NCBI RefSeq assembly: GCF_928381405.1
Contig: NZ_CAKMSB010000001.1
Location: 186,001 to 250,000, forward strand
DNA length: 64,000 nt
Source of the DNA: Rothia nasisuis
GTDB lineage: Bacteria; Actinomycetota; Actinomycetes; Actinomycetales; Micrococcaceae
Direction of reading: 5' to 3'
The notes under the pieces were generated by a model, which worked only from the letters and a program-made list of their open reading frames with translations, was not told where the DNA came from and made no database searches. The position numbers and the translations under genes were made by a program. Position 1 is the first letter of the stretch. Every line of letters begins with the position of its first letter. Positions 1-64,000 of the stretch are shown one piece after another.

Positions 1-504
1 CATCACTTTCAGACCGCGCAGGCAGATAAAGGTCACCAGGCCAATGAGTGAACAGGCAATGAGTCTCTGATGCCCCAGCAGCACCGGGGTAATCGACTCC
101 AGGTACTGGGCAGCAGACGACAAAGACACCGACACGGTGAGCATAAAGTCCACCATCAAGGCGGCACCCAGCACGATAGCGGCGGTAATCCCCAGGTTCT
201 GGTGTACCAGAGCGAAGTCACCGCGCTCGCCCACATGATGAATGTTATAGCGGTAGGCACCCACCACAATCAGCAGAATTAGGGCGATGCCCAGCCCCAC
301 CAGGGGCGAGTAGGCCAGGGCCCCGTGGCCGGCAAGAAGCAGGGTCAGCAGAATTTCATCGGGAGCGTAGGCCACCGACGAGAACCCGTCGGCCCCAAAG
401 AGGGGCAGGGCACGGCGCTTGGGCAGGTTGCCCTTCTTGGCATGCCTGCTGGTGACGGGGGCACCAAAAATCAGGCGGGTGACCGCGCTCCTAATACTTC
501 TCAC
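1..504 (-). CDS. KimA-like APC-superfamily potassium permease (C-terminus beyond window)
   Basis: The reverse strand is open for 168 codons from a GTG at 504 to the left edge, so only the N-terminal part is visible. The translation runs VRSIRSAVTRLIFGAP, then KRRALPLFGADGFSSVAYAPDEILLTL, followed by at least three hydrophobic segments. The SSVAY motif before TM1 and the short basic N-terminus match APC permeases of the KimA (formerly YdaO) type, which import potassium with protons. A longer frame from the GTG at 540 is possible, but the 504 start fits the family N-terminus better. It is divergent from two TrkA-type regulatory proteins, which supports a potassium role. Potassium as substrate is inferred from family and context; amino acids remain possible. 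Confidence 0.8.
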   Translation of the reverse strand, partial: MRSIRSAVTRLIFGAPVTSRHAKKGNLPKRRALPLFGADGFSSVAYAPDEILLTLLLAGHGALAYSPLVGLGIALILLIVVGAYRYNIHHVGERGDFALVHQNLGITAAIVLGAALMVDFMLTVSVSLSSAAQYLESITPVLLGHQRLIACSLIGLVTFICLRGLKVM

Positions 505-602
505 AGGCTCTAACCGTAGTCGCTGATGCACAGAAAACACAGCTACACACACCACATTTTGGCTGTGGGTCAGGACGCCCCCGCGCAGCTGTGGCGCGCA
601 GG

Positions 603-631
603 TTGGGTGGTTGGGCTACCGGGCGTAGACT
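603..631 (+). promoter_or_regulatory. Candidate promoter of the trkA pair
   Basis: TTGGGT (603-608), a 17-base spacer and TAGACT (626-631) form a plausible housekeeping promoter about 60 bases upstream of the GTG at 693. The -10 fits TANNNT; the -35 is weak. No experimental support. Confidence 0.35.
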
Positions 632-692
632 AGAGACAGCCCTGCCCTGCGGGGTTGATGTTTGTTGTCGCTGTGGTTTCGTGAGGTGCTAA

Positions 693-1385
693 GTGCCCCA
701 TTTTGTGATTATGGGTGCCGGTCGTGTGGGCGTCATGCTGGCCCATACGCTTGAGGACGCAGGTCATTCTGTTGCGGTCATTGATCAAGATGACCGCTCC
801 TTTCGGCGGTTGCGTAAGGAATTTGCCGGTAAGAAAGTGACCGGTATGGGTTTTGACCGTGAGACGCTCAAACGGGCCGGTATTGAACATGCTTACGCTT
901 TCGCTGCGGTCTCATCGGGTGACAACTCCAATATCATCGCTTCTCGTGTGGCCCGTGAGACCTTCGGGGTTCAGCATGTTGTGGCCCGTATCTATGACCC
1001 CAACCGGGCCGAGTTCTACCAGCGGCTGGGTATTCCCACGGTCGCGGCCGTCCGCTGGTCCACCGACCAGGTGCTACGCCGTATTTTGCCGGAGCAGGCT
1101 ATGGCCGGTGACTTTCGCGAGGCCTCTGGCCGCCTGATGCTCGGTGAGTTGCAGCTACACGAGGCGTGGGCTGGCCATGCCCTGACCGAGATTGAGCAGG
1201 CAGCGGGTGTTCGCGTAGCCTACCTGACCCGTTTTGGGGAGGGTATGTTGCCCACCAAGGACACCTCCTACCAGCAGGGCGATACAGTACATGCCATGAT
1301 GCGAACCGAAGATATCAACGAAATCGCTCGGGTGCTCGGCACCGCCCCGGCACGAGAAACCGAGGGAGATTTAGAGTGGAAGTAA
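693..1385 (+). CDS. TrkA/RCK potassium uptake regulatory protein (first of pair)
   Basis: A 230-residue cytosolic RCK protein. It starts at GTG 693 with a GAGG ribosome-binding site 6 bases upstream. The N-terminal half is a Rossmann TrkA-N domain: beta strand FVIMGAGRVG (residues 4-13, GxGxxG) with the acidic end of beta2 at VIDQDD. The second half (about 140-220) is a TrkA-C ligand-binding domain. Such subunits bind nucleotides and gate Trk/Ktr or related potassium transporters. It overlaps the next trkA-like gene by 10 bases, so the two are co-translated and probably form a heteromer. The position corresponds to ceoB of Mycobacterium. No TrkH/KtrB channel subunit lies beside them, so the divergent KimA-like permease is the likely partner (inference). 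Confidence 0.9.
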   Translation: MPHFVIMGAGRVGVMLAHTLEDAGHSVAVIDQDDRSFRRLRKEFAGKKVTGMGFDRETLKRAGIEHAYAFAAVSSGDNSNIIASRVARETFGVQHVVARIYDPNRAEFYQRLGIPTVAAVRWSTDQVLRRILPEQAMAGDFREASGRLMLGELQLHEAWAGHALTEIEQAAGVRVAYLTRFGEGMLPTKDTSYQQGDTVHAMMRTEDINEIARVLGTAPARETEGDLEWK

Positions 1386-2029
1386 TCGTTATCGGCGCAG
1401 GTTCTGTGGGCTCTTCCAGCGCGCGCGAGCTACTCTCTCACGGCCACACTGTCACCATTATCGATATCAAGCCTGAAGCTATCTCCCGCAGCGATATTCA
1501 GCATGCTCACTGGGTGATTGGTGATGCCTGTGAGCTTGCCGTTTTGCGGCAGGCTAAGCCTGAGAACGCGGACGTCATCGTGGCAGCTTCTGGCGACGAT
1601 AAGACCAACCTGGTTGTCTCTTTGCTAGCGCGTAGTGAATTCGGGGTTCCTAGAACGGTTGCCCGAGTCAATAACCCCAAAAATGAGTGGCTTTTTGACG
1701 ATGCCTGGGGCGTTGATGTGGCTGTCTCTACCCCTCGGCTGATGACCTCCCTGGTTGAGGAGGCCGTTGAGGTCGGTGACGTGGTGCGGCTGCTGACTCT
1801 CAAGGCCGGTAGCGCCACTTTGGTGGAGTACACGGTACCAGCAGATCACCCCGTGATTGGTCATACGGTCAACCAGGTGCAGTGGCCCTTTGAGACCACT
1901 TTGACCGCGATTTTGCGCGACGGTGTGCCAATTACCCCCGGCGGTGACGATGTGATTGAGGGCGGCGACGAGCTCTTCTTCGTCACCACACCTGCAGGTG
2001 AGGACGACATCCGCGCGCTCTTTAGCTAG
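1376..2029 (+). CDS. TrkA/RCK potassium uptake regulatory protein (second of pair)
   Basis: A 217-residue protein with the same architecture as its upstream neighbour: a Rossmann TrkA-N domain with VIGAGSVGSS at residues 5-14, and a C-terminal TrkA-C domain (about 130-217) ending in DELFFVTTPAGEDDIRALF. Its ATG lies inside the end of the preceding gene, which implies translational coupling. It corresponds to ceoC of Mycobacterium. The two paralogues have diverged well beyond recent duplication. It ends about 115 bases before the convergent OB-fold gene; the gap contains short GC-rich dyads (near 2028-2106) but no clear T-run terminator. Confidence 0.9.
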   Translation: MEVIVIGAGSVGSSSARELLSHGHTVTIIDIKPEAISRSDIQHAHWVIGDACELAVLRQAKPENADVIVAASGDDKTNLVVSLLARSEFGVPRTVARVNNPKNEWLFDDAWGVDVAVSTPRLMTSLVEEAVEVGDVVRLLTLKAGSATLVEYTVPADHPVIGHTVNQVQWPFETTLTAILRDGVPITPGGDDVIEGGDELFFVTTPAGEDDIRALFS

Positions 2030-2145
2030 GGCGCACCTCCTGAACATAGTTCTTGACGCCCCGGCTCGTGCTTGCTACCGCAACAGCAGTTTCGTTGCGA
2101 GCCCGGGGCGCATTGGCTTCTTGTGAAGGGGCGCAGAGTCACCCG

Positions 2146-2667
2146 CTAGAGGGCGGGAACAATCTCATAGCGAGGGTTATACATCACTGGTTGTTGTTCT
2201 CGGGTGCTCAGCATCCCCGAAACCCGCAGGTAGCCTCCTGCCTCAATTCCGGGAACCTGCCGTTGACCCTGCCAGATGAGGGTCAGGTAGCTTCCGGCCG
2301 CTAAGGGCGGAAAGTCGGGGTAGAGCACCCGGTGAGTGGGCCGGTTGACGCTAAACCGGGTAGTAAATCCTGTCTCAGCGTCCAGTACCGAAATCTCACC
2401 GGTAGACGTGTCTTCCGTAGTGCTCACATCAGCGGTATCGTCCAGGTCCTCACCGGTCTCAGCGATGGGCATACCGGTCATGGGGTGGGTTTTAGCTGGC
2501 GGTAGCGGCTTAGACCGCTCAACCAGTAGGCTCACCTCGAACCGGGGATTGGAGCCCCGGTGTGACATCTTCACCCGCTGCACGCGACCGGCCAGGCGGG
2601 CCCTAAACCGCTCGGGGTAGGTCTCAAGCCGGGTCACGTGCACTGACGTATCAGCAGCATCGGGCAT
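2146..2667 (-). CDS. OB-fold nucleic-acid-binding-like protein (Rv2694c type)
   Basis: A 173-residue protein. ATG 2667 has an AGGGA site close upstream, placed in the last codons of the preceding DUF3710 gene with an 8-base gap, so the two are co-transcribed. The order DUF3710 then small OB-fold protein downstream of dut is conserved in actinobacteria. The sequence LAGRVQRVKMSHRGSNPRFEVSLL reads as strands of an OB barrel. Residues 55-100 form an acidic, Thr/Asp-rich insert that may be disordered. The C-terminal half (YLTLIWQGQRQVPGIEAGGYLRVSGML) continues the barrel. The family is often annotated as an OB-fold protein without demonstrated function, and ligand binding cannot be inferred here. 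Confidence 0.75.
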   Translation of the reverse strand: MPDAADTSVHVTRLETYPERFRARLAGRVQRVKMSHRGSNPRFEVSLLVERSKPLPPAKTHPMTGMPIAETGEDLDDTADVSTTEDTSTGEISVLDAETGFTTRFSVNRPTHRVLYPDFPPLAAGSYLTLIWQGQRQVPGIEAGGYLRVSGMLSTREQQPVMYNPRYEIVPAL

Positions 2668-2675
2668 GAGATTCC

Positions 2676-3491
2676 CTAGCCGATTTCGGTGATTTCGGGC
2701 CCGCGGCGGGGCACTTCGAGAGAGGGACGCTGTTGCTCGGCTTCGGTGGGCGTTGCAGAGGCCTGAGCTGCAGCATCTTGAATATTCTGAGGAACTCGCA
2801 TTGGGAGCAAGTCACGCGGGGGCATGGGCTCAGAACCGCGGTTAACCACAATATTACGGAAGACCTCTTCCATGGCGGTGGCGGCCTCACCGGGGAGCAC
2901 AGCCTTACCAGAGAAAACACCGCGCACGAACCAACGGGGGCCGTCCACACCCACAAAACGGGCGACGCGGAATCCCTGACGGCCATTGGGCAACTGGGTG
3001 GGCACACGTGAAATTAGCTGGCGGCCAAAGGGGCCATCGTTAATATCAACCTGGCCGCCCTGGCGGCGTACAGATGCGGAAAGCTCCCTGCGAATCTCGT
3101 CCCAGATACCCTGGCTCTTAGGGGCCGCGAATCCCTGCACCTGCAGTGTCCCCTCGCCCAGCTGCAAGGTAACCGCAATGACCTGCTGGGTTTTCTGGTC
3201 GGCTTCAAGGCGCAAACTCAAACCGGGCTGACTCTTGACCAGCAACCCACCCAGGTCAATGTACTGTGAGCCGGTCCGTTGTTCCGTCACGTCCCAGGGT
3301 CCGTTGTCACGGGTGAACTCAAGGAATGTCTGCACGTTCTCAGCCGGGGTTTCTCGAGCTTGTCTACGGGACTTGACGTTCTCTAACGTCTCGTCGGTCA
3401 GCTCAGGTGCCTCCTTGGGCTCCTGTTCTGTACGCTCGGCAGACTCAGTTTGCCTACGGGCGTCCTTCTTTTTACTCAAACCAAATTTCAC
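2676..3491 (-). CDS. DUF3710 family protein
   Basis: A 271-residue soluble protein of unknown function, restricted to actinobacteria. It starts at GTG 3491, preceded by AAGGAGAG at good spacing. Residues 1-50 are highly charged (Lys/Glu/Arg) and probably flexible. The DUF3710 core starts about residue 60 with NGPWDVTEQ and continues through YIDLGGLLV, QVIAVTLQLGEGTLQVQGFAAPK and GPRWFVRGVFSG. The last about 45 residues are again low complexity. It lies between dut and the OB-fold gene on the same strand, the usual actinobacterial arrangement. The name rests on conserved core motifs and context; no activity is known to me. Confidence 0.85.
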   Translation of the reverse strand: MKFGLSKKKDARRQTESAERTEQEPKEAPELTDETLENVKSRRQARETPAENVQTFLEFTRDNGPWDVTEQRTGSQYIDLGGLLVKSQPGLSLRLEADQKTQQVIAVTLQLGEGTLQVQGFAAPKSQGIWDEIRRELSASVRRQGGQVDINDGPFGRQLISRVPTQLPNGRQGFRVARFVGVDGPRWFVRGVFSGKAVLPGEAATAMEEVFRNIVVNRGSEPMPPRDLLPMRVPQNIQDAAAQASATPTEAEQQRPSLEVPRRGPEITEIG

Positions 3492-3537
3492 AGTCTCTCC
3501 TTGGATTGGGGGCTAATCAACAACGCTACAATAGAGC

Positions 3538-3990
3538 CTACCGAACACCGGTAGAACCAAAGCCAGCCGCACCGCGATCGGTCTCAGCAAGCTCCTCAAC
3601 CACACGAAAACGCGCTGTCTCGAACCGCTGAATCACCAGTTGGGCAATGCGGTCACCGCGTTCAATATCGAAAGGTTTCTCACTGTCGGTGTTGAGCAGA
3701 CAGACCATCAGCTCTCCGCGATAACCCGAATCAACGGTGCCCGGCGCGTTCACGAGCGTAATTCCGTGCTTGACTGCAAGCCCTGACCGAGGGTGGACCA
3801 GCCCCACATAGCCCTGTGGCAAGGCAATTGCAACGCCTGTAGGCACCAGGGCACGCTCACCGGGGGCCAAAGTCAGGTTCACCCGGGAGCGCAAGTCTGC
3901 ACCGGCATCACCCGCCTGCGCATAGCAGGGGGGCTCTATTCCTTCATCCAACAACTTGATGTCAATGTCTAGCTGATTCATCACTCTCAT
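3538..3990 (-). CDS. dut: dUTP diphosphatase (dUTPase)
   Basis: Hydrolyses dUTP to dUMP and diphosphate, keeping uracil out of DNA and supplying dUMP for thymidylate synthesis. All five trimeric dUTPase motifs are visible: AGDAGADL (26-33), PRSGLA (67-72), NAPGTVDSGYRGEL (81-94, with the catalytic Asp), GDRIAQL (112-118) and the mobile C-terminal arm RGAAGFGSTG (139-148). The 150-residue length is normal. The ATG at 3990 is used; a second ATG three codons in (3981) is possible and neither has a strong Shine-Dalgarno. It heads the leftward dut, DUF3710, OB-fold group and is divergent from the DUF3093 gene. Confidence 0.97.
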   Translation of the reverse strand: MRVMNQLDIDIKLLDEGIEPPCYAQAGDAGADLRSRVNLTLAPGERALVPTGVAIALPQGYVGLVHPRSGLAVKHGITLVNAPGTVDSGYRGELMVCLLNTDSEKPFDIERGDRIAQLVIQRFETARFRVVEELAETDRGAAGFGSTGVR

Positions 3991-4186
3991 TACTGTACCC
4001 GCTTCATACTTCCACTCGCCTTCAACCGGGGCAGGCCGCGCGTTGAGTGCACTCAGTAGGCCTACTCGAAGGCATCATCATTGGTTCCCTGTGTTCGGTG
4101 AAAGCCCGTACACTAGATGGAGGCTGAGCTGTACGATTCACGCTGAAGCCGTTTCTGTAACCGACCTCACCTGCATGAAGGAAGTT

Positions 4187-4660
4187 ATGTCAACTGCCTC
4201 TTCAACGCCCCTCTACCAAGAACGTCTTGCACCCGGCATCGGGCTGTGGATTGCGTGTGTAGGGGCAGGTCTTGCAACCTTTTTGGTGGGCGCGCCCATC
4301 AGCATTAGTGCGGGTGTTATCGCCGGTATTCTCATGTTTTTACTCCTAGTCGGGCTACTTTATGGCACCTCGCCCACCCTCGAAATTACCGATACTACTG
4401 TACGTTTCGGTCGAGCTCGTATTGAACGTGAGTACGTGGGTCGTGCCCATGCTTTCCGGGGTGAAAATGCCCGTATTGCTGCGGGTCCTGCCCTCGACGG
4501 CCGTGCCTATATGTGCTTTCGCGGCTGGATCCCCGCTGTCGTCCGCGTTCAGATTATCGACCCAGCTGACCCCACACCGTACTGGATAGCTTCATCACGC
4601 CATCCCGAAAAAATTGTGGAGATTCTCAACGTTAGCCTCCCTGATGAAGAAGACGAGTAG
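4187..4660 (+). CDS. DUF3093 family membrane protein
   Basis: A 157-residue protein. The ATG at 4187 follows AAGGAAG at 4178-4184, so this start is preferred to the longer frame from 4043. Two hydrophobic segments at about residues 17-37 and 41-60 form a membrane hairpin. The rest is soluble and contains the family-typical EREYVGRAHAF and the C-terminal segment DPTPYWIASSRHPEKIVEIL. The family is actinobacterial and of unknown function; it resembles a PH-like module after a membrane anchor. The gene is divergent from dut and convergent with DUF4193, as in other actinobacteria (Rv2698 position). A strong bidirectional terminator follows. Confidence 0.85.
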   Translation: MSTASSTPLYQERLAPGIGLWIACVGAGLATFLVGAPISISAGVIAGILMFLLLVGLLYGTSPTLEITDTTVRFGRARIEREYVGRAHAFRGENARIAAGPALDGRAYMCFRGWIPAVVRVQIIDPADPTPYWIASSRHPEKIVEILNVSLPDEEDE

Positions 4661-4697
4661 GTAGAAAAAGCCACTGTGCAGTGAGGTCTCACGAATA

Positions 4698-4732
4698 GGG
4701 GCTGGGCCGGATGATAGACCCGGCCCAGCCCC
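4698..4732. terminator. Bidirectional terminator between DUF3093 and DUF4193
   Basis: A perfect 13-base-pair GC-rich stem (4698-4710 with 4720-4732) and a 9-base loop, placed between two convergent genes. AT-rich sequence follows on the + side. Confidence 0.85.
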
Positions 4733-4752
4733 AAACATATAAACCTGGTGTT

Positions 4753-5052
4753 CTAGCTCTCGCACTCAATGCAGAATTTCAGATCTCCTTCTTCACGGGC
4801 AATCTGTGAACGGTGACGCACCAGGAAGCAGGAAGCGCAGGTGAATTCGTCATCTTGGGCCGGTAGTACAACTACATTCAGTTCTTCGTTGGAGAGGTCA
4901 GCACCGGGGAGCTCAAAACTTTCGGCTGCTGCGTTCTCGTCCTCGTCTACCGCACCTGACTGCATTTCAGATGGCCGTGAGCGGAGTTCTTCAAAGGACT
5001 GGTCCTTGCTCTCTTCATCCTGCTTGCGAGGTGCATCGTAATCGGTTGCCAT
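4753..5052 (-). CDS. DUF4193 zinc-ribbon-like protein
   Basis: A 99-residue acidic protein. The ATG at 5052 has GGAG at good spacing and gives the family N-terminus MATDYDAPR; the longer frame to 5112 is not needed. Residues 10-65 are very acidic and probably disordered. The C-terminal 30 residues carry two CxxC pairs (C72/C75 and C94/C97) around a basic RHRSQIAREE segment, typical of a small zinc ribbon. The family (Rv2699c position in Mycobacterium) is conserved across actinobacteria and has no established function that I know of. Its placement between DUF3093 and the next divergent block is conserved. Confidence 0.88.
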   Translation of the reverse strand: MATDYDAPRKQDEESKDQSFEELRSRPSEMQSGAVDEDENAAAESFELPGADLSNEELNVVVLPAQDDEFTCASCFLVRHRSQIAREEGDLKFCIECES

Positions 5053-5487
5053 GGTTTTCTCCATTAGGTCTGAGACGGGTTGAGGTGCTCTCAGCACGGA
5101 GAGCAACTGCACCTCTGGGCCGGTCGTTCAGGTCCCGCCCAGCCCGGGTTTGCTCCGGTGGGGTCCCGCTCGATGTGATGAGGTGACGGGTAGAATTGTT
5201 CACGATTGCTTACAAGAATGCAAGTAGGGATGACATCTTCAGCCTCTGGCCAAGTCACAAACAGATAGGCGCAGAGTTAATTAAGAACAAACATTATCTA
5301 AACATAAACTTGAAGGTTAATTTTTTCCTTTGAAAATCGGGGTTTTCCTAAACTTCAAGCGAAGCTGTGCCCACTTTCGGCTTCAAGCAAAGATTGAGAC
5401 GGTAGGCTTTCAGATAAGAGCAAAGAGTGAAAGCTTTAGAACTCACAGACTTCTGAAGCCCAAACCCCAAGAAATGGAGACCAAGCA
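5053..5487. other. 435-base divergent intergenic region, no gene seen
   Basis: The upstream regions of DUF4193 (leftward) and sepH (rightward). The middle (about 5260-5350) is AT-rich with T- and A-tracts and probably holds the promoters of both genes. Open frames here are short with no family features. I see no tRNA, riboswitch or repeat. Confidence 0.5.
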
Positions 5488-6882
5488 GTGCATGAACTGC
5501 GCCTAGCTGGAATTCACGACGACGGTGAGAACCTCATACTTGAGGCTGCTGACGGCACCACCTACCTCCTTCCTATTGATCAGAATCTTCGCCAGAGCAT
5601 CGCTCGCGCCCGCCGCATTCACCCCCTGCGTGGCGGCTCGTCTGGAACATTTGGCCCCCGCGATATTCAGGCTCGCTTCCGACAGGGGGCCACGGTTGAA
5701 GAAATTGCCGCTGAGTCAGGGTGGGAGCCCGAGCGCGTGCGCCGCTACGAGTGGCCCATTGTGGCTGAGCGCGCCAATATTATCCATACGGCTCGCACCG
5801 TCGTCATTGCCCCAGCCCCCGGCCAATCTGGCTCTGCACAAAGCCTCAACGAGCACATTGAAGCCGTATCCCACCGCTACGGCTTCGACCAGTCTCCAAT
5901 GAACTGGACAACCTGGCAACAAGAGTCAGGTCAGTGGACAATTTCGCTGGAAGTCAAACTGGACGAGGACGTTACCCGTGGGCTACCTCGTACCGTCATG
6001 TTTCCTGCCCGTTGGAACTTCAACCCCGCGAACCAGAGCATTTACGCGTCCAACGAGGCAGCCTACTTCCTCATGGGCCGTGACCATTCCCAGGACTCCC
6101 CCATCCCCGATTCACCGATTCCTGGTTCACCCCCCGCAGCGGGCACTGAGGTAGCAGCCTCAGGCTCCTCTGCTCCCCCTGCTGAAAGTATTGAGTCCCG
6201 GCATGTGGGCGTGCAGGTTGGCGAGCCCAGTATTACCCGTGTTCGTATCCCCGCGCACAAGGAACAGAACGAACTCCTCGATGAGCTCACTGCCCGCCGC
6301 GGTGTGCCTTCCTTTGACCCCGCCAGTGAGCGTAAGCTAGCTGATTTGCTAGAGCGTGCTCGGCGCAGCTCCCGCACTGTGCCCCTGGTTTCAGCAGCAC
6401 GCCCCGGCGAACATGAACCGGCCGATGCAGGCTCTGTTGAGAAGCCCCTACCTGAAACCGCTCAGGTTAAGGATTCTCCCCAGCTGGCCCGGGTTGACGA
6501 CGCACCCCGGCATGCAGACCCATCACTTCACGCTGATGCAGAGGAAGCTACAACGGCCCCTGACTCCCAGCCGCACACCACAACAGGCAATCACGAAAAC
6601 ACCGCTGAAGCCGAACCTGAAGCGACAGACAGGGTGCATACGCAACCAGTACAGAGTCAGCAGATAACCGACAACGAACCGATTAGCCAGGGCGAACACC
6701 TATCGTCTAGTGACCATCAGCGCCCAGCCGAAGCCGCTGAGCAGGCCCAAGTCGCTGAGCAGGCCGAAGTCATTGAGGAAGCTGAGGAGACAGCTAAGCC
6801 ACAGACCGCCCGCCCAGCGCGCGCCAAGCGAACAAGCGTACCCAGTTGGGATGACATCATTTTCGGTAGCCAACGGCGTTAA
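5488..6882 (+). CDS. sepH: Septation protein SepH (DUF3071)
   Basis: SepH promotes FtsZ ring assembly in actinobacterial cell division. This 464-residue protein starts at GTG 5488, with GGAGA 7 bases upstream. The N-terminal conserved domain begins MHELRLAGIHDDGENLILE and contains a helix-turn-helix-like segment (about residues 55-85: IQARFRQGATVEEIAAESGWEPERVRRYEWPIVAERA), the part known to act on FtsZ. The conserved region ends near residue 195. The remaining about 270 residues are Ala/Glu/Pro/Gln-rich and low complexity, as usual in the family, and end in the conserved SVPSWDDIIFG motif. A hairpin terminator follows at 6953. Confidence 0.93.
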   Translation: MHELRLAGIHDDGENLILEAADGTTYLLPIDQNLRQSIARARRIHPLRGGSSGTFGPRDIQARFRQGATVEEIAAESGWEPERVRRYEWPIVAERANIIHTARTVVIAPAPGQSGSAQSLNEHIEAVSHRYGFDQSPMNWTTWQQESGQWTISLEVKLDEDVTRGLPRTVMFPARWNFNPANQSIYASNEAAYFLMGRDHSQDSPIPDSPIPGSPPAAGTEVAASGSSAPPAESIESRHVGVQVGEPSITRVRIPAHKEQNELLDELTARRGVPSFDPASERKLADLLERARRSSRTVPLVSAARPGEHEPADAGSVEKPLPETAQVKDSPQLARVDDAPRHADPSLHADAEEATTAPDSQPHTTTGNHENTAEAEPEATDRVHTQPVQSQQITDNEPISQGEHLSSSDHQRPAEAAEQAQVAEQAEVIEEAEETAKPQTARPARAKRTSVPSWDDIIFGSQRR

Positions 6883-6952
6883 GGTTTAGCTGAGCAACCG
6901 ATGTCTTTAGGTATCGGGCCTGGGGCTCGGCGTCCCTATGCTCTCGCCTGTA

Positions 6953-6987
6953 CTCCCTGCCTCGCAATACTGAGAACGGGCAGGGAG
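6953..6987 (+). terminator. Likely terminator downstream of sepH
   Basis: A nine-base-pair stem (6953-6961 with 6979-6987), a 17-base loop, then a T-rich run starting GTTTCTTCTT. Confidence 0.6.
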
Positions 6988-7149
6988 GTTTCTTCTTCGG
7001 TAGGTCAAACAGTAAAAGGAGTTATAGCTGGGTACGCTTGGGGGTGGCAAACTGATATGATTACTCACCGTTTAGTATCACTTTGCAGCAGGCTCAGCTA
7101 CCATAGGTAGACATCGAATCAGCCCAGCATCACACTTGACGAGGACGCC

Positions 7150-7917
7150 GTGGACGCACCCACCCCCCAAGGTTCAGATTCCAAGAAGACCTACCTTGAT
7201 GACCCTACCGAGGCCTTCTCTCCCCTTCGCGAGCCAGTAGGCGGTTCAGCGGGATCTGACCCTGACCCCGATGCCACCGAAATCCTGGCACCTACCGCTG
7301 TAGCGAGCGCTTCAGAAGGTGACAAGATAGCCTCTCAAAGCACTGAACACCATCAGGGAGATGGTATCGGTTCTAAGGTTTTCTTTATCGGATCTGCACT
7401 TCTTGCTGGAGGCGTGATTGTTGCTGCCGCGACCTTCCTTCTGCCCCTGAATGATTCAGCCGAACAGCCTGTCAACGGTAGCTCTAGCCCCACCGAAGTT
7501 GCAACGGCCCCGGCAGAAGCCTCCCCAGAGAGCGATACGTCCACGCCCACCCCCAGTTTCAACACGAAATCACCGACCGTGACCGAGCGTAGCGAAGAAA
7601 CCGAGGGCGCTGTGATACCACCAGGAACGGTGCAGTATGCTCCCACTGAGCAGAGCTTCCAGACCCAGACGACCTATGAAGAAGCACCGGCACCTACCGA
7701 AACTGGTGCGGTGATTGAGAGCCCGCTAACGGTAGAAGAGACGGCGCCCGCTCCCATCGACCCGGTACCGTCAGAAAGCATCGCTCCTACTGACAGCTCC
7801 CCTACTCAGGAGCCTGACAGCCCCGCTGAGACCGTTGTTCCATCCGCCGACGCTGTCGGCGACGATGCGGCTGCACCTGCTACCGATCCCACAAACGAAG
7901 CTCCCCCAGCTCCCTGA
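7150..7917 (+). CDS. Membrane-anchored Thr/Pro/Glu-rich protein of unknown function
   Basis: A 255-residue protein. GTG 7150 has GAGGA 5 bases upstream. Residues 1-70 are polar and acidic, and one transmembrane helix lies at about 76-98 (FFIGSALLAGGVIVAAATFLLPL). The remaining 155 residues are dominated by Thr, Pro, Glu, Ser and Ala, as in an unstructured cell-wall-spanning stalk. There is no sortase motif or catalytic domain. The orientation is inferred to be a cytoplasmic N-terminus and extracellular tail. It sits between sepH and a convergent phosphodiesterase. I do not recognise the family; composition-driven similarity to other stalks would not be informative. Confidence 0.75.
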   Translation: MDAPTPQGSDSKKTYLDDPTEAFSPLREPVGGSAGSDPDPDATEILAPTAVASASEGDKIASQSTEHHQGDGIGSKVFFIGSALLAGGVIVAAATFLLPLNDSAEQPVNGSSSPTEVATAPAEASPESDTSTPTPSFNTKSPTVTERSEETEGAVIPPGTVQYAPTEQSFQTQTTYEEAPAPTETGAVIESPLTVEETAPAPIDPVPSESIAPTDSSPTQEPDSPAETVVPSADAVGDDAAAPATDPTNEAPPAP

Positions 7918-7944
7918 TATGCCCCCGGTTTATGGGTTCGGGCC

Positions 7945-9177
7945 CTAACCAGTGGGTAACATCAGCAGAGGCACCTGAGTTTCTTCACTGGTGAGGGATC
8001 CGTGCTGACCCACCATGTTGAGGGCTTGAGGCTTATAGTGGCGCATATCGTAAAGAGCTATGGGTTCACGCGTTGCCACAATTATGTCGCCGATACGGGC
8101 TCGTGCAGTATCAGAAATGACCGGCCCAAAATATCCGTTCTCGTAGAGATACTCAGTATCAATCACCCAGGCTTGCTCCCCCCATGTCTCGCCCCAGCGG
8201 CCCAGCGCGTCCTCTTTAGCGCCCTGCCCGCAATCTTTCAGGTAGAGCTGCACCATACGCGGTTCACCGGCCGTGAGTTCAACATTCTCTAACAGCGTGC
8301 GGTCACCTGAATAGTCAATACGGTTCTCGGCGGCGATGTTAACCATGCCGTGGTCGGCTGTAACCAGAAGAAGTACATGGGGTGGCAGGCGCCTAACGAG
8401 CGATTTAAGCGCCAGGTCAAGCTCTTCGAGCTGCCACAGCCACTGCTTCGAGCCTGCACCGTACTTGTGCCCAGCCTGGTCTAATTCACCCCAGTAGAGG
8501 TAGACCAGTGAAGGCTTACGCGAGTTGAGAAGACTGGCGGCCAAAGTAGTGCGCGCAGCATATGTGGAGGCATGAACGAATCGGCCACCGCGCAGGCTTG
8601 CCTCACTTAGCCCTGTACCTGCGTACTTACCTAGCGATACGGTCACCACATCGAGGTGGTTCTCAAAACGTTCAAAGACGGTGGGGATTGGTTGCCAAGA
8701 GCGGGGATCAACATGTTTGTCCCACCCCGAGAGCTGGTTCATGACCTCTCCACTATCGGGGTTGCGCACTTCGTACCCAGCCATGCCGTGGTAGCCAGGT
8801 GCTGTGGCCGTGCCCAGGCTGGTTAGTGAAGCTACCGTGGTGGAGGGCATGGCCGCGTCTAGTGGCCCCAGCGAGGTGGCTTTCTTGAGGAAGGGCGCAT
8901 ATGAACCGTAACGGTTGAGTAGGGCCTGCCCCAGGCCGTCTACCATCACCAGGCAGACACTTCGGTAGCGTGAGGGGTCGGCACCTGCCTCGCTGATTCG
9001 ATTAGCTAAGTGGAGCAAATCGTGGCGCCCGGGCCCGTGAAGGGGGTGCGGGTCCGGGGTGAGAGAGCTCTGGGCAGCTAAAGTCCCGCAGGCTTCAAAA
9101 AGGTCTGCAAGGCTGTTGTTCCCATAGGACGCCGGGGCGGGCAGGGCGCTGCCGCAAAAGTCAGTGAGGGGTTCCAT
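7945..9177 (-). CDS. Alkaline-phosphatase-superfamily nucleotide pyrophosphatase/phosphodiesterase
   Basis: A 410-residue metal-dependent phosphodiesterase of the NPP type. Visible active-site elements in order: MVDGLG with the first metal-binding Asp, MPSTTVASLTSLG with the nucleophilic Thr, YWGELDQAGHKYG with Asp and His of the second metal, VTADHGM with the Asp-His pair, and VGQHGSLT with the last His. There is no signal peptide, so it is probably cytoplasmic. The start at 9177 lies 2 bases after the stop of the upstream DUF5998 gene, so both are one transcript. The pair near sepH is a common actinobacterial arrangement. The substrate is not evident. Confidence 0.88.
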   Translation of the reverse strand: MEPLTDFCGSALPAPASYGNNSLADLFEACGTLAAQSSLTPDPHPLHGPGRHDLLHLANRISEAGADPSRYRSVCLVMVDGLGQALLNRYGSYAPFLKKATSLGPLDAAMPSTTVASLTSLGTATAPGYHGMAGYEVRNPDSGEVMNQLSGWDKHVDPRSWQPIPTVFERFENHLDVVTVSLGKYAGTGLSEASLRGGRFVHASTYAARTTLAASLLNSRKPSLVYLYWGELDQAGHKYGAGSKQWLWQLEELDLALKSLVRRLPPHVLLLVTADHGMVNIAAENRIDYSGDRTLLENVELTAGEPRMVQLYLKDCGQGAKEDALGRWGETWGEQAWVIDTEYLYENGYFGPVISDTARARIGDIIVATREPIALYDMRHYKPQALNMVGQHGSLTSEETQVPLLMLPTG

Positions 9178-9179
9178 CG

Positions 9180-9773
9180 CTAGGCACCAGCTCCGGCCAT
9201 AGCTGCCATGTGCGCTGCCCGCAGGGCCCTAGCAAAGGTTCGGGCTTGGGCGGTTGCTACGGGCCCATCGGCGGGAGCCGAGACGCGCAATAGCATGTCT
9301 TCTCGTGGTGCTAGGCCTGCGTAGCCGTGATCAGCGTCGCAGGTTGGATCAGGGCAATCCGCCGGTTGCACATCAAGCCGCTGGGAGCCGGTCCAGGCAA
9401 TGAGTAGAGACACCTCAGACACCTCAGAACCGCTCCGGTAGTGCTGAGGCTGAGGGTAGGTATAGCTGACGGTTAGGGTACTAATTCGACTCACGTGCAG
9501 GGTTTCAACTGAAACATGGGCCAGTACCTGCTGACCGCTCTCGTCAAGGTTTTGGTCATCGAGATGGGCTACCAGGAGGGCCGATTCGGCGAGAACCAAA
9601 ACGGTGATGTGACGGTGAACCTCATTCTGGTCAAAGTGAGTTTCCACCTGAACCAGATGGCTAGTGGGGGTGAGCCCAGCAAGGGCCTCTTCGACGGTGT
9701 CGAGCACCAACTCAGGGTAAAAACCTGCCTGATGAATATCGTCTGTTAAAGCCTCAGTAGCTCTGTGGGTCAT
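9180..9773 (-). CDS. DUF5998 family protein
   Basis: A 197-residue soluble protein found in many actinobacteria, next to the phosphodiesterase and the GNAT/acyl-CoA-synthetase gene as here. It is read from ATG 9773. The sequence is beta-rich (ETHFDQNEVHRHITVLVLAESALLVAHLDDQ, then RISTLTVSYTYP). It has a central Cys-containing segment (DCPDPTCDADHGY, about residues 144-156) that might bind a metal with only two Cys and one or more His; this is speculation. The C-terminus is Ala-rich and helical. No function is established to my knowledge. Confidence 0.8.
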   Translation of the reverse strand: MTHRATEALTDDIHQAGFYPELVLDTVEEALAGLTPTSHLVQVETHFDQNEVHRHITVLVLAESALLVAHLDDQNLDESGQQVLAHVSVETLHVSRISTLTVSYTYPQPQHYRSGSEVSEVSLLIAWTGSQRLDVQPADCPDPTCDADHGYAGLAPREDMLLRVSAPADGPVATAQARTFARALRAAHMAAMAGAGA

Positions 9774-9878
9774 GGTGGTATGTCAATCCTTTATCTGTGA
9801 TGCTATCGCCCCTGCCGGTTTAGAGGATTCAGACCAGCAGGCACGGCTTTTATTCAGCAAAATTTCCGCAAACCGCAC

Positions 9879-12692
9879 CTAGCTACTCATGGTGCGCCGG
9901 GCAGAGTCAGTGCGTTGTTGCGGGTTACCCAGGCGTATCTTGGCGCCAACCACGGTGAGAGTCTCTTGGGAGAGCAGCACGGGGTTAAGTTCCAGGTAGG
10001 CGATTTCTGGGTGGTTGTCTTTCAGCAGGGCAACACGTGCGCAGAGATCCTCTATCAGGTCAATGCGCACCTGCGGTAAATCACTGGAGACAAAGAGCTT
10101 AGATGCGGCCTTAGGTGAGCGCACCATGGTGTGGACGTCACGTTCAGTCAGCGGCGGAATGCGGTGTGCCCAGTCATCGAGCAGGCTGGTGGCATCTCCT
10201 GCCATGCCGAAGGAGACCACGGGGCCGATCAGTGGGTCTTCGATACCGGTGAGCACGGCAGTTTGCCCGGCTGGCACCTGCTTCTGCACGGTGAGGTCAA
10301 AACGCCCGTAGGGTTCGAGAACACGGTGCATCTGGGCGATTTCGCTGGTCAGTTCGTCATCGCTTTCAATGCCCAGGCGCACACCACCCAAATCAATGCG
10401 GTGGCGTAAGAAGTCATCAGTAGTTTTCAGTACGACCGGGTAGCCCCCGGCTTCTGCAACCGCTTTGACTGCCTGCTCAGGGGTGTCGAAACCAAATTCT
10501 GGGAGCAAGGTGATGCCATAGTGAGCCAGAATCTCTTCGGTAGCCACAGCGTTGAGGTCTCGCAGATTTTCACCGGTCACACCGGTGAGATGTTCAGCAA
10601 TCAGGGCGGCGGCCTTCTTGGGGCTGATACCTTCGGGTACAGCCAGCGCCCCTGTCTCTTGATCGCGCCACTCAACATAGTCCATCACAGCTGCGAGCGC
10701 TTGAATGGAAGCGCCCGGAGATTCGTAGCAGGGCAGGCCCTGCTGGACGGTCATACTGGGTTTGCCTGTATCAGCATCGCCTGCACCCGGGGCTTCTGTC
10801 TCTTGAGCTGCCCGCTGGGAGGTCGGATTGGGATCCTCCCAAATACCGTAGAGAGCTGCATCAAGACCCAGTGTTCCGGGAAAGGATGTAACAATGGGCT
10901 TGCCGGTGCGCTGACCAGCCCGGTGAAGTACTGCGGCAACGTCCTGGGGAGCAATCGACTCACCGGTCAGGAACACACCGATCATGGCGTCGATGTCTGA
11001 TGACTCTAAGGCGGTGGTAGCTACATCTTCTAGGATTTCAAGACCGTTGACGCCGTCGTCTGTCAGGCGGAGCATGGATTCAGTAACGCGCACATCGATG
11101 TTCAGCCCCTCCGCTTTATCAGCGATAATCTGCCCCAGGGCTGAAGCGTTCGAGAGGATAGCCACTCGGCGGCCTGCGGGTAGGGGCTGAGAGACAAGAA
11201 TCTGGGCGACATCGAGTACCCGGTCAAAGGTCTCTGCACTGATCACACCAGACTGGCGGAACATGGAGTCGAGAGCCTGGGGCGGGGCAATAGAAGTTCG
11301 CCCAGAGTGCCCCGGTGGCAGCTGCTGGCCAGTGACGGCGTTCTTGGCTACCAGAACCGGCTTTGCCCTGGAGAGTCTGCGGGCGATACGCGAGAACTTG
11401 CGCGGGTTGCCGATAGACTCCAGGTAGAGGGCACAAACCCGAGTTGCTTCGTCGTCCTCCCAATACTGCATAATATCGTTACCCGAGACGTCGGCCCGGT
11501 TACCGGCTGACACCAGTGAAGAAACACCGATGTTCCGCTTAACAGCGGTATTTGAGAACATAGCACCGATTGCGCTGGACTGGCTAAAGAGGCCTAGTGA
11601 GCCTGGCTTGGGGTCTTGGGCGCTGATGGTGGCATCAAGTCTGATAGTCGGATTATTGTTCAACACCCCGAAAGACGCTGGCCCGATAACGCGCATACCG
11701 TGCCTGCGGGCCGACTTGACGAGAGCTTTCTGGCGGGCCCGCCCGCGGGCGCCGTCGTCCGCGTACCCCGCCGTATAAATGAGCACACCCCGCACGCCGG
11801 CTTCACCGCTAGCTTCCACAGCCGCTGCTACGTCTGCGAGGGGAACCGCAATAATACCCAAGTCAATGGGGTAGGGCACCTCAGCTACCGAGGTAAAAAT
11901 GGGCACGTCCCCTGCCGGCAAACCTGCCTCGTTGATTCCCACCAGCTTTCCCGTGAAACCACCCGCAACGATGGTATCGATGACCCGCTGGCCGTTAGCC
12001 TCCCAACGGTCTGAGGTTCCGATGACCGCGACCACTTCTGGCGCGAGTAGTTCCGCGATAGATTTGGCCTCTGCACGGTGTTCACGGGCCTCCATGACTC
12101 CGCGTGAGCGATCGGTCGGGTCGATATTGAAATGGACCATGACCATGCCGTCTTCGAACTCGCGTGAAATTTCGTAGCCAGCGTCAGTGAATACGTTGAG
12201 CATCTTGCGGTTTTGTGGGAGCACTTCTGCGCTGAACCGGTCAATGCCTCGTTCATTAGCGGCAGCGGCTAGATGCTCCAAGAGGATTGAGCCGATACCG
12301 CGGCCCTGGTGGGCATCGGAAATCATGAAAGCGACTTCAGCTTCAGTGGGGTTGTTGGTGCGGTCGTAACGGCCGATGCCAATCATTTCGTCATCAAGCA
12401 TGATGACAAAGGCAACCCGATTATTGTGGTCAACGGTGGTGAAGCGTGTCAGTTCTTTGTCGCTGAGCGTAGGCTTATGGGTGAAAAAGCGCAGGTAGAT
12501 GGTGCGTTCGGACTGCCCGGCATACATCTTCTCTAGAGCCACACGGTCGGTGGGGACGACCGGCCGCAGATTGGCTGTGGCACCGTCACGGAGTACCACG
12601 TCGGCCTCCCAGTGGGCCGGGTAGATAAAAGGGATCTCATCGGTAGTCGGGTGATTCGGGTCAGCTGGGGTAAAGCGGCTATCGTTGGGCAC
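9879..12692 (-). CDS. Fused GNAT acetyltransferase and NDP-forming acyl-CoA-synthetase-like protein (PatA-type)
   Basis: A 937-residue two-part enzyme. GTG 12692 has AGGAG 7 bases upstream. Residues about 30-190 are a GNAT domain; the acetyl-CoA-binding loop is SDAHQGRGIGSILLEHL. Then come a CoA-binding domain (about 210-330, EVVAVIGTSDRWEANGQRV), a succinyl-CoA-ligase-like domain with LFSQSSAIGAMF and LSNASALGQI, and a C-terminal ATP-grasp module. GNAT first, synthetase-like second is the order described for Streptomyces PatA, the reverse of Salmonella Pat. PatA-type proteins acetylate acyl-CoA synthetases on a catalytic lysine and inactivate them. The role here is inferred. No regulatory cAMP or amino-acid domain is apparent. 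Confidence 0.88.
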   Translation of the reverse strand: MPNDSRFTPADPNHPTTDEIPFIYPAHWEADVVLRDGATANLRPVVPTDRVALEKMYAGQSERTIYLRFFTHKPTLSDKELTRFTTVDHNNRVAFVIMLDDEMIGIGRYDRTNNPTEAEVAFMISDAHQGRGIGSILLEHLAAAANERGIDRFSAEVLPQNRKMLNVFTDAGYEISREFEDGMVMVHFNIDPTDRSRGVMEAREHRAEAKSIAELLAPEVVAVIGTSDRWEANGQRVIDTIVAGGFTGKLVGINEAGLPAGDVPIFTSVAEVPYPIDLGIIAVPLADVAAAVEASGEAGVRGVLIYTAGYADDGARGRARQKALVKSARRHGMRVIGPASFGVLNNNPTIRLDATISAQDPKPGSLGLFSQSSAIGAMFSNTAVKRNIGVSSLVSAGNRADVSGNDIMQYWEDDEATRVCALYLESIGNPRKFSRIARRLSRAKPVLVAKNAVTGQQLPPGHSGRTSIAPPQALDSMFRQSGVISAETFDRVLDVAQILVSQPLPAGRRVAILSNASALGQIIADKAEGLNIDVRVTESMLRLTDDGVNGLEILEDVATTALESSDIDAMIGVFLTGESIAPQDVAAVLHRAGQRTGKPIVTSFPGTLGLDAALYGIWEDPNPTSQRAAQETEAPGAGDADTGKPSMTVQQGLPCYESPGASIQALAAVMDYVEWRDQETGALAVPEGISPKKAAALIAEHLTGVTGENLRDLNAVATEEILAHYGITLLPEFGFDTPEQAVKAVAEAGGYPVVLKTTDDFLRHRIDLGGVRLGIESDDELTSEIAQMHRVLEPYGRFDLTVQKQVPAGQTAVLTGIEDPLIGPVVSFGMAGDATSLLDDWAHRIPPLTERDVHTMVRSPKAASKLFVSSDLPQVRIDLIEDLCARVALLKDNHPEIAYLELNPVLLSQETLTVVGAKIRLGNPQQRTDSARRTMSS

Positions 12693-12823
12693 GCGGTGCT
12701 CCTGTCATGCGGGCGTCCTTGCTTTTGCACCCAATCCTACCTCTGTGCGAGGCGCCCATCACACAGATGACAGAGGTGTGTATCTGTAAATCGCCCGTTG
12801 ATGGGGCTTGACGGGGTTAAGAA

Positions 12824-13339
12824 CTATTGAGTGTTTTCGTCAACGCAACGTTGGATAGCCTCTTCGTCACCGGCGTAGATGTACTGACAGTTGAGACTCT
12901 CTGCTTCATGGAGGAGCCAGCTGTTCATCCAGAACATGCCAATGGCCAGTGGTAGGCAAACCAGGCCTATAGCTATACCGCCCCAGGCTAAGCCAGCGGT
13001 TTGGCCACTCGATACGGTTCGCGGGTAGCGAGAGCGTAGAACCAGGGCCCGGATGCCAAGGATCAGCGCGCCGGATGCGGGTATTAGGGCAATCAGTGCC
13101 AGCACACCACCCATGAGCGCAACCAGGGCGCTCACTACACCCGAGGTAAGAGCCATGACCCCACTGTAGTAGCCACGCCCGCGCTTGTCTCCAACCAGCT
13201 GACCGTAGGGGCGCCGGTAGGCTGCGGGCACCTGATATTCCGGGGGGCCGGGCACGGTGATGAAATCATAGGGTGGGTGCATCAGGACGCCTGCTCCCCC
13301 AGCGGGTGCCGCAGGCTGAGGTGAGAGCGGCTGGGTCAT
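12824..13339 (-). CDS. DUF4190-like membrane protein
   Basis: A 171-residue protein. A Pro-rich cytoplasmic N-terminus (1-55) is followed by two or three hydrophobic segments (about 62-97 and 112-138) of the DUF4190 type, with GILALIA/LGIRAL-like small-residue helices. The C-terminal tail of about 30 residues contains two Cys (NCQYIYAGDEEAIQRC) that could form a disulfide outside the membrane. It resembles in plan the second DUF4190 protein at 19237. The function is unknown. It lies downstream of the GNAT fusion on the same strand but starts its own transcript, given the 130-base gap in front of that gene. Confidence 0.75.
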   Translation of the reverse strand: MTQPLSPQPAAPAGGAGVLMHPPYDFITVPGPPEYQVPAAYRRPYGQLVGDKRGRGYYSGVMALTSGVVSALVALMGGVLALIALIPASGALILGIRALVLRSRYPRTVSSGQTAGLAWGGIAIGLVCLPLAIGMFWMNSWLLHEAESLNCQYIYAGDEEAIQRCVDENTQ

Positions 13340-13537
13340 AGCAGGCTCCTTAGGCTTTTACACGGGGTCTTGAGTCTTGCACAATCTAGCTTATCAGGTG
13401 AGGGTCCCGCTTCTGGCAGAAGACAACGAGCTTCGGCGGTCAGCTGAGGGTATCCCACCTGCGCAACAAAATCCGCCCGTCAGCGCTTTGCGCGCTATCT
13501 TATTGGGGAGCAACAGGCGTTGGTTGGCGTGTATCTA
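13340..13537. other. Upstream region of the DUF4190 gene, no gene seen
   Basis: About 200 bases with several small dyads (for example around 13480-13495) but no recognisable family. The structured element A begins at 13538. Confidence 0.4.
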
Positions 13538-13979
13538 GAAGCTTATTCATCAGGGCTTCCGCAGGCTCACGCTCGAGGGAGCTCAGCGGCTTCACCTATT
13601 TTCTCGTCAGCCTTTCTTTCCTCGCGCGCTCGGAAGCTGCCGACTCCATCTGAGCGTGCGAGGAAGTAAATCTGCGGGCTTCAATGGGCGTAAGCCTGAC
13701 CCTCTCGCCTGGTTCGCTCCTGGCTGGCACGCTCGCCAGATGCGCAAGGTTTTCTTTTTCTTTTTCGCTGCACGAAAAATCCTTGCTTATCCAGGCGATT
13801 GGTGCCCCGCCTTGCGGCGGATTCCGTGCCCTGAGGGCGTTGCATCTTCGCTTCGCTCAGATGATTCGCACCAGTTTCTTTTGTCATCTGGGGGCGGAAA
13901 CTGGTGCTCATCGGCTCACTCCATCCGAGCCAGCAGCCTCGCTGCGAGTCTGCTTCACCTACCCTTATGAATAAGCCTC
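13538..13979. mobile_element. Structured non-coding element A with terminal inverted repeats (MITE-like)
   Basis: The ends are GAAGCTTATTCAT (13538-13550) and its near-perfect inverse ATGAATAAGCCTC (13967-13979). The same ends occur at element B (61350-61673). CTA flanks both sides (13535-13537 and 13980-13982), which could be a 3-base target duplication, although the right CTA is also the stop codon of the next gene. The interior contains at least six stems: 13618-13631/13652-13665 (14 pairs, one G-T), 13705-13712/13791-13798 enclosing 13744-13749/13781-13786, 13807-13811/13816-13820, 13828-13831/13835-13838, 13843-13847/13859-13863 and 13868-13878/13897-13907 (11 perfect pairs). Open frames inside lack family features. 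It is either a non-autonomous transposon or a folded RNA gene. Confidence 0.6.
13868..13907. repeat. Hairpin arm shared with element B
   Basis: Left arm 13868-13878 and right arm 13897-13907 pair perfectly over 11 bases around an 18-base loop. The flanks TGATTCGCA before it and TCCGAGCCAGCAG after it recur at 61552-61640 in element B. Confidence 0.65.
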
Positions 13980-14468
13980 CTAGTCAGTGCGCGCCTGCCG
14001 GGGAGCCAGCTTCACAAGAGCTACTCCCACACAAGCCAGCACCACACCAACCCCCACCATCAGGGCAGAAACACCAAAGGAGACCACAGAGGTGAAGAGT
14101 GAAGCACGCAGAAAGGACGCGTCCATCATCACAGTGCGGCGAGCCTGCAGTTCTTCAACGAGAGCATCATCACCGGCATCCTCAGCATCAGTGATCATGG
14201 AGCCTAACTCAGCGTAAGTCTTGCCCTCATAGGCGGTTCCTTCGGCACCGGCAGTTGCATGTTGGCGGATGGTCTCTGCCTGAGCGTAGGCGGTCAAGGG
14301 CCCTTTGACTTCGTCCCCAGCAAAGGCTCCACCCATGAACTGGGAGTCAGCGGGAACAGTAATGCGTTCCTCTGCCAGCTGCCCGCTCACAGTAATCCAC
14401 GCTAGGGAACCTCCCACCACCATAACGAGTGCAACAAAAATAGAAACCAATCCAGCGAAACGTGCCAT
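13980..14468 (-). CDS. Two-TM membrane protein of the family often mislabelled LigA
   Basis: A 162-residue protein. ATG 14468 has AAAGAGG 6 bases upstream and is preferred over the longer frame at 14495. TM1 is at about residues 5-27 (VSIFVALVMVVGGSLAWITV) and TM2 at about 128-152. Between them is a soluble external domain with FMGGAFAGDEVKGPLTAYAQAETI and KTYAELG. This architecture occurs in many actinobacterial proteins annotated as aromatic ring-opening dioxygenase LigA, a name not supported by any dioxygenase motif here. The real function is unknown. Its stop codon abuts the right end of element A. Confidence 0.7.
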   Translation of the reverse strand: MARFAGLVSIFVALVMVVGGSLAWITVSGQLAEERITVPADSQFMGGAFAGDEVKGPLTAYAQAETIRQHATAGAEGTAYEGKTYAELGSMITDAEDAGDDALVEELQARRTVMMDASFLRASLFTSVVSFGVSALMVGVGVVLACVGVALVKLAPRQARTD

Positions 14469-14620
14469 AGTAAACCTCTTTCTGAGCGGGTGCATAACTT
14501 AGATATCACTTCAGCAAAGTTTATATAACCATATACTATTCCGTGCCTGTCTTTTCACCTGTTCACCAGCTAGGACGCATGGCAGGCTACACCAGCCCAA
14601 GTTACACTGTGCCCCCTAGC

Positions 14621-15859
14621 TTAGGTATTCACCAATCGGTCTTTGCTCCTGCTCTCATCATCGCCTCGGGGCAGCTTGAGATAGTACGACACCCACAGCA
14701 CGCCGAGACACACATTGATATCAGAAAGGCTTTGACCCGTTAGCCGTTCAAAACGAGCAACTTTATTTCTCAGCGTGTTCTCATGAATATAAAGCTGCTC
14801 AGCAGCAAGACGGTAGTTGCGGCCGGCCTCCACAAAAACCTCAATACATTTAAAGAGAGGCATCTCCCCTGGCCTTGACTGACCTAACGGGTCATACAAA
14901 GACCGGGTGAGAGCCTCCCCCACGCCGGGGAGTTGCCCCACAGCCACCTTCCACCCCAATGACTCTATACTGTGCCACCCGGTAGCCTCAGGCGGCAGAG
15001 CTACTAGCACCGACCGAGCCTCGGTAAAAGACTTCCCCCAGGAGTCAGCACCGCCACATGAACCGACTGCACATACGACCCCCTCGGGTGCTTCGGGCAG
15101 AACACCAACGTCCTTACACTCTGGAACTAAACCTACAAGCTGCCCATCTACCTGTGCCGCGAGCGCGGGAGCTGCCCCTGTAGCCACATGATGCTCAACC
15201 CATTGAATCCACTCTTCAGCTTGCGAAGCCCGCCCCAGAATCACGGCACATTCACCCCCCTCAGGTAACCCCAGAGAGCTAGCTCTTTGGGCCAGCTCGG
15301 TAGCATGAGTGGCCCTCCCCTCTACCAGCTGACCTAGGAATTCTTGCTTTAAGGCCCCACGCCGAGCCGAGCCCTCTACTGCCACATCATCATAGAGCTG
15401 GGCTATCTGAATCATGAGCTGATCCCCGGCAACCCATAGGTACTCCACCAACTGCAGGTTTTGCTCCATCGGTAGCCCTTGCCGCCGAGCCAACCGCGCG
15501 CACCACTGTTGAATACCGGTCAGCACCATACGGTACGCCCGCAAAACAGCTCCAATGGAAACCCTCTGAACCAGACAATGCTCTACAAGCTGAGACGAAA
15601 TGGCAGCTTGATCGTGCCCCACCGCTTCACACAGCAGGGCCTGGTTCGAGTCTGCGGTATCAATTACAGACTGCCTCAACACCTCGAGCACAGCATCGAA
15701 CATACACCCCACACTTCGGTGCACTTCCCGCTGCGGAATCACTGAATAGTCCAGTATTTCCTTGAGAATAGCTGCCACTGTAGAAGACACCAGCCCATCT
15801 TTCTCCTCAGCCAACTGGGTTAGAAGAATATCAAACGAGATATAACGTGCATCACTCAT
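14621..15859 (-). CDS. PucR/CdaR-type helix-turn-helix regulator
   Basis: A 412-residue regulator. The N-terminal half is helical with a sensor-like region (HRSVGCMFDAVLEVLR, EHCLVQRVSIGAVLRAYRMVLTGI). The middle resembles the GGDEF-like domain of the CdaR group. The C-terminus carries the PucR HTH, NYRLAAEQLYIHENTLRNKVARFERLTGQSL. The start is set at ATG 15859: a TACAAT -10 lies 6 bases upstream, so the message is probably leaderless; the adjoining GGAGGT is too close to serve as Shine-Dalgarno. It is divergent from the MHS transporter at 16006 and probably controls it. Confidence 0.85.
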   Translation of the reverse strand: MSDARYISFDILLTQLAEEKDGLVSSTVAAILKEILDYSVIPQREVHRSVGCMFDAVLEVLRQSVIDTADSNQALLCEAVGHDQAAISSQLVEHCLVQRVSIGAVLRAYRMVLTGIQQWCARLARRQGLPMEQNLQLVEYLWVAGDQLMIQIAQLYDDVAVEGSARRGALKQEFLGQLVEGRATHATELAQRASSLGLPEGGECAVILGRASQAEEWIQWVEHHVATGAAPALAAQVDGQLVGLVPECKDVGVLPEAPEGVVCAVGSCGGADSWGKSFTEARSVLVALPPEATGWHSIESLGWKVAVGQLPGVGEALTRSLYDPLGQSRPGEMPLFKCIEVFVEAGRNYRLAAEQLYIHENTLRNKVARFERLTGQSLSDINVCLGVLWVSYYLKLPRGDDESRSKDRLVNT

Positions 15860-15865
15860 ACCTCC

Positions 15866-15900
15866 ATTGTAGAAAATTACACAGGAACCCCACATGTAAT
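15866..15900. promoter_or_regulatory. Leaderless promoter and overlapping dyad of the PucR/MHS pair
   Basis: ATTGTA at 15866-15871 reads TACAAT on the minus strand, 6 bases before the regulator ATG. The dyad ATTACA (15876-15881) and TGTAAT (15895-15900), separated by 13 bases, lies where the -35 and spacer should be and is a candidate operator for autoregulation. Confidence 0.45.
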
Positions 15901-16005
15901 GGAAAAACCTACATTGCCATGACTCACACCACAGACTTACTGTTAGTGGCATGCCTCACCTTGAGGCCTACTCCGAAACCATCAACCACAGAGGGGCACA
16001 CACCC

Positions 16006-17400
16006 ATGACTGAAGCAATCTTCAAGGCAGAGAAGGTGATGCAACCGGTACGCACCACCAAACAAAAGCGCAAGGCCTTCATCGGGGCCGTCGCAGGGCA
16101 CCTTATTGAATGGTACGACTACGGTGTCTACGGCTTTGTAGCCGTCTATGTGGGTGCCGCCTTCTTCTCCGCAGGAACCCCCGCAGTTGCACTGCTAGCT
16201 TCGTTTGCTACGTTTGCACTCTCTTTTTTCATGCGTCCGCTCGGCGGATTCGTCTTCGGTCCACTCGGTGACCGCATCGGACGAAAGAACACTATGGCCC
16301 TGGTCATGTTCCTCATGTCAGGTTCCACCTTCATGATTGGTTTGCTCCCCACCTACGAGACCATCGGCGTCCTTGCCCCAGCTCTGCTGATTCTGGCGCG
16401 CTGCCTACAAGGGCTTTCAGCAGGCGGTGAAATCGGAACAGTCACTTCGTACGTGGCAGAATACGGCGGCCCCGAACGCCGTGGTCTTGCAACCTCACTT
16501 CTCATGACTATCGCTGTATCCGGTTTGATTCTGGGCTCACTGGTCGCTAACGGTCTTGCGTCTATCTTGGGGGATACATCCATGCAGGAATACGGCTGGC
16601 GTATTCCCTTCCTTATCGCAGGCCCCCTTGGCCTGATTGCAGCTTTTATTCGCTCTCGCCTTGAAGATACCGCCCAGTTCGAGGCCATCTCTGAATCTGG
16701 GCACCAAGAGAAACGCCCTATCCGCGCCACCTTTCAGTGGAAGGTCAATATCACCCTGGTCGCAGGCTCCATCGCCTTGCTGGCCTGCATGTTCTATCTG
16801 ATTCTGACTTACTCCTCCACCTACTTTGTCAAGGATCTCGGTTTCTCAGCTAATACCCGTTTCTGGTTTATTACTATCGGCGGTTTGACGGCTGCTTCGC
16901 TGATGCCGCTGGGTGGCCTCATCACCGACGTGCTGGGGCGTCGCTGGTTTCTTATGCTCACGTCAGCACTTACCATCCCAGCCCTCTACTGGTTCTTCAC
17001 GACTGCACCGGGGTCAACTCCGTCCGAGATTTTCTTACCCTTCATGGTGCTGTGCGTACTTTTTGGTCTCTACTCTTCCACCCCATACGCGGTGATGAGT
17101 GACCTGATTCCCACCAGCATCCGCGCTACAGGCATCTCAATGGGTTACAACATCCCCGTAGCGGTTTTTGGTGGTTCTGCCCCTTTTATCGCGACCTACC
17201 TGGTTAATCTCACGGGTGATATCACCAGCCCCATGTACTTCTTCATAGCCTGTGCAGCCTTCTCTTTCCTTGCTGCCACCTTTACCAGCCACAAGCACTA
17301 CCAGCGGGTACGCGATGCTGACGCCGCTCTCATGGAGAAAGTGAACAACACCGCCAGCACGCCGGTAGTCTCTGCTGCGGAGGTTCAAACCGACCGATAA
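16006..17400 (+). CDS. MHS-family (ProP/KgtP-like) major facilitator transporter
   Basis: A 464-residue symporter with about 12 transmembrane helices. ATG 16006 has GAGGGG 9 bases upstream; the longer frame from 15847 is unlikely. MHS signatures are visible: GHLIEWYDYGVYGF before and in TM1, FMRPLGGFVFGPLGDRIGRKNTM in the loop 2-3 region, and ARCLQGLSAGGEIGTVTSYVAEYGGPERRG around TM4-5. The group takes up organic acids (citrate, 2-oxoglutarate, shikimate) or betaine/proline with protons; the exact substrate cannot be read from sequence. The divergent PucR regulator suggests induction by the substrate. An unusually stable hairpin follows. Confidence 0.9.
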   Translation: MTEAIFKAEKVMQPVRTTKQKRKAFIGAVAGHLIEWYDYGVYGFVAVYVGAAFFSAGTPAVALLASFATFALSFFMRPLGGFVFGPLGDRIGRKNTMALVMFLMSGSTFMIGLLPTYETIGVLAPALLILARCLQGLSAGGEIGTVTSYVAEYGGPERRGLATSLLMTIAVSGLILGSLVANGLASILGDTSMQEYGWRIPFLIAGPLGLIAAFIRSRLEDTAQFEAISESGHQEKRPIRATFQWKVNITLVAGSIALLACMFYLILTYSSTYFVKDLGFSANTRFWFITIGGLTAASLMPLGGLITDVLGRRWFLMLTSALTIPALYWFFTTAPGSTPSEIFLPFMVLCVLFGLYSSTPYAVMSDLIPTSIRATGISMGYNIPVAVFGGSAPFIATYLVNLTGDITSPMYFFIACAAFSFLAATFTSHKHYQRVRDADAALMEKVNNTASTPVVSAAEVQTDR

Positions 17401-17421
17401 AAATTTAGTTTCTATATAGAA

Positions 17422-17467
17422 AATCCGCTGTAGTTGTTGCCGTTGTGGGTAGTAACTACAGCGGATT
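17422..17467. terminator. Hairpin between convergent MHS transporter and AlkD-like gene
   Basis: A perfect 14-base-pair stem (17422-17435 with 17454-17467) around an 18-base loop. On the minus strand it is followed by TTTCTATATAG. It probably ends both transcripts. Confidence 0.6.
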
Positions 17468-17504
17468 AAGGCATAAAAGATAGGATGCTGAATTTCCAGG
17501 TCTA

Positions 17505-18284
17505 TCAGCCTGCAGAGCTCCGGTCAATGGATCGCAGGCCACGTTTTACGATTCTGGCGGTGGCGGCGCTATCACTTTCAGCAGCCCATTGGTTGCACAG
17601 TCCAATAGCCCAATCAGGGCGTGTCTTCGCGGCATCGTTGATCCAGTTGGAGACAGAGTCCTGCACATACTGCGATGGGTCAGCACGGAGCTGATGCAGA
17701 ATCGGCTCACCGAGTTCAGGCTGCTGTTTCAGTACGGGGATATGCGACGCCCAGACGCCGCGTGGACGGAGTGCTTCGCTGGCGAATCGGCGCACTCGTT
17801 CGGACGGATCGCTTGCCCAACCAACGAGTATGTCGATACTGGTATCAAGGTCACTGACGAGCACCGGGCGCGCCGCCATCCAGGCCCACTCGCGAACGGC
17901 AAAGTGTTCATCGTCGGCGAATCGGCGCAGTTTCTCCAGCAAGGCGGCTGGGCCGGTTCTGACCTGTGAGGCGTGGAGAAAGCACACCCAGCCGCGCACA
18001 GTGTCAGAGGTCTGACCTGCTAAGTGCTCGATCTCGGCTACGTCAAGGTTCTCGGCTAGGGTCGCACCGATGCGTGTCATACGTTTTAGGATGCCAAGCT
18101 TCTGCGCTTCAGAAACCCTAGTTTTCACTTCTTTGTCTGCATTTGGTAAGACAGCTTGCAACAGAATCGTATGATCTACGGCAAGGGCTTCAGCCAGCGT
18201 CCGTGCTGATGCGGTGCCCGTATTGAGCGCTTCCAAGTGAGTTGCGTCAATCTCGGTGTTGCTACGCGCACGGCGCCAGCTCAC
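17505..18284 (-). CDS. DNA alkylation repair (AlkD-like, HEAT-repeat) protein
   Basis: A 259-residue protein made almost entirely of helical repeats. Several HEAT units are readable, for example LRRFADDEHFAVREWAWMAARP, LVGWASDPSERVRRFASEALRP and LRADPSQYVQDSVSNWINDAAKTRPDWAIGLCNQW. The last repeat with SVSNWINDAAKTRPDW resembles the C-terminal part of AlkD-like proteins, glycosylases that excise N3- and N7-alkylpurines without base flipping. The N-terminal region is less typical, so glycosylase activity is not assured. A single gene, convergent with the MHS transporter. Confidence 0.75.
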   Translation of the reverse strand: MSWRRARSNTEIDATHLEALNTGTASARTLAEALAVDHTILLQAVLPNADKEVKTRVSEAQKLGILKRMTRIGATLAENLDVAEIEHLAGQTSDTVRGWVCFLHASQVRTGPAALLEKLRRFADDEHFAVREWAWMAARPVLVSDLDTSIDILVGWASDPSERVRRFASEALRPRGVWASHIPVLKQQPELGEPILHQLRADPSQYVQDSVSNWINDAAKTRPDWAIGLCNQWAAESDSAATARIVKRGLRSIDRSSAG

Positions 18285-18631
18285 TGCAGAGCCTCATCGC
18301 TACAGAGCCTGAGTGGCAAAAATTCTGACTCTTGTTTGATAACAATCACCCTACTCGTTGAGTCACTGTACGGCTAGTCACCTAACAATATAACTAGATA
18401 ACTAGCACGTTCACTTTCATCGTACCTGTGCCGCCATGCTACCAGAAATCACACACCATACCCTGCTCAATGAAAATCAACCCACCATTGCTTCCAGTTG
18501 GCATTTGCGGCACACGAGCAGCCTCAGGGATATGGCCGTCCATCAGATTATGCGGCCCTTCCATTAGGAACTGCCCCACACAGGTCGGCGGACGAAGGCC
18601 ACCTTCAAGAAGCCCACTGAGGCAAATAAAA
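18285..18631. other. 347-base intergenic region with a possible gene remnant
   Basis: Between the AlkD-like gene and the ssrA terminator. On the minus strand, 18630 to 18439 is open and ends in a stop. The peptide (including VPQMPTGSNGGLIFIEQGM) has a protein-like composition, but there is no credible start: the frame enters from the ssrA terminator stem. It may be the 3' remnant of a lost gene beside ssrA, a common integration site. I do not recognise the family. Confidence 0.25.
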
Positions 18632-18672
18632 TGAGGGGAGGCCTTGAACTCCATGTTCAAGGCCTCCCCTCA
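18632..18672 (-). terminator. Intrinsic terminator of ssrA
   Basis: A perfect 18-base-pair stem (18632-18649 with 18655-18672) with a 5-base loop, followed on the minus strand by TTTTATTTG. It starts 3 bases after the tmRNA 3' end. Confidence 0.9.
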
Positions 18673-18674
18673 GG

Positions 18675-19047
18675 TGGAGATGCGGGGAATCGAACCCCGG
18701 TCCGATGTGGCGTCAACGGGTCTTCTCCGTGCGCAGTTTGTGAAAGCGGTGTTTTCGGCTACCTTGCTTGCGCAAACACTTACAAGGCCTAACCTAGCCG
18801 TATAAAAGTCCCACCCGGCCCTACGACAAGGACGGGCAGCAGTGGCCTTTTAAACTGATGGTAGGGACTGAGCCAAAGGCAAGCTCAGGCTACCAGACTG
18901 CATCGCTGGGATTATTAGGCAGCGAGTGCGAAGTCAGTGCGCTTAGATTCTGCACTTATTTTTTTGCAGAGGGCGTTAACGAGATAACCCTGCGTCCTCG
19001 GCACGCTTCATCCATCTCAACTCACATCGTCGAAACCGATCATCCCC
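18675..19047 (-). ncRNA. ssrA: tmRNA (ssrA), proteolysis tag AESKRTDFALAA
   Basis: Rescues ribosomes stalled on broken messages by trans-translation. The 5' end reads GGGGATGATCGGTTTCGACG (from 19047), the usual tmRNA start. The 3' tRNA-like end has the T arm GGGGTTCGATTCCCC and acceptor strand CATCTCCACC (to 18675). The 7-base acceptor pairing GGGGATG/CATCTCC is intact with one G-T. The tag frame runs from GCA at 18953 to TAA at 18915 and encodes AESKRTDFALAA, with the protease-recognised ALAA end. The length is about 373 bases. Its protein partner smpB is 0.9 kb upstream. The exact 3' base is uncertain by one or two because the CCA is not fully encoded. Confidence 0.97.
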
Positions 19048-19174
19048 TCTTCTTTTATCAAAGAACGCCAAGCTAAGCGTTTTCCGATACGCCTTCCGAG
19101 TCGCAACTCAATCTGAAAGACGTCAGCCCAAATAGCCTGGAGAGAACACTCTACCAGCTGGGTTAAAACATGTA

Positions 19175-19213
19175 AAGCTGTTTTGGCACCGGTGGCCGGT
19201 GCCAAAACAGCTT
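19175..19213 (-). terminator. Terminator of the DUF4190 gene
   Basis: A perfect 18-base-pair stem (19175-19192 with 19196-19213) and a 3-base loop. On the minus strand it is followed by TTACATGTTTT. It separates this gene from the ssrA promoter. Confidence 0.75.
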
Positions 19214-19236
19214 CAGACATCAAAGAGCTCCCGTAA

Positions 19237-19938
19237 CTACTCGATTCCCAAGCGTTCATTCATACAACGGTCTATAGCTGCCTGAGTAGGCTCGTTAGAG
19301 CACTCAAAGCCAGCGGCAAATATCCAGCCAAACAAGACGCCTAAAATAATTGCTGAAATTAAGCCGAGCACGCTGAGGATAATTCCTGCGATTGCCAGTC
19401 CTTTACCTCCGCCGCCGTGCTTGACGTTGCGTAGGGCAACAATACCAAGAACCAGACCAACTAGGCCTAGGGCACCGCCAACAACGGTCCAACCTGTCAT
19501 AAAAGCTAAAATACCGAGGACGAGTGAGGCAATAGCCATACCTTTGGGCCCCTCAGTCCGACCGATATACGGTGCGTCGTACTGCTGGTAGGTAGCGGGC
19601 TGGCCGCCATAATGGTTCGGCTGACCGTAGCTCGGAGCGCTGTATCCCTGTTGGTTGTACCCCTGCTGGCTGTAGCTCTGGCCTGGGCTCTGCTGAGAAC
19701 CGTCCGGCGAACCGTAGTTGGTCGAATTGTAGGCAGGGGATGTGCTTGCCTGAGAAGGAGCGGCTTCACCCGCGCCGTAGCCATTAGCGCTGCCTGCCTG
19801 CGCTACAGATTCGTAAGAAGGAGTTGTCTCCTTCTCAACGCCCTGCCCAAAGGAACCGTTCTGGGGCTGATTAGGGGTCTGGCCGTACTGGCCGGATGCA
19901 TAGCCGCCGTAGTGGTTTTCGTTGTTACTTGAAGTCAT
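19237..19938 (-). CDS. DUF4190-domain membrane protein with Gln/Tyr/Gly-rich N-terminus
   Basis: A 233-residue protein. The first about 125 residues are extremely rich in Gln, Tyr, Gly, Ser and Asn, with repeated QQGY/PSYGQ units, like a flexible cytoplasmic tail. Two transmembrane segments (about 136-165 and 176-207) of DUF4190 type follow; GPKGMAIASLVLGILAF and GGGKGLAIAGIILSVLGLI are the characteristic paired helices. The short C-terminal tail has two Cys (ECSNEPTQAAIDRC), as in the paralogue at 12824. It lies 24 bases downstream of smpB on the same strand. The function is unknown. Confidence 0.8.
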   Translation of the reverse strand: MTSSNNENHYGGYASGQYGQTPNQPQNGSFGQGVEKETTPSYESVAQAGSANGYGAGEAAPSQASTSPAYNSTNYGSPDGSQQSPGQSYSQQGYNQQGYSAPSYGQPNHYGGQPATYQQYDAPYIGRTEGPKGMAIASLVLGILAFMTGWTVVGGALGLVGLVLGIVALRNVKHGGGGKGLAIAGIILSVLGLISAIILGVLFGWIFAAGFECSNEPTQAAIDRCMNERLGIE

Positions 19939-19962
19939 GATTCTCCTTAGGTTGTGTGCCCG

Positions 19963-20451
19963 CTAGCCTAAATTCCTGTAACGCATAGCGCGTTGCGCTT
20001 CAAGATTATCCTGCCGTTCGCGCAAAGCCTGACGTTTGTCGTAATCCCGTTTACCTGTGGCCAGCGCAATTTCGACCTTGGCTCGGCCCCTACTGAAGTA
20101 GAGTTTAAGAGGTACTACAGTATATCCGCTCTCTTTTAGCTTCTGGGCAATTTTGTTGATTTCGGTGCGGTGCATAAGCAGTTTACGTCGACGGCGGGCT
20201 GCATGATTGGTCCACGAGCCGCGCCCGTACTCAGCAATATGGATACCTTCGAGCCAAAGCTCGTTACCGTACATCTGGCAGAAACCGTCGGTGATGGAGG
20301 CCCCCCCGTCACGGAGTGACTTGACCTCGGTGCCCATCAGAACCAGCCCTGCTTCCCACGTCTCGATGATGTTGTAGTTGTGCCGTGCCCTGCGGTTGGA
20401 TGCAATGGTGTGGTTATTGGGGTCCTCTTTGGTTACTTTTTTCTTAGCCAC
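19963..20451 (-). CDS. smpB: SsrA-binding protein SmpB
   Basis: A 162-residue RNA-binding protein that delivers tmRNA to stalled ribosomes. Family motifs are clear: IASNRRARHNYNIIETWEAGLVLMGTEVKSLR at the N-terminus, the GSWTNHAARRRRKLLMHRTEI segment, and YFSRGRAKVEIALATGKRDYDKRQALRER leading into the basic C-terminal tail. Start GTG 20451 follows the prfB stop by 2 bases. In most actinobacteria I know of, ftsE and ftsX lie between prfB and smpB; here they do not. The ssrA gene is downstream on the same strand. Confidence 0.98.
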   Translation of the reverse strand: MAKKKVTKEDPNNHTIASNRRARHNYNIIETWEAGLVLMGTEVKSLRDGGASITDGFCQMYGNELWLEGIHIAEYGRGSWTNHAARRRRKLLMHRTEINKIAQKLKESGYTVVPLKLYFSRGRAKVEIALATGKRDYDKRQALRERQDNLEAQRAMRYRNLG

Positions 20452-20453
20452 GT

Positions 20454-21578
20454 CTATTCTTCGTTCTTTCTTTTCTGTCGCTCAGCGGCGCGCCAGCGCA
20501 CCCCGGCGTCGATGAAACCCTCGAGGGCCCCGTCAAAAACAGCTGAGGGGTTGCCCTCTTCATAATTGGTTCGTAGGTCTTTGACCATCTGGTAGGGGTT
20601 GAGCACGTAGGAGCGCATCTGATCACCCCATGAGGCTTTGACGTCACCTGCCAGTTCCTTCTTTTTGGTGTCTTCTTGCTCTTTGCGTAACAGTAGCAGG
20701 CGGGATTGTAGGACGCGCAGGGCTGCGGCTCGGTTCTGAATCTGCGATTTCTCGTTCTGCATGGAGACGACGATGCCGGTGGGGATATGGGTCATGCGCA
20801 CGGCAGAGTCAGTGGTATTGACTGACTGACCGCCAGGGCCTGAGGATCGGAAAACATCGATTTTCAGCTCGGACTCAGGAATCTCGATGTGGTCTGTCTG
20901 TTCGATAAGGGGAACAACTTCCACAGCGGCGAAGGAAGTCATGCGCTTACCCTGACTGTTAAAGGGTGAGATTCGGACGAGTCGGTGGGTGCCCGCTTCG
21001 ATGGAGAGGCGGCCAAAAGCATAGGGTGCCTTGACCTCGAATGTTGCTGATTTGAGACCGGCCTCTTCGGCGTAGGAGGTATCCATGACCGTGGTGTCGA
21101 AATCGTGTTTCTCGGCCCAGCGCAGGTACATGCGCAGTAACATCTCGGCGAAGTCTGCTGCGTCCACACCACCGGCGCCCGCGCGGATGGTGACAACCGC
21201 ATCACGCTGATCATACTCCCCAGAGAGAAGGGTGATGACTTCGAGATTAGCCAGTCGCTTTTTGATGGCGGTGAGTTCGTTTTCCGCCTCTGAGAGAGCC
21301 GCCGAATCTGCTTCTTCTTCGGCAAGCTCTACCATAATTTCAAGGTCTTCAATGGCTTGTTTGAGTTTGAGGAGTTTATCGAGTTCAGCCTGTTTGTGGG
21401 AGAGCTGGGAGGTCACTTTTTGAGCTGCCTCGGGGTCGTCCCACAGGTCAGGAGCACCTGCTGCTTCGGAGAGTTCCGCGATGGACGCACGCAACTGTTC
21501 AACGTCACTGACCTCTTCGATGGAGGTGTACGTTGACCGGAGTGTCTTAATCTGGGCGGAAAAATCTAAAGTAGCCAT
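20454..21578 (-). CDS. prfB: Peptide chain release factor 2
   Basis: Recognises UAA and UGA stop codons and triggers peptide release. At 374 residues it is complete in a single frame, so the programmed +1 frameshift near codon 25 seen in many bacteria is absent, as is usual for actinobacteria. The stop-codon-reading tripeptide SPF lies in [18 protein letters not shown], and the catalytic GGQ in [20 protein letters not shown]. The N-terminal coiled domain is normal. ATG 21578 has only a weak AGGG about 12 bases upstream. It heads prfB-smpB-DUF4190 and follows the tad locus on the same strand. Confidence 0.98.
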
Positions 21579-21663
21579 GGTTATTAACCCTAGCTGAAAG
21601 CAGTGCTAGGCTACCAGTTTCGGAGGGTACCGATTCCTTGGCCGGTGGGCGGAACCTGAGTAG

Positions 21664-22227
21664 TTATTGGGCAGCGTTCACACGAGCTTTACCGGTTGCG
21701 GTGATGGTGATGCCGTCAGGGAGCACGAGAGATACGATGGGTGGGCGGGCAACAGCTGAGAGCACCACCTCCGCTGTGTTGTTTTCTGCGACACCAGTTG
21801 CTGGGTTGAGGGTCAGCCCTTCAAAGTCAGAACTGGCCCCTGTCTCTGCCAGAAAGGTCTGACTGTTAGCTGTCACGGTAGCTGGGGTAAGCACTAGTTG
21901 GGCGTCGCTGGTGGCCGAACCAGCCAGTCCCTCAACTCTCTGTGCTGTTGAGCTAGCGGTTTGATCTGCCAAGGACTGTAGCTTATGCCTCTCTAAATAG
22001 ATGGCGCTCACTGCAACCACCACCGTGGCTACCAGGAGTAGCACCAGGCATAGGCCGACGATGAGAAGTAGGACGCTACCCCCTTCTCGCCCATCGTCCT
22101 TTAGTGACCGGTGGGGGTGTTTACAGCCTACGCTTGAGTCGGCCTGTTTCGGGGCTTGCTGCCCCAACGCCCTGTGAATTAACGAGTTTAGGGCGAAGAA
22201 GCGGCGACCGAGTTTTATGCATCTCAT
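21664..22227 (-). CDS. TadG/Rv3654c-like pilus-locus protein
   Basis: A 187-residue protein. ATG 22227 overlaps the stop of the upstream gene (ATGA) and has GGGAGGGAA about 8 bases upstream, so it is preferred to the TTG at 22245. One hydrophobic segment near residues 55-80 (GGSVLLLIVGLCLVLLLVATVVVAVSAIY) follows a basic N-terminus. The part after it (LQSLADQTASSTAQ) has the DxxA pattern of Tad minor pilin-like proteins. It is the last gene of the tad set and probably a minor pseudopilin or assembly factor. Confidence 0.75.
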   Translation of the reverse strand: MRCIKLGRRFFALNSLIHRALGQQAPKQADSSVGCKHPHRSLKDDGREGGSVLLLIVGLCLVLLLVATVVVAVSAIYLERHKLQSLADQTASSTAQRVEGLAGSATSDAQLVLTPATVTANSQTFLAETGASSDFEGLTLNPATGVAENNTAEVVLSAVARPPIVSLVLPDGITITATGKARVNAAQ

Positions 22228-22694
22228 GAGTAGTTCCCTCCCCAACTGGTTGCCGAAGAGGTCATGGTGGCCATGCTGGGTGCATCAGCCCAGGGCACTA
22301 AGGGGAGGTCAGTTGTAACGGATACTTCTATCACAATTTTTTCACCGGGGGCGCAGGTGGCCTCACAAGCCAACGACGTACTGACCTGGTCGGGCCGTAT
22401 CCCAAAGTCACTAGCAGCTAAAGCGGCGATGTTCTGAGCAACAGAACTAGAACGTTGCTCAGCCGGTAGCAAGGTCAGAACCTGGATAGCCTGGGCGCTT
22501 GAGTTAGAAGCTGCGAACGCGGCTGACTGCATTGCAAAGACAGAGAGCAAAAAGTACACTGTGGGCACCATGAGCATGGCAGATAAGGCTATAAACTCCA
22601 CGAGCGCGCTACCGGCTTCACGGTCTTCACCCCGATCTACTTGGGAGACTTGAGAGTTATTTTTTCGGTGTAAGAATTTACTGTTTGATCGCAT
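22224..22694 (-). CDS. TadE/TadF-like minor pseudopilin
   Basis: A 156-residue protein. ATG 22694 lies inside the 3' end of the TadE gene with GGAGG 9 bases upstream, giving a 17-base overlap. REAGSALVEFIALSAMLMVPTVYFLLSVFAMQ is the TadE-like signature: a Gly-Ser/Ala cleavage region followed by Glu at +5 and a hydrophobic helix. The external part contains a Cys pair (LACEATCAPGEK). Minor pseudopilins of this type start or regulate Flp pilus polymerisation. Confidence 0.82.
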   Translation of the reverse strand: MRSNSKFLHRKNNSQVSQVDRGEDREAGSALVEFIALSAMLMVPTVYFLLSVFAMQSAAFAASNSSAQAIQVLTLLPAEQRSSSVAQNIAALAASDFGIRPDQVSTSLACEATCAPGEKIVIEVSVTTDLPLVPWADAPSMATMTSSATSWGGNYS

Positions 22695-23082
22695 GACCTG
22701 TCACCTCCCACTCGGCAGTTAGCCCGAACGGGCCGAGTAGCGGCACAGGCGCGTTCACCGTGATTTGTAACGCCTGTGCGCCGTGCCAGTCCACCACAGC
22801 ACTAGAGACTTGGGTCTGATAGCTCTGCGGAAGAACCGAATACAGTAGCTCTTGCGTGCGTTCTTCGCCGTCCTGCGGGGTGCGGTCACGCATCGCCCCG
22901 TACCGCGCCCCCTGCGACGCGGCATCCTGAACAACGTTCTTGGCATACATTGCAAAAGAAATCTGCAATACTCCCAAGAACATCAGGAGCACCAGCGCTG
23001 AAACCATCACAAATTCAGCGGTGGCATTGCCAGCGTCATCATGGAGGCGACGGGCAGGAGGCTTCACCTGTGGCCTGGTCAC
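22678..23082 (-). CDS. tadE: TadE-family pseudopilin
   Basis: A 134-residue TadE-like protein. DDAGNATAEFVMVSALVLLMFLGVLQISFAMYAKN is the conserved module: a G/N cleavage site, Glu at the fifth position and a hydrophobic helix, followed by DAASQGARYGAM, typical of TadE. It begins with GTG 23082, 5 bases after the stop of the Flp-like gene. It is probably processed by a prepilin peptidase, which is not encoded in this window. Confidence 0.88.
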   Translation of the reverse strand: MTRPQVKPPARRLHDDAGNATAEFVMVSALVLLMFLGVLQISFAMYAKNVVQDAASQGARYGAMRDRTPQDGEERTQELLYSVLPQSYQTQVSSAVVDWHGAQALQITVNAPVPLLGPFGLTAEWEVTGHAIKQ

Positions 23083-23087
23083 GGTGC

Positions 23088-23297
23088 CTACTGGTTGAGC
23101 ATAGACATAGCATTGTTGAACATGGCGATGAGGGCGTCCTGGGCGACCACCAAAATAGCGGCTACCAAGATAGCAGTCATCATAGTCACCATAACCCAGC
23201 CAGGAACATCGCCGCGTTCCCTATTATCGGCAAGGTGTGAGGGCGCAATGAGTGTGAGCAGAACCTTGATGTAGGTCTCAGTTATCAGCTTCTTCAT
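23088..23297 (-). CDS. Flp pilin-like small membrane protein
   Basis: A 69-residue protein. ATG 23297 has AAAGGAGA 7 bases upstream; the longer frame to 23396 is spurious. The layout is a short N-terminal part, then RERGDVPGWVMVTMMTAILVAAILVVAQDAL, which is one hydrophobic helix after a Gly-Asp junction. Position between TadC and TadE and size match the major pilin slot of actinobacterial tad loci. The Micrococcaceae version lacks the classic TTAEYAL core, so pilin identity rests mainly on position. Confidence 0.7.
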   Translation of the reverse strand: MKKLITETYIKVLLTLIAPSHLADNRERGDVPGWVMVTMMTAILVAAILVVAQDALIAMFNNAMSMLNQ

Positions 23298-23352
23298 CTT
23301 TATTCTCCTTTGAAAGGTACTGCCCTGAGAGGCAGATTGTGTTGAATGGGCT

Positions 23353-24288
23353 CTAAAAATTGAGGTTAAGCAGTGAGATACCCGGGAACATTGCAAAGAG
23401 CACAGTGAGTGGAAGAATCAGAAAGACCACGGGGGCCATCATGCCAATTTCTTTCTTGCCAGCTGTTTCCATGAGTTCTCGCTTGGCGTTATCGCGTACA
23501 TCTTGGGCTTGGGCGCGAAGCACGTCTGCCAGAGGTGTACCGCGTTCAATCGCAACAACCAAACCATCAACAAAACGGGATAGAGCCGCTACCGATGTGC
23601 GTTGCGAAAAACTCTGTAGAGCGGATACCAGGGGCTCTCCCGAACGGGTCATTGAAAGTATTGAGCGAAACTCCTTCGAGAGTTCACCCCGAGAACTTCT
23701 CACAACCCGTTCAAGGGCACCGACAGCGGATTCACCAGCTGTAACAGAAAGAGCCATAAGCTCAGCCAGTGCTGGAAACTCTGCCAGCATCGCTTTCTCT
23801 CGTTTCTTGATTTCGTGTGTCAGCCAATAGTCCCTCCCCAGAAATCCTATGAATCCACCCAGACTCATGAGTAAAATACCTGAAACAATACTTATCTTTC
23901 CTTGGGCCGCCCCCAGCGCAACAAACACAACAGCCAGACCGAGCCCAGCGATAGACCACAGGAGTTGTTGGATTCTGTACTCACCGGAGGAGAGGGAACC
24001 ACCCAACTGTTCAAGTCTTCGGTTGAGAGCAGTTGAATCAAAGCTAGAGGCACCCCAGGTTTTGAATAGTTTGTCACTCCAGGGTTCAACAACGGCTAGT
24101 AAGGCGCCGTACAAACCTTCTGGAAGGGTAGTGTAGGTCGCGTCCCCTGCCTGTCTTTTAAATTCAGCGGCCCGAAGCTGTGGCGCGATTCGATCAGCGA
24201 AACTTTGTGTTCTTTGAGTCATAAGACTGGTTGTGATCAGCCAAATTCCTGCACTGAGCGTTAGGCTGAGCAGAAGAGCAAATCTCAT
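23353..24288 (-). CDS. tadC: TadC-type inner-membrane platform protein (GspF/T2SSF domain)
   Basis: A 311-residue protein. The T2SSF domain covers about 160-300 (AMLAEFPALAELMALSVTAGESAVGALERV through RELMETAGKKEIGMMAPVVFLILPLTVLFAMFPG). Transmembrane segments lie at the N-terminus, around residues 110-150, and at the C-terminus. TadB and TadC form the cytoplasmic-membrane base on which the TadA ATPase acts. The start overlaps the TadB stop by 4 bases (ATGA). Confidence 0.9.
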   Translation of the reverse strand: MRFALLLSLTLSAGIWLITTSLMTQRTQSFADRIAPQLRAAEFKRQAGDATYTTLPEGLYGALLAVVEPWSDKLFKTWGASSFDSTALNRRLEQLGGSLSSGEYRIQQLLWSIAGLGLAVVFVALGAAQGKISIVSGILLMSLGGFIGFLGRDYWLTHEIKKREKAMLAEFPALAELMALSVTAGESAVGALERVVRSSRGELSKEFRSILSMTRSGEPLVSALQSFSQRTSVAALSRFVDGLVVAIERGTPLADVLRAQAQDVRDNAKRELMETAGKKEIGMMAPVVFLILPLTVLFAMFPGISLLNLNF

Positions 24289-25139
24289 AGCAACACCCTC
24301 TTCTCTTCGGGGAGAGCACCAATACGCATCATAAGCCGGTAGGCAATGATGGTCAGGGTCAAGCCCGCAGCTAGAACGATAAAACCTGCCAGGCTGTTAT
24401 AGATACGGATGGTGCTAGGTTGAGTAGCCATAAGCCCGAGGACGACCCAGGGAGCAACGCAAGCAAGCCTGGCTGCATTGATGGTCCATGACTGTCTTGC
24501 TTCAAGCTCTGACCTCGTTCGGCTGTGTTCTCGCAAGAAATTGCTGAGGGTGCCCAACAGACGGCCGAGGTCAGTTCCTCCTACCTCTCGAGTAACCTTG
24601 AGAGCTTCGATGATGTTATCGGCAGTTGCGTTACTGAGTCGATCTTTGAGTCGATTGAGGGCAGGGATGAATTCGCCGCTTGCCCGGTAGTCTGAAGCAA
24701 AAGTAGCGAATGCAGGGCGGAGCGCTTCCGGTCCTCGGTACTGAAGTTGCATCAAAGCATCCGGTAGAGACATCCCTGCTCGAATAGCTGAACGGAGGTG
24801 GTCAACAGCATCAGGCCACACATCGCGTAGCTGGGCCTGGCGTTTAGCAGCTCGGCGCTTTACGTAGAGCCTGGGTAGACATAAGCCCACACCGGCTGAT
24901 AGCAGGGCAAGAGGAACCAGCGACGTCAGAGCAAAAACGAAGACAAGGGCTATACAACCCAAGACAACTGACAGGGCATAAAACATGCCCACCGAAAATT
25001 TTTCGAGCTCTGCCTGGCGTAGTAGTTGTTGAAGCGCCGGTTCACCTTTGTGTTTCGGTTTCTTAGGAACATCCCAACAGGAAAGGAAAACGAGCAACCC
25101 TCCAAAGCCCAGGGTCAAACCAAGTACGAAACTCATCAC
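24285..25139 (-). CDS. tadB: TadB-type inner-membrane platform protein (GspF/T2SSF domain)
   Basis: A 284-residue protein with an N-terminal helix, a transmembrane pair around residues 55-95, the T2SSF core WPDAVDHLRSAIRAGMSLPDALMQLQYRGPEALRPAF, and two C-terminal helices. It pairs with TadC. The start overlaps the TadA stop by 4 bases, so tadA, tadB and tadC are translationally coupled. Confidence 0.9.
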   Translation of the reverse strand: MMSFVLGLTLGFGGLLVFLSCWDVPKKPKHKGEPALQQLLRQAELEKFSVGMFYALSVVLGCIALVFVFALTSLVPLALLSAGVGLCLPRLYVKRRAAKRQAQLRDVWPDAVDHLRSAIRAGMSLPDALMQLQYRGPEALRPAFATFASDYRASGEFIPALNRLKDRLSNATADNIIEALKVTREVGGTDLGRLLGTLSNFLREHSRTRSELEARQSWTINAARLACVAPWVVLGLMATQPSTIRIYNSLAGFIVLAAGLTLTIIAYRLMMRIGALPEEKRVLL

Positions 25140-26419
25140 ATCACCTCGTCAAAGCTCAACAGGGTTTCGGGTGCGAACCCTGCCTGACGGAATTTCTCAG
25201 ATGCCGGTGCTTCTGAAGCGCAACAAACCAATCGGTCCCCTTCGCGTCTAAAAATGGTGGTTGTTTCAATTACGCCATTCTCCACACGATTGCCCAGAGA
25301 TACGACTTCCTGAACACGGCGACGTCCTCGTGTATCGCGGTCGCAGTGCACCACGAGGTCAAAACAGGAGGCGACGGTGGGAACAACGAAAGCCGATGAA
25401 ATGTTTTCACCTGCCAGCAGAGGCAGGGTGCACATTTTAGTGATAGCGTCTCTCGCTGAGTTGGCGTGTATGGTGCACATTCCCGGCAGGCCTGAGTTGA
25501 GAGCGATCAGCATATCAAGAGCCTCAGCCTCGCGAACCTCGCCGATAATGAGGCGGTCTGGCCTCATACGCAAGGCTTCTTTGACCAAGCGACGTAACGG
25601 AATCTCTCCCTGGCCCTCCAGGTTGGGCTGGCGGCATTGAAGATTCACCACATCACGTAGAGGAATTTTCAACTCAAAAATTTCTTCGCAGGTAACAACT
25701 CGCTCGCGCATACCGATTGATGCTGAGAGGCAATTCAACAGCGTAGACTTTCCAGCTTGTGTTGCCCCTGAAATCAGAACATTGAGGCCACTAGCAATTG
25801 CAGCATCAAGAAAAGAAGCCGCGTCTTGAGACATCGAGCCCAACTTGACCAAATCATTAAGACGTGTTGCTCGAGCAATGAATTTACGGATATTGATAGC
25901 CCAATGACGTCGAGTCACATCAGGAATAGCTACATGAAGCCGACTTCCATCAGGAAGCGATGCATCAACGAAAGGTGTACTCAAATCTAACCGGCGCCCG
26001 GAGGTCTTGAGCATACGTTCTACCAGAGCACGAATCTGTTCCTCGGTCAGAGAAAGCCCTGTCAGCTCTGACTCCCCTGACCGAGCTACAAAAATCTCAG
26101 TGGGAGAGTTAATCCAAATCTCCTCGATGGTTGGATCGTCTAAGTACCGTTGAATCTCACCAAAGCCGCACACCTTATCAAACAGTACAGTGACCATCTC
26201 ATCAGTATTTTCAATGCGCGGAACTAGCCCGCGAAGCATCTGCCGCTCATACTCGATGAGAGCCTGTTGGATGAGTTCCTTCGCCTCGCTCTGCTGAGCA
26301 AGAGGGTCGATATTGGAGCGGCGAATCAAATCACGGACATCAGATTCGATGAGTCGCTCGGCTTCAATAACAGACATTCCAGCCCCCATTCGCTCCATCG
26401 CGTTGACTAGTACTTTCAT
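25136..26419 (-). CDS. tadA: TadA/CpaF secretion ATPase
   Basis: A 427-residue hexameric motor ATPase that powers Flp pilus assembly. The N-terminal helical domain covers about 15-110. Walker A is GATQAGKST (218-226), the Asp box region RERVVTCEEIFELKI about 238-252, Walker B RLIIGEVRE (289-297), and the His box TIHANSARDAITKM follows. The length is normal. There is no clear Shine-Dalgarno at ATG 26419. A perfect DnaA box lies 141 bases upstream. No tadZ/cpaE or rcpC/cpaB gene precedes it; a candidate pair lies at 38-40 kb. Confidence 0.93.
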   Translation of the reverse strand: MKVLVNAMERMGAGMSVIEAERLIESDVRDLIRRSNIDPLAQQSEAKELIQQALIEYERQMLRGLVPRIENTDEMVTVLFDKVCGFGEIQRYLDDPTIEEIWINSPTEIFVARSGESELTGLSLTEEQIRALVERMLKTSGRRLDLSTPFVDASLPDGSRLHVAIPDVTRRHWAINIRKFIARATRLNDLVKLGSMSQDAASFLDAAIASGLNVLISGATQAGKSTLLNCLSASIGMRERVVTCEEIFELKIPLRDVVNLQCRQPNLEGQGEIPLRRLVKEALRMRPDRLIIGEVREAEALDMLIALNSGLPGMCTIHANSARDAITKMCTLPLLAGENISSAFVVPTVASCFDLVVHCDRDTRGRRRVQEVVSLGNRVENGVIETTTIFRREGDRLVCCASEAPASEKFRQAGFAPETLLSFDEVM

Positions 26420-26469
26420 CCATCAAGATACAGATGATGAGCCTAAACATTCAACATGCGCGCCTATTC

Positions 26470-26478
26470 TGTGGAAAA
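26470..26478 (-). promoter_or_regulatory. DnaA-box variant TTTTCCACA
   Basis: TGTGGAAAA on the + strand. It is a relaxed DnaA-box match (TTWTNCACA), 82 bases from the perfect box at 26560, in the tadA upstream region. Confidence 0.35.
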
Positions 26479-26559
26479 CCCATCCACAATCGGTTCCCCA
26501 CCCACAAGCCCAACACCTCATTAAATCAGTGTGACTAGTAAAAATATTGAAATTTTCAC

Positions 26560-26568
26560 TTATCCACA
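26560..26568 (+). promoter_or_regulatory. Perfect DnaA box TTATCCACA upstream of tadA
   Basis: An exact consensus 9-mer in the gap between tadA and wzt. Confidence 0.5.
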
Positions 26569-26641
26569 GGTCCGGTTTTCACCATGAGAGGTCGCGTAAT
26601 GTTATGACACACAACACACCCTCCGGGCCTAAGCAACAAAA

Positions 26642-26672
26642 AAGACCACAAGCTGTAGTAGCTTGTGGTCTT
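26642..26672 (-). terminator. Terminator of the wzt-wzm-glfT2-glf operon
   Basis: A perfect 13-base-pair stem (26642-26654 with 26660-26672) and a 5-base loop, followed on the minus strand by a T-run (TTTTTTG). A textbook intrinsic terminator 25 bases after the wzt stop. Confidence 0.92.
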
Positions 26673-26696
26673 CCTATAGCTCACGCGAGCAAGCTA

Positions 26697-27470
26697 TTAA
26701 GCCTTGGCACGCATAAAGCTAACAGCCTCATCAATCGGGCCATCAAATTCCTTAGTACCGTGATCTAACACAACGCCTCGTTCGCAAATCTTGGCAACAA
26801 GATCAAGGTCGTGACTCACCACAACCAAGGTTTTACCCTCAGCACTCAAATCACGAATCTTAGCGATGCACTTCTTCTGGAAGGGCTCATCCCCCACCGC
26901 CAAAATCTCGTCCACCAGAAAGATTTCTGGATCAGTATGCACTGCCACGGCAAAAGCCAGGCGCAGGTACATGCCTGATGAGTAAAACTTGACCTCGGTA
27001 TCAATAAAGTTACCTATCTCAGAAAACTCAACGATATCGTCAAATTTAGCCTCAATCTTCTCCTTACTCATACCAAGAATAGCAGCGTTCAGGTAGACGT
27101 TATCGCGGCCAGTCAAATCAGGGTGAAAGCCTGCCCCCACCTCAATCAAACCCGCGATTCGCCCACCTGCCAACACGCTCCCCCCATCGGGGTGCATCAC
27201 ACCAGAGATAAGTTTCAGGAGAGTAGATTTACCCGACCCGTTATAGCCCAAAAGAGCCACACGCTCGCCCTCACGAACGTCCAGCGATACCCCGTTCAAA
27301 GCATTGAACTTCTCGTTCAAGTCCCCTTTACGGCCCTTAATCAGCCAGATGAAGGCTTCCTTCATAGAACGGGTATGACGCAACACGAACCGTTTGACCA
27401 AAGATTCAACCCTGATGACTACAGGGGCATCTGCGGCTACCGGGGGCACATCAAATTTCTGTATATCCAC
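26697..27470 (-). CDS. wzt: Polysaccharide-export ABC transporter ATPase (Wzt/RfbE-like)
   Basis: A 257-residue ATP-binding subunit. Walker A is LGYNGSGKSTLLKLISG, signature KFYSSGMYLRLAFAVAV and Walker B PEIFLVDEILAVGDEPFQKKC. The VDEILAVGD string is typical of polysaccharide exporters. The N-terminal VLRHTRSMKEAFIWLIKGRKG insertion before the first strand is typical of teichoic acid/O-antigen transporters and of mycobacterial Rv3781. There is no C-terminal sugar-binding domain. It is the last gene of the galactan operon, 6 bases after wzm, and pairs with it to flip a lipid-linked galactofuranan. Confidence 0.93.
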   Translation of the reverse strand: MDIQKFDVPPVAADAPVVIRVESLVKRFVLRHTRSMKEAFIWLIKGRKGDLNEKFNALNGVSLDVREGERVALLGYNGSGKSTLLKLISGVMHPDGGSVLAGGRIAGLIEVGAGFHPDLTGRDNVYLNAAILGMSKEKIEAKFDDIVEFSEIGNFIDTEVKFYSSGMYLRLAFAVAVHTDPEIFLVDEILAVGDEPFQKKCIAKIRDLSAEGKTLVVVSHDLDLVAKICERGVVLDHGTKEFDGPIDEAVSFMRAKA

Positions 27471-27476
27471 AACTAA

Positions 27477-28358
27477 TCAGAGCTCCTGGGCGAAGTTACC
27501 CTCGAGCTTGCGGAAGAGCAAGTCACCGAGGAATAGCGTGAACAGTGAAATACCCAACGCCACCGGAACCCACAGCGTCAGCAAATGGGGCGGAATTTGA
27601 GAAGTCGGCAGTAGCAGTGCCTCCTCAGAGAGCGTCGGAATCCAGAAGGCATAGTGAAACAGTTCTACAGCCACGGTCAACGGGTTTATGAGATAGACGG
27701 TCAGGACCCACTGATACAGAGTGTCACGTACCATCGTCCAAGAATAAAGTACGGGCGAGAACCATGTGGCCACCATGAGCAACATATCAACAATATTCTC
27801 AGAGTCCCTGAAAAATACGTTAGCCACTCCAAAGACAAGCCCCAAGCCCGCAGAAAAGACCATGATGATCACCATACCGACCAGGGCAGCACCCAGCTGC
27901 TTAAGATCGGGGCTCCAGCCAGCAAAAAAACAGGCAACCAGCAGAACCAGAATCTGGGGTACAAAGTGGATGAGAGCAACCCAGATAGTCGATACCGAAA
28001 ACAGCTCGCGCGGTAAGTAAATCTTTTTAATCAGGGCCCCGTTCACCACCATGGCCTTGGCACCATTGCTGAACCCCTCAGAAAAAAAGTTAATCACAAT
28101 CATGCCTGAGAACAGGTAGATAGCGTAATTCTGCATGCCGCGTTCAAGACCCAGGAATAGGCCCATAGCAACATAGAAGACACCAAACTGTACACCAGGC
28201 TTGATATAAGACCAGAGAATACCCAAAACCGATCCGCGATAGCGCACCTGAATCTCTTTGTCGACCAGTAGCTTCAGCAGATAACGGTTTTGGAGGACAT
28301 CCCGCAGACCCCTTCCACGCCCTGGGGGGGCAAGGGGAACAGTTCTTTGAGTACTCAT
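27477..28358 (-). CDS. wzm: Polysaccharide-export ABC permease (Wzm-like)
   Basis: A 293-residue ABC-2 type permease. RYLLKLLVDKEIQVRYRGSVLGILWSYIKPGVQFGVFYVAMG is the conserved amphipathic helix and TM1, and about six transmembrane helices follow. It is homologous to the Rv3783-type galactan exporter permease. The start overlaps the glfT2 stop by 4 bases (ATGA), indicating coupling. In Mycobacterium glfT1 lies between the two transporter genes; here wzm and wzt are adjacent. Confidence 0.92.
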   Translation of the reverse strand: MSTQRTVPLAPPGRGRGLRDVLQNRYLLKLLVDKEIQVRYRGSVLGILWSYIKPGVQFGVFYVAMGLFLGLERGMQNYAIYLFSGMIVINFFSEGFSNGAKAMVVNGALIKKIYLPRELFSVSTIWVALIHFVPQILVLLVACFFAGWSPDLKQLGAALVGMVIIMVFSAGLGLVFGVANVFFRDSENIVDMLLMVATWFSPVLYSWTMVRDTLYQWVLTVYLINPLTVAVELFHYAFWIPTLSEEALLLPTSQIPPHLLTLWVPVALGISLFTLFLGDLLFRKLEGNFAQEL

Positions 28359-30373
28359 CGAATTAGCTCAGACTCCGTATGCTTTTCAAAGGTTTTTGCC
28401 CAGGCATCATAAGATGCTACCTCAGCAGCTGCAGTACGATACTGGTCCCGCAAAGCAGACCAGTCGGCAAACAGTTTGGCGTGTAGTTTAGTAGCTCGTG
28501 CCAGATTCTCCCGAAGTTTTTTCGGATCACGCTGATACCAAAATACACCTGTACCCTCAGCGTTTGTCACGAGAAGAGAGTCAAATTTGGAGACAGTCCA
28601 CCAACGGTTCTCCGAATAATTCAGCTGAACCTGCGGGTGAGTCTTAGCCAGCTCATCTACCGGTTTGAACAACTGACGACCAAGAGTAGATACAGCCCAG
28701 GGAATCAGCTTTTGATAACCGGGGGATTTGAAATTTCGACGCCCCTTAAAGGGGGGTTTGTGAGTCTTTGGCTGAGGGTATTCGTCCACATCAGGCTTAA
28801 GCTGAGCGTCCTGAAACTCCTTGATTTTGCCACGAATTACTGGCAACCGTTCGCTCAGGGACGGGTGCAGATGTTCGGGCCCTGACAGCAAATCTTCGAC
28901 TGCCATCAGGCGGCCTTCTTCGGTGTAGTACTGCATCGACAGGGCGTGCTTGACATCAAGGAATAGTGACTCACGCAAGACTGACCCACCCTTGTTAAAA
29001 GGCGAGTGAATCAAGGCAGTAATAAGCCGGTTACGCTCATGAAAGTAGGCCTGCCACCCCACAGAGTCGTCCTTATCTTGCCAGGAAACATGCCAGAGAC
29101 CGGCACCTGGGAAGGAAACAGTTGCAACCCCAGCTTCCTTAGCCCGCAGACCGTATTCAGCGTCATCCCACTTAAGGAAGAGCGGAAGAGAAAGACCTAT
29201 GCGGTTGATGACTTCAGTGGGGATGAGGCACATCCACCAGCCGTTATAGTCAACGTCCACACGGCGGTGCATCCAGTGGGTGCTACGTAAGTTGGATTTT
29301 CCTAAGTCATGCCCAAGAGACATGTCGTCATAAGGCTTATCGTAGAAGGTACGCCAGGGGTTAACAACTTCGCCAAACGCGTGTAAGACCGAACGGTCAT
29401 ACATATCAAACATATGGCCACCCACAATAGTGGGGTTTTTACAGTAGTCAGCAAAGGTAATGAGGCGCAAAATGGATTCGGGCTCAACAACTACGTCATC
29501 GTCAAGAAGCAACACATAGTCTGAACCGTTGTTGACGGCTTCAAACATACCGCGAGCAAAGCCACCGGAGCCGCCCAGGTTGGCCTGATTGATAATCCGG
29601 AACTTACCTGCCAGGGGTGCAACGACCTCCTCGAAATCAGGGTGGTCCTGCACCTTGTCGGTGCCTTGATCGACAATCAAGATTTCCTTAACTGTCTCAA
29701 GAGCATCGAGGTTGTTGCCCAGTGAGCGAATATTATCGATGCAATACTGCACCTTGTTCATTGTGGTGATTTGGACGGTAGCCCTACCACCAGCCTCACC
29801 CAGCCGCGGAGTGTTAGCTCCGAGCCACTCAGCCTCAATCAGGGTCAGGTCGCTCTTGGTTGCAGTGAGGTCAAACCAGTACCAGCCACCGTCGCCAAAG
29901 GGGTCGAGGGTCAAGTCAAAAGTTGTGGTTTCGGTTCCGTCAAGAACCCTAGCATCCACGCGCTGGATGACACCGCGGGCGTTTGACTTGTATACCACGA
30001 CCATGCCTTCACCGTCAGTGGTGAGCTGTAGCGTGACTGACTTCAGATTGGTCCAGCGGCGCCAGTAGGAGGCAGGGAAGGCATTGAAGTAGGTGCCAAA
30101 TGAGACGGTTTTACCTGAGGCGATATGAGCTGAACGTCGCCCCAGGACATCTGGCCCGGCCCCTACGAGCGCAACGGTGCTTTCGTTTTTGAGCTCCTGT
30201 TGCGCAGTAGCTTGCGCAATGGTCTGGGCTGCATCACCGTCAAGACGGGTGGGTAGCTGAACCCCGGATGCACTTCCGCTGTCAATATAGAGAGGGATGA
30301 CGTCGGTTTGTACCGCTTCGGGCAAAATGATGCGTTGGAGAGTCTTCACAGTTGGGGTGTTCTTTTCAGTCAT
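28355..30373 (-). CDS. glfT2: Galactofuranosyltransferase GlfT2
   Basis: A 672-residue processive enzyme that adds galactofuranose from UDP-Galf to a lipid-linked acceptor. The N-terminal beta-barrel domain (about 60-195) contains FGTYFNAFPASYWRRWTNLKSVTL. The GT-A domain begins QITTMNKVQYCIDNIRSLG, with the metal-binding DDD at 291-293 (YVLLLDDDVVVEPES), KWDDAEYGLRAKEAG and the catalytic-region LWHVSWQDKDDSVGWQAYFHERNR. The helical C-terminal domain follows. These match mycobacterial GlfT2. The organism class usually lacks mycolic acids, so the product would be a Galf polymer in another wall glycan (inference). Confidence 0.94.
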   Translation of the reverse strand: MTEKNTPTVKTLQRIILPEAVQTDVIPLYIDSGSASGVQLPTRLDGDAAQTIAQATAQQELKNESTVALVGAGPDVLGRRSAHIASGKTVSFGTYFNAFPASYWRRWTNLKSVTLQLTTDGEGMVVVYKSNARGVIQRVDARVLDGTETTTFDLTLDPFGDGGWYWFDLTATKSDLTLIEAEWLGANTPRLGEAGGRATVQITTMNKVQYCIDNIRSLGNNLDALETVKEILIVDQGTDKVQDHPDFEEVVAPLAGKFRIINQANLGGSGGFARGMFEAVNNGSDYVLLLDDDVVVEPESILRLITFADYCKNPTIVGGHMFDMYDRSVLHAFGEVVNPWRTFYDKPYDDMSLGHDLGKSNLRSTHWMHRRVDVDYNGWWMCLIPTEVINRIGLSLPLFLKWDDAEYGLRAKEAGVATVSFPGAGLWHVSWQDKDDSVGWQAYFHERNRLITALIHSPFNKGGSVLRESLFLDVKHALSMQYYTEEGRLMAVEDLLSGPEHLHPSLSERLPVIRGKIKEFQDAQLKPDVDEYPQPKTHKPPFKGRRNFKSPGYQKLIPWAVSTLGRQLFKPVDELAKTHPQVQLNYSENRWWTVSKFDSLLVTNAEGTGVFWYQRDPKKLRENLARATKLHAKLFADWSALRDQYRTAAAEVASYDAWAKTFEKHTESELIR

Positions 30374-30381
30374 ATTTATAT

Positions 30382-31569
<1,188 letters not shown>

Positions 31570-31896
31570 TTACTTACTCCTTGTTAGGGGCTGCACTGCC
31601 TCTTGGCAGTGGAACCGCGCTTCGCTCCCACAGCGTAGAAGCATAAACTTGTTACAAGTGGCCTCGGAGCCCGAGGTATACACAGTCAATAACAAACGTA
31701 CCGGATTCTAGGTTTTCATGCCCTCAAACAGGCTGAGAAGCGTGTGTGATTATCCCCTTTTCTTTGAGTAGCTGTGAGGCATGGGTGGGCGCCCGTGGGC
31801 AAAATGATGAACGGAAGCCCAAGAAAACCACTCTTTGAGGTTGTTTTTTCGATTTGCGCCCTTGCTATGGCTGTTTTCCAGGTTTTTGATTGTTGT
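31570..31896. other. Divergent region glf/FtsK-like, with two tandem dyads
   Basis: It contains a perfect 13-base palindrome ACTTGTTACAAGT (31647-31659), an adjacent hairpin CCTCGG-AGC-CCGAGG (31662-31676), and a small hairpin ACTGCC-TCTT-GGCAGT (31595-31610) in the presumed glf leader. They may be operator or leader structures. An in-frame extension of the downstream gene to 31774 is possible but lacks a ribosome-binding site. Confidence 0.4.
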
Positions 31897-34800
31897 ATGA
31901 ATATTCTCATTCGGATCCAGCAGCCCCCGAGCGGGGATTTTCACGCGGTGACAGTAGCGCTCTCTGGTGCAGTCACCGGTGAACACTGCTGGGAGCAGCT
32001 CTGTAATCTATGGGGTTCACATGACTTTTCGTGGACGATTGGGGGGAGGGATATCAGGACGCTGACACCTGGCTCTGAGCCCTTCACTGCCGGTGCAACC
32101 TTGACGGCGAGGCCCGCGAACGCCCCTTCTCACTCTCCCGTTTCGGAGGAACGCGCTCTCTTTGTACTCCGAGTACTTCACGGGCCAGATTCACAGACTG
32201 TGTTCCCGCTGACGAGAGGTAGGTGGGAAATCGGGCGGCAGGCCCCCGTTCTTCGTATCAATGACCCCGCTCTTGAAGCAGTAGAGGGCCATATAGTGGT
32301 GGGGCACGAGGGTATCTTATACGAAAGCCAGGGGCAGATAACTCCCCTGGTCCCCGGGCAGAGACTTGTGCTGGGCTCCAGTGTCCTTGTGCTGGATTCA
32401 GTGGACTATAGGCCAAGTATCTACGCCGAACCTGAATGGGTGACGATTGATGTTCCGGCACCTCGCTCAAAGCTTTTGCTACTATGCATGATGATTCTGC
32501 CCCTCCTTCTTGGCCTTGTGATTGCCTGGTTCACCAAGCTGTGGTTTGTTGTAGCAATGGCTGTGGGGTCTTCCGTGCTAATGGCTATTCATCTACTGGT
32601 TCAAGGCAGGGAGGGCGGTAAGACACGCAGACAGATAGCAGACTTGGCGCAAGCGGAGTCAGAGTTAGTTCAGCAATATCGGGGCATCTGCTTTAAAAAG
32701 GCCGAGGTGGGCGTCGTGGTGGGGGTTACGACGAAAGAGGCTCGTATTCAGGGGCGTCAGCGTCCACTCGAGCATCTGCCCTACATAAGCCAGACTCCGT
32801 GTGCGGTAAATGTTGCTCAACTTGTAGAAATTTTCCCTTTGCTGCCCAGGGGCTCACAGAGACTGGCACTCGCGCAACTGGTTTTCGATTGGGTTCCGCT
32901 CTCGGTACTCCTCACTGTTGATGACTCAGCTGACTACCTGCGCCTGGTAGAACCGCTACTTGCCGTCCCTGGTGTTCAGTTGTTCCACCGCCAACTACCC
33001 GCTGATTTTGAGGGGTTAGCTGTTGCTTTCCGACCCCAGGGGCAGGAGAACATCGAACGGGTTCTGTTCGTACTAGATGCTCACAGGCGGAACACCGACC
33101 TCTCAGATCAGGGAACAGCCTGTGAAGGAGCTTTCGATCAGATTTCAGCCGAAACCTTTATCCATCTTCTCGGTTCTCGAGGCGGCAGTGATCTTGCGAA
33201 TTCGAGGCAGCAGCCCAAAGCCCATGCAACTCATCTAATAGATGCTTTCCGAGCGCCAGAATATCTCGCTCGCGCTCCGCATCCTTCACTGTGGTCATCG
33301 GAGCTTTCGATGCACCTAGGGGTGGATTTAGAGCGGAATAAGGAAATTAAGCTGGGCCTCAATTCTCACGGCCCTCATTTTCTTTGCGCTGGGACCACAG
33401 GCTCAGGCAAATCTCAGCTACTTAGATCTCTTTTATGGTCACTGGCCCTTCGCTATCCACCTCAGCGGTTAGCCATGATGCTTATTGATTTTAAAGGAGG
33501 TGCTGGCCTTGGCCCTCTTATGCAACTGCCTCACACGGTTGCAGCCATAACTGACCTCGATGCATCGCTGCTCACCCGCGCCATGAAATACCTAAGAGCT
33601 GACCTCAACCGCAGAAAGGAGTTGTTTGTGCGTCTTGGCATCAGCTCCTACGCCGACTATATAGCCCTCTGCGCCCAGCGGTGTGAAGCGCCTGCCTACC
33701 CTCAGTTTGTGCTTTGCATCGATGAGTTTCGTATGTTGGTAGAGGATTACCCAGACATCATGCAGGAGGTAATGCGCATCGCCACGGTTGGGCGTTCCTT
33801 AGGTTACCATCTACTGTTGGCAACCCAGCGACCGCAAGGCGCCATATCACAGGATATCCGCACAAATATCGCAACGTCAGTCTGTCTGCGGGTCAGCTCC
33901 TCACAAGACTCCTTTAATGTCTTGGGGACCGATAGCGCGGCTTCCCTCCCCGCTCATGCGCCCGGACGGGGGTTTGTCAAGACCTCAGATATCCAGCTAC
34001 TAGAATTTCAAGCCCCTCTCATTACAGGTATCTGCGAGTCTGATGCGGAGCCAGCGTGCTCTGTTCGATTTCTGGGGATCCACAGTGACGCACTTGCACC
34101 CGAAAGTCGGGCGCAGTCAGATAGCCAGCTCGACTCCTATAACGCGTCAATTTCTCAAGCTCTAGAGCAGGTGAGCAACCCGTCTACCTATTTACCGGTA
34201 CCGCCCATCCCGCAGGCACCGCTCGTCACAGTTCCAGCTGATACCCCGCCTACAAGCCATGGCAGCTTGCTTTTAGGCCAGCTCGAAGTCCCTGACAGCG
34301 GCATTCAGCACCCCCTGAGATGGGGGCCAGATGACGGCCCGGTCTTGCTACTAGCTACAGGCAAAGACCGTTACGACCCACTACTAATGGTTCTGCACCA
34401 AGCATTAATGGCAGGCTTCGAAATTATCTGTTGCATGGCATCCGAGCAGACAGAGCAAAGACTCACTCAGCAGCTTCAACTCCCGGGCACCTTGCACCTA
34501 TACACCCTCAAAGATTTTGATTTCATTCAAGAGATACTCTCGCAGCTGGCACAGGGAGTCGATTGCCCCACTCTCCTGGTGCTTGACGGTTTAGATTTGC
34601 TCTTGGAGGTGCTACCGCGCTACCCGCAGGCAGAAGCCAATCTTCTCGATTTACTCTTAGCTACACCTTCAAGTTCTTTGCAGATATTTTGTACCGGTGC
34701 CCAACAGCCCAGGGGCAAATTCCACCATATTTTCCCGGGAATAGCACTGTCACGGCGGGCTATCGAAGCTGACCCGGTGCGGTCGCATAATAAACATTAC

Positions 34801-35610
34801 GACCGTCCCACCGAACCCCACGCTGCCTTTGAAGGTGCGCTCGTAGACCGGCTGACCCAAGGTAGGGTTGAGGCAGCCTTGTTGGTTTGGGCCACGATAC
34901 CTGCCCATACCCTCACCTCTTGGCCTCAGCACACCCACGCGAATCAAGGTAACACAGTTCCCCAACACCCCAGCTACAGGTGGCAACAGCTGCCGGACTC
35001 TGTTCCTATCTCGAGTCTTAACTCAGAGGGTGAGCAACACGGCCAGCAACTGGTGTTCGGGGTACTCCGAGATGGACGCCCGGCTTTGACGCCCCAGGTG
35101 CGCGGAGGTTTTTTGGGGGTATACGGGCCGCGAGAGTCAGGAAAAACGACCCTGCTCACAACCCTGATTCAGGCTAATAGCCACAGGTCGTTTATCTTTG
35201 CTTCTGATCCCACGGCCACAACTGTGCCCCATCTTGAAACTGCACTCAGCAAAGCACAGTCCGGCTCACCAGGTACTTCAAGCCAGCTACCAATACTGCT
35301 TCTTGATGACCTAGATCAACTTGATGTGAGTGTTCAAGAATGGGTTCTAGCATCAAAAGATGCTTTCTCGTTGATAGTCGTAGCCTACACGCCCTGGCCG
35401 CGTTGGCCTTCTTCACCTATACTGGCGGCGCTCAACGGAACCTCAACCGGCATCGTTCTGAGGCCCGAGGCTACCTCAGACCTCTCCTTCTTTCCAGGAG
35501 TCAGCATTCCGTTGGATCTCAAAACTAGGGGTCGAGTACCCGAGGGGCGGGCTCTCATTATTGACCGGATGGTAGCCCAACCAGCGCACGTAGCAACCCC
35601 TGTTACCTAG
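31897..35610 (+). CDS. FHA-domain FtsK/SpoIIIE triple ATPase (EccC/EssC-like)
   Basis: About 1237 residues from ATG 31897 (chosen because MNILIRIQQPPSG starts the conserved N-terminal fold; ATG 31774 is an alternative). Layout: N-terminal ubiquitin-like or FHA-linked region; FHA domain about 86-168; two transmembrane helices about 192-231; then three ATPase modules. The first has an intact Walker A GTTGSGKSQ (about 499-507) and Walker B FVLCIDEF. The second is degenerate (VLLLATGKDRY, TLLVLDGLDLL). The third keeps GPRESGKTT and LLLDDLDQLD. This is the plan of type VII secretion EssC/EccC motors. No WXG100 substrate or other ecc gene is in the window, so the role is open. Confidence 0.85.
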   Translation: MNILIRIQQPPSGDFHAVTVALSGAVTGEHCWEQLCNLWGSHDFSWTIGGRDIRTLTPGSEPFTAGATLTARPANAPSHSPVSEERALFVLRVLHGPDSQTVFPLTRGRWEIGRQAPVLRINDPALEAVEGHIVVGHEGILYESQGQITPLVPGQRLVLGSSVLVLDSVDYRPSIYAEPEWVTIDVPAPRSKLLLLCMMILPLLLGLVIAWFTKLWFVVAMAVGSSVLMAIHLLVQGREGGKTRRQIADLAQAESELVQQYRGICFKKAEVGVVVGVTTKEARIQGRQRPLEHLPYISQTPCAVNVAQLVEIFPLLPRGSQRLALAQLVFDWVPLSVLLTVDDSADYLRLVEPLLAVPGVQLFHRQLPADFEGLAVAFRPQGQENIERVLFVLDAHRRNTDLSDQGTACEGAFDQISAETFIHLLGSRGGSDLANSRQQPKAHATHLIDAFRAPEYLARAPHPSLWSSELSMHLGVDLERNKEIKLGLNSHGPHFLCAGTTGSGKSQLLRSLLWSLALRYPPQRLAMMLIDFKGGAGLGPLMQLPHTVAAITDLDASLLTRAMKYLRADLNRRKELFVRLGISSYADYIALCAQRCEAPAYPQFVLCIDEFRMLVEDYPDIMQEVMRIATVGRSLGYHLLLATQRPQGAISQDIRTNIATSVCLRVSSSQDSFNVLGTDSAASLPAHAPGRGFVKTSDIQLLEFQAPLITGICESDAEPACSVRFLGIHSDALAPESRAQSDSQLDSYNASISQALEQVSNPSTYLPVPPIPQAPLVTVPADTPPTSHGSLLLGQLEVPDSGIQHPLRWGPDDGPVLLLATGKDRYDPLLMVLHQALMAGFEIICCMASEQTEQRLTQQLQLPGTLHLYTLKDFDFIQEILSQLAQGVDCPTLLVLDGLDLLLEVLPRYPQAEANLLDLLLATPSSSLQIFCTGAQQPRGKFHHIFPGIALSRRAIEADPVRSHNKHYDRPTEPHAAFEGALVDRLTQGRVEAALLVWATIPAHTLTSWPQHTHANQGNTVPQHPSYRWQQLPDSVPISSLNSEGEQHGQQLVFGVLRDGRPALTPQVRGGFLGVYGPRESGKTTLLTTLIQANSHRSFIFASDPTATTVPHLETALSKAQSGSPGTSSQLPILLLDDLDQLDVSVQEWVLASKDAFSLIVVAYTPWPRWPSSPILAALNGTSTGIVLRPEATSDLSFFPGVSIPLDLKTRGRVPEGRALIIDRMVAQPAHVATPVT

Positions 35611-35977
35611 TCACATGACTTAGTGTCGAACGGCTGAAGAGAAGGAGCAGAGCAGTAGCGCTCAACACCAGTGCGACTAGCCCCTCAAGAATCGCGCCGC
35701 CCAATGCTGTCTGAACACCGATGATGACAGCAAAGAGTTGCCAGACCAGAACCAGTGGCTGCCCAAAGCGCTGACCGCGCCATACAGCACCAGCACCCAC
35801 CCCGAGGGCAGCAGCAACGAGAAAGTAAAAAGAAGCGATAACGGTGGCCTGACCGGGTTGAGCTGAAGCACTTATCCCCCAAACAGCAACCGCAACAAGG
35901 TAGACAATCTGCACACAGCAGATACACGCCAGAACCTTGACGCTGATAGGGGTTACACGTGCTTGGGTCACGCTCAA
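35603..35977 (-). CDS. Four-helix hypothetical membrane protein
   Basis: A 124-residue very hydrophobic protein. Four predicted helices lie at about 12-34, 45-66, 76-95 and 96-115, with short loops. Its stop codon lies inside the end of the convergent FtsK-like gene (8-base tail-to-tail overlap). It resembles small integral membrane proteins seen next to whiB in Micrococcaceae. No functional motif. Confidence 0.7.
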   Translation of the reverse strand: MSVTQARVTPISVKVLACICCVQIVYLVAVAVWGISASAQPGQATVIASFYFLVAAALGVGAGAVWRGQRFGQPLVLVWQLFAVIIGVQTALGGAILEGLVALVLSATALLLLFSRSTLSHVTR

Positions 35978-36225
35978 TCACCTCGGTACTTTCTCTTCAA
36001 TACTGCTCTGATTCCACTCTAGAATAAGCACCCCAGAGTGTCTGCGCTCACGCCGCAACACCACTTACTACCCACCTGTGATAATTACCTCAGGGTTAGC
36101 ATGAATTTTCATCATTAAACCTCTTGTCTGAGACTCCATATCGTGGGAAAGTTATTGAGGTTCAAGTATGGCCCCTTCTTCACAAGGGGCCAGATCTATT
36201 GTTAGTTGCTGATGTTTCAATCAGC

Positions 36226-36238
36226 TGTACCCGGTACA
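36226..36238. promoter_or_regulatory. TGTACC-C-GGTACA palindrome before whiB1
   Basis: A perfect 13-base palindrome ending 19 bases before the whiB1 ATG. The same half-sites (TGTACC/GGTACA, 4-base spacer) occur upstream of the excisionase-like gene at 40396-40411. Confidence 0.35.
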
Positions 36239-36257
36239 CCTATAGGAGAGCATGCTA

Positions 36258-36506
36258 ATGGATTGGCGAAGCCGTGCTGCTTGTCTCGAGAAAGACCCTG
36301 AACTCTTTTTCCCAGTAGGAAACACCGGGCCTGCACTCCTTCAAATTGAAGAAGCAAAGAACGTGTGCCGTAGCTGCGCCGTTATGGATACCTGTCTACA
36401 GTGGGCTATCGAAACTGGTCAGGATTCTGGTGTCTGGGGTGGTATGAGCGAAGATGAACGTCGCGCTATGAAGCGACGTGCTGCCCGAGCTCGCCGCGCG
36501 TCCTAG
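36258..36506 (+). CDS. whiB1: WhiB1-type iron-sulfur transcriptional regulator
   Basis: An 82-residue Wbl protein. ATG 36258 gives the conserved MDWR start and has AGGAG about 9 bases upstream; ATG 36252 is less likely. Four cluster-ligating Cys at 9, 37, 40 and 46 bind a 4Fe-4S cluster. DPELFFPVGNTGPAL and the GVWGGMSEDERRAMKRR turn and basic C-terminal region are nearly identical to mycobacterial WhiB1, which binds region 4 of the principal sigma factor and DNA and senses nitric oxide. The principal sigma factor gene is 6 kb downstream. Confidence 0.96.
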   Translation: MDWRSRAACLEKDPELFFPVGNTGPALLQIEEAKNVCRSCAVMDTCLQWAIETGQDSGVWGGMSEDERRAMKRRAARARRAS

Positions 36507-36535
36507 GGTTCTGTTCCAGAATATCTACGCACCAG

Positions 36536-36560
36536 GGGCACCTGCTCTAAGCAGGTGCCC
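36536..36560 (+). terminator. Terminator of whiB1
   Basis: An 11-base-pair perfect stem (36536-36546 with 36550-36560), a 3-base loop, followed by ATCTTTCTATTC. Confidence 0.85.
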
Positions 36561-36573
36561 ATCTTTCTATTCA

Positions 36574-38115
36574 TTAGAGAATAGCCACCTGAATGGTCAC
36601 CCGGGTACCGCCACCATCAGCAAGTGACCAGTGAATTCTTCCGTTTAATTCACTGGCTACAAGGGTTCTAATGATTTGTGTTCCCAGACCGGTAGAGCCT
36701 CTCCCGCTTTCAAGGTCACGGATTCTGTCGGCACTTATCCCCTCACCACTGTCAGTGATGGTTACTTCCATGCTGTGTTCCTGTTTTTCAGTGTAGTGGT
36801 GAGAGCAACTGAGTGTGACGGTACCGGTTTCGCCTGCCAGCCCGTGCTCAACAGCGTTGGCAACTACCTCATTGATGACCAGAGCCAGTGGTGTTGCAAT
36901 TTGGCTGGGAAGTCTCCCGAAGGAGCCCTCCACCCTCGTGTCAACGTGCTGCCCCGGAGAGGCCAGCTCTGCCACTAAATGAAACTGACGGCCCACCAGA
37001 TCATCAAAGTCAACATCCTGGGTGAGCCCCTGTGAGAGTGCTTCGTGCACCAAGGCGATAGTTGCTACGCGACGCATGGCCTGCTCCATACCCTCTTTGG
37101 CCTCCGGCGTGGTCATGCGGCGGGCCTGTAAGCGCAGCAAGGCAGACACAGTCTGCAGATTGTTTTTGACGCGATGATGGATTTCTCGAATCGTTGCGTC
37201 TTTAGACATCATCTCCTGCTCGCGACGGCGCAGTTCAGTCACGTCACGGCACAGTAAAACAGCCCCATAGCGTTCTTCACCCAGACGCGAGAAGTGGCGG
37301 AGGGGTATAGAACGGAAAGTAATGTTTTTGTGGGCAGCTCTAATTTCGGCGCGCCAGGGCATGCGCCCGGTCAGCACCAACGGAAGAGTCTCATCAGCCT
37401 TCTCCCCCGCCGGGAGCAAACCTCGGGTTATATCGAGCAAGCTCAGCCCAATCATATCGTCCGAGTAGTTAATGCGTTTGTAAATCGATAGGGCATTGGG
37501 AGAGGCGTAGGTGACACGCCCGTCAGTATCGAGCATCAAGAGCCCATCGCTCACGCGGGGGTTACCGTGGGCAGTGCCCACCGGAGCTGAAAACTCGGGC
37601 CAGGCACCGCGAGAAGCCATCTGCAATAGATGGTGAGAGACGTCCCTGTACACGCGCTCAGCCTTTTGACGTTTGCGGGTTCCGATGCTTTCGCGATGCA
37701 CACTTAGAAGAGCAACCGGCCGGTCGTTGCGGCTGAGAGGGATAAATTCAGTGTCTAGGACGATGTCTGTCAGGTTTTGTTCATCAACAAGGCTTTTAGG
37801 GGTTTGGCTGTTCCAGCTAGCGATTGCTCGTTCGCAGAGCTGTGGGTTAAGTTCCTTACCCACCCAGTCTGTATGGAAGACCGTATGGGTAGTCGAAGGC
37901 CTAATCTGAGCGATACTGACGAAACCCGCAGTGGGCGGTAGCGCCTGAGAAAGTGAGAAGTATCCCTCAATGGTACCGCTGTTAGGTACCCAAAGAAGCA
38001 AATCGCAGTAACCGGTATCTGCAATGATTTGCCATTCGTTGGTGAGCAGATGGAGCCATTCAATATCTCCTGGCCCGTGTACCCCCAGGCGATTGAGGTT
38101 TTCGATCAGTGACAC
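36574..38115 (-). CDS. pdtaS: PdtaS-type sensor histidine kinase
   Basis: A 513-residue cytosolic kinase without transmembrane helices. An N-terminal GAF-like region (about 1-165) is followed by a PAS-like domain (about 190-290, LLMLDTDGRVTYASPNALSIY), a HisKA_2 dimerisation domain with the phosphoacceptor His in EIHHRVKNNLQTVSALLRLQARR (about 311), and a HATPase_c domain (LALVINEVVANAVEHGL, SGEGISADR, GSTGLGTQI). This is the architecture of mycobacterial PdtaS, whose partner PdtaR is an ANTAR-domain antiterminator; no PdtaR is in the window. The gene lies beside whiB1, as in other actinobacteria. Confidence 0.93.
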   Translation of the reverse strand: MSLIENLNRLGVHGPGDIEWLHLLTNEWQIIADTGYCDLLLWVPNSGTIEGYFSLSQALPPTAGFVSIAQIRPSTTHTVFHTDWVGKELNPQLCERAIASWNSQTPKSLVDEQNLTDIVLDTEFIPLSRNDRPVALLSVHRESIGTRKRQKAERVYRDVSHHLLQMASRGAWPEFSAPVGTAHGNPRVSDGLLMLDTDGRVTYASPNALSIYKRINYSDDMIGLSLLDITRGLLPAGEKADETLPLVLTGRMPWRAEIRAAHKNITFRSIPLRHFSRLGEERYGAVLLCRDVTELRRREQEMMSKDATIREIHHRVKNNLQTVSALLRLQARRMTTPEAKEGMEQAMRRVATIALVHEALSQGLTQDVDFDDLVGRQFHLVAELASPGQHVDTRVEGSFGRLPSQIATPLALVINEVVANAVEHGLAGETGTVTLSCSHHYTEKQEHSMEVTITDSGEGISADRIRDLESGRGSTGLGTQIIRTLVASELNGRIHWSLADGGGTRVTIQVAIL

Positions 38116-38145
38116 CAGCCTGCTCTCTCTTCCCTTGATTTATCT

Positions 38146-39585
38146 TTAGACTTTCGCTCGGCGGCGTAAGAAACGTTTCGATGCTTTCTTCTTTTCTACC
38201 ACGGCAGGCAGACGTGAGCTGCCCTGGCCCTGGTTATCAGGGCCTTGAAGTGAGAGAGCTGCTTCGACTGTTTGGCTTAGCTGAGTGAGGCCTTCAGCTA
38301 GCGCACTCTCAGGGGATGTTTCCAGTATAGTTTTACCGTTGAGTCGGGCTTTGTCGCTACTCGGACTATCTTCAGGCAGATAGTGGCTGATGGGTTTCGA
38401 CGGACCAAATCGTTGCCAGGAGTGCTCGAGAGCTAACTGGGGGGAAGGCCCGACTGCCTCGGAACGCACCCTATTGAGTACTATCGTGGGCGAAAAGTCA
38501 GCTTTTGTTTGAAGGCTGTGAGTAAGTTGGTCATAGGCCTTGATGAGACGCGGCACCCCTACAACATCTGCAAGACCGACGAGTACAATGTGGTCGGCCT
38601 CGCGTAGGCTGGTTAGCGTTGCGTCGTTACGTTGGGGAGCCGCTCCATCAAAGCTAAGGGTCTCGTCATCTTCAAGGTTGAAAGAGGTGTCGATCACGAT
38701 GAGGTCGTAGTTTTCACGCAGGGTTGCCAGAATACTGGTGAGTGCCAGTGAGCGAATTTCCGCCCAGCGATCTGGTCTGTTGATACCAGTGATGACATCG
38801 AAGTAGTTGCTCTTATGGCGGACTGTATGGGTAAGGTCAGCTAGTGTCTGTGGGGTAATTTCCCCTCGGTCAGCGTGATGGCAGAGCTGGGCCAGGCTGG
38901 AGTAGTCATCGGTTAGCCCCAGTACAGCACTGACAGAAGAGCCGTAGGTATCTGCATCAAGCAGACAAACCTGGTAGCCAGACTCCGCGTATGCACCTGC
39001 CAGATTCACTGCACAGGTGGTGCGTCCGGGTGAACCGAGCGGACCCCAGACAGCGACGATGCTCCCTAATCTTTCTGGCTGACTTGTGTGGTCAGAGGTT
39101 CTGTTGAGATTAGCATGAGAGTCTGGTTCTTCGCTATCGGTACCTTTCCTGGTGTAATCAGACCCAGTGGAACCCTGTTCAACAGATTGCTGTGGTTGTG
39201 TAGTAGGGCTTGAGTTATTCTCTAACGCCGAGTGGGGATGTCTCGGCGCCGGGTTGTGCACTGCCTGTTCAATAGCTTCAACAAGCTGACGCGTATCAGC
39301 CAGTGAATCAATGGTGCTCACTCCGGTAAGTGAAAGATCCTCTCCTTGATCTGCAACTACACAAACTGCGATATCGAGCTGATGCAAGGCATTAATCAGT
39401 GAATGAGTGAGGTCTTCTCGCTGGGTAACCACCAATACGGCGCGTGCCAGCCCGCTCTGTGCAACCCCAAGCATTTCACCAAGGTCGTCTACATGCCGTA
39501 CAACGCTCACCGGCCCGCGTTGTGACTCAATGGCCGTGATAAAGCGGCCACCGGAGTCACCCACAACGATGATGGGTATCTGCAT
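38146..39585 (-). CDS. CpaE/TadZ-like MinD-superfamily ATPase
   Basis: A 479-residue protein. A receiver-like N-terminal domain (about 1-115) and a Ser/Thr/Gln-rich linker precede a MinD/ParA ATPase domain. The deviant Walker A is AVWGPLGSPGRTTCAVNLAGAYAESG (about 175-200): Lys is replaced by Gly-Arg at GSPGRTT, so ATP use may be altered. Also visible are VCLLDADTYGSSVS and YDLIVIDTSFNLE. The basic C-terminal tail is KKKASKRFLRRRAKV. CpaE/TadZ proteins position Flp pilus machinery. The ATG overlaps the stop of the SAF gene (TAATG), so both form an operon. Confidence 0.82.
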   Translation of the reverse strand: MQIPIIVVGDSGGRFITAIESQRGPVSVVRHVDDLGEMLGVAQSGLARAVLVVTQREDLTHSLINALHQLDIAVCVVADQGEDLSLTGVSTIDSLADTRQLVEAIEQAVHNPAPRHPHSALENNSSPTTQPQQSVEQGSTGSDYTRKGTDSEEPDSHANLNRTSDHTSQPERLGSIVAVWGPLGSPGRTTCAVNLAGAYAESGYQVCLLDADTYGSSVSAVLGLTDDYSSLAQLCHHADRGEITPQTLADLTHTVRHKSNYFDVITGINRPDRWAEIRSLALTSILATLRENYDLIVIDTSFNLEDDETLSFDGAAPQRNDATLTSLREADHIVLVGLADVVGVPRLIKAYDQLTHSLQTKADFSPTIVLNRVRSEAVGPSPQLALEHSWQRFGPSKPISHYLPEDSPSSDKARLNGKTILETSPESALAEGLTQLSQTVEAALSLQGPDNQGQGSSRLPAVVEKKKASKRFLRRRAKV

Positions 39586-40229
39586 TATCTGGCTCCTTCT
39601 GAATGGCTTGAGGGAACCAGGTTCATCACAGAACCATTGTTAGCTGCACCTAGTACGGCCGGCATGGCCTCAGGAGCTACCCAGAGTTCAACGGCCGACA
39701 TGCCCGTTCCTCCGATAATTGACTCTTGCGCAGTCACAGAATGAATCTCAGCGCCCTCAGCGATAACTTCAGGGTCCTGGTAGGTATTTGCGACTTCAGC
39801 CTTGCGGGATACCCATATATCGACACGGTCTCCTGCCTCAAAAGCCGACACGGCATAGTGATCAAGAAGTAGAGTCACTAACCGTCTACCATCACCAGTG
39901 TCAGTGGTAAGCGCTTGGGACGCAATAATTTCACCGGCAACCATAGGCCGTGCTGCCACACTGCCTTCCGCAAGACCTTGGTCTACCGATATGTACTGGT
40001 TGGCAGAGTCGCCTAGCTTAACTTCTACAACCTGGACGTTGTCGGTGGTTACTTTTTCACCCAGCTGTATATCGCGGCTGGCTACGTAGTATGGCTCGGT
40101 TTGATTGGTCACTCGGATCAGGCCAATTACACCCAGCAGGGAAAAGATGATGATGAGGACGCCAGCGAGAAGCTTGGGATCGCGAAGACCTGGCTTCTTA
40201 AAGCGGGGAGCTACCTGTTCTTGAACCAT
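39585..40229 (-). CDS. CpaB/RcpC-like SAF-domain protein
   Basis: A 214-residue protein. ATG 40229 has GAGGTG 5 bases upstream. One N-terminal transmembrane helix (about 19-40) is followed by an SAF domain, YVASRDIQLGEKVTTDNVQVVEVKLGD and GSVAARPMVAGEIIASQALTTD, and a C-terminal beta-rich region. SAF proteins of the CpaB family thread or guide Flp pili through the envelope. It is translationally coupled to the CpaE-like ATPase. A perfect DnaA box lies 116 bases upstream. Confidence 0.85.
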   Translation of the reverse strand: MVQEQVAPRFKKPGLRDPKLLAGVLIIIFSLLGVIGLIRVTNQTEPYYVASRDIQLGEKVTTDNVQVVEVKLGDSANQYISVDQGLAEGSVAARPMVAGEIIASQALTTDTGDGRRLVTLLLDHYAVSAFEAGDRVDIWVSRKAEVANTYQDPEVIAEGAEIHSVTAQESIIGGTGMSAVELWVAPEAMPAVLGAANNGSVMNLVPSSHSEGAR

Positions 40230-40344
40230 AGTGACACCTCAGTGAGTCAGCAGAAACTGTCTTTGACAGTAGTCTCCCTAATCAAACGCATTTTTCAAAG
40301 TTGAGGCGATGACTTTTCATCAAGTTACGTATCTAAGACAGAAG

Positions 40345-40353
40345 TTATCCACA
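40345..40353 (+). promoter_or_regulatory. Perfect DnaA box TTATCCACA between SAF and HTH genes
   Basis: An exact 9-mer centred in the divergent region, about 100 bases from either start codon. Confidence 0.5.
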
Positions 40354-40394
40354 GCCCTTGATTTTTTTACCAAAGTAGCTCAAAATGCTCTAAA

Positions 40395-40412
40395 CTGTAC
40401 CAAAGGGTACAG
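40395..40412. promoter_or_regulatory. Operator-like dyad CTGTACC-AAAG-GGTACAG
   Basis: Seven-base perfect arms with a 4-base spacer, 44 bases before the DNA-binding protein gene. A possible autoregulatory site of that protein. Confidence 0.4.
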
Positions 40413-40455
40413 ATATCCCCCATATAATCCCCCAAAGAAGGCAAGGTCTAGCAGT

Positions 40456-40674
40456 ATGGTAGAACAACGGTTCCTCACCCTGACCGATGTGGGTGAAATT
40501 CTCAACATTTCACCCAGCCAAACCCGAGCCCTAGTACGCTCAGGCGAACTGAAGGCTATACAGATTGGCGGGCGCAATCAGTGGCGTGTCGAGAAAGCTA
40601 TGCTCGAAGAGTACATCGCTGAGCGGTATGCCATCACTCAAGAAGTGATCAAATCCGAGCAGGTTAAGGCCTAA
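40456..40674 (+). CDS. Excisionase/BldC-like helix-turn-helix protein
   Basis: A 72-residue MerR-superfamily winged HTH without an effector domain. LTLTDVGEILNISPSQTRALVRSGELKAIQIGGRNQWRVEKAMLEEYI covers the helix-turn-helix and wing. ATG 40456 follows a weak AAGG. Proteins of this type occur beside SAF/CpaE genes in Micrococcaceae and are probably transcriptional regulators rather than phage excisionases. The stop overlaps the end of the convergent hypothetical gene by 4 bases. Confidence 0.82.
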   Translation: MVEQRFLTLTDVGEILNISPSQTRALVRSGELKAIQIGGRNQWRVEKAMLEEYIAERYAITQEVIKSEQVKA

Positions 40675-41267
40675 CGACTCTGACTCTTTGGATGATGCGG
40701 TGTGGCCCTCTCGCGCACTCCCCCTAGTACCCGAACTGCAGCAATAGCCGTAAAAGGTAGTGAGCGCACACGGCCTGCCCCCTGCGGTGTAGTTGAACCT
40801 GCAACTTTAAGCTCACAGTAGTCAGCGCCGACTCCGCAGATTCGCCCCTCGCTCATCACACCATCAGCGCCGATATGAAGAATTTGAACGTCCCTCAACC
40901 CTGCCGCTACAGCACGCAAAGCAGCACCGAAAGAAAGTTTACGGGCTACTGAGCCTGCATCTTGGGCAGCACGGTAGCTGCCACCTTCCCACCACACAAC
41001 CTGGTGCAGGGGTATAAGTAGCTCTCCCGAATCTGTATCGAGTTGTAACCACCCTAGCCCCAGGTTGGCCAGCGTGCCCCTCCACACCCCACCAGTCACG
41101 CTATGCACGGCAAGATAAGCACCCAGCTGGGCCGAGAGCCTGTCAGCTACGACAATTCTTGACTGCTCAAGCAGACGTTGCTCCTGTGAACTCGCCTCGT
41201 AGTCGCGCTGACGCAGGGCCTCGATCTGAACTTCGTAATCTCTAAACAGCAAGTCCAAAGTTTTCAT
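40671..41267 (-). CDS. Hypothetical protein, Sm-like beta-barrel candidate
   Basis: A 198-residue soluble protein. The N-terminal 45 residues form an amphipathic helix rich in Arg/Glu/Gln (a likely coiled coil). The next part (about 50-95: AYLAVHSVTGGVWRGTLANLGLGWLQLDTDSGELLIPLHQVVWWEG) reads like a small beta barrel of Sm/LSm type; a second similar strand pattern follows at about 125-180. The assignment is from strand pattern only. Conserved position between the HTH gene and LysM gene in Micrococcaceae is recalled, not verified. Confidence 0.6.
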   Translation of the reverse strand: MKTLDLLFRDYEVQIEALRQRDYEASSQEQRLLEQSRIVVADRLSAQLGAYLAVHSVTGGVWRGTLANLGLGWLQLDTDSGELLIPLHQVVWWEGGSYRAAQDAGSVARKLSFGAALRAVAAGLRDVQILHIGADGVMSEGRICGVGADYCELKVAGSTTPQGAGRVRSLPFTAIAAVRVLGGVRERATPHHPKSQSR

Positions 41268-41405
41268 GTACTGAGAATAGCGTGCTGAGCGAACTAAGAA
41301 AAATATAAATATTTTTAGTCAAACATCACACAAGAGCTTCTTTAGACTGTAAAATCATGCATACATCATCAAACTACATCAAATGACATGATTTGAGGTG
41401 AAGCG

Positions 41406-42263
41406 ATGAAGCTTAGGATGAGAAGAAGTGTTCTGGTGCACTCGATCCCAGCCCTTTCGGCTGTTGGGTGGGGGTTCGCTACTGCTCTTGCCCTGCCGCT
41501 CTTGAACGCAGTCACCCAGACAAACACCCCTGTTGCAGCTTCAGCTTGGGCTGACCTGTTTATGTGTCTCTGCGCCGCTCTTGTCTGCGCAGCCATCACG
41601 CTGTGGTGGGGACTGGCTCTTCTGTGGTATCACCTCGCAGTTCGCACAGCCACCCACCAAGGTGGAGCAGCACATTTGTCTATACCCTCTTGGGCCCCTA
41701 GGGCAGTCAAAGTTCTTGCTACAGCAACCTTAGGGTTTGGGGCGCTGACACCAACAGCTGCTGGTGCCAGTGAAGTACCTATCCAGTTGCCTGTTGCTGA
41801 GATTCAGGAAGAGTTACCGGTTTCAGGTTTCTTTTCGAAGACCCACATGGATAGCACTGAGGCTTCATCTGATGAGAGGACGAGAAAGCCCTCGCCTCTT
41901 TTCTTACAGCCCACACCGGTTGACCAGCGCCTTCTCGTGCCGGTCTCCCAGGTTTCTCATCAACCACTGTCACCGCTTTTCGGTGCTTTACCCTCTGCCG
42001 GTCAGACGGAAACGCCCTCTCAAGGGCAACGGGAAGAATACACTCCGACTGCACCATCTCAATCTTCGGAGTCACTGACCACCTACACCGTTAGTTCCGG
42101 CGACTCTCTCTGGTCTATTGCAGAGAACCTGTTGCCGCCTGAAGCCAGCGGAGCTGAAGTTCTCACCTTAGTCATGACTATTCAGGGACTGAACAGTACA
42201 GATATTCCCAGCCTAGATTCCCTCATTTTCCCGGGGCAGATTGTTTTTCTCCCCACTGTTTGA
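41406..42263 (+). CDS. LysM-domain membrane protein
   Basis: A 285-residue protein. ATG 41406 has GAGG 7 bases upstream. Two or three transmembrane helices in the first 125 residues are followed by a Ser/Pro/Thr-rich linker and a single C-terminal LysM domain (about 228-284: TTYTVSSGDSLWSIAENLLPP to FPGQIVFLPT). LysM binds peptidoglycan N-acetylglucosamine, so the protein probably links membrane and wall. No catalytic domain. It is followed after 16 bases by the DUF6459-like gene, an arrangement common in actinobacteria. Confidence 0.85.
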   Translation: MKLRMRRSVLVHSIPALSAVGWGFATALALPLLNAVTQTNTPVAASAWADLFMCLCAALVCAAITLWWGLALLWYHLAVRTATHQGGAAHLSIPSWAPRAVKVLATATLGFGALTPTAAGASEVPIQLPVAEIQEELPVSGFFSKTHMDSTEASSDERTRKPSPLFLQPTPVDQRLLVPVSQVSHQPLSPLFGALPSAGQTETPSQGQREEYTPTAPSQSSESLTTYTVSSGDSLWSIAENLLPPEASGAEVLTLVMTIQGLNSTDIPSLDSLIFPGQIVFLPTV

Positions 42264-42279
42264 TCACGAGGAGCCTATT

Positions 42280-42780
42280 ATGAAAACCTCTTACCCAGAG
42301 TGGAACCGTAAGCGCTTTATCATCGTCAACGCAGATGACTATGCACAATATGTCGCAGCGCAGAAGGCCACTAGCTACCACCCCACTCCTATTCATATGC
42401 ATTCCCGTGTAACTCATGAGGAACGCGCGGTGGAACAGCTGGGCGTTAGAATCGGCGTAGCTACAATTGAGGTGTTTATGGGTAGGCGCCCTCTACACCA
42501 TCTCTCAGCATGGATGACTCCCGGGTGCCTGAGGGCAGTTGGCCAGAAACTTGAGCGAGCGCAAATTGCCATCGCGGAGTATCACTATCATTACCCACGA
42601 GTTGATCCTCATCGAAAGCCTCGGCAGATTAGACCTCGCCGCATCATTGTGCAGAGGGTTGCACCAACTGCTTATGAGATGAGTTTACTTGTCACAGACG
42701 GTTTTCGCACTCGGGCTATCGCTCTTCGCGCAGAGAAGAAGAGGAAGCGGTGGAAGATTGTTACCTTGGCTATCGCCTAG
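42280..42780 (+). CDS. Rv3235/DUF6459-like protein
   Basis: A 166-residue basic protein. ATG 42280 has GAGGAG 6 bases upstream; the longer frame begins with a TTG inside the LysM gene. VEQLGVRIGVATIEVFMGRRPLHHLSAWMTPGCLRAV is the conserved core seen in the Rv3235 family, and the C-terminus is strand-rich and very basic. The function is unknown; the family is usually coded near LysM and SecA genes in actinobacteria. Confidence 0.75.
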   Translation: MKTSYPEWNRKRFIIVNADDYAQYVAAQKATSYHPTPIHMHSRVTHEERAVEQLGVRIGVATIEVFMGRRPLHHLSAWMTPGCLRAVGQKLERAQIAIAEYHYHYPRVDPHRKPRQIRPRRIIVQRVAPTAYEMSLLVTDGFRTRAIALRAEKKRKRWKIVTLAIA

Positions 42781-42867
42781 CTACCTGTTGTGTCAGTATT
42801 CTTTTGTATACTCACGACGCTCCCAAGCTGGTGTCAGCTCGAGAGCATCGTGTTATCAAAATGGGTA

Positions 42868-42885
42868 CCTGCTCTAGTGAGCAGG
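42868..42885 (-). terminator. Terminator of sigA
   Basis: A seven-base-pair GC-rich stem CCTGCTC/GAGCAGG with a 4-base loop, just after the sigA stop. On the minus strand it is followed by TACCCATTTTG. Confidence 0.6.
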
Positions 42886-42887
42886 GC

Positions 42888-44225
42888 CTAGTCCAGGTAG
42901 TCCCGCAAAACCTGGGAGCGGGAGGGGTGACGGAGTTTAGACATGGTCTTGGACTCAATCTGGCGGATACGCTCACGGGTAACACCGTAGACCTTGCCGA
43001 TTTCATCAAGGGTCTTGGGCTGGCCATCGGTCATACCAAAGCGCATGGCAACTACACCGGCTTCACGTTCCGAGAGGGTATCGAGAACCGAGTGTAACTG
43101 CTCCTGAAGCAGAGTGAAAGATACTGCGTCGGCAGGAACGACTGCCTCAGAGTCCTCAATCAAATCGCCGAACTCAGAGTCACCGTCCTCACCCAGGGGG
43201 GTGTGCAATGAGATGGGTTCACGACCATACTTTTGGACCTCGATGACCTTTTCAGGGGTCATGTCTAGTTCTTTAGCCAGCTCTTCTGGGGTGGGTTCGC
43301 GGCCGAGGTCTTGAAGCATCTGACGCTGTACACGAGCTAGCTTGTTAATAACTTCAACCATGTGGACGGGAATGCGGATGGTGCGGGCCTGGTCAGCCAT
43401 TGCTCGTGTAATGGCCTGGCGAATCCACCAGGTGGCGTAGGTGGAGAACTTAAAGCCCTTGGAGTAGTCGAACTTTTCAACAGCACGAATCAGGCCTAGG
43501 TTGCCTTCCTGAATCAGGTCAAGAAAGAGCATACCGCGGCCGGTGTAGCGTTTGGCCAGTGATACAACGAGGCGGAGGTTGGCTTCGAGCAGGTGGTTCT
43601 TCGCGCGGCGCCCGTCGTGAATCACCCAGCGTAGCTCTTTCTTGAGCTGGGGATCCATGTCTGGATTTTCTTTGAGCTTGTGCTCAGCGTAGAGGCCAGC
43701 CTCGATACGCATAGCCAAATCAACTTCCTGCTCAGCATTCAGCAGGGCAACTTTACCGATCTGCTTGAGGTAGTCCTTGACCGGGTCAGCTGTGGCACCG
43801 GGGGTCACAACGCGGACGGCTGGTGCGTCGTCCTCGTCGTTGTTGGTTAGCACAAAGCCGGAGCCTTTAGCCGCTACGGCTTCCGCTTCTTTTTTTTCCT
43901 CCTGCGTCACCGACTCGGTTTCGTCGCCGTCCTCATCGAGATCTTCGATGTCTTCGTCATCTAAGACTTCATCGTCGAGGCTGATGTCGTCGTCTTCGAA
44001 ATCTTCATCGGCGCTCTTAGCCTTACGAGTTTTCTTGGGCGCAGCTTTTTTCGTCGCGGTTTTCTTGGCTGCCTGCTGGGGGGCTACGGTTTCTTCGTCG
44101 TCTACTTCTACGGGCTCTGCTGCTTGGTCAGCTTTCTTAGCCTTGGCGCGGATGGAGGTCTTTTGGGCAGATGCTTTAGTGGCAGCGGTTTCGCTGGTTG
44201 CTTTCTTGCGTGCGGCTGGTGACAC
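42888..44225 (-). CDS. sigA: Principal RNA polymerase sigma factor (SigA/HrdB)
   Basis: 445 residues from GTG 44225, chosen because AAAGG lies 6 bases upstream; a TTG at 44282 would add 19 residues. The N-terminal about 145 residues are Lys/Ala- then Asp/Glu-rich, as in actinobacterial HrdB. Region 1.2 is [16 protein letters not shown] and region 2 [54 protein letters not shown], with the -10 recognition helix. Region 3 and the region 4.2 -35 helix [23 protein letters not shown] follow. It recognises the housekeeping promoters of the cell and is the partner expected for WhiB1. Confidence 0.97.
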
Positions 44226-44452
44226 AGAAAACCTTTCTGAGCTAGTTGACCGTAGCGAGTGTGTTGCGGTGTTCGCGGTCAAAACACCTAAGACCCTGTC
44301 AAGTGTGCTGGTCTTATCATGGATAGTGCACCGGGCCTTTCAGGTAGCAAACAACTATACCTAAGAGGTTTATTCCCGGTGTGTTCATCTTGATGATAAC
44401 CAAACCTTGAGCGGGGTCAGTAGTCAAGTATGACATGTTTTAGGCGTTCAGG

Positions 44453-45901
44453 CTAAGAGGCTCGGTGAATAGGTGAGCTGTTCTTAGTCACGGTGTAAGA
44501 AGGAACGCCCCCTGGCTGGCTGACCCAGGCAGGGAAAGACCCGCTATCAAGCAGGGAGTGGAGCATGATAGGGCTACGTTCGAAGACCCGTGGGTCTGCC
44601 TGTTCCAGGAGGTAGTGTGCTTCGGTGGAACGACCACGAAGCCACTTAGCCCAGGAAAGGATGGCCAAGAGCAGAGCTGCGGGTTTGCCGGTGGAAGCTG
44701 GTTCAAGTACCCAGGCTAGACATTCAAGAGCTTCAAGGCGGAGCCAATGAGGGGGTTCAGACCCGGTTCCACAGAGTAAGTGAGCGAAGCTCTCGCCTAC
44801 GCCGTCAAAGTCTTGCTTTTCGGACACCGGAGGTTGGGTCTGCTCTACCAGGTGGCCCAGGCCAATCTGTTGCAGAGCTGAGCTTGAAGGCAGAACTCGC
44901 TGAGGAACCTGACCGGCGGATTGGAGCACCTCGTACCCACTGGCGTTAATGGCACACAATACTTTCTCTGCATCGCGGTAGGTTGTTTCTGCCAGGTAGA
45001 CAAGCAGGTTCAAGGTGGCAGTACTATTCAGTGACGCCACTAGGTAGCCAGCAAGCTCTGGGTCAAGTTCAGCTCTAATGGGGTCACCGATGGCAACTTC
45101 CGCTAGCGAACAGTTCCTTGTCTCCAGGTAGGTAGTTACCCGGTTGAGGATGATATTCCACACTGCCAGCTCAGCATCGAGTTGAAAGTACTCGTTGGGG
45201 TTGAGGGTCTCTTTTTCCTCCTGAATGGTTCGGGCCGATGTTTCAACTCTCAGTATCCACGCATCGCGTTTCTGCTCGTCGACCGTGTCTTGGAGGAGGC
45301 TACCTTGCTCATCGGCATGGTCATCGAAGCTTGTAGCCACTACTGATCCGGTGGCAACGAGGTGAAGATAGACGGGGCTTGAAAGCACCTGAGCGGTGTA
45401 CCCTGAAAATTCAAGGGCCTCCCCGGATGGAGTCAAGCACCACAGTTTACGGTGACCCACTGCGATGAGGTCAAGTAACCCCAACCCCTGATGAGCAACT
45501 TCACGTACAAGCGAATGTAGGTATGACTGGGCGATTTCAACAAAGGCGCGCTCGGTGTCTAGCGCGGTTTCCCTCTCGGTATCTGACGTGGTTGACGGGT
45601 TAGGCGGCTCGGATTCAGCTGAAAAGAGAAGTACGAAGACTCGTTGTATGGGTAGTCCCATCGGTGATTCCTGCGGAATAGCTTGCAGAAATGTAGCCAA
45701 ATATTCATGCAGGTCTATGTCGTCTGGATCAGCTAAATCTACGCGGAGAACAGGCCCTACTCCCCTGCCGTCCACGGTCAGAATAACCATGGAATTTTGG
45801 GGCCAGTAGCCAAGCATGTGAACGGCTGCAGCGATCACATCTAGTTCTGATGTGAGTGAGGCAGTCGTGCGATGTTCTGGGTTGTGAGATAGAGATGTCA
45901 T
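44453..45901 (-). CDS. DUF4192 family protein
   Basis: 482 residues from ATG 45901 (a GTG at 45910 is the alternative). It begins MTSLSHNPEHRTTASLTSELDVIAAAVHMLGYWPQNSMVILTVDG, which is the DUF4192 signature (LGFxPxxSxVxL). A long helical C-terminal half follows (LECLAWVLEPASTGKPAALLLAILSWAKWLRG). The family is restricted to actinobacteria and of unknown function. It lies between sigA and PAC2, an order I recall from other Micrococcaceae. Two perfect DnaA boxes lie in its upstream gap. Confidence 0.88.
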   Translation of the reverse strand: MTSLSHNPEHRTTASLTSELDVIAAAVHMLGYWPQNSMVILTVDGRGVGPVLRVDLADPDDIDLHEYLATFLQAIPQESPMGLPIQRVFVLLFSAESEPPNPSTTSDTERETALDTERAFVEIAQSYLHSLVREVAHQGLGLLDLIAVGHRKLWCLTPSGEALEFSGYTAQVLSSPVYLHLVATGSVVATSFDDHADEQGSLLQDTVDEQKRDAWILRVETSARTIQEEKETLNPNEYFQLDAELAVWNIILNRVTTYLETRNCSLAEVAIGDPIRAELDPELAGYLVASLNSTATLNLLVYLAETTYRDAEKVLCAINASGYEVLQSAGQVPQRVLPSSSALQQIGLGHLVEQTQPPVSEKQDFDGVGESFAHLLCGTGSEPPHWLRLEALECLAWVLEPASTGKPAALLLAILSWAKWLRGRSTEAHYLLEQADPRVFERSPIMLHSLLDSGSFPAWVSQPGGVPSYTVTKNSSPIHRAS

Positions 45902-45951
45902 GTCTCTCACCTTGCCCGGCTACCGGTCTAGTTTCTAGAGCTGGTGCAGGC

Positions 45952-45960
45952 TGTGGATAA
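45952..45960 (-). promoter_or_regulatory. Perfect DnaA box (minus) upstream of the DUF4192 gene
   Basis: TGTGGATAA on the + strand, 51 bases before the DUF4192 start. Opposite in orientation to the box at 46069. Confidence 0.5.
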
Positions 45961-46068
45961 AGTGGAAGACTACCTGTCACCGTTTTTCGCACCGGCCCGG
46001 GTGTCAGCCCTCCGATAAGACCCAAAAATGGTGCACTCGTGACGGTTTTATGACATGACTTGGGTGAC

Positions 46069-46077
46069 TTATCCACA
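46069..46077 (+). promoter_or_regulatory. Perfect DnaA box between DUF4192 and PAC2 genes
   Basis: An exact TTATCCACA, 109 bases from the inverse box at 45952 and 11 bases after the PAC2 stop. Confidence 0.5.
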
Positions 46078-46087
46078 GACAAACGGG

Positions 46088-47038
46088 CTAGCGTTCGAGC
46101 CCTAACTGACCGTCATCACCCCTGCTTTTGCGGTTGAGCTGAGCCAGAAAGGCCTCAACCTCTGCGCCGATTTCATCACGGTTGGGCACCTGGCCTGCGG
46201 CCCGCTCCGAGAGGGGTAGCGCCCCGAAGCCCTGCGCCGCATTAGCATCGTAGCTTTCCTCAAGCCGCTGAATCATCCGTAAAATATCGGGGTTAGCATG
46301 TGCTTGCTCATCTATCTGAATCTGGACGTTTTCAGAGAGCTCCCTCAGGCGGTCTGAGGGCAGACTCAGCTTGGCAGCTAGCGATAGGTGCTCCATGGCA
46401 ACCAGTGCTGTTTGGGGCAACTCTGACTCTGACAGGTACTGTGGCACATTTACTGAGAAGCCAGCAGTCCCAATGCCAGCTTCCGTCAGCCTTACTTCAA
46501 GCAGACTTGAAACAGAACCTGGCACAAGAGCTTCAGGCTGGTAGGCGGAGATGCCAACGGTCAAATCCTTGCGCGACCCGTGCGCGGTCACGGGCAAAGG
46601 CCGAGTATGCGGCACGGGCATAGGAAAGGCCGTCACGGAGAGGGCCACCGAGACCTCAAGCCTCTGAGCAATATCAACAACATCGGAGGTGAAGCGTTGC
46701 CAGAGTAAGTCAGGCTCGGTGCCAGTCAATAATAAGAAAGGTTTGCCCAGGCGGTCCTCCACAGCGTATAGCTTGAGCTCAGGGAGTACAGGGTCTACGT
46801 AATGATCCTTTTTAAAGGTAATTCGAGGGCGGCGGTTGCGGTAGTCGTGAAGCATATCCGAGTCGAACTCGACAACTGGAACATTATCGAGCTCATGGAG
46901 CAACACTTCGCCCAGGTGACCAGCTGTGCCGCCTGCATCTTGCGGGTGCGACAGCGCAACAACCAAGGGCAATCCCTTAAGGCGGTCGTTCTCGAACACC
47001 CCGGCCTGTGCAATGTAGAGCTTTTCTGTTGGTGTCAT
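46088..47038 (-). CDS. PAC2-family protein
   Basis: 316 residues from ATG 47038, which has GGGGG about 9 bases upstream; the longer frame to 47116 adds a sequence unlike the family. PAC2 proteins resemble proteasome assembly chaperones and purine nucleoside phosphorylase folds. Visible features are LVVALSHPQDAGGTAGHLGEVLL, VVEFDSDMLHDYRNRRPRITF, LLLTGTEPDLLWQRF and the conserved C-terminal LEESYDANA. It may help assemble proteasome-like complexes, but no proteasome gene is in the window. Confidence 0.88.
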   Translation of the reverse strand: MTPTEKLYIAQAGVFENDRLKGLPLVVALSHPQDAGGTAGHLGEVLLHELDNVPVVEFDSDMLHDYRNRRPRITFKKDHYVDPVLPELKLYAVEDRLGKPFLLLTGTEPDLLWQRFTSDVVDIAQRLEVSVALSVTAFPMPVPHTRPLPVTAHGSRKDLTVGISAYQPEALVPGSVSSLLEVRLTEAGIGTAGFSVNVPQYLSESELPQTALVAMEHLSLAAKLSLPSDRLRELSENVQIQIDEQAHANPDILRMIQRLEESYDANAAQGFGALPLSERAAGQVPNRDEIGAEVEAFLAQLNRKSRGDDGQLGLER

Positions 47039-47221
47039 GAGTATCTGCCCCCTTGTTCTTACCGTCGCATCCCGTGTAATTGAGTCTCTATAGTACTCCA
47101 GTATTTCGCTACTCACCTCTATATGTGATGGGTTAACGGCCCTGTGTGGTCCATCTATTCCCTACAACATAACTTCAGAAGCCCTCAGTTGTTCGCTTTA
47201 CGGGGATTTAGGAGCGGCACC

Positions 47222-47242
47222 ATGGCACAGGTTACAGTTTAA
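47222..47242 (+). other. Possible 6-codon leader ORF (MAQVTV) upstream of pepA
   Basis: ATG GCA CAG GTT ACA GTT TAA, with AGGAG 7 bases upstream. A hairpin with ACCC/GGGT and CTCTAC/GTAGAG arms (about 47277-47317) and an A-tract follow before pepA. Whether it is translated is unknown. Confidence 0.25.
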
Positions 47243-47348
47243 GAAGATACGTGACTACTCTTAAAGGCGAGTATGCGTGTGTCTCTACCCGCAGTATTCC
47301 AGGGTGTAGAGAGCACTAAAAAAAAATTTCTATGCAAAGGGAGACTCA

Positions 47349-48863
47349 GTGAGCGAATCACATGACCTGTCACTGTCCGTTGTAGCCCCCGACCTTGAAA
47401 GCCTCAAGACAGATGTTCTGGTTCTTGGCGTTCACTCATCGGCTGAGGGACCAATTTTAGCTTCTCACCCCCTTACGAACAGGACGGCTGAGAGTCTTGA
47501 GGCAATTTTTGAGACTCTGGGGATCAGCGGTGGAGTGGACGAGCTGGTCCGACTTCCCGGTTTTGACGAGGTGGGAGCTGGCGTTATCGCTCTTATCGGC
47601 CTGGGGTCTCAGAAAACTGACCAGGACGAGCAGCTGGCAGCCCTGCGCTACGCGGCAGGTTCTGCGATTCGTCAGTTAGCTGGCGTGCAGAGTGTGGCTC
47701 TAGCCCTGGGAGCAGAGAATGCAGAGCAGGTTGCAGCTCTTGCCGAGGGCGCGGCCTTCGGGGCTTTCTCTGATCCCCAGCTGCGCGCCAAGACTGCCGA
47801 CTCTGTGAAGGCTCCGGTAGCTGAGATCGCCATTGTCACCGACCTGGCAGCCGCAGACTCAGAGGATGCTCTGACCCGCGCCCTGATTCTGGGGGAGGCA
47901 GTTGACCATACCCGCCGTCTGGTCAATACCCCTCCCTCCCACCTCTATCCCGAGGTTTTTGCAGAGCGAGCTTTAGAGCGCATCGAAAGTCTCAACGATG
48001 TAGTAGCGAAGGTCTGGGACTATGATCAGCTGGTTGCCGAGGGTTTCGGTGGCATTGCCGGTGTAGGCCAGGGTTCTGCGCGCAAGCCCCGCCTGGTGGA
48101 GGTCAAGTACACCCCGGCCGATGCCACCAAGACCGTAGCTATCGTGGGTAAGGGCATCACTTTTGACACCGGAGGCATTTCTCTGAAACCTGCCACCTCT
48201 ATGACCACCATGAAGTCAGACATGGCCGGTGCTGCTACCGTGCTGAATGTGGTCGCGGCTGCCGCCGAACTCCGTCTCCCTGTTGCGGTCAGCGGCTACC
48301 TCTGTCTGGCCGAGAACATGCCCGGCGGTAACTCGATTCGCCCCGAGGATGTGTTGACTATGCGGAGCGGCCACACAGTCGAGGTCATGAACACCGATGC
48401 CGAGGGGCGCCTGGTCATGGCTGATGGCCTGGCTCTGGCGTCAGAAGCTGAACCCGACGTCCTTCTCGATATCGCCACCCTAACCGGTGCCCAGCTACTT
48501 GCGCTCGGGGTGCGTACCGCAGCCGTCATGGGCACCGAGGACGTTCGTGAGCAGATTCTTGCAGCGAGCAAGTCCGCTGGCGAGGACTACTGGCCAATGC
48601 CTCTGCCTGAGCACCTACGTAAGTCCCTTAAGTCCCCCGTCGCTGATCTGCAGAATATCGGCTCTCGTTACGGCGGCATGCTGGTTGCAGGTCTCTTCCT
48701 TGAAGAGTTCGTTGGGAACAGGGACGGCGCAAAAATTCCCTGGGCCCACCTGGACTTCGCTGGCCCCTCCTTTAACGAGGAGAGCCCCTACGGCTACACT
48801 CCCAAGGAAGGAACCGGCCACTCTGTGACCACTCTCATCAAGTTCATCGAGGCCTACGCCTAA
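47349..48863 (+). CDS. pepA: Leucyl aminopeptidase (M17)
   Basis: A 504-residue hexameric di-metal aminopeptidase releasing N-terminal residues from peptides. GTG 47349 has GGGAG 6 bases upstream. The N-terminal domain covers 1-180. The catalytic domain has VGKGITFDTGGISLKPATSMTTMKSDMAGAATV with the metal-ligating Lys and Asp, and the M17 signature NTDAEGRLVMADGL with Asp and Glu ligands. Length and residues are complete. It is followed by a stem-loop and then lpd. Confidence 0.97.
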   Translation: MSESHDLSLSVVAPDLESLKTDVLVLGVHSSAEGPILASHPLTNRTAESLEAIFETLGISGGVDELVRLPGFDEVGAGVIALIGLGSQKTDQDEQLAALRYAAGSAIRQLAGVQSVALALGAENAEQVAALAEGAAFGAFSDPQLRAKTADSVKAPVAEIAIVTDLAAADSEDALTRALILGEAVDHTRRLVNTPPSHLYPEVFAERALERIESLNDVVAKVWDYDQLVAEGFGGIAGVGQGSARKPRLVEVKYTPADATKTVAIVGKGITFDTGGISLKPATSMTTMKSDMAGAATVLNVVAAAAELRLPVAVSGYLCLAENMPGGNSIRPEDVLTMRSGHTVEVMNTDAEGRLVMADGLALASEAEPDVLLDIATLTGAQLLALGVRTAAVMGTEDVREQILAASKSAGEDYWPMPLPEHLRKSLKSPVADLQNIGSRYGGMLVAGLFLEEFVGNRDGAKIPWAHLDFAGPSFNEESPYGYTPKEGTGHSVTTLIKFIEAYA

Positions 48864-48899
48864 ACACCGCTATGAGGAGTAACCAGCTTGGGTAGCTCA

Positions 48900-48936
48900 A
48901 CACCCCATGACCTGAAAACGGTGGGTCATGGGGTGT
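48900..48936 (+). terminator. Terminator of pepA
   Basis: A 13-base-pair perfect stem (48900-48912 with 48924-48936) and an 11-base loop, followed by a weakly T-rich stretch. Confidence 0.75.
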
Positions 48937-49063
48937 CATCATTTCCCTCACACCATAAAATAAAGGCCATAAGTGGCAGGTCGACTCAAACAAGCGATAA
49001 GCTAGAAACCGACAGTACATAAGGGGGCTTAGGCCTCCGCGACCCATGCAAGGGAGCGTCAAC

Positions 49064-50440
49064 GTGGCCGACTCGGCAACAACAGAATTCGATATCCTCA
49101 TCCTCGGCGGCGGTAGCGCCGGTTACTCCGCAGCTCTGCGCGCGGTACAGCTGGGCTTCACCGTAGGTCTGATCGAAAAGAGCAACCTGGGCGGTACCTG
49201 CCTGCACACCGGTTGCATTCCCACCAAGGCTTACCTGCACGCTGCAGAACTCGCCTCTGAGGCTCAGCACGCTTCTAAGTACGGCGTAAACACTACTCTT
49301 GAGTCCATCGATATGGCTAAGGTTCGCGACTACAAGGACGGCATCGTCGCCGGCAAGTTCAAGGGCCTGACCGGTCTTCTCAAGATGAAGAAGGTCACCG
49401 TCATTGAGGGTGAAGGCAAGCTCACCGGCAAGGACACCATCACCGTGGGTGGCACCGAGTACAGGGGCAAGCACATCATCCTGGCATCAGGTTCTGTCTC
49501 CAAGACCTTCGGTATCGAGATTCGCGACCGTGTGCTCACCTCCACAGAAGCACTCGAAATGGACTACCTGCCCAAGAGCGCCATCGTTCTCGGCGGCGGC
49601 GTTATCGGCTCAGAGTTCGCTTCCATGTGGAACTCCATGGGCGTTGAGGTCACCATTATCGAGGGCCTACCCCACCTGGTTCCCAACGAAGACCCCTCCA
49701 TCATTAAGGTGGTCGAGCGCGAGTTCAAGAAGCGCGGCATCAAGTCCTCACTGGGTAAGTTCTTTAAGACCGTAGAGCAGGACGCCAACGGAGCCAAGGT
49801 CACCCTTGAAGATGGCACCGCCTTCGAAGCCGACATCGTGCTGGTTGCTGTAGGCCGCGGCCCCAACACCGAGGGCTTTGGTTACGACGAGCAGGGTCTG
49901 ACCATGGACCGTGGCTTCGTTATCACCAACGAGCGCCTACACACAGGGGTGGGCAATATCTACGCTATTGGCGACATCGTCCCCGGTGTTCAGCTAGCCC
50001 ACCGCGGCTACCAGCAGGGCCGCTTTGTGGCTGAAGAAATCGCCGGTCTTTCACCTCAGGTTGTAGAAGACATCAACATCCCCAAGGTTACTTTCTGCGA
50101 GCCCGAGATTGCTTCCATCGGCTACTCACAGCCCAAGGCTGAAGAGAAGTTCGGCAAGGAAAACGTTGAGGTTGCAGAGTACAACCTGGCCGGCAATGGT
50201 AAGTCCTCCATCCTAGGCACCGGCGGCCTGGTCAAGGTTGTTCGCGAAAAGGACGGCCCCATCATTGGTGTGCACGCAGTCGGCAAGCGCATGGGCGAGC
50301 AGATCGGTGAGGCTCAGATGTGGGTTGTCTGGGAAGCCTTCCCCGAAGACGTCGCCCAGTTTATTCACGCCCACCCCACCCAAAACGAATCCCTGGGCGA
50401 GGCCGCGATGGCTCTGGCTGGCGCACCCTTGCACGGCTAA
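49064..50440 (+). CDS. lpd: Dihydrolipoyl dehydrogenase (E3)
   Basis: 458 residues from GTG 49064 (AAGGGAG 7 bases upstream; the frame from 49046 is not needed). FAD site FDILILGGGSAGYSAALRAVQLG, redox disulfide GGTCLHTGCIPTKA, NAD site AIVLGGGVIGSEFASMWNSMG, second FAD motif GNIYAIGDIVPG, and C-terminal active-site IHAHPTQNESLGEA with the His-Glu pair. It reoxidises dihydrolipoyl groups of 2-oxoacid dehydrogenases; sucB follows on the same strand. A hairpin lies between them. Confidence 0.98.
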   Translation: MADSATTEFDILILGGGSAGYSAALRAVQLGFTVGLIEKSNLGGTCLHTGCIPTKAYLHAAELASEAQHASKYGVNTTLESIDMAKVRDYKDGIVAGKFKGLTGLLKMKKVTVIEGEGKLTGKDTITVGGTEYRGKHIILASGSVSKTFGIEIRDRVLTSTEALEMDYLPKSAIVLGGGVIGSEFASMWNSMGVEVTIIEGLPHLVPNEDPSIIKVVEREFKKRGIKSSLGKFFKTVEQDANGAKVTLEDGTAFEADIVLVAVGRGPNTEGFGYDEQGLTMDRGFVITNERLHTGVGNIYAIGDIVPGVQLAHRGYQQGRFVAEEIAGLSPQVVEDINIPKVTFCEPEIASIGYSQPKAEEKFGKENVEVAEYNLAGNGKSSILGTGGLVKVVREKDGPIIGVHAVGKRMGEQIGEAQMWVVWEAFPEDVAQFIHAHPTQNESLGEAAMALAGAPLHG

Positions 50441-50459
50441 ATGAGGCATCGGTGTAGTA

Positions 50460-50482
50460 GGTGAGGTACCTGCCACCTCACC
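50460..50482 (+). terminator. Hairpin between lpd and sucB
   Basis: An eight-base-pair perfect stem GGTGAGGT/ACCTCACC with a 7-base loop and no strong T-run. It may attenuate read-through or mark the 3' end of the lpd message. Confidence 0.45.
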
Positions 50483-50532
50483 GTCTGCCCGCTACAGTTT
50501 TTAAATTACTCACAAGGAGAGCACGAAGGATT

Positions 50533-52260
50533 ATGTCCACCACCGTAGAACTGCCCGCCCTGGGCGAATCCGTGACCGAGGGTACCGTTACCCGCTGGCT
50601 CGTTGAGGTTGGTGAAACCGTTGAGGTTGACCAGCCCATCGTTGAGGTTTCCACTGACAAGGTTGACACCGAGGTCCCCTCACCCGTAGCCGGTGTTGTT
50701 GAGAAGATTCTGGTTGAAGAGGACGAGGACGTCGAAGTCGGCGCCCCCCTGGTAGTCATTGGCGATGGCTCCGGCGCAGGTTCATCTGACGATGCCCCGG
50801 CAGCAGAAGCCCCCGAGGCTGAAAAGAAGGAAGAAGCTCCCGCAGCTGAGGAAGAGAAGGAAGAGGCACCCGCTGCCGCTCCCGCGTCCTCCGGTTCAGC
50901 TTCAGGCACCGAGGTTACCCTGCCTGCTCTGGGCGAGTCCGTGACTGAAGGCACCATCACCCGCTGGCTCAAGGAAGTTGGTGAGGAAGTCGCCGTCGAT
51001 GAGCCCCTCGTTGAGGTTTCCACTGACAAGGTTGATACCGAAGTTCCCTCCCCCGTAGCAGGAACTCTGCTCGAAATCCGTATCCAGGAGGACGAGGACG
51101 CCGAGGTCGGCCAGGTTCTGGCTATCATCGGTGACGCTTCTGCCGCTGCACCTGCCGCCGCTGAGGAAAAGAAGGAAGAAACCTCAACGCCTGAAGAGAA
51201 GGAAGAAGCCCCAGCTGCTGAGGAGGAGAAAGCAGAAGAGGTTGCTCCCGTTTCGTCCACCGATGAAGCTGCTGAAGCGCCTGCTGTTGAACTACCCTCT
51301 GGAGACAACGGTGAGGCCTACGTTACTCCCCTGGTTCGTAAGCTAGCCAAACAAGAGGGTATCGACCTTTCCACCCTTAAGGGCACCGGCGTGGGCGGCC
51401 GCATCCGTAAGCAGGATGTTCTGGCAGCAGCCGAGTCTAAGAAGGGGGCAGCTCCCGTTGCTGCGGCCCCCGCAGCCGAAGCACCTGCAACCGCAGCTCC
51501 TGCTAAGAAGGAAGCCCCCCAGGTTGCAGCGTCCTCAAAGCGCGGCACCACGGAGAAGGCGCCCCGCATTCGTCAGACCGTAGCTAAGCGCATGGTTGAG
51601 TCTCTGGCGGTGTCTGCCCAGCTGACCACTGTTCAGGAAGTCGATTTGACCCGACTGGTTGCTCTACGCAACAAGGCTAAGGCTGGTTTTGAAGCCCGCG
51701 AGGGTACCAAGCTGACCTTCCTGCCCTTCTTCACCAAGGCAGTGACCGAAGCTCTGCAGCAGTTCCCCCAGTTCAACTCATCCATGAGCGAGGACTACAA
51801 GGAAATCACCTACCATGGCTCCGAGAATATTGGCCTGGCAGTTGACACTCCTAAGGGCTTGTTAGTTCCCGTGGTCAAGGACGCCGGTGACCTCAACATC
51901 GCAGGTATCGCCAAGAAGATTAACGACGTTGCCAAGCGTGCCCGTGACGGCCAGGTTGGCCCCGAAGAGCTGTCAGGTTCAACCTTCACTATCTCCTCTA
52001 CCGGCCAGTCAGGCGGTGTCTTCTTCACCCCGATTATCAACCAGCCTAACGTTGCAATTCTGGGCATTGGCTCTACCAACAAGCGCCCCGCCGTCATTCA
52101 GGATGCCGAGGGTAACGATGTGATTGCTATCCGCTCACTGGCCTACTTCGCACTGACCTACGACCACCGCGTCGTTGACGGTGCAGACGCCGGCCGTTTC
52201 TTGGCCTTCCTCAAGAACCGTCTTGAAGAAGCAGCCTTCGAAGCTGAAGTTGGTCTCTAA
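50533..52260 (+). CDS. sucB: 2-oxoacid dehydrogenase E2, dihydrolipoamide succinyltransferase (two lipoyl domains)
   Basis: 575 residues from ATG 50533. Two lipoyl domains (about 1-78 and 130-207), each with [16 protein letters not shown] (first lipoyl Lys is K43), joined by Ala/Pro/Glu/Lys-rich linkers. A peripheral-subunit-binding domain (about 258-295, [33 protein letters not shown]) and a catalytic acyltransferase domain with the active-site [15 protein letters not shown] follow. Actinobacterial proteins of this type serve 2-oxoglutarate and/or pyruvate dehydrogenase. The E1 subunits are not in the window. Lipoylation depends on lipB/lipA, 2.5 kb downstream. Confidence 0.95.
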
Positions 52261-52301
52261 ACCTGGCTGTTTAGTTCTCTGAGCTAAATCAAGATAGAGG
52301 T

Positions 52302-52329
52302 GCCCCAACGGCGGATTCGCCGTTGGGGC
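52302..52329 (+). terminator. Terminator of sucB
   Basis: A 12-base-pair perfect stem (52302-52313 with 52318-52329) and a 4-base loop, then TCCTTGTTTG. Confidence 0.9.
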
Positions 52330-52438
52330 TCCTTGTTTGATGCGCTGCCGCATGGCAAAAGGCACGTGGTCACGCCCACATACCGGTTTTGCTGTCATAG
52401 TGTCATTAAGCCCCCACATCTTAAGTAGACTTGTGGTT

Positions 52439-52822
52439 ATGGCTATCGCATTTTCTATCCTTCTTTTTCTGCACATTGTGGGTGCAGCTATGGTCTTCGG
52501 CATCTGGCTCGGTACCTTCAAAAAGGGCATTGTTCTGCCCGGGCAGTTCCATGCAGCTCTGCTACAGGTTGTGACCGGCTTCGGCCTCTACTTCATCCAG
52601 ATGGCCGAGAATATGACTCTCAACCATATGATGATTGGTATTAAAATTGTTCTTGCCCTTGTCATCACAGGTGCTGCTTTCATGGGCCAGAAGAAATACA
52701 AGGCGGCCCGGGCCCTGGGAACCCCTGAATCTGGCCGCAATGTGGCCCTGGCCCATACCGTTGGCGGACTAGCTCTCATCAACATCGCCATCGCTGTTTT
52801 CATGCAATACCCCGCTATCTAA
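52439..52822 (+). CDS. Small integral membrane protein of unknown function
   Basis: 127 residues from ATG 52439 (GTG 52433 possible; no clear Shine-Dalgarno). Four hydrophobic helices: AIAFSILLFLHIVGAAMVFGIWL (2-24), LLQVVTGFGLYFI, MIGIKIVLALVITGAAFMG and a C-terminal one. The His in the first helix and overall plan resemble small haem-copper-oxidase-like or DUF2269-like proteins, but this is not secure. Commonly found between sucB and the downstream kinase-like gene in Micrococcaceae (recollection). Confidence 0.72.
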   Translation: MAIAFSILLFLHIVGAAMVFGIWLGTFKKGIVLPGQFHAALLQVVTGFGLYFIQMAENMTLNHMMIGIKIVLALVITGAAFMGQKKYKAARALGTPESGRNVALAHTVGGLALINIAIAVFMQYPAI

Positions 52823-52837
52823 CGTTCACGTTCCGCA

Positions 52838-54571
52838 TCAACGGGTGCCGTTTGAAACGGGAATCGGGCTGGCATCGGTCAGTAGGTAGCGGCCCTCTAC
52901 CAGCTCAAGGGTCAGTGCAACTGTCTGAGTAACATCGGCCTCTTCTACCGTGATACCGGCTGCTTTAAGCTCTGCTTCGCTTTCACCGGGTGCATAGCCG
53001 GTCGCAGCTACTGTGACCTCAGCCCGCAGACTCCCATCCTGTTGGGCGCTAAGGGCCTGAATGCTCAATAACCTGGTCTGCATACCCGCCAGTTGCCCGG
53101 CCTGCGGGTGGTTCAACAGCTGTTCGTCAGCCTGAGCTAGCAAGGAACCCACCCGGCTGTAGTCAGAGATTCCTGCCGAATCACCGCTGGCCAGCACCCG
53201 GCTGCGAGTAGCTACCAGCTCGGTGAGGGCAGTAGCTAGTTCCTGCTCATCAATATGAGCTTCGCTCCCCCAGCCCGTACCCGTATCTCCTGCCCGCACC
53301 TGCCTGTCAGGCTGCGCCTCCTGTTGCGGCAAGTCAGCTGGCGTTTCCGGCGCAGGCGGGGTGGGGGCGTCCGCACCTTGGTTACCAACCAGCTGGTGAC
53401 CACCCAACATCAATACCAGCAAACCTGTTATGGCAAGGCCGCCCAGGAATACTGGCCGGGAGGCCTGCCTCGTGCCTGCGCGAGAAACCCCCGCCTTCTT
53501 GCTCCTCAGCAAAGATTTATCCCCTAGATTGGGCCGTCTTTTCTTTGGGCTCCTGCCGGTTAGTTGCGTCGCTTGCCCCAGGACGGTGCGACGAGCCAGC
53601 TTCTGACGAGTTTTTGCCTGCGGTTCAGGCACGGAGTAGGCAGGGAGCCTGGGACGCACGCTCTCGTGGGCACTCAGGTGTAGTTCTAGTTGCTCAGGGT
53701 CTGCCGTGAGATCAACCAGGGCTCCTATCTCGGTGAGAGTGGGTTGGTGAGCCCGGGAATCAATCGCGTCCTCAAGGGTGCGGGCTAGAGCCTCGGATGC
53801 CTCGGGAACAGCCAGCGGCAATGGGGCACGGAGTCTTTGAGAATGGGGCTGCTCACCGGTATAACACAACCAGATAAGAGCTGCAGCTGCGGCAGTAGCC
53901 TCAGCCTGACGGGCAGCCTGAGTTGCTTCGGGCTCTCCGCGCAAGTCAAGGTCGGGAGCCAGAAGTTTAGGAATTCCTTCTACCGTGAACACCACAGTCT
54001 CTGCGGTAAGACTGCTGTAGGTCAGTTGGTTGGCATGCAGGTAGGTGAGGGCAGCAATCACCGCTCTCACCACTGTAGTCACCTGCCCAACCGGTAAAGG
54101 CCCCCGAGCTGCACAGTAGTCAGCAAGGGTTCCTGCTTCAGCAGCCTCATACCAAATATGCGCGTTGCCTTTCTCTACTCCTGCTCCTGTCTTCTCGCCT
54201 TCTTTGCTTGCCTGCTGTTCAGCAGTGGTGATGGCATCAACGCGAAGCAGGTGAGGGTAAGTGGGCAGGGAGCAGAGCCGCTCAGCGGCGCGAGTTGACC
54301 GGGCCTCCTGGTTGAGCAGGGTCAGGGTGTAGGGGCCAGCTTGAAGTCCCAGCTCCGATGCCCCCTCGTAGCCACAGCTGACCACCCAGGTGGCGTGATG
54401 CGGCCCGCTTTCCACACGGTAGAGCGGGGTGACATCGGGCAGGAGCTGGGCGAGCCCAAGAAGGCTACCGGTGGCTGCTACAGAAGTAGCCGACTCAGCG
54501 ACCACAGCATTTGATTCTAAACGGTGGGGTGTGGTTGAAGTAGTCATGGTATAGCAATACACCAGAAACAA
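52838..54571 (-). CDS. Transmembrane Ser/Thr protein-kinase-like protein (probable pseudokinase)
   Basis: 577 residues from TTG 54571, which has GGGAG 5 bases upstream; ATG 54547 is the alternative. Residues about 40-290 follow the kinase fold (N-lobe, then HANQLTYSSLTAETVVFTVEGIPKLLAPDLDLRG), but the catalytic HRD-x-K-x-x-N loop is replaced by LTYSSLTAETV, DFG by PDLDL, and no beta3 Lys is apparent. A basic juxtamembrane stretch (about 315-375), one transmembrane helix (about 377-397) and a C-terminal external domain of about 180 residues follow. It is probably a catalytically dead sensor or scaffold. A perfect DnaA box lies just upstream. Confidence 0.82.
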   Translation of the reverse strand: MFLVYCYTMTTSTTPHRLESNAVVAESATSVAATGSLLGLAQLLPDVTPLYRVESGPHHATWVVSCGYEGASELGLQAGPYTLTLLNQEARSTRAAERLCSLPTYPHLLRVDAITTAEQQASKEGEKTGAGVEKGNAHIWYEAAEAGTLADYCAARGPLPVGQVTTVVRAVIAALTYLHANQLTYSSLTAETVVFTVEGIPKLLAPDLDLRGEPEATQAARQAEATAAAAALIWLCYTGEQPHSQRLRAPLPLAVPEASEALARTLEDAIDSRAHQPTLTEIGALVDLTADPEQLELHLSAHESVRPRLPAYSVPEPQAKTRQKLARRTVLGQATQLTGRSPKKRRPNLGDKSLLRSKKAGVSRAGTRQASRPVFLGGLAITGLLVLMLGGHQLVGNQGADAPTPPAPETPADLPQQEAQPDRQVRAGDTGTGWGSEAHIDEQELATALTELVATRSRVLASGDSAGISDYSRVGSLLAQADEQLLNHPQAGQLAGMQTRLLSIQALSAQQDGSLRAEVTVAATGYAPGESEAELKAAGITVEEADVTQTVALTLELVEGRYLLTDASPIPVSNGTR

Positions 54572-54586
54572 ATTTCTCCCAGAAAG

Positions 54587-54595
54587 TTATCCACA
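54587..54595 (+). promoter_or_regulatory. Perfect DnaA box next to the pseudokinase start
   Basis: An exact TTATCCACA, 16 bases upstream of the TTG start of the leftward gene. Confidence 0.5.
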
Positions 54596-54727
54596 GGCAG
54601 GGCGTTAGCACTAGTCACCTGCATGAAGCACCCCTGTTGGCAGGAACGTCACAATCCGTAACACACATCACACCCTGGCTGGGTAGCTCACCTGCGCTCT
54701 GTATTTTTGCCCTTTGCACAAAAGGAC

Positions 54728-54733
54728 TACCCT
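54728..54733 (+). promoter_or_regulatory. -10 TACCCT giving a leaderless lipB message
   Basis: TACCCT lies 7 bases before the lipB ATG and no Shine-Dalgarno is present, the standard geometry of leaderless actinobacterial genes. It indicates that ATG 54741 is both first base and start codon. Confidence 0.55.
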
Positions 54734-54740
54734 AGAGAGT

Positions 54741-55412
54741 ATGGCACTTTTGTTTAACAGGCTAGGCTTTGCCCCCAACTACGTGGAATACACCGAGGCA
54801 CTCGAGATTCAGCGTGCCCTCCACGAAGACGTGGCAAACAGAACCCGGCAAAACACCGTGCTCCTGCTTGAACACCGGGAGGTCATCACCGCCGGTAAGC
54901 GCACCGAAAAACACGAGTACCCGTCCGATAACAGCGTCCCCGTGATCACAATTGACCGCGGCGGTAAGCTCACCTGGCACGGCCCCGGCCAGCTGGTCGG
55001 CTACCCCATCGTGCAGTTGCCTGAGCCTATCGACGTGGTCAAATACGTGCGTGTGCTCGAAGAAATACTCATCAACGTACTCACCGATTTAGGTATCACC
55101 TGCCAGCGAGTTGAGGGACGCTCCGGGGTGTGGGTTGTTGGCGACGGGGCTCTTGTGCAGGATAAGAAAATCGCGGCCATCGGTATCCGAGTTGCCAAAA
55201 ATACCACCATGCACGGCTTCTCCCTCAACTGCAACAACCCCACCGATCCCTTTGGCGCCTTTATCCCGTGTGGCATCACAGACGCCGGCGTCACCACCAT
55301 ATCTGAACAGCTCGGCCGGAATATTAGCCCCGCTGATGTTGTTGACCGCATAGAAGACGAGCTCTCTCGCTACGCTGACCAGCTGGCAGCCAACTTCACC
55401 GTCAAAGCCTAG
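54741..55412 (+). CDS. lipB: Octanoyl-ACP:protein octanoyltransferase
   Basis: 223 residues from ATG 54741 (the longer frame at 54714 is excluded by the leaderless promoter). It transfers octanoate from acyl carrier protein to lipoyl domains. Signature [21 protein letters not shown], catalytic Lys in [12 protein letters not shown] and catalytic Cys in GAFIPCGI are present. It is followed after 67 bases by lipA, which inserts the sulfurs. Targets include SucB, encoded upstream. Confidence 0.97.
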
Positions 55413-55479
55413 CGAAAGCAACCGCCCACCCCATACCCGCAGGTTGAAAACCAGCCACACCAAAGGAGAAACCTCACCC

Positions 55480-56487
55480 ATGAGCGCCCAGCCCGAAGGC
55501 CGCAAGCTACTGCGTGTTGAAGCCCGCAACGCCGAGGTACCCATCGAAAAGAAGCCCTCCTGGATTAAAACCAAGGCCAAGGTCGGCCCCGAATACAAAG
55601 AAATGGTTGACCTGGCCCGTGGCTCTGGCCTGCACACCGTCTGCGAAGAGGCAGGTTGCCCGAACATCTACGAATGCTGGGAAGACCGTGAAGCCACCTA
55701 CCTCATCGGCGGTTCAGAATGTACGCGCCGCTGTGACTTCTGCATGATTGATACCGGCAAGCCCGTTGCCATCGACCGCACCGAACCCATTAAGGTAGCG
55801 CTGAACGTCAAGAAGATGGGGTTGCGCTACGCCACCGTCACCGGTGTGGCCCGCGACGACCTTGAGGACGGAGGGGCCTGGCTCTACGCCGAAACAATCC
55901 GTCAGATTCACCGCGTCTCGCCCAACACTGGCGTTGAAATCCTGATTCCCGATTTCAAAGGAAGGGAAGATGACGTGCAGCAGGTCATCGACGCGGCCCC
56001 CGAGGTTTTTGCCCACAACCTTGAGACCGTGCCCCGCATATTCCGGCAGATTCGCCCGGCTTTCCGCTACGAGCGTTCTCTTGACGTCATCACCCAGGGC
56101 AAGGAAGCCGGCATGATTACCAAGTCCAATCTGATTCTGGGCATGGGAGAGACCAACGATGAGGTCTACGAAGCCCTCTGCGATCTGCACGACGCGGGCA
56201 CCGACCTGATTACCCTCACCCAATACCTACGCCCCGGCCCCCTCTTCCACCCCATCGACCGCTGGGTCAAACCCGCAGAATTCGTGAAGCTCTCTCAGAT
56301 GGCCGAAGAAATTGGCTTCGCCGGGGTGATGGCCGGGCCCATGGTCCGCTCCTCCTACCGCGCCGGTAAACTCTGGGCCCGCGCTATGAAGAAGCAGGGC
56401 CGCGAGATTCCTGAGCACCTAGCCCATATTGACGACTCCGGCTTCGCTATGCAGGAGGCACGGTCGTTGGTCGCAGCAGGCGCCTAA
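55480..56487 (+). CDS. lipA: Lipoyl synthase
   Basis: 335-residue radical SAM enzyme that inserts two sulfurs into octanoyl-lysine. ATG 55480 has AAAGGAGAA about 9 bases upstream. Auxiliary 4Fe-4S cluster Cys C55, C60 and C66 ([12 protein letters not shown]), radical SAM cluster Cys C81, C85 and C88 (CTRRCDFC), and the C-terminal RSSYRAG with the conserved Ser ligand. Length and motifs are normal. DUF4191 follows. Confidence 0.98.
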
Positions 56488-56516
56488 AAGCCCTAAGAAC
56501 TAGTGAATTCAAGTGC

Positions 56517-56539
56517 CCACCGGTTTTATCGGTGGGCGC
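56517..56539 (+). terminator. Terminator of lipA
   Basis: An eight-base-pair stem GCCCACCG/CGGTGGGC with a 7-base loop, followed by GCTTGCC (no strong T-run). Confidence 0.6.
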
Positions 56540-56611
56540 TTGCCGTATAGAATGGGGTCTTACGGCGCCGCAAGTTGCGCTCCATCTCAATCAACTTACG
56601 AAGGAAACCCA

Positions 56612-57361
56612 GTGGCTGAATCCCGTGGTAGCACCCGTGCTCAGACCCGCGAAGAGAAGAAGAAGGCCCGCGAAGAGCGCCGCGCCAAACGCGGCCCAGG
56701 CATGTTTGCCCAGCTCAAACAGGTCTATACGATGACTCGGGAGCAGGATCCCAACATCCCGTGGATTCTAGCCCTCATCTTCTTCGGCACCCTTCTGGTC
56801 TTCCTCCTGATTGGTGTTTTGCTCAATAACTGGATTACCTTCTTACTCATAGGTATTCCTCTGGGCCTACTTTTTGCGGTGATAGTGCTCTCCCGCCGAG
56901 CTGAAAAAGCTGCGTTTGCACAGCTGGAAGGGCAGCCCGGCCGCTCCGGGGCTGCGCTATCTACCCTGCGCCGCGGCTGGATCGTTGAGCAGCAACCGGT
57001 AGCTGCCAACAAGTCCCAGGACGTCGTCTTCCGCGCCATTGGCCGCCCTGGAATCGTCCTGGTGACCGAAGGCCCCACCAGCCGTGTCAACGGCCTGGTA
57101 CAGAAAGAAAAGCTTAGGTACAAGAAAATTCTTCCCACCGTGCCCGTGCACGTCATCAACACCGGCGACGCTGACGGCCAGGTCGGGCTTAAGCAGCTGA
57201 CCAAGACCCTGAACAAACTACCCAAGCAGCTGACTCAACAGGAGATGCACCAGGTAGCTGGTCGCATTGACTCACTGTCAAAGCACCACAACATGCTCAA
57301 TGCTATACCCAAGGGCATTGACCCTATGCGTATGCGCCCTGACCGCAAGGGTATGCGTTAA
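56612..57361 (+). CDS. DUF4191 family membrane protein
   Basis: 249 residues from GTG 56612 with AAGGAAA 6 bases upstream. A very basic N-terminus (1-45) is followed by two transmembrane helices (about 50-72 and 76-94) and a soluble C-terminal domain with RPGIVLVTEGPTSRVNGLVQKEKLRYKKIL. The family follows lipA in actinobacteria (Rv2219 type) and has no established function. Confidence 0.88.
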   Translation: MAESRGSTRAQTREEKKKAREERRAKRGPGMFAQLKQVYTMTREQDPNIPWILALIFFGTLLVFLLIGVLLNNWITFLLIGIPLGLLFAVIVLSRRAEKAAFAQLEGQPGRSGAALSTLRRGWIVEQQPVAANKSQDVVFRAIGRPGIVLVTEGPTSRVNGLVQKEKLRYKKILPTVPVHVINTGDADGQVGLKQLTKTLNKLPKQLTQQEMHQVAGRIDSLSKHHNMLNAIPKGIDPMRMRPDRKGMR

Positions 57362-57375
57362 ACAGTTTGAGACAA

Positions 57376-57422
57376 AGCCCCTCTAGCTACTGATTGCCAG
57401 ACAATCTATAGCGGGAGGGGCT
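57376..57422 (+). terminator. Terminator of the DUF4191 gene
   Basis: An eight-base-pair GC-rich stem AGCCCCTC/GAGGGGCT closing a longer, partly paired loop, followed by a CTTTTTG T-run. Confidence 0.85.
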
Positions 57423-57512
57423 CTTTTTGTATATTGCTCTTGCTATGAGTGGTTGTAGTGGCGGGCCCGTACCGGTAGTTTTAGAGAAAACCAACCGACC
57501 TCAGGAATTGTA

Positions 57513-58391
57513 ATGCAGAAAATTGTTCCCTTCATCTGGTCCGCGGGCAAGGCTGAGCAGATGATTGATCTCTACTCAGCGGCCTTCGGTGCCACCGTCG
57601 CCTCCAGTCAGACCTACCCCGATGACATGCCTGCTGAGAGAGCTGATTTCGCCGGGCAGTTGATGTCCGTGGATCTAAACGTCAGGGGCCTGATGCTCGG
57701 CATTATCAACGCCGACGATACCTACACCCCCAACCCCTCCATCAGTTTGATGATGAACTTTGACCCGGCGGCAGGCGGGGACGCCCGTCAAGAGCTAGAA
57801 GCCGCCCATGCCGCTCTAATGGCAGCAGGGGCAACAGAGCTCATGCCCCTGGGCTCTTACGATTTCTCTGACTACTATGCCTGGGTTCAGGACCCTTTCG
57901 GAGTAAGCTGGCAGCTCATGCTCACCAACCCCGCCGGTGAGCCGCGCCCAGCAGCCCTCCCGGCTATCATGTTTACTCGCGGTAACCAGGCCATGGTCTT
58001 TACCGAAAAACTCCTAGAGCTCTTCCCCGGCTCTGAGATGGGCAACCGTATACTCATGCCTGGAACTGACGATCAGGTGCTCTTCTCTGACGCCAACATT
58101 GCCGGTGACTGGATCATGATTACCGACGGCGGATCAGGCCACGAGTTCACCTTTAGCGGCGGAGTTTCCCTCTTAGTACGTGCTACTGATCAACAGAAGA
58201 TTGACGGTCTCTGGCGGGCTCTGTCAGCCGTACCCGAGAAGGAGCGCTGCGGCTGGTGCATCGATGAATACGGCATCAGCTGGCAGGTTGTTCCCGAGAA
58301 CCTAGACGAACTGCTCGCTAGCCCCGGTGCCCGCGGCGCCTTCATGCGGATGGGTAAAATCGACATTGCACAGCTCCAGGCAGCGCGCTAA
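57513..58391 (+). CDS. VOC-superfamily (PhnB-like) two-domain protein
   Basis: 292 residues with AGGAA 6 bases before ATG 57513. Two tandem beta-alpha-beta-beta-beta modules of the glyoxalase/VOC fold: residues 1-140 (KIVPFIWSAGKAEQMIDLYSAAFGA to YYAWVQDPFGVSWQL) and 150-285 (ALPAIMFTRGNQAMVFTEKLLELFP to CIDEYGISWQVVP). PhnB-like proteins have no agreed activity, and the metal-ligating residues are not clearly complete. Not seen in the canonical lipA-glnA order, so it may be an accessory gene. Confidence 0.8.
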   Translation: MQKIVPFIWSAGKAEQMIDLYSAAFGATVASSQTYPDDMPAERADFAGQLMSVDLNVRGLMLGIINADDTYTPNPSISLMMNFDPAAGGDARQELEAAHAALMAAGATELMPLGSYDFSDYYAWVQDPFGVSWQLMLTNPAGEPRPAALPAIMFTRGNQAMVFTEKLLELFPGSEMGNRILMPGTDDQVLFSDANIAGDWIMITDGGSGHEFTFSGGVSLLVRATDQQKIDGLWRALSAVPEKERCGWCIDEYGISWQVVPENLDELLASPGARGAFMRMGKIDIAQLQAAR

Positions 58392-58392
58392 C

Positions 58393-59151
58393 TTACTGTT
58401 TCTTAGCCTTCTGGTTCTTCGATGCTCTCCACCAGTTGACGATAAAAACATAGGCCACAAGCACCAGGGTAATCTGCATCATGTACCTGTCGATGGTTTC
58501 GAGGGTTGGTCGGATTCCCTCACCAAATTGCAGGCCGAGATAGAGGTAGAAAATCTTATTACCCACAGCCAGCAGGTAAATGTAACCGGCAGTAGCCCAG
58601 GCATTGAGCTTACGGATACCTGCGATAGCGACCAGGATGGCTACCGGTATGGGGGAAAAGGGGATAAAACCCAGCAGGAGGGTAAAGTAGAGGTGCTTTT
58701 CAACAAAGCGTTCAAGTTTGCGGTACCACAGCGGGGTGTGGTTAGCGAATATCCACGATATGAAGTCCTGGCCCCAGTGTTTGCCCATGAAGAAATAGAC
58801 CATGACGAACTTAATGCTACTGGCAGCAGCAATCGCTGTGAGCCCGGCCAACATGGCAATGGCTCCCTGGTTCTGGGCAGCGGTAATGAGAATGCCCAGA
58901 CCCGACCCCGTGATTATTGATAGTAACCAGGGGGCATTGACCAAAAGATTAGGTCGCAGGGGAATCATGACCATGGAGTAGACAGTCATAAAGGCCAGCA
59001 GGCCCAGCAAAATCTTGTCTACCTTCCCAGGGTTCACGAGAAAGCTCGGTAAGGACGCATCTGCCTCCTTTTCCTGCTCTTCGGCGGGAGCCGGGGCAGG
59101 CGCGCCCTCAGGTTCATCGTGCAAGGAATCAGGTTTGCTTTCGTCGCTCAC
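58393..59151 (-). CDS. DedA/VTT-type membrane protein
   Basis: 252 residues. A Pro/Glu/Ala-rich N-terminus (1-40) is followed by six or so hydrophobic segments. The reentrant motif FIPFSPIPVAILVAIAGIRKLNAWATAGYIYLLAVGNKIFYLYLG matches the VTT/DedA region. Such proteins are lipid scramblases or undecaprenyl-phosphate transporters in characterised cases; the specific substrate here is unknown. Convergent with the VOC gene, 1 base apart. Confidence 0.72.
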   Translation of the reverse strand: MSDESKPDSLHDEPEGAPAPAPAEEQEKEADASLPSFLVNPGKVDKILLGLLAFMTVYSMVMIPLRPNLLVNAPWLLSIITGSGLGILITAAQNQGAIAMLAGLTAIAAASSIKFVMVYFFMGKHWGQDFISWIFANHTPLWYRKLERFVEKHLYFTLLLGFIPFSPIPVAILVAIAGIRKLNAWATAGYIYLLAVGNKIFYLYLGLQFGEGIRPTLETIDRYMMQITLVLVAYVFIVNWWRASKNQKAKKQ

Positions 59152-59164
59152 AGTACTCCTTCGT

Positions 59165-59626
59165 CTACCGAATTTTGACCAGAATAGTGTAACGAGCCCT
59201 ATCGTGCAGGCCTCGCTGGTCGGCGTCCATAATAACCACGGGAAGAATAAGCATCACAAGCGACTGGCGAATCAGCGCAGTGAGCCAGCCAGCGGGCTGC
59301 CCGTCCAACCGCTGAACCTGCATGCCCAAGGCAAAGTGCCCCACCGTATGCCCCATAAAGCCAACAGCCGCAACCATATACAGCCAGAAGAAAACCAGCT
59401 GCGCAACGTCAAGAACGGTCACACTGGCCCCCGGAGCCAAATAATGGCCCACCACCCAAAATAGCCCCTCAACTAGGAACCAGTCCAGACAGAAAGCAAT
59501 CAGACGCGGCAGAGGGCGCGCAATAGCCCCTCGCCCGGACCGAGGGCGGCCCATACCCTGCCCCGGGTAATCCATCCAGGTAGGTGCCCCCTCAATCCAA
59601 GACCCTAAATCTTTTCGTGAAACCAT
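59165..59626 (-). CDS. RDD-family membrane protein
   Basis: 153 residues from ATG 59626, chosen because AAGGTGG lies 6-7 bases upstream. RPLPRLIAFCLDWFLVEGLFWVVGHY contains the Arg-Asp pair of the RDD family, with TM2 around 80-100 and GFMGHTVGHFALGMQVQRLDGQP. An RDD gene next to glnA is conserved in actinobacteria. Function unknown; transport is suggested for some members. Confidence 0.88.
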   Translation of the reverse strand: MVSRKDLGSWIEGAPTWMDYPGQGMGRPRSGRGAIARPLPRLIAFCLDWFLVEGLFWVVGHYLAPGASVTVLDVAQLVFFWLYMVAAVGFMGHTVGHFALGMQVQRLDGQPAGWLTALIRQSLVMLILPVVIMDADQRGLHDRARYTILVKIR

Positions 59627-59711
59627 AGACACCACCTTACCCGCTAGGCCCCGACCTGGCCCCCGCCGGGTAACCCCAGCGTCCTACCATCTGAGAAACC
59701 GAACCGCAGGC

Positions 59712-59726
59712 CCTCTACACTAGAGG
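59712..59726. promoter_or_regulatory. CCTCTA-CAC-TAGAGG dyad upstream of glnA
   Basis: A six-base perfect inverted repeat, 25 bases before the first GlnR-like box. Role unknown. Confidence 0.3.
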
Positions 59727-59750
59727 TAGGCCCCCTAGCCGACCTAGCAT

Positions 59751-59766
59751 GTAACACCGGTGCAAC
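59751..59766 (+). promoter_or_regulatory. GlnR box 1 upstream of glnA
   Basis: GTAAC-n6-GCAAC fits the Streptomyces GlnR consensus gTnAc-n6-GaAAc with one mismatch. 159 bases before the glnA ATG. Confidence 0.5.
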
Positions 59767-59781
59767 CGGCACCATAGCTAA

Positions 59782-59819
59782 GTTACACACGCGAAACATA
59801 AGCGACACTTCAGGGCAAA
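59782..59819 (+). promoter_or_regulatory. GlnR box 2 upstream of glnA
   Basis: GTTAC-n6-GAAAC is a perfect match to gTnAc-n6-GaAAc, continued at the same 6-base spacing by the weaker GACAC-n6-GCAAA. This tandem a1-b1-a2-b2 layout is typical of strong GlnR operators. Confidence 0.65.
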
Positions 59820-59909
59820 AAATCCGCCCTAGGCTAGAAACAACAACACAGGAGCCTGCCTCGCGCGGGCCCCCGCCGGTCGACAACAACTCAAGGAGAA
59901 CAACCGACC

Positions 59910-61334
59910 ATGTTCACAACCGCACAGGAAGTCCTCGACTTCATCAAAAACGAAGACATCAAGTTCGTTGATATCCGTTTCACCGACCTTCCCGGCGTGC
60001 AGCAGCACTTTAACATGCCTGCCAAGTCTATCGACGAGGACTTCTTCACCGTTGGCCAGATGTTCGATGGTTCTTCAATCCGCGGCTTCCAGGGCATCGC
60101 AGAATCAGATATGCAGCTCATCCCTGACGTCACCAGCGCCTACGTTGACCCCTTCCGCCTTGAGAAGACCCTGATTGTCACCGGATCCATCGTCAACCCC
60201 CGCACCGGCGAGTCCTACCACCGTGATCCCCGCGGTGTCGCTGAGCGCGCCGAGGAATACCTGAAGTCAACCGGCATCGCCGACACCGCCTTCTTTGCCC
60301 CCGAAGCTGAGTTCTTCGTCTTCGAGAATGTTCAGCATGAGGTCTCACCCCAGTCTGTTTCGTTCACCATCGATTCAGATGAGGCCCCGTGGAACTCTAA
60401 CCGTCGGGAAGAGGGCGGCAACCTGGGTAACAAGACCAACACCAAGGGCGGCTACTTTCCCGTCTCCCCCGTCGACAAGCAGGCTGACCTGCGTGACGCT
60501 ATGTGTGTAGCTCTCGACGAAGTCGGCCTCGAAGTTGAGCGTTCACATCACGAGGTAGGTGCACCCGGCCAGGCTGAAATCAACTACAAGTTCTCCACCC
60601 TCACCCAGGCCGCCGACGACCTGCTCAAGTTCAAGTACGTCATCAAGAACACCGCAGATGCCTGGGGCAAGACCGTCACTTTCATGCCCAAGCCCGTCTT
60701 TGGCGACAACGGTTCAGGTATGCACTGCCACCAGTCGCTGTGGCTGGATGGTGAGCCCCTCTTCTACGACGAGCGTGGCTACGCTGGCCTGTCAGACACC
60801 GCGCGCTGGTATATCGGTGGTCTGATTGAGCATTCCTCATCGGTTCTGGCCTTCACCAACCCCACCGTGAACTCCTACAAGCGCCTGGTTCCCGGCTACG
60901 AGGCCCCCATCAACATGGTTTACTCGCAGGGTAACCGCTCCGCCGGTATCCGCATTCCCATCACCGGCTCCAACCCCAAGGCTAAGCGCCTGGAGTTCCG
61001 CGCACCTGACCCCTCAGGTAACCCCTACCTAGCCTTCGCAGCCCAGCTCATGGCCGGTCTGGACGGAATCCGCAACCGCATCGAGCCACCCGCCCCCATT
61101 GACAAGGACCTCTACGAACTGCCCGCCGAAGAAGCAGCCGACATCAAGAAGGCTCCCGCCAACCTTGAAGAAGCCCTGGCAGCCCTCGAAGCTGATCATG
61201 ACTTCCTGCTGCAGGGGGATGTCTTCACCGAAGACCTAATCCAGGCCTGGATTGAATACAAGCGCACCAACGAGCTCGCTCCCCTGCAGCTGGTACCTCA
61301 CCCCCTCGAATACCAGCTCTACTACGGCGTCTAA
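59910..61334 (+). CDS. glnA: Glutamine synthetase type I
   Basis: 474-residue dodecameric enzyme making glutamine from glutamate, ammonia and ATP. ATG 59910 has AAGGAGAA about 11 bases upstream. Motifs: [25 protein letters not shown] near residue 50, [19 protein letters not shown] (in [15 protein letters not shown]), NRSAGIRIP, and [23 protein letters not shown]. The adenylylation Tyr is in KDLYELP (about 402). Regulation by adenylylation and GlnR-type control is expected. Confidence 0.98.
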
Positions 61335-61349
61335 GACCAGCTAGGTAGT
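61335..61349. other. Short linker glnA to element B
   Basis: 15 bases between the glnA stop and the left end of element B. No terminator of standard type precedes the element, so the element's own stems may end glnA transcription. Confidence 0.3.
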
Positions 61350-61673
61350 GAGGCTTATTCATTCTTATAAGGGTAGAGGTACCTTAGGCTCACAGCGTAA
61401 CTGGCCCGGACGAAGTGCCCGGGCTCAAGCGTGCAGGCACTCATGAGGGCACAGAATCAACGGAGTGAAGCGAGCGAAAGGCAGGGAGAGGGGCCAAGCG
61501 ACTCCCTTGTCTGTGCCCTGTAGGCAGAAATTTCTTGTTCTCACAGTCTCGAGTGATTCGCAGAGGTTTCTTTTCCATCTTTGGGCAGAGACCTCCGCTC
61601 ATTCCCATGAACTCTATCCGAGCCAGCAGCTACGCTGTGAGTCCGGGCACCGAATACCTTTTGAATAAGCTTC
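61350..61673. mobile_element. Structured non-coding element B with terminal inverted repeats (MITE-like)
   Basis: The ends GAGGCTTATTCA (61350-61361) and TGAATAAGCTTC (61662-61673) are inverse with one mismatch; a subterminal inverted repeat CTCACAGCGTA (61389-61399, inverse at 61631-61641) is perfect. Internal stems: GCCCGG/CCGGGC (61404-61409/61419-61424), GGGCACAGA/TCTGTGCCC (61447-61455/61510-61518) and the arm 61560-61570/61588-61598. The ends and the right third match element A. 324 bases, no coding potential. It separates glnA from the AT-rich YcaO block. Confidence 0.6.
61560..61598. repeat. Hairpin arm of element B, counterpart of 13868-13907
   Basis: Left arm 61560-61570 and right arm 61588-61598: 10 of 11 positions pair (one G-T, one A-C mismatch). 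Three consecutive pairs differ from element A (C-G, C-G, A-T in A; G-C, A-T, G-C in B), each change compensated. Confidence 0.65.
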
Positions 61674-61703
61674 ATATTTTTATTGCCTCTGAAATTACTC
61701 TCA

Positions 61704-62846
61704 TTACACACCTTTAATGAAATGTAATCGAAAGGCGATAAGTGCTACACACCCATACAGAACCATGCTAGGGGTACTTGCCAGCAGGGAACCGCCAGCA
61801 TCAGCCAGCCACCCGACAAGAATGGCAGCTGCTCCGGCGACAAAGGAACTCAGAAGAGAGACAATTGAACTAGCACCGGCACGCTGTGAGGCGGCAACAA
61901 CTAACTGAAATTCTGATTGGCAATATACGCTGGTTGCGATGTGGAACAAAACATGAAACCCAAAGCAGAGGACAATAAGGCCAACATTCTCAAATGCAGC
62001 AAATCCAAAAATAGCTAGGATATTAAATGGCACAAGCCAATACAAAATGTTTCGGCTAACCTTCCTATGACCTATGAACTGTCCACCCACGACTCCTGCA
62101 ATTTTCATGACGGCGAACCCTAAAAGTACAGCAGTGAGGCTGGTGTCGCCAAGACGTAGTTGCCAGAGTAAGAAAGGAGCAACAAGCGCTGCGTCTGCAC
62201 AGATTGAAAGCCACGCCCTAGGGTGCCGTGAAATAGCATAAAGACCACCGAGGTATTCTCGAAGAGGCTCCTGAGAGTGTCCGCTAGCATAGTGTTTGCT
62301 GGGGCGGCCAAAGAAAAAGGCAATGCCTGCACCTGCCATGAACAACGCACCTATCGCCCAAATAAATCTTGGATTGTGCGAGAAGCCTATAAGACCTATT
62401 GCTCCACCCAGGAGTGAGGTTGCAGCACCAAGAACTGTGATAGCTCCGATTGCACGGCGGCGCTCGTAATCGCTAACAGTTCCTAAACGGTTCAGTACAT
62501 AGGCGACTGATGTGCCGCTCATGGCTGCTGCTCCTACCCCAGTGAGAAATTCAGCTGAGAAATCTCCAACAAGCCCCAATGCCAAGAAAAATATCACTAA
62601 GCCGAGGAAGCGGAGCGCGTTACCGACTTGAATTGCTACCCAATGAGATTTACGGTCAAATATTATTGCAGATGGAATCTCAGCTAGAGCAACAGAGATA
62701 TTGAATGTTGCGATAAGTGCGCCGATGACTGCCGCAGGATAACCTATGCTATAAAAGTAAAAGTTGTCAAAGGCACTAAATGCACCAATACCAATACCAC
62801 TTAGAGCTAAAAAAACCCAAATTCCTATACCAGTATGTTTAATCAT
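61704..62846 (-). CDS. MFS exporter of the YcaO cluster
   Basis: 380 residues with about 12 helices. AT-rich codon use unlike the glnA side. It starts 2 bases after the YcaO stop, so translation is coupled. IIFDRKSHWVAIQVGNALRFLG contains an MFS loop 2-3 type motif (DRK) and helix boundaries. It is probably the exporter of the peptide product or gives self-resistance, an inference from linkage; the substrate class is not visible in sequence. No similarity to the MHS transporter at 16 kb beyond the fold. Confidence 0.8.
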   Translation of the reverse strand: MIKHTGIGIWVFLALSGIGIGAFSAFDNFYFYSIGYPAAVIGALIATFNISVALAEIPSAIIFDRKSHWVAIQVGNALRFLGLVIFFLALGLVGDFSAEFLTGVGAAAMSGTSVAYVLNRLGTVSDYERRRAIGAITVLGAATSLLGGAIGLIGFSHNPRFIWAIGALFMAGAGIAFFFGRPSKHYASGHSQEPLREYLGGLYAISRHPRAWLSICADAALVAPFLLWQLRLGDTSLTAVLLGFAVMKIAGVVGGQFIGHRKVSRNILYWLVPFNILAIFGFAAFENVGLIVLCFGFHVLFHIATSVYCQSEFQLVVAASQRAGASSIVSLLSSFVAGAAAILVGWLADAGGSLLASTPSMVLYGCVALIAFRLHFIKGV

Positions 62847-62848
62847 TG

Positions 62849-64000
62849 TTACATAAAAAGGGGGCCGGTGTATTTGACGAATCCTTTCGTTGATGTAAAT
62901 TTACTCCAATCATCAAAACGACGAAGTTTTGGGAAGTATACATCATCTAGAGGTAAAATTCTATTTGAAATACATCGCACTACACTATGCCAGCCGCTAT
63001 CGTTTAGAATGGAACGTGCAAAATATATTCCATTCCTAGATGCATGCTCCACTAGTTCCTGCAGTATAGAATCTGGTGTTTCGGCAGAAGAAGGCTCCCA
63101 GAAATTCACATTATCTATTTCTGTATATTCAGAGTCTCCAAACAAACCAGGAAATATTTCCTTAGCTTTACCAGACCACCAGAGAGACCTCATGTCTGTT
63201 TCTGAAGATGTAACTTCGACTCCAGTAGCAATAGATCGCCACATCTGAATAGCCTCGATAATTGACTTATTAATAGACTCTTGCGGGTTGGGAGTGACAC
63301 CCATTCCGCGCGAGCACATATTTACCCCAGGGATATTTGAAAAAATCGTACAATGAGCGATGGGAATTTGCAGTGGATTGGGCACCCAGCGGAGAACTAT
63401 ATCGACATCATATTGATGCCGAATAGAATCCGCTATGGAGCTATGAAAGGGTTGACCTATCGGGATAAGCGACATATTTGTTCTCGTAGCAAACCAAAAA
63501 GCATCTCTTTCAATAAGCTCGAAAATTGCTTGAAGTGTAGCTTCTTCAATAGTGCCTCCAGCAGCAGCTCCTGTCGTCGAACTCGGAGTAGGAGATATAA
63601 TATCATTGTTTGGTGGTGTGTATGGGGCGAAGATAAGCGAGTCTGGAGCATAAATCATATCTCTCCCACCGAGGACTTCTAGGCTACGCACCTCTATTTG
63701 AGAATCATCAGATATCGCGATTGATTTTTTATCGAAATCCAGGGCACCGTACCATTTCTCATTACGGAAATGACGAGCAGCAAAAACCTGTGTTTCACCC
63801 ATCGGTCTTGAGCAAATATAGTATCTTTCGATACCTTCACCAATACAACTAGCTAAAGCCTGTTCAAGAGACGTCCCCTTTCCCCCCACTGGCGCAAAAT
63901 CCGTAATCTTATCAAGAAACATACCTGTGTCGACGGTATAAATCCCCCCAGTGCTATCTATACTTGGATTGAGAAGGACAGATGCAAAACCAAAATATCC
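62849..64000 (-). CDS. YcaO-domain cyclodehydratase/thioamidation-type enzyme (N-terminus beyond window)
   Basis: 383 residues visible. The frame is open to the right edge; the in-frame ATG at 63922 is internal to the conserved fold, so it is not the start. VDTGMFLDKITDFAPVGGKGTSLEQALASCIGEGIERYY carries the ATP-binding Sx3Ex3R pattern, and GGTIEEATLQAIFELIERDAFWF the second acidic set. YcaO enzymes activate backbone amides with ATP to make azolines or other peptide modifications in RiPPs. No PxPxP C-terminus is present. No precursor peptide or dehydrogenase lies in the window; they may be to the right. AT-rich, suggesting transfer. Confidence 0.88.
   Translation of the reverse strand, partial: GYFGFASVLLNPSIDSTGGIYTVDTGMFLDKITDFAPVGGKGTSLEQALASCIGEGIERYYICSRPMGETQVFAARHFRNEKWYGALDFDKKSIAISDDSQIEVRSLEVLGGRDMIYAPDSLIFAPYTPPNNDIISPTPSSTTGAAAGGTIEEATLQAIFELIERDAFWFATRTNMSLIPIGQPFHSSIADSIRHQYDVDIVLRWVPNPLQIPIAHCTIFSNIPGVNMCSRGMGVTPNPQESINKSIIEAIQMWRSIATGVEVTSSETDMRSLWWSGKAKEIFPGLFGDSEYTEIDNVNFWEPSSAETPDSILQELVEHASRNGIYFARSILNDSGWHSVVRCISNRILPLDDVYFPKLRRFDDWSKFTSTKGFVKYTGPLFM

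Follow-up and report, generated by a model that had tools for sequence, protein, structure and literature searches.

A genus-restricted two-hairpin repeat of Rothia with frequently compensated stem changes, found alone and within MITE-like elements

Genomic Setting and Carrier Elements

The window, which is the whole 64,000-nucleotide stretch of a Rothia nasisuis contig analyzed here, contains two MITE-like elements, A and B (Table 1). Element B sits between glnA (59910–61334, plus strand) and an MFS-like gene (61704–62846, minus strand), whose Pfam score is marginally under its cut-off. The MFS-like gene adjoins a YcaO-type gene, whose sole relative in a scan of named genomes was 31% identical (in Helcobacillus), and the two are possibly a small peptide-modification locus (61704–63922). 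A tmRNA gene (Rfam RF00023) lies at 18672–19047 on the minus strand.

Table 1. Positions of the elements, units and hairpins in the window.
Feature	Position	Strand	Evidence
MITE-like element A, inverted ends of about 18 nt; 3-bp target duplication CTA at 13535–13537 and 13980–13982	13538–13979	+	sequence
Uninterrupted site in element A; homologue G000:C3:41566–41712 holds a nested copy between ATT/ATT	13672–13696	-	sequence comparison
First two-hairpin unit in element A, flanks GATGCGC / GCTTATC	13720–13791	+	R2 49.5 bits, E 1.6e-10
Second unit in element A: hairpin 1 CATCT-TC-GCTTCGC-TC-AGATG, then hairpin 2	13843–13912	+	R2 49.2 bits, E 2e-10
Hairpin 2 of the second unit in element A (the counterpart)	13868–13907	+	read directly from sequence
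End-module hairpin of element A, GCAGC-CTC-GCTGC, non-GNA loop	13933–13945	+	sequence
MITE-like element B, without clean target duplication	61350–61673	+	sequence
Unit in element B, hairpin 1 degenerate	61536–61603	+	R2 33.6 bits, E 1.9e-6
Hairpin 2 of element B (hairpin under study)	61560–61598	+	read directly from sequence
End-module hairpin of element B, GCAGC-TAC-GCTGT	61626–61638	+	sequence

The inverted ends of both elements (GARGCTTATTCA; GARGCTTATTC/GAATAAGC) match insertion sequences of about 900 bp, probably of the IS5 type, in the same genus, and IS copies of about 890–907 bp bear such ends. The 2.7-Mb genome contains 120 occurrences of the end motif TGAATAAGNCTCA with at most one mismatch, against five of a reversed control. 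In the fetched DNA, 47 distinct elements bounded by these ends were found (78–619 bp, with an upper length limit of 800), and an exact 3-bp target duplication is present in 21 of them (P 1e-25 against 1/64), while an exact 3-bp repeat was seen at nine of the 15 IS loci. A site that is empty in one copy and occupied in its homologue, as is characteristic of an IS5-superfamily MITE, was found once (13672–13696 against the nested copy at C3:41566–41712).

The copies of about 900 bp that share these ends code for a DDE transposase, which exceeds the cut-offs of the Pfam models DDE_Tnp_4, HTH_Tnp_4 and DDE_Tnp_1 and whose best NCBIfam model is IS5 family, at 54 bits and under that model's cut-off of 140. 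The transposase is 61–74% identical to copies on Rothia plasmids, and 55 bases of the element end match a Rothia plasmid at 87%. The probable parent insertion sequence is present in two copies, at G000:C1:250803–251708 and C5:106854–107755; the frame is broken in one, and the other has an uninterrupted frame of 270 residues with a putative start codon. The IS has two end variants (TTATTCATAAGG and TTATTCAAAAG), which correspond to both MITE end variants. Shared ends and target duplications support, at the level of sequence, a spread of the MITE form by a probable IS5-type transposase. A search of the Rothia literature on miniature inverted-repeat transposable elements found no paper.

Architecture and Distribution of the Unit

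The original prediction concerned hairpin 2 of element B and its counterpart in element A, for which the same position, a common stem length of 11, loops of 17 and 18 nt, identical flanks and three adjacent pairs changed on both sides had been claimed, and direct reading bears out each of these points. In element A, the arms GCACCAGTTTC (13868–13878) and GAAACTGGTGC (13897–13907) enclose an 18-nt loop and form a perfect 11-bp stem with 11 of 11 Watson-Crick pairs. In element B, the arms GCAGAGGTTTC (61560–61570) and GAGACCTCCGC (61588–61598) enclose a 17-nt loop and form nine Watson-Crick pairs, one T.G pair and one A.C mismatch at the third pair. The flanks of both hairpins are GATTCGC and TCCGAGCCAGCAG, and pairs 4–6 are switched on both sides (C-G, C-G, A-T versus G-C, A-T, G-C). 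Three pairs are thus compensated between the two hairpins and two changes in the element B copy are one-sided, the T.G at 61568/61590 and the A.C at 61562/61596, which the prediction had left out.

This hairpin is the second of a two-hairpin unit of about 70 nt, with the layout [stem1]-TC-GC..GC-TC-[stem1']-ATTCGC-[stem2..stem2']-GCTCATC, in which hairpin 1 carries a TC/TC mismatch in stem 1 and a short GC-closed loop. A sequence-only model (R1) and a structured model (R2) were built from the copies found here, and those copies match by construction. In the window, R2 matched both units of element A and the unit of element B; one more match, at 40823, is weak (E 0.024) and probably due to chance. 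Among the R1 matches, the constant flanks GATTCGC and GCTCATC enclose arms of widely differing sequence.

The unit also exists without transposon ends, and such stand-alone units adjoin 5S rRNA genes, tRNA genes and gene ends. There are also long copies of about 166 nt (set A5), in which an outer stem and an additional hairpin take part and the outermost stems vary widely, and chimeric copies in which the left arm is replaced (C1:154827, C18:10876). At one locus (L182, G005:C10:27600–34200), four units lie in or near truncated repeats of the end of a 5S rRNA gene and its terminator, with tRNA genes nearby. Another locus (L202, G029:C1:1392659–1392919) has three tandem 99-bp copies of a gene 3' end with a related hairpin. 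Judged by eye, similar partial duplications of gene ends lie beside units at L215 and L223, and a tRNA end is duplicated at L203. In a comparison by eye of different species, the long element also lies in opposite orientations at what seem to be matching intergenic sites (L213 and L218 versus L217; L210 versus L184).

In the genus, R2 gave 156 matches (E ≤ 0.001), spread over 17 of 35 genomes, and 26 matches in the own genome. The search of the order sample was stricter than that of the genus, both in its filters and in its E-value limit (E ≤ 1e-5), and matches occurred in two of 297 genomes, both of this genus. The two-hairpin unit is confined to this genus in the samples searched. R1 matched 13 of 35 genomes, and many of its matches cover just the end module or belong to other modules. 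The transposase of the probable parent IS was found in 19 of 35 genus genomes, 15 of which also have the unit (Fisher p 1e-4, with relatedness uncorrected). At the limit used, two unit-bearing genomes (G012, G004) gave no match to the transposase, and no unit was found in four genomes that have it. Of 38 loci tried, the gene context of 37 was judged with a simple open-frame rule, as tandem in 16, convergent in seven, divergent in one and unclear in 13.

Base Pairing and Covariation Among Copies

Pair counts were based on the sets A1, A4 and A5, and elsewhere the arms were anchored by their distance from the flanks or the apex. The filtered list demands at least six of eight arm pairs and holds 59 distinct strings, a few of which are probably chance coding matches. 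The flank-pattern set has 45 rows and no pairing filter; L001 and L011 each stand in it in two registers, and L001, L011 and L206, in which hairpin 1 is missing or out of register, were kept in the tallies. The MAFFT alignment A3 comprises 56 units (43 of the flank-pattern set and 14 of the filtered list, with one of the two L012 registers omitted and L001 and L011 skipped); its right arms fall into two registers, and it was excluded from the pair counts. A4 (20 units) and A5 (10 long copies) are subsets of one apex type, their structures were read from the member sequences, and the filtered list supplied 10 of the 20 rows of A4 and five of the 10 of A5, which favors pairing. All covariation shuffles ignore relatedness.

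For 13 copies of the own genome, several of them near-identical, the hairpin and the end-module hairpin (16 pairs) were compared with shuffles in which the 3' letters were permuted among the copies. Among these copies, 97.9% of the cells pair versus 94.2% (sd 0.8) after shuffling, and four pairs are changed on both sides versus 1.1; none of 500 shuffles attained the observed pairing or the observed count of double changes. When the partners were slid by 1–3 columns, 28–53% of the cells paired.

A search for the flanks alone, with the arms disregarded (GATTCGCN{26,56}GCTCATC), matched 30 of the 35 genomes, many of the matches being apparently chance coding ones. The 101 distinct strings differ strongly in their arms, and at least seven of eight arm pairs (G.T counted) are formed in 31 of them, compared with 4% of re-paired arms. 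In the fetched loci, flank-anchored units with unconditioned arms have 171 of 200 Watson-Crick cells in stem 2 (47.5% after re-pairing), the other 29 being non-Watson-Crick, and 85 of 110 in stem 1 (44.5% after re-pairing); for 10 of 13 rows, mutual information peaks at the true partner. The 23 distinct apex-anchored matches, to which no filter was applied and in which both arms and flanks are unconditioned, have 93 of 138 Watson-Crick cells versus 43.8% after re-pairing, and at least five of six pairs in 12 of 23 matches versus 18%, which is weaker than in the tests on filtered rows.

In A4, 11 pairs are changed on both sides versus 6.6 after shuffling, the cells changed on both sides number 42 versus 11.7, and the covariation score is 0.261 versus 0.102, while slid registers pair in 29–45% of the cells. 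In A5, 17 pairs are changed on both sides versus 9.5, the count of further pair types does not exceed that of the shuffles (224 of 500), and the outer stem and the further hairpin pair in 78% and 72% of the cells. The covariation predicted from two hairpins recurs when the copies are gathered, in many stem types and in two adjacent helices.

Several stem types are connected by one-sided intermediates, some of them in tandem copies that lie about 250 bp from each other at L182. TAGCC/GGCTG stands between CAGCC/GGCTG and TAGCC/GGCTA, CTGGC/ACCAG between CTGGC/GCCAG and CTGGT/ACCAG, and GCCGGG/CCTGGC occurs among tandem copies. A site that appears to be orthologous (G000:C5 versus G028:C32, with the same neighboring gene by eye) shows two uncompensated changes in stem 2, and the chimeric copies with a replaced left arm are further departures from full compensation.

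Conserved Mismatches, Apical Loops and Strand

Two features are conserved as the stems drift: the symmetric TC/TC mismatches, which read as G.A/A.G on the opposite strand, and the apical loops of the form C(GNA)G. When both strands of the 47 elements were scanned, TC/TC (= GA/GA) accounted for 47 of the 186 two-by-two internal loops (26 when counted on one strand, 11 of them distinct). A one-strand scan of 396 control pieces from the window gave one TC/TC among 468 such loops. In A4, the major letter has a frequency of 95.6% at the TC positions, 95.0% at the GC steps and 94.1% at the remaining positions, compared with 78.3% in stem 1 and 60.5% in the variable stem 2. On the minus strand, the apex of hairpin 2 is a C-G-closed GNA triloop in 21 of 26 units (GAA in 16, GTA in three and GCA in two), and the loop of the end module is GNA in 64 of 86 strings, the end loop of element A being GAG.

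Predicted RNA energy is lower for the minus strand in 41 of 56, 15 of 20 and nine of 10 cases (overlapping sets), and the predicted folding of elements B and A gives a z of -5.5 each. The plus-strand ratio of A.C to G.T is 20:6 in A4 (p 0.08) and 20:4 in A5 (p 0.06), against composition and with non-independent cells, and it leans to the minus strand; the bias is absent in A1 (2:15, p 0.75). With these values, no firm strand follows from the wobble bias.

Interpretation

Plain duplication was rejected, since the arms differ among the copies yet remain largely complementary. The claim that structure is selected beyond duplication is supported, with the compensation being frequent rather than complete. 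Duplication and structure both apply, since what is duplicated and dispersed here is a mobile repeat. Constant mismatches and loops beside drifting, largely complementary stems argue for selection on a folded strand, and the fold itself appears to be what matters. We regard it as probable that this is a two-hairpin, genus-restricted repeat whose stems vary with frequent compensation, of which one single strand is selected to fold and which is partly a passenger of IS5-type MITEs.

Pairs may also seem compensated without selection, if strand switching during replication copies one arm of a palindrome to the other. Arms that are frequently perfect and widely different fit such mutational correction, as does the occurrence of both mismatch kinds (A.C and G.T); yet the TC/TC mismatches are conserved within the stems, and pure palindrome correction is disfavored because it would remove them. 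The apical loops that mostly hold the GNA pattern and the half-compensated intermediates that persist also speak against it, and we consider it unlikely. The diversity of the arms would not be compensatory at all if a small insertion had independently taken up different palindromes, for which the very different outermost stems of the long copies and the varied contexts of the stand-alone units could be cited. The insertion of ready-made palindromes is disfavored because it does not predict intermediates, and the stepwise series with one-sided intermediates, including the tandem copies at L182, makes this reading very unlikely.

Within the favored reading of a strand selected to fold, this strand would be RNA or single-stranded DNA, read by some factor. 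If the unit acts in transcripts as a 3'-end stabilizer, an attenuator or a small RNA, selection would be at the RNA level; the covariation across several nested helices, the folding of elements B and A and the contexts of the 24 classifiable units, of which 16 are tandem, agree with this, but there is no Rfam family, the wobble bias gives no firm strand and the orientation relative to the tandem neighbors is not fixed (11 minus, five plus). A structured RNA is a possibility to be taken seriously, short of being the probable form. Folded single-stranded DNA could serve as the substrate of a transposase or another nuclease, as with REP/RAYT or IS200 hairpins, and we see it as possible, if somewhat unlikely. 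The units are dispersed, modular and mostly intergenic, and their minus strand has tandem G.A mismatches and C(GNA)G loops, GNA mini-hairpins being described as extremely stable as DNA (PMC4686876). Against it, a Y1 transposase occurs in only three of the 35 genus genomes and is absent from the own genome, and its three loci gave no complementary-arm unit by R2 or by the flank pattern.

As for a mechanism, one single strand would be selected to fold, more likely the minus strand, on which the mismatches would become tandem G.A/A.G and the apex would be C(GNA)G, of the loop class of stable DNA mini-hairpins. The fold may be read by a protein or may shield an RNA 3' end, and the copies may spread partly as passengers of an IS5-type transposase and partly by another route. 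The most specific version of this account is a genus-specific mobile repeat recognized as a folded single strand, whose stems can drift if they stay paired, whose signature of tandem G.A and C(GNA)G is read by a putative protein and which spreads both alone and in IS5-type MITEs; taken as a whole, it is speculative and rather doubtful. If the fold is selected, more than 100 natural copies in related species, with varying stems and constant loops, make structure versus sequence testable, and if the folded strand is DNA, the unit would show the very stable GNA mini-hairpin in use in nature.

Comparison With Known Systems

The carrier elements resemble IS5-superfamily MITEs in that their ends are common to a resident IS of about 900 bp, that they have 3-bp target duplications and no transposase gene, and that a nested insertion occurs. 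Unlike in such MITEs, the interior here holds covarying two-hairpin units, which occur elsewhere with no such ends around them. At the gathering score, the only Rfam match in the window was the tmRNA. Ten unit loci searched at E ≤ 1 gave only 5S rRNA, tRNA and a neighboring Actino-pnp above gathering, the rest being weak and below it, and 61200–61800 at E ≤ 5 gave a single 14-bit match, under gathering. A known RNA family was therefore rejected for the unit, as Rfam gave nothing above threshold (element A was searched at gathering only).

The Y1 transposase is the enzyme of REP palindromes. Mobilization of the REP/RAYT kind was rejected here, in view of the own genome without a Y1 transposase and the three Y1 loci without a unit (L271, L272 and L273, whose fetched flanks were searched). 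REP/BIME elements with RAYT are likewise many-copy palindromes whose stems vary yet stay complementary, in composite arrangements (PMC2817692), and the title of PMC3733652 names a GTAG/CGTC tag, conserved at one end of the palindrome. Unlike these, the unit here has two hairpins with TC/TC mismatches. No GTAG-type head was noticed at the feet that were read, and the feet in A3 are GATTCGC and GCTCATC. Pneumococcal BOX elements are intergenic repeats of modular build, which fold and combine their modules in various ways. The unit is similar to them as a modular, foldable intergenic repeat and appears to differ in sequence, host and ends.

The minus-strand apex, mostly C(GNA)G and closed by G-C, is similar to the d(GCGAAGC)/GNA mini-hairpins, which are synthetic DNA in the available part of that report, where a natural mobile repeat is not mentioned (PMC4686876). 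A literature search over titles and the first lines of abstracts gave, among the matches listed, nothing on this two-hairpin repeat. The MITE belongs to a known kind, and the two-hairpin unit, with no Rfam match, is best labeled a previously undescribed, REP/BOX-like variant of structured mobile repeats.
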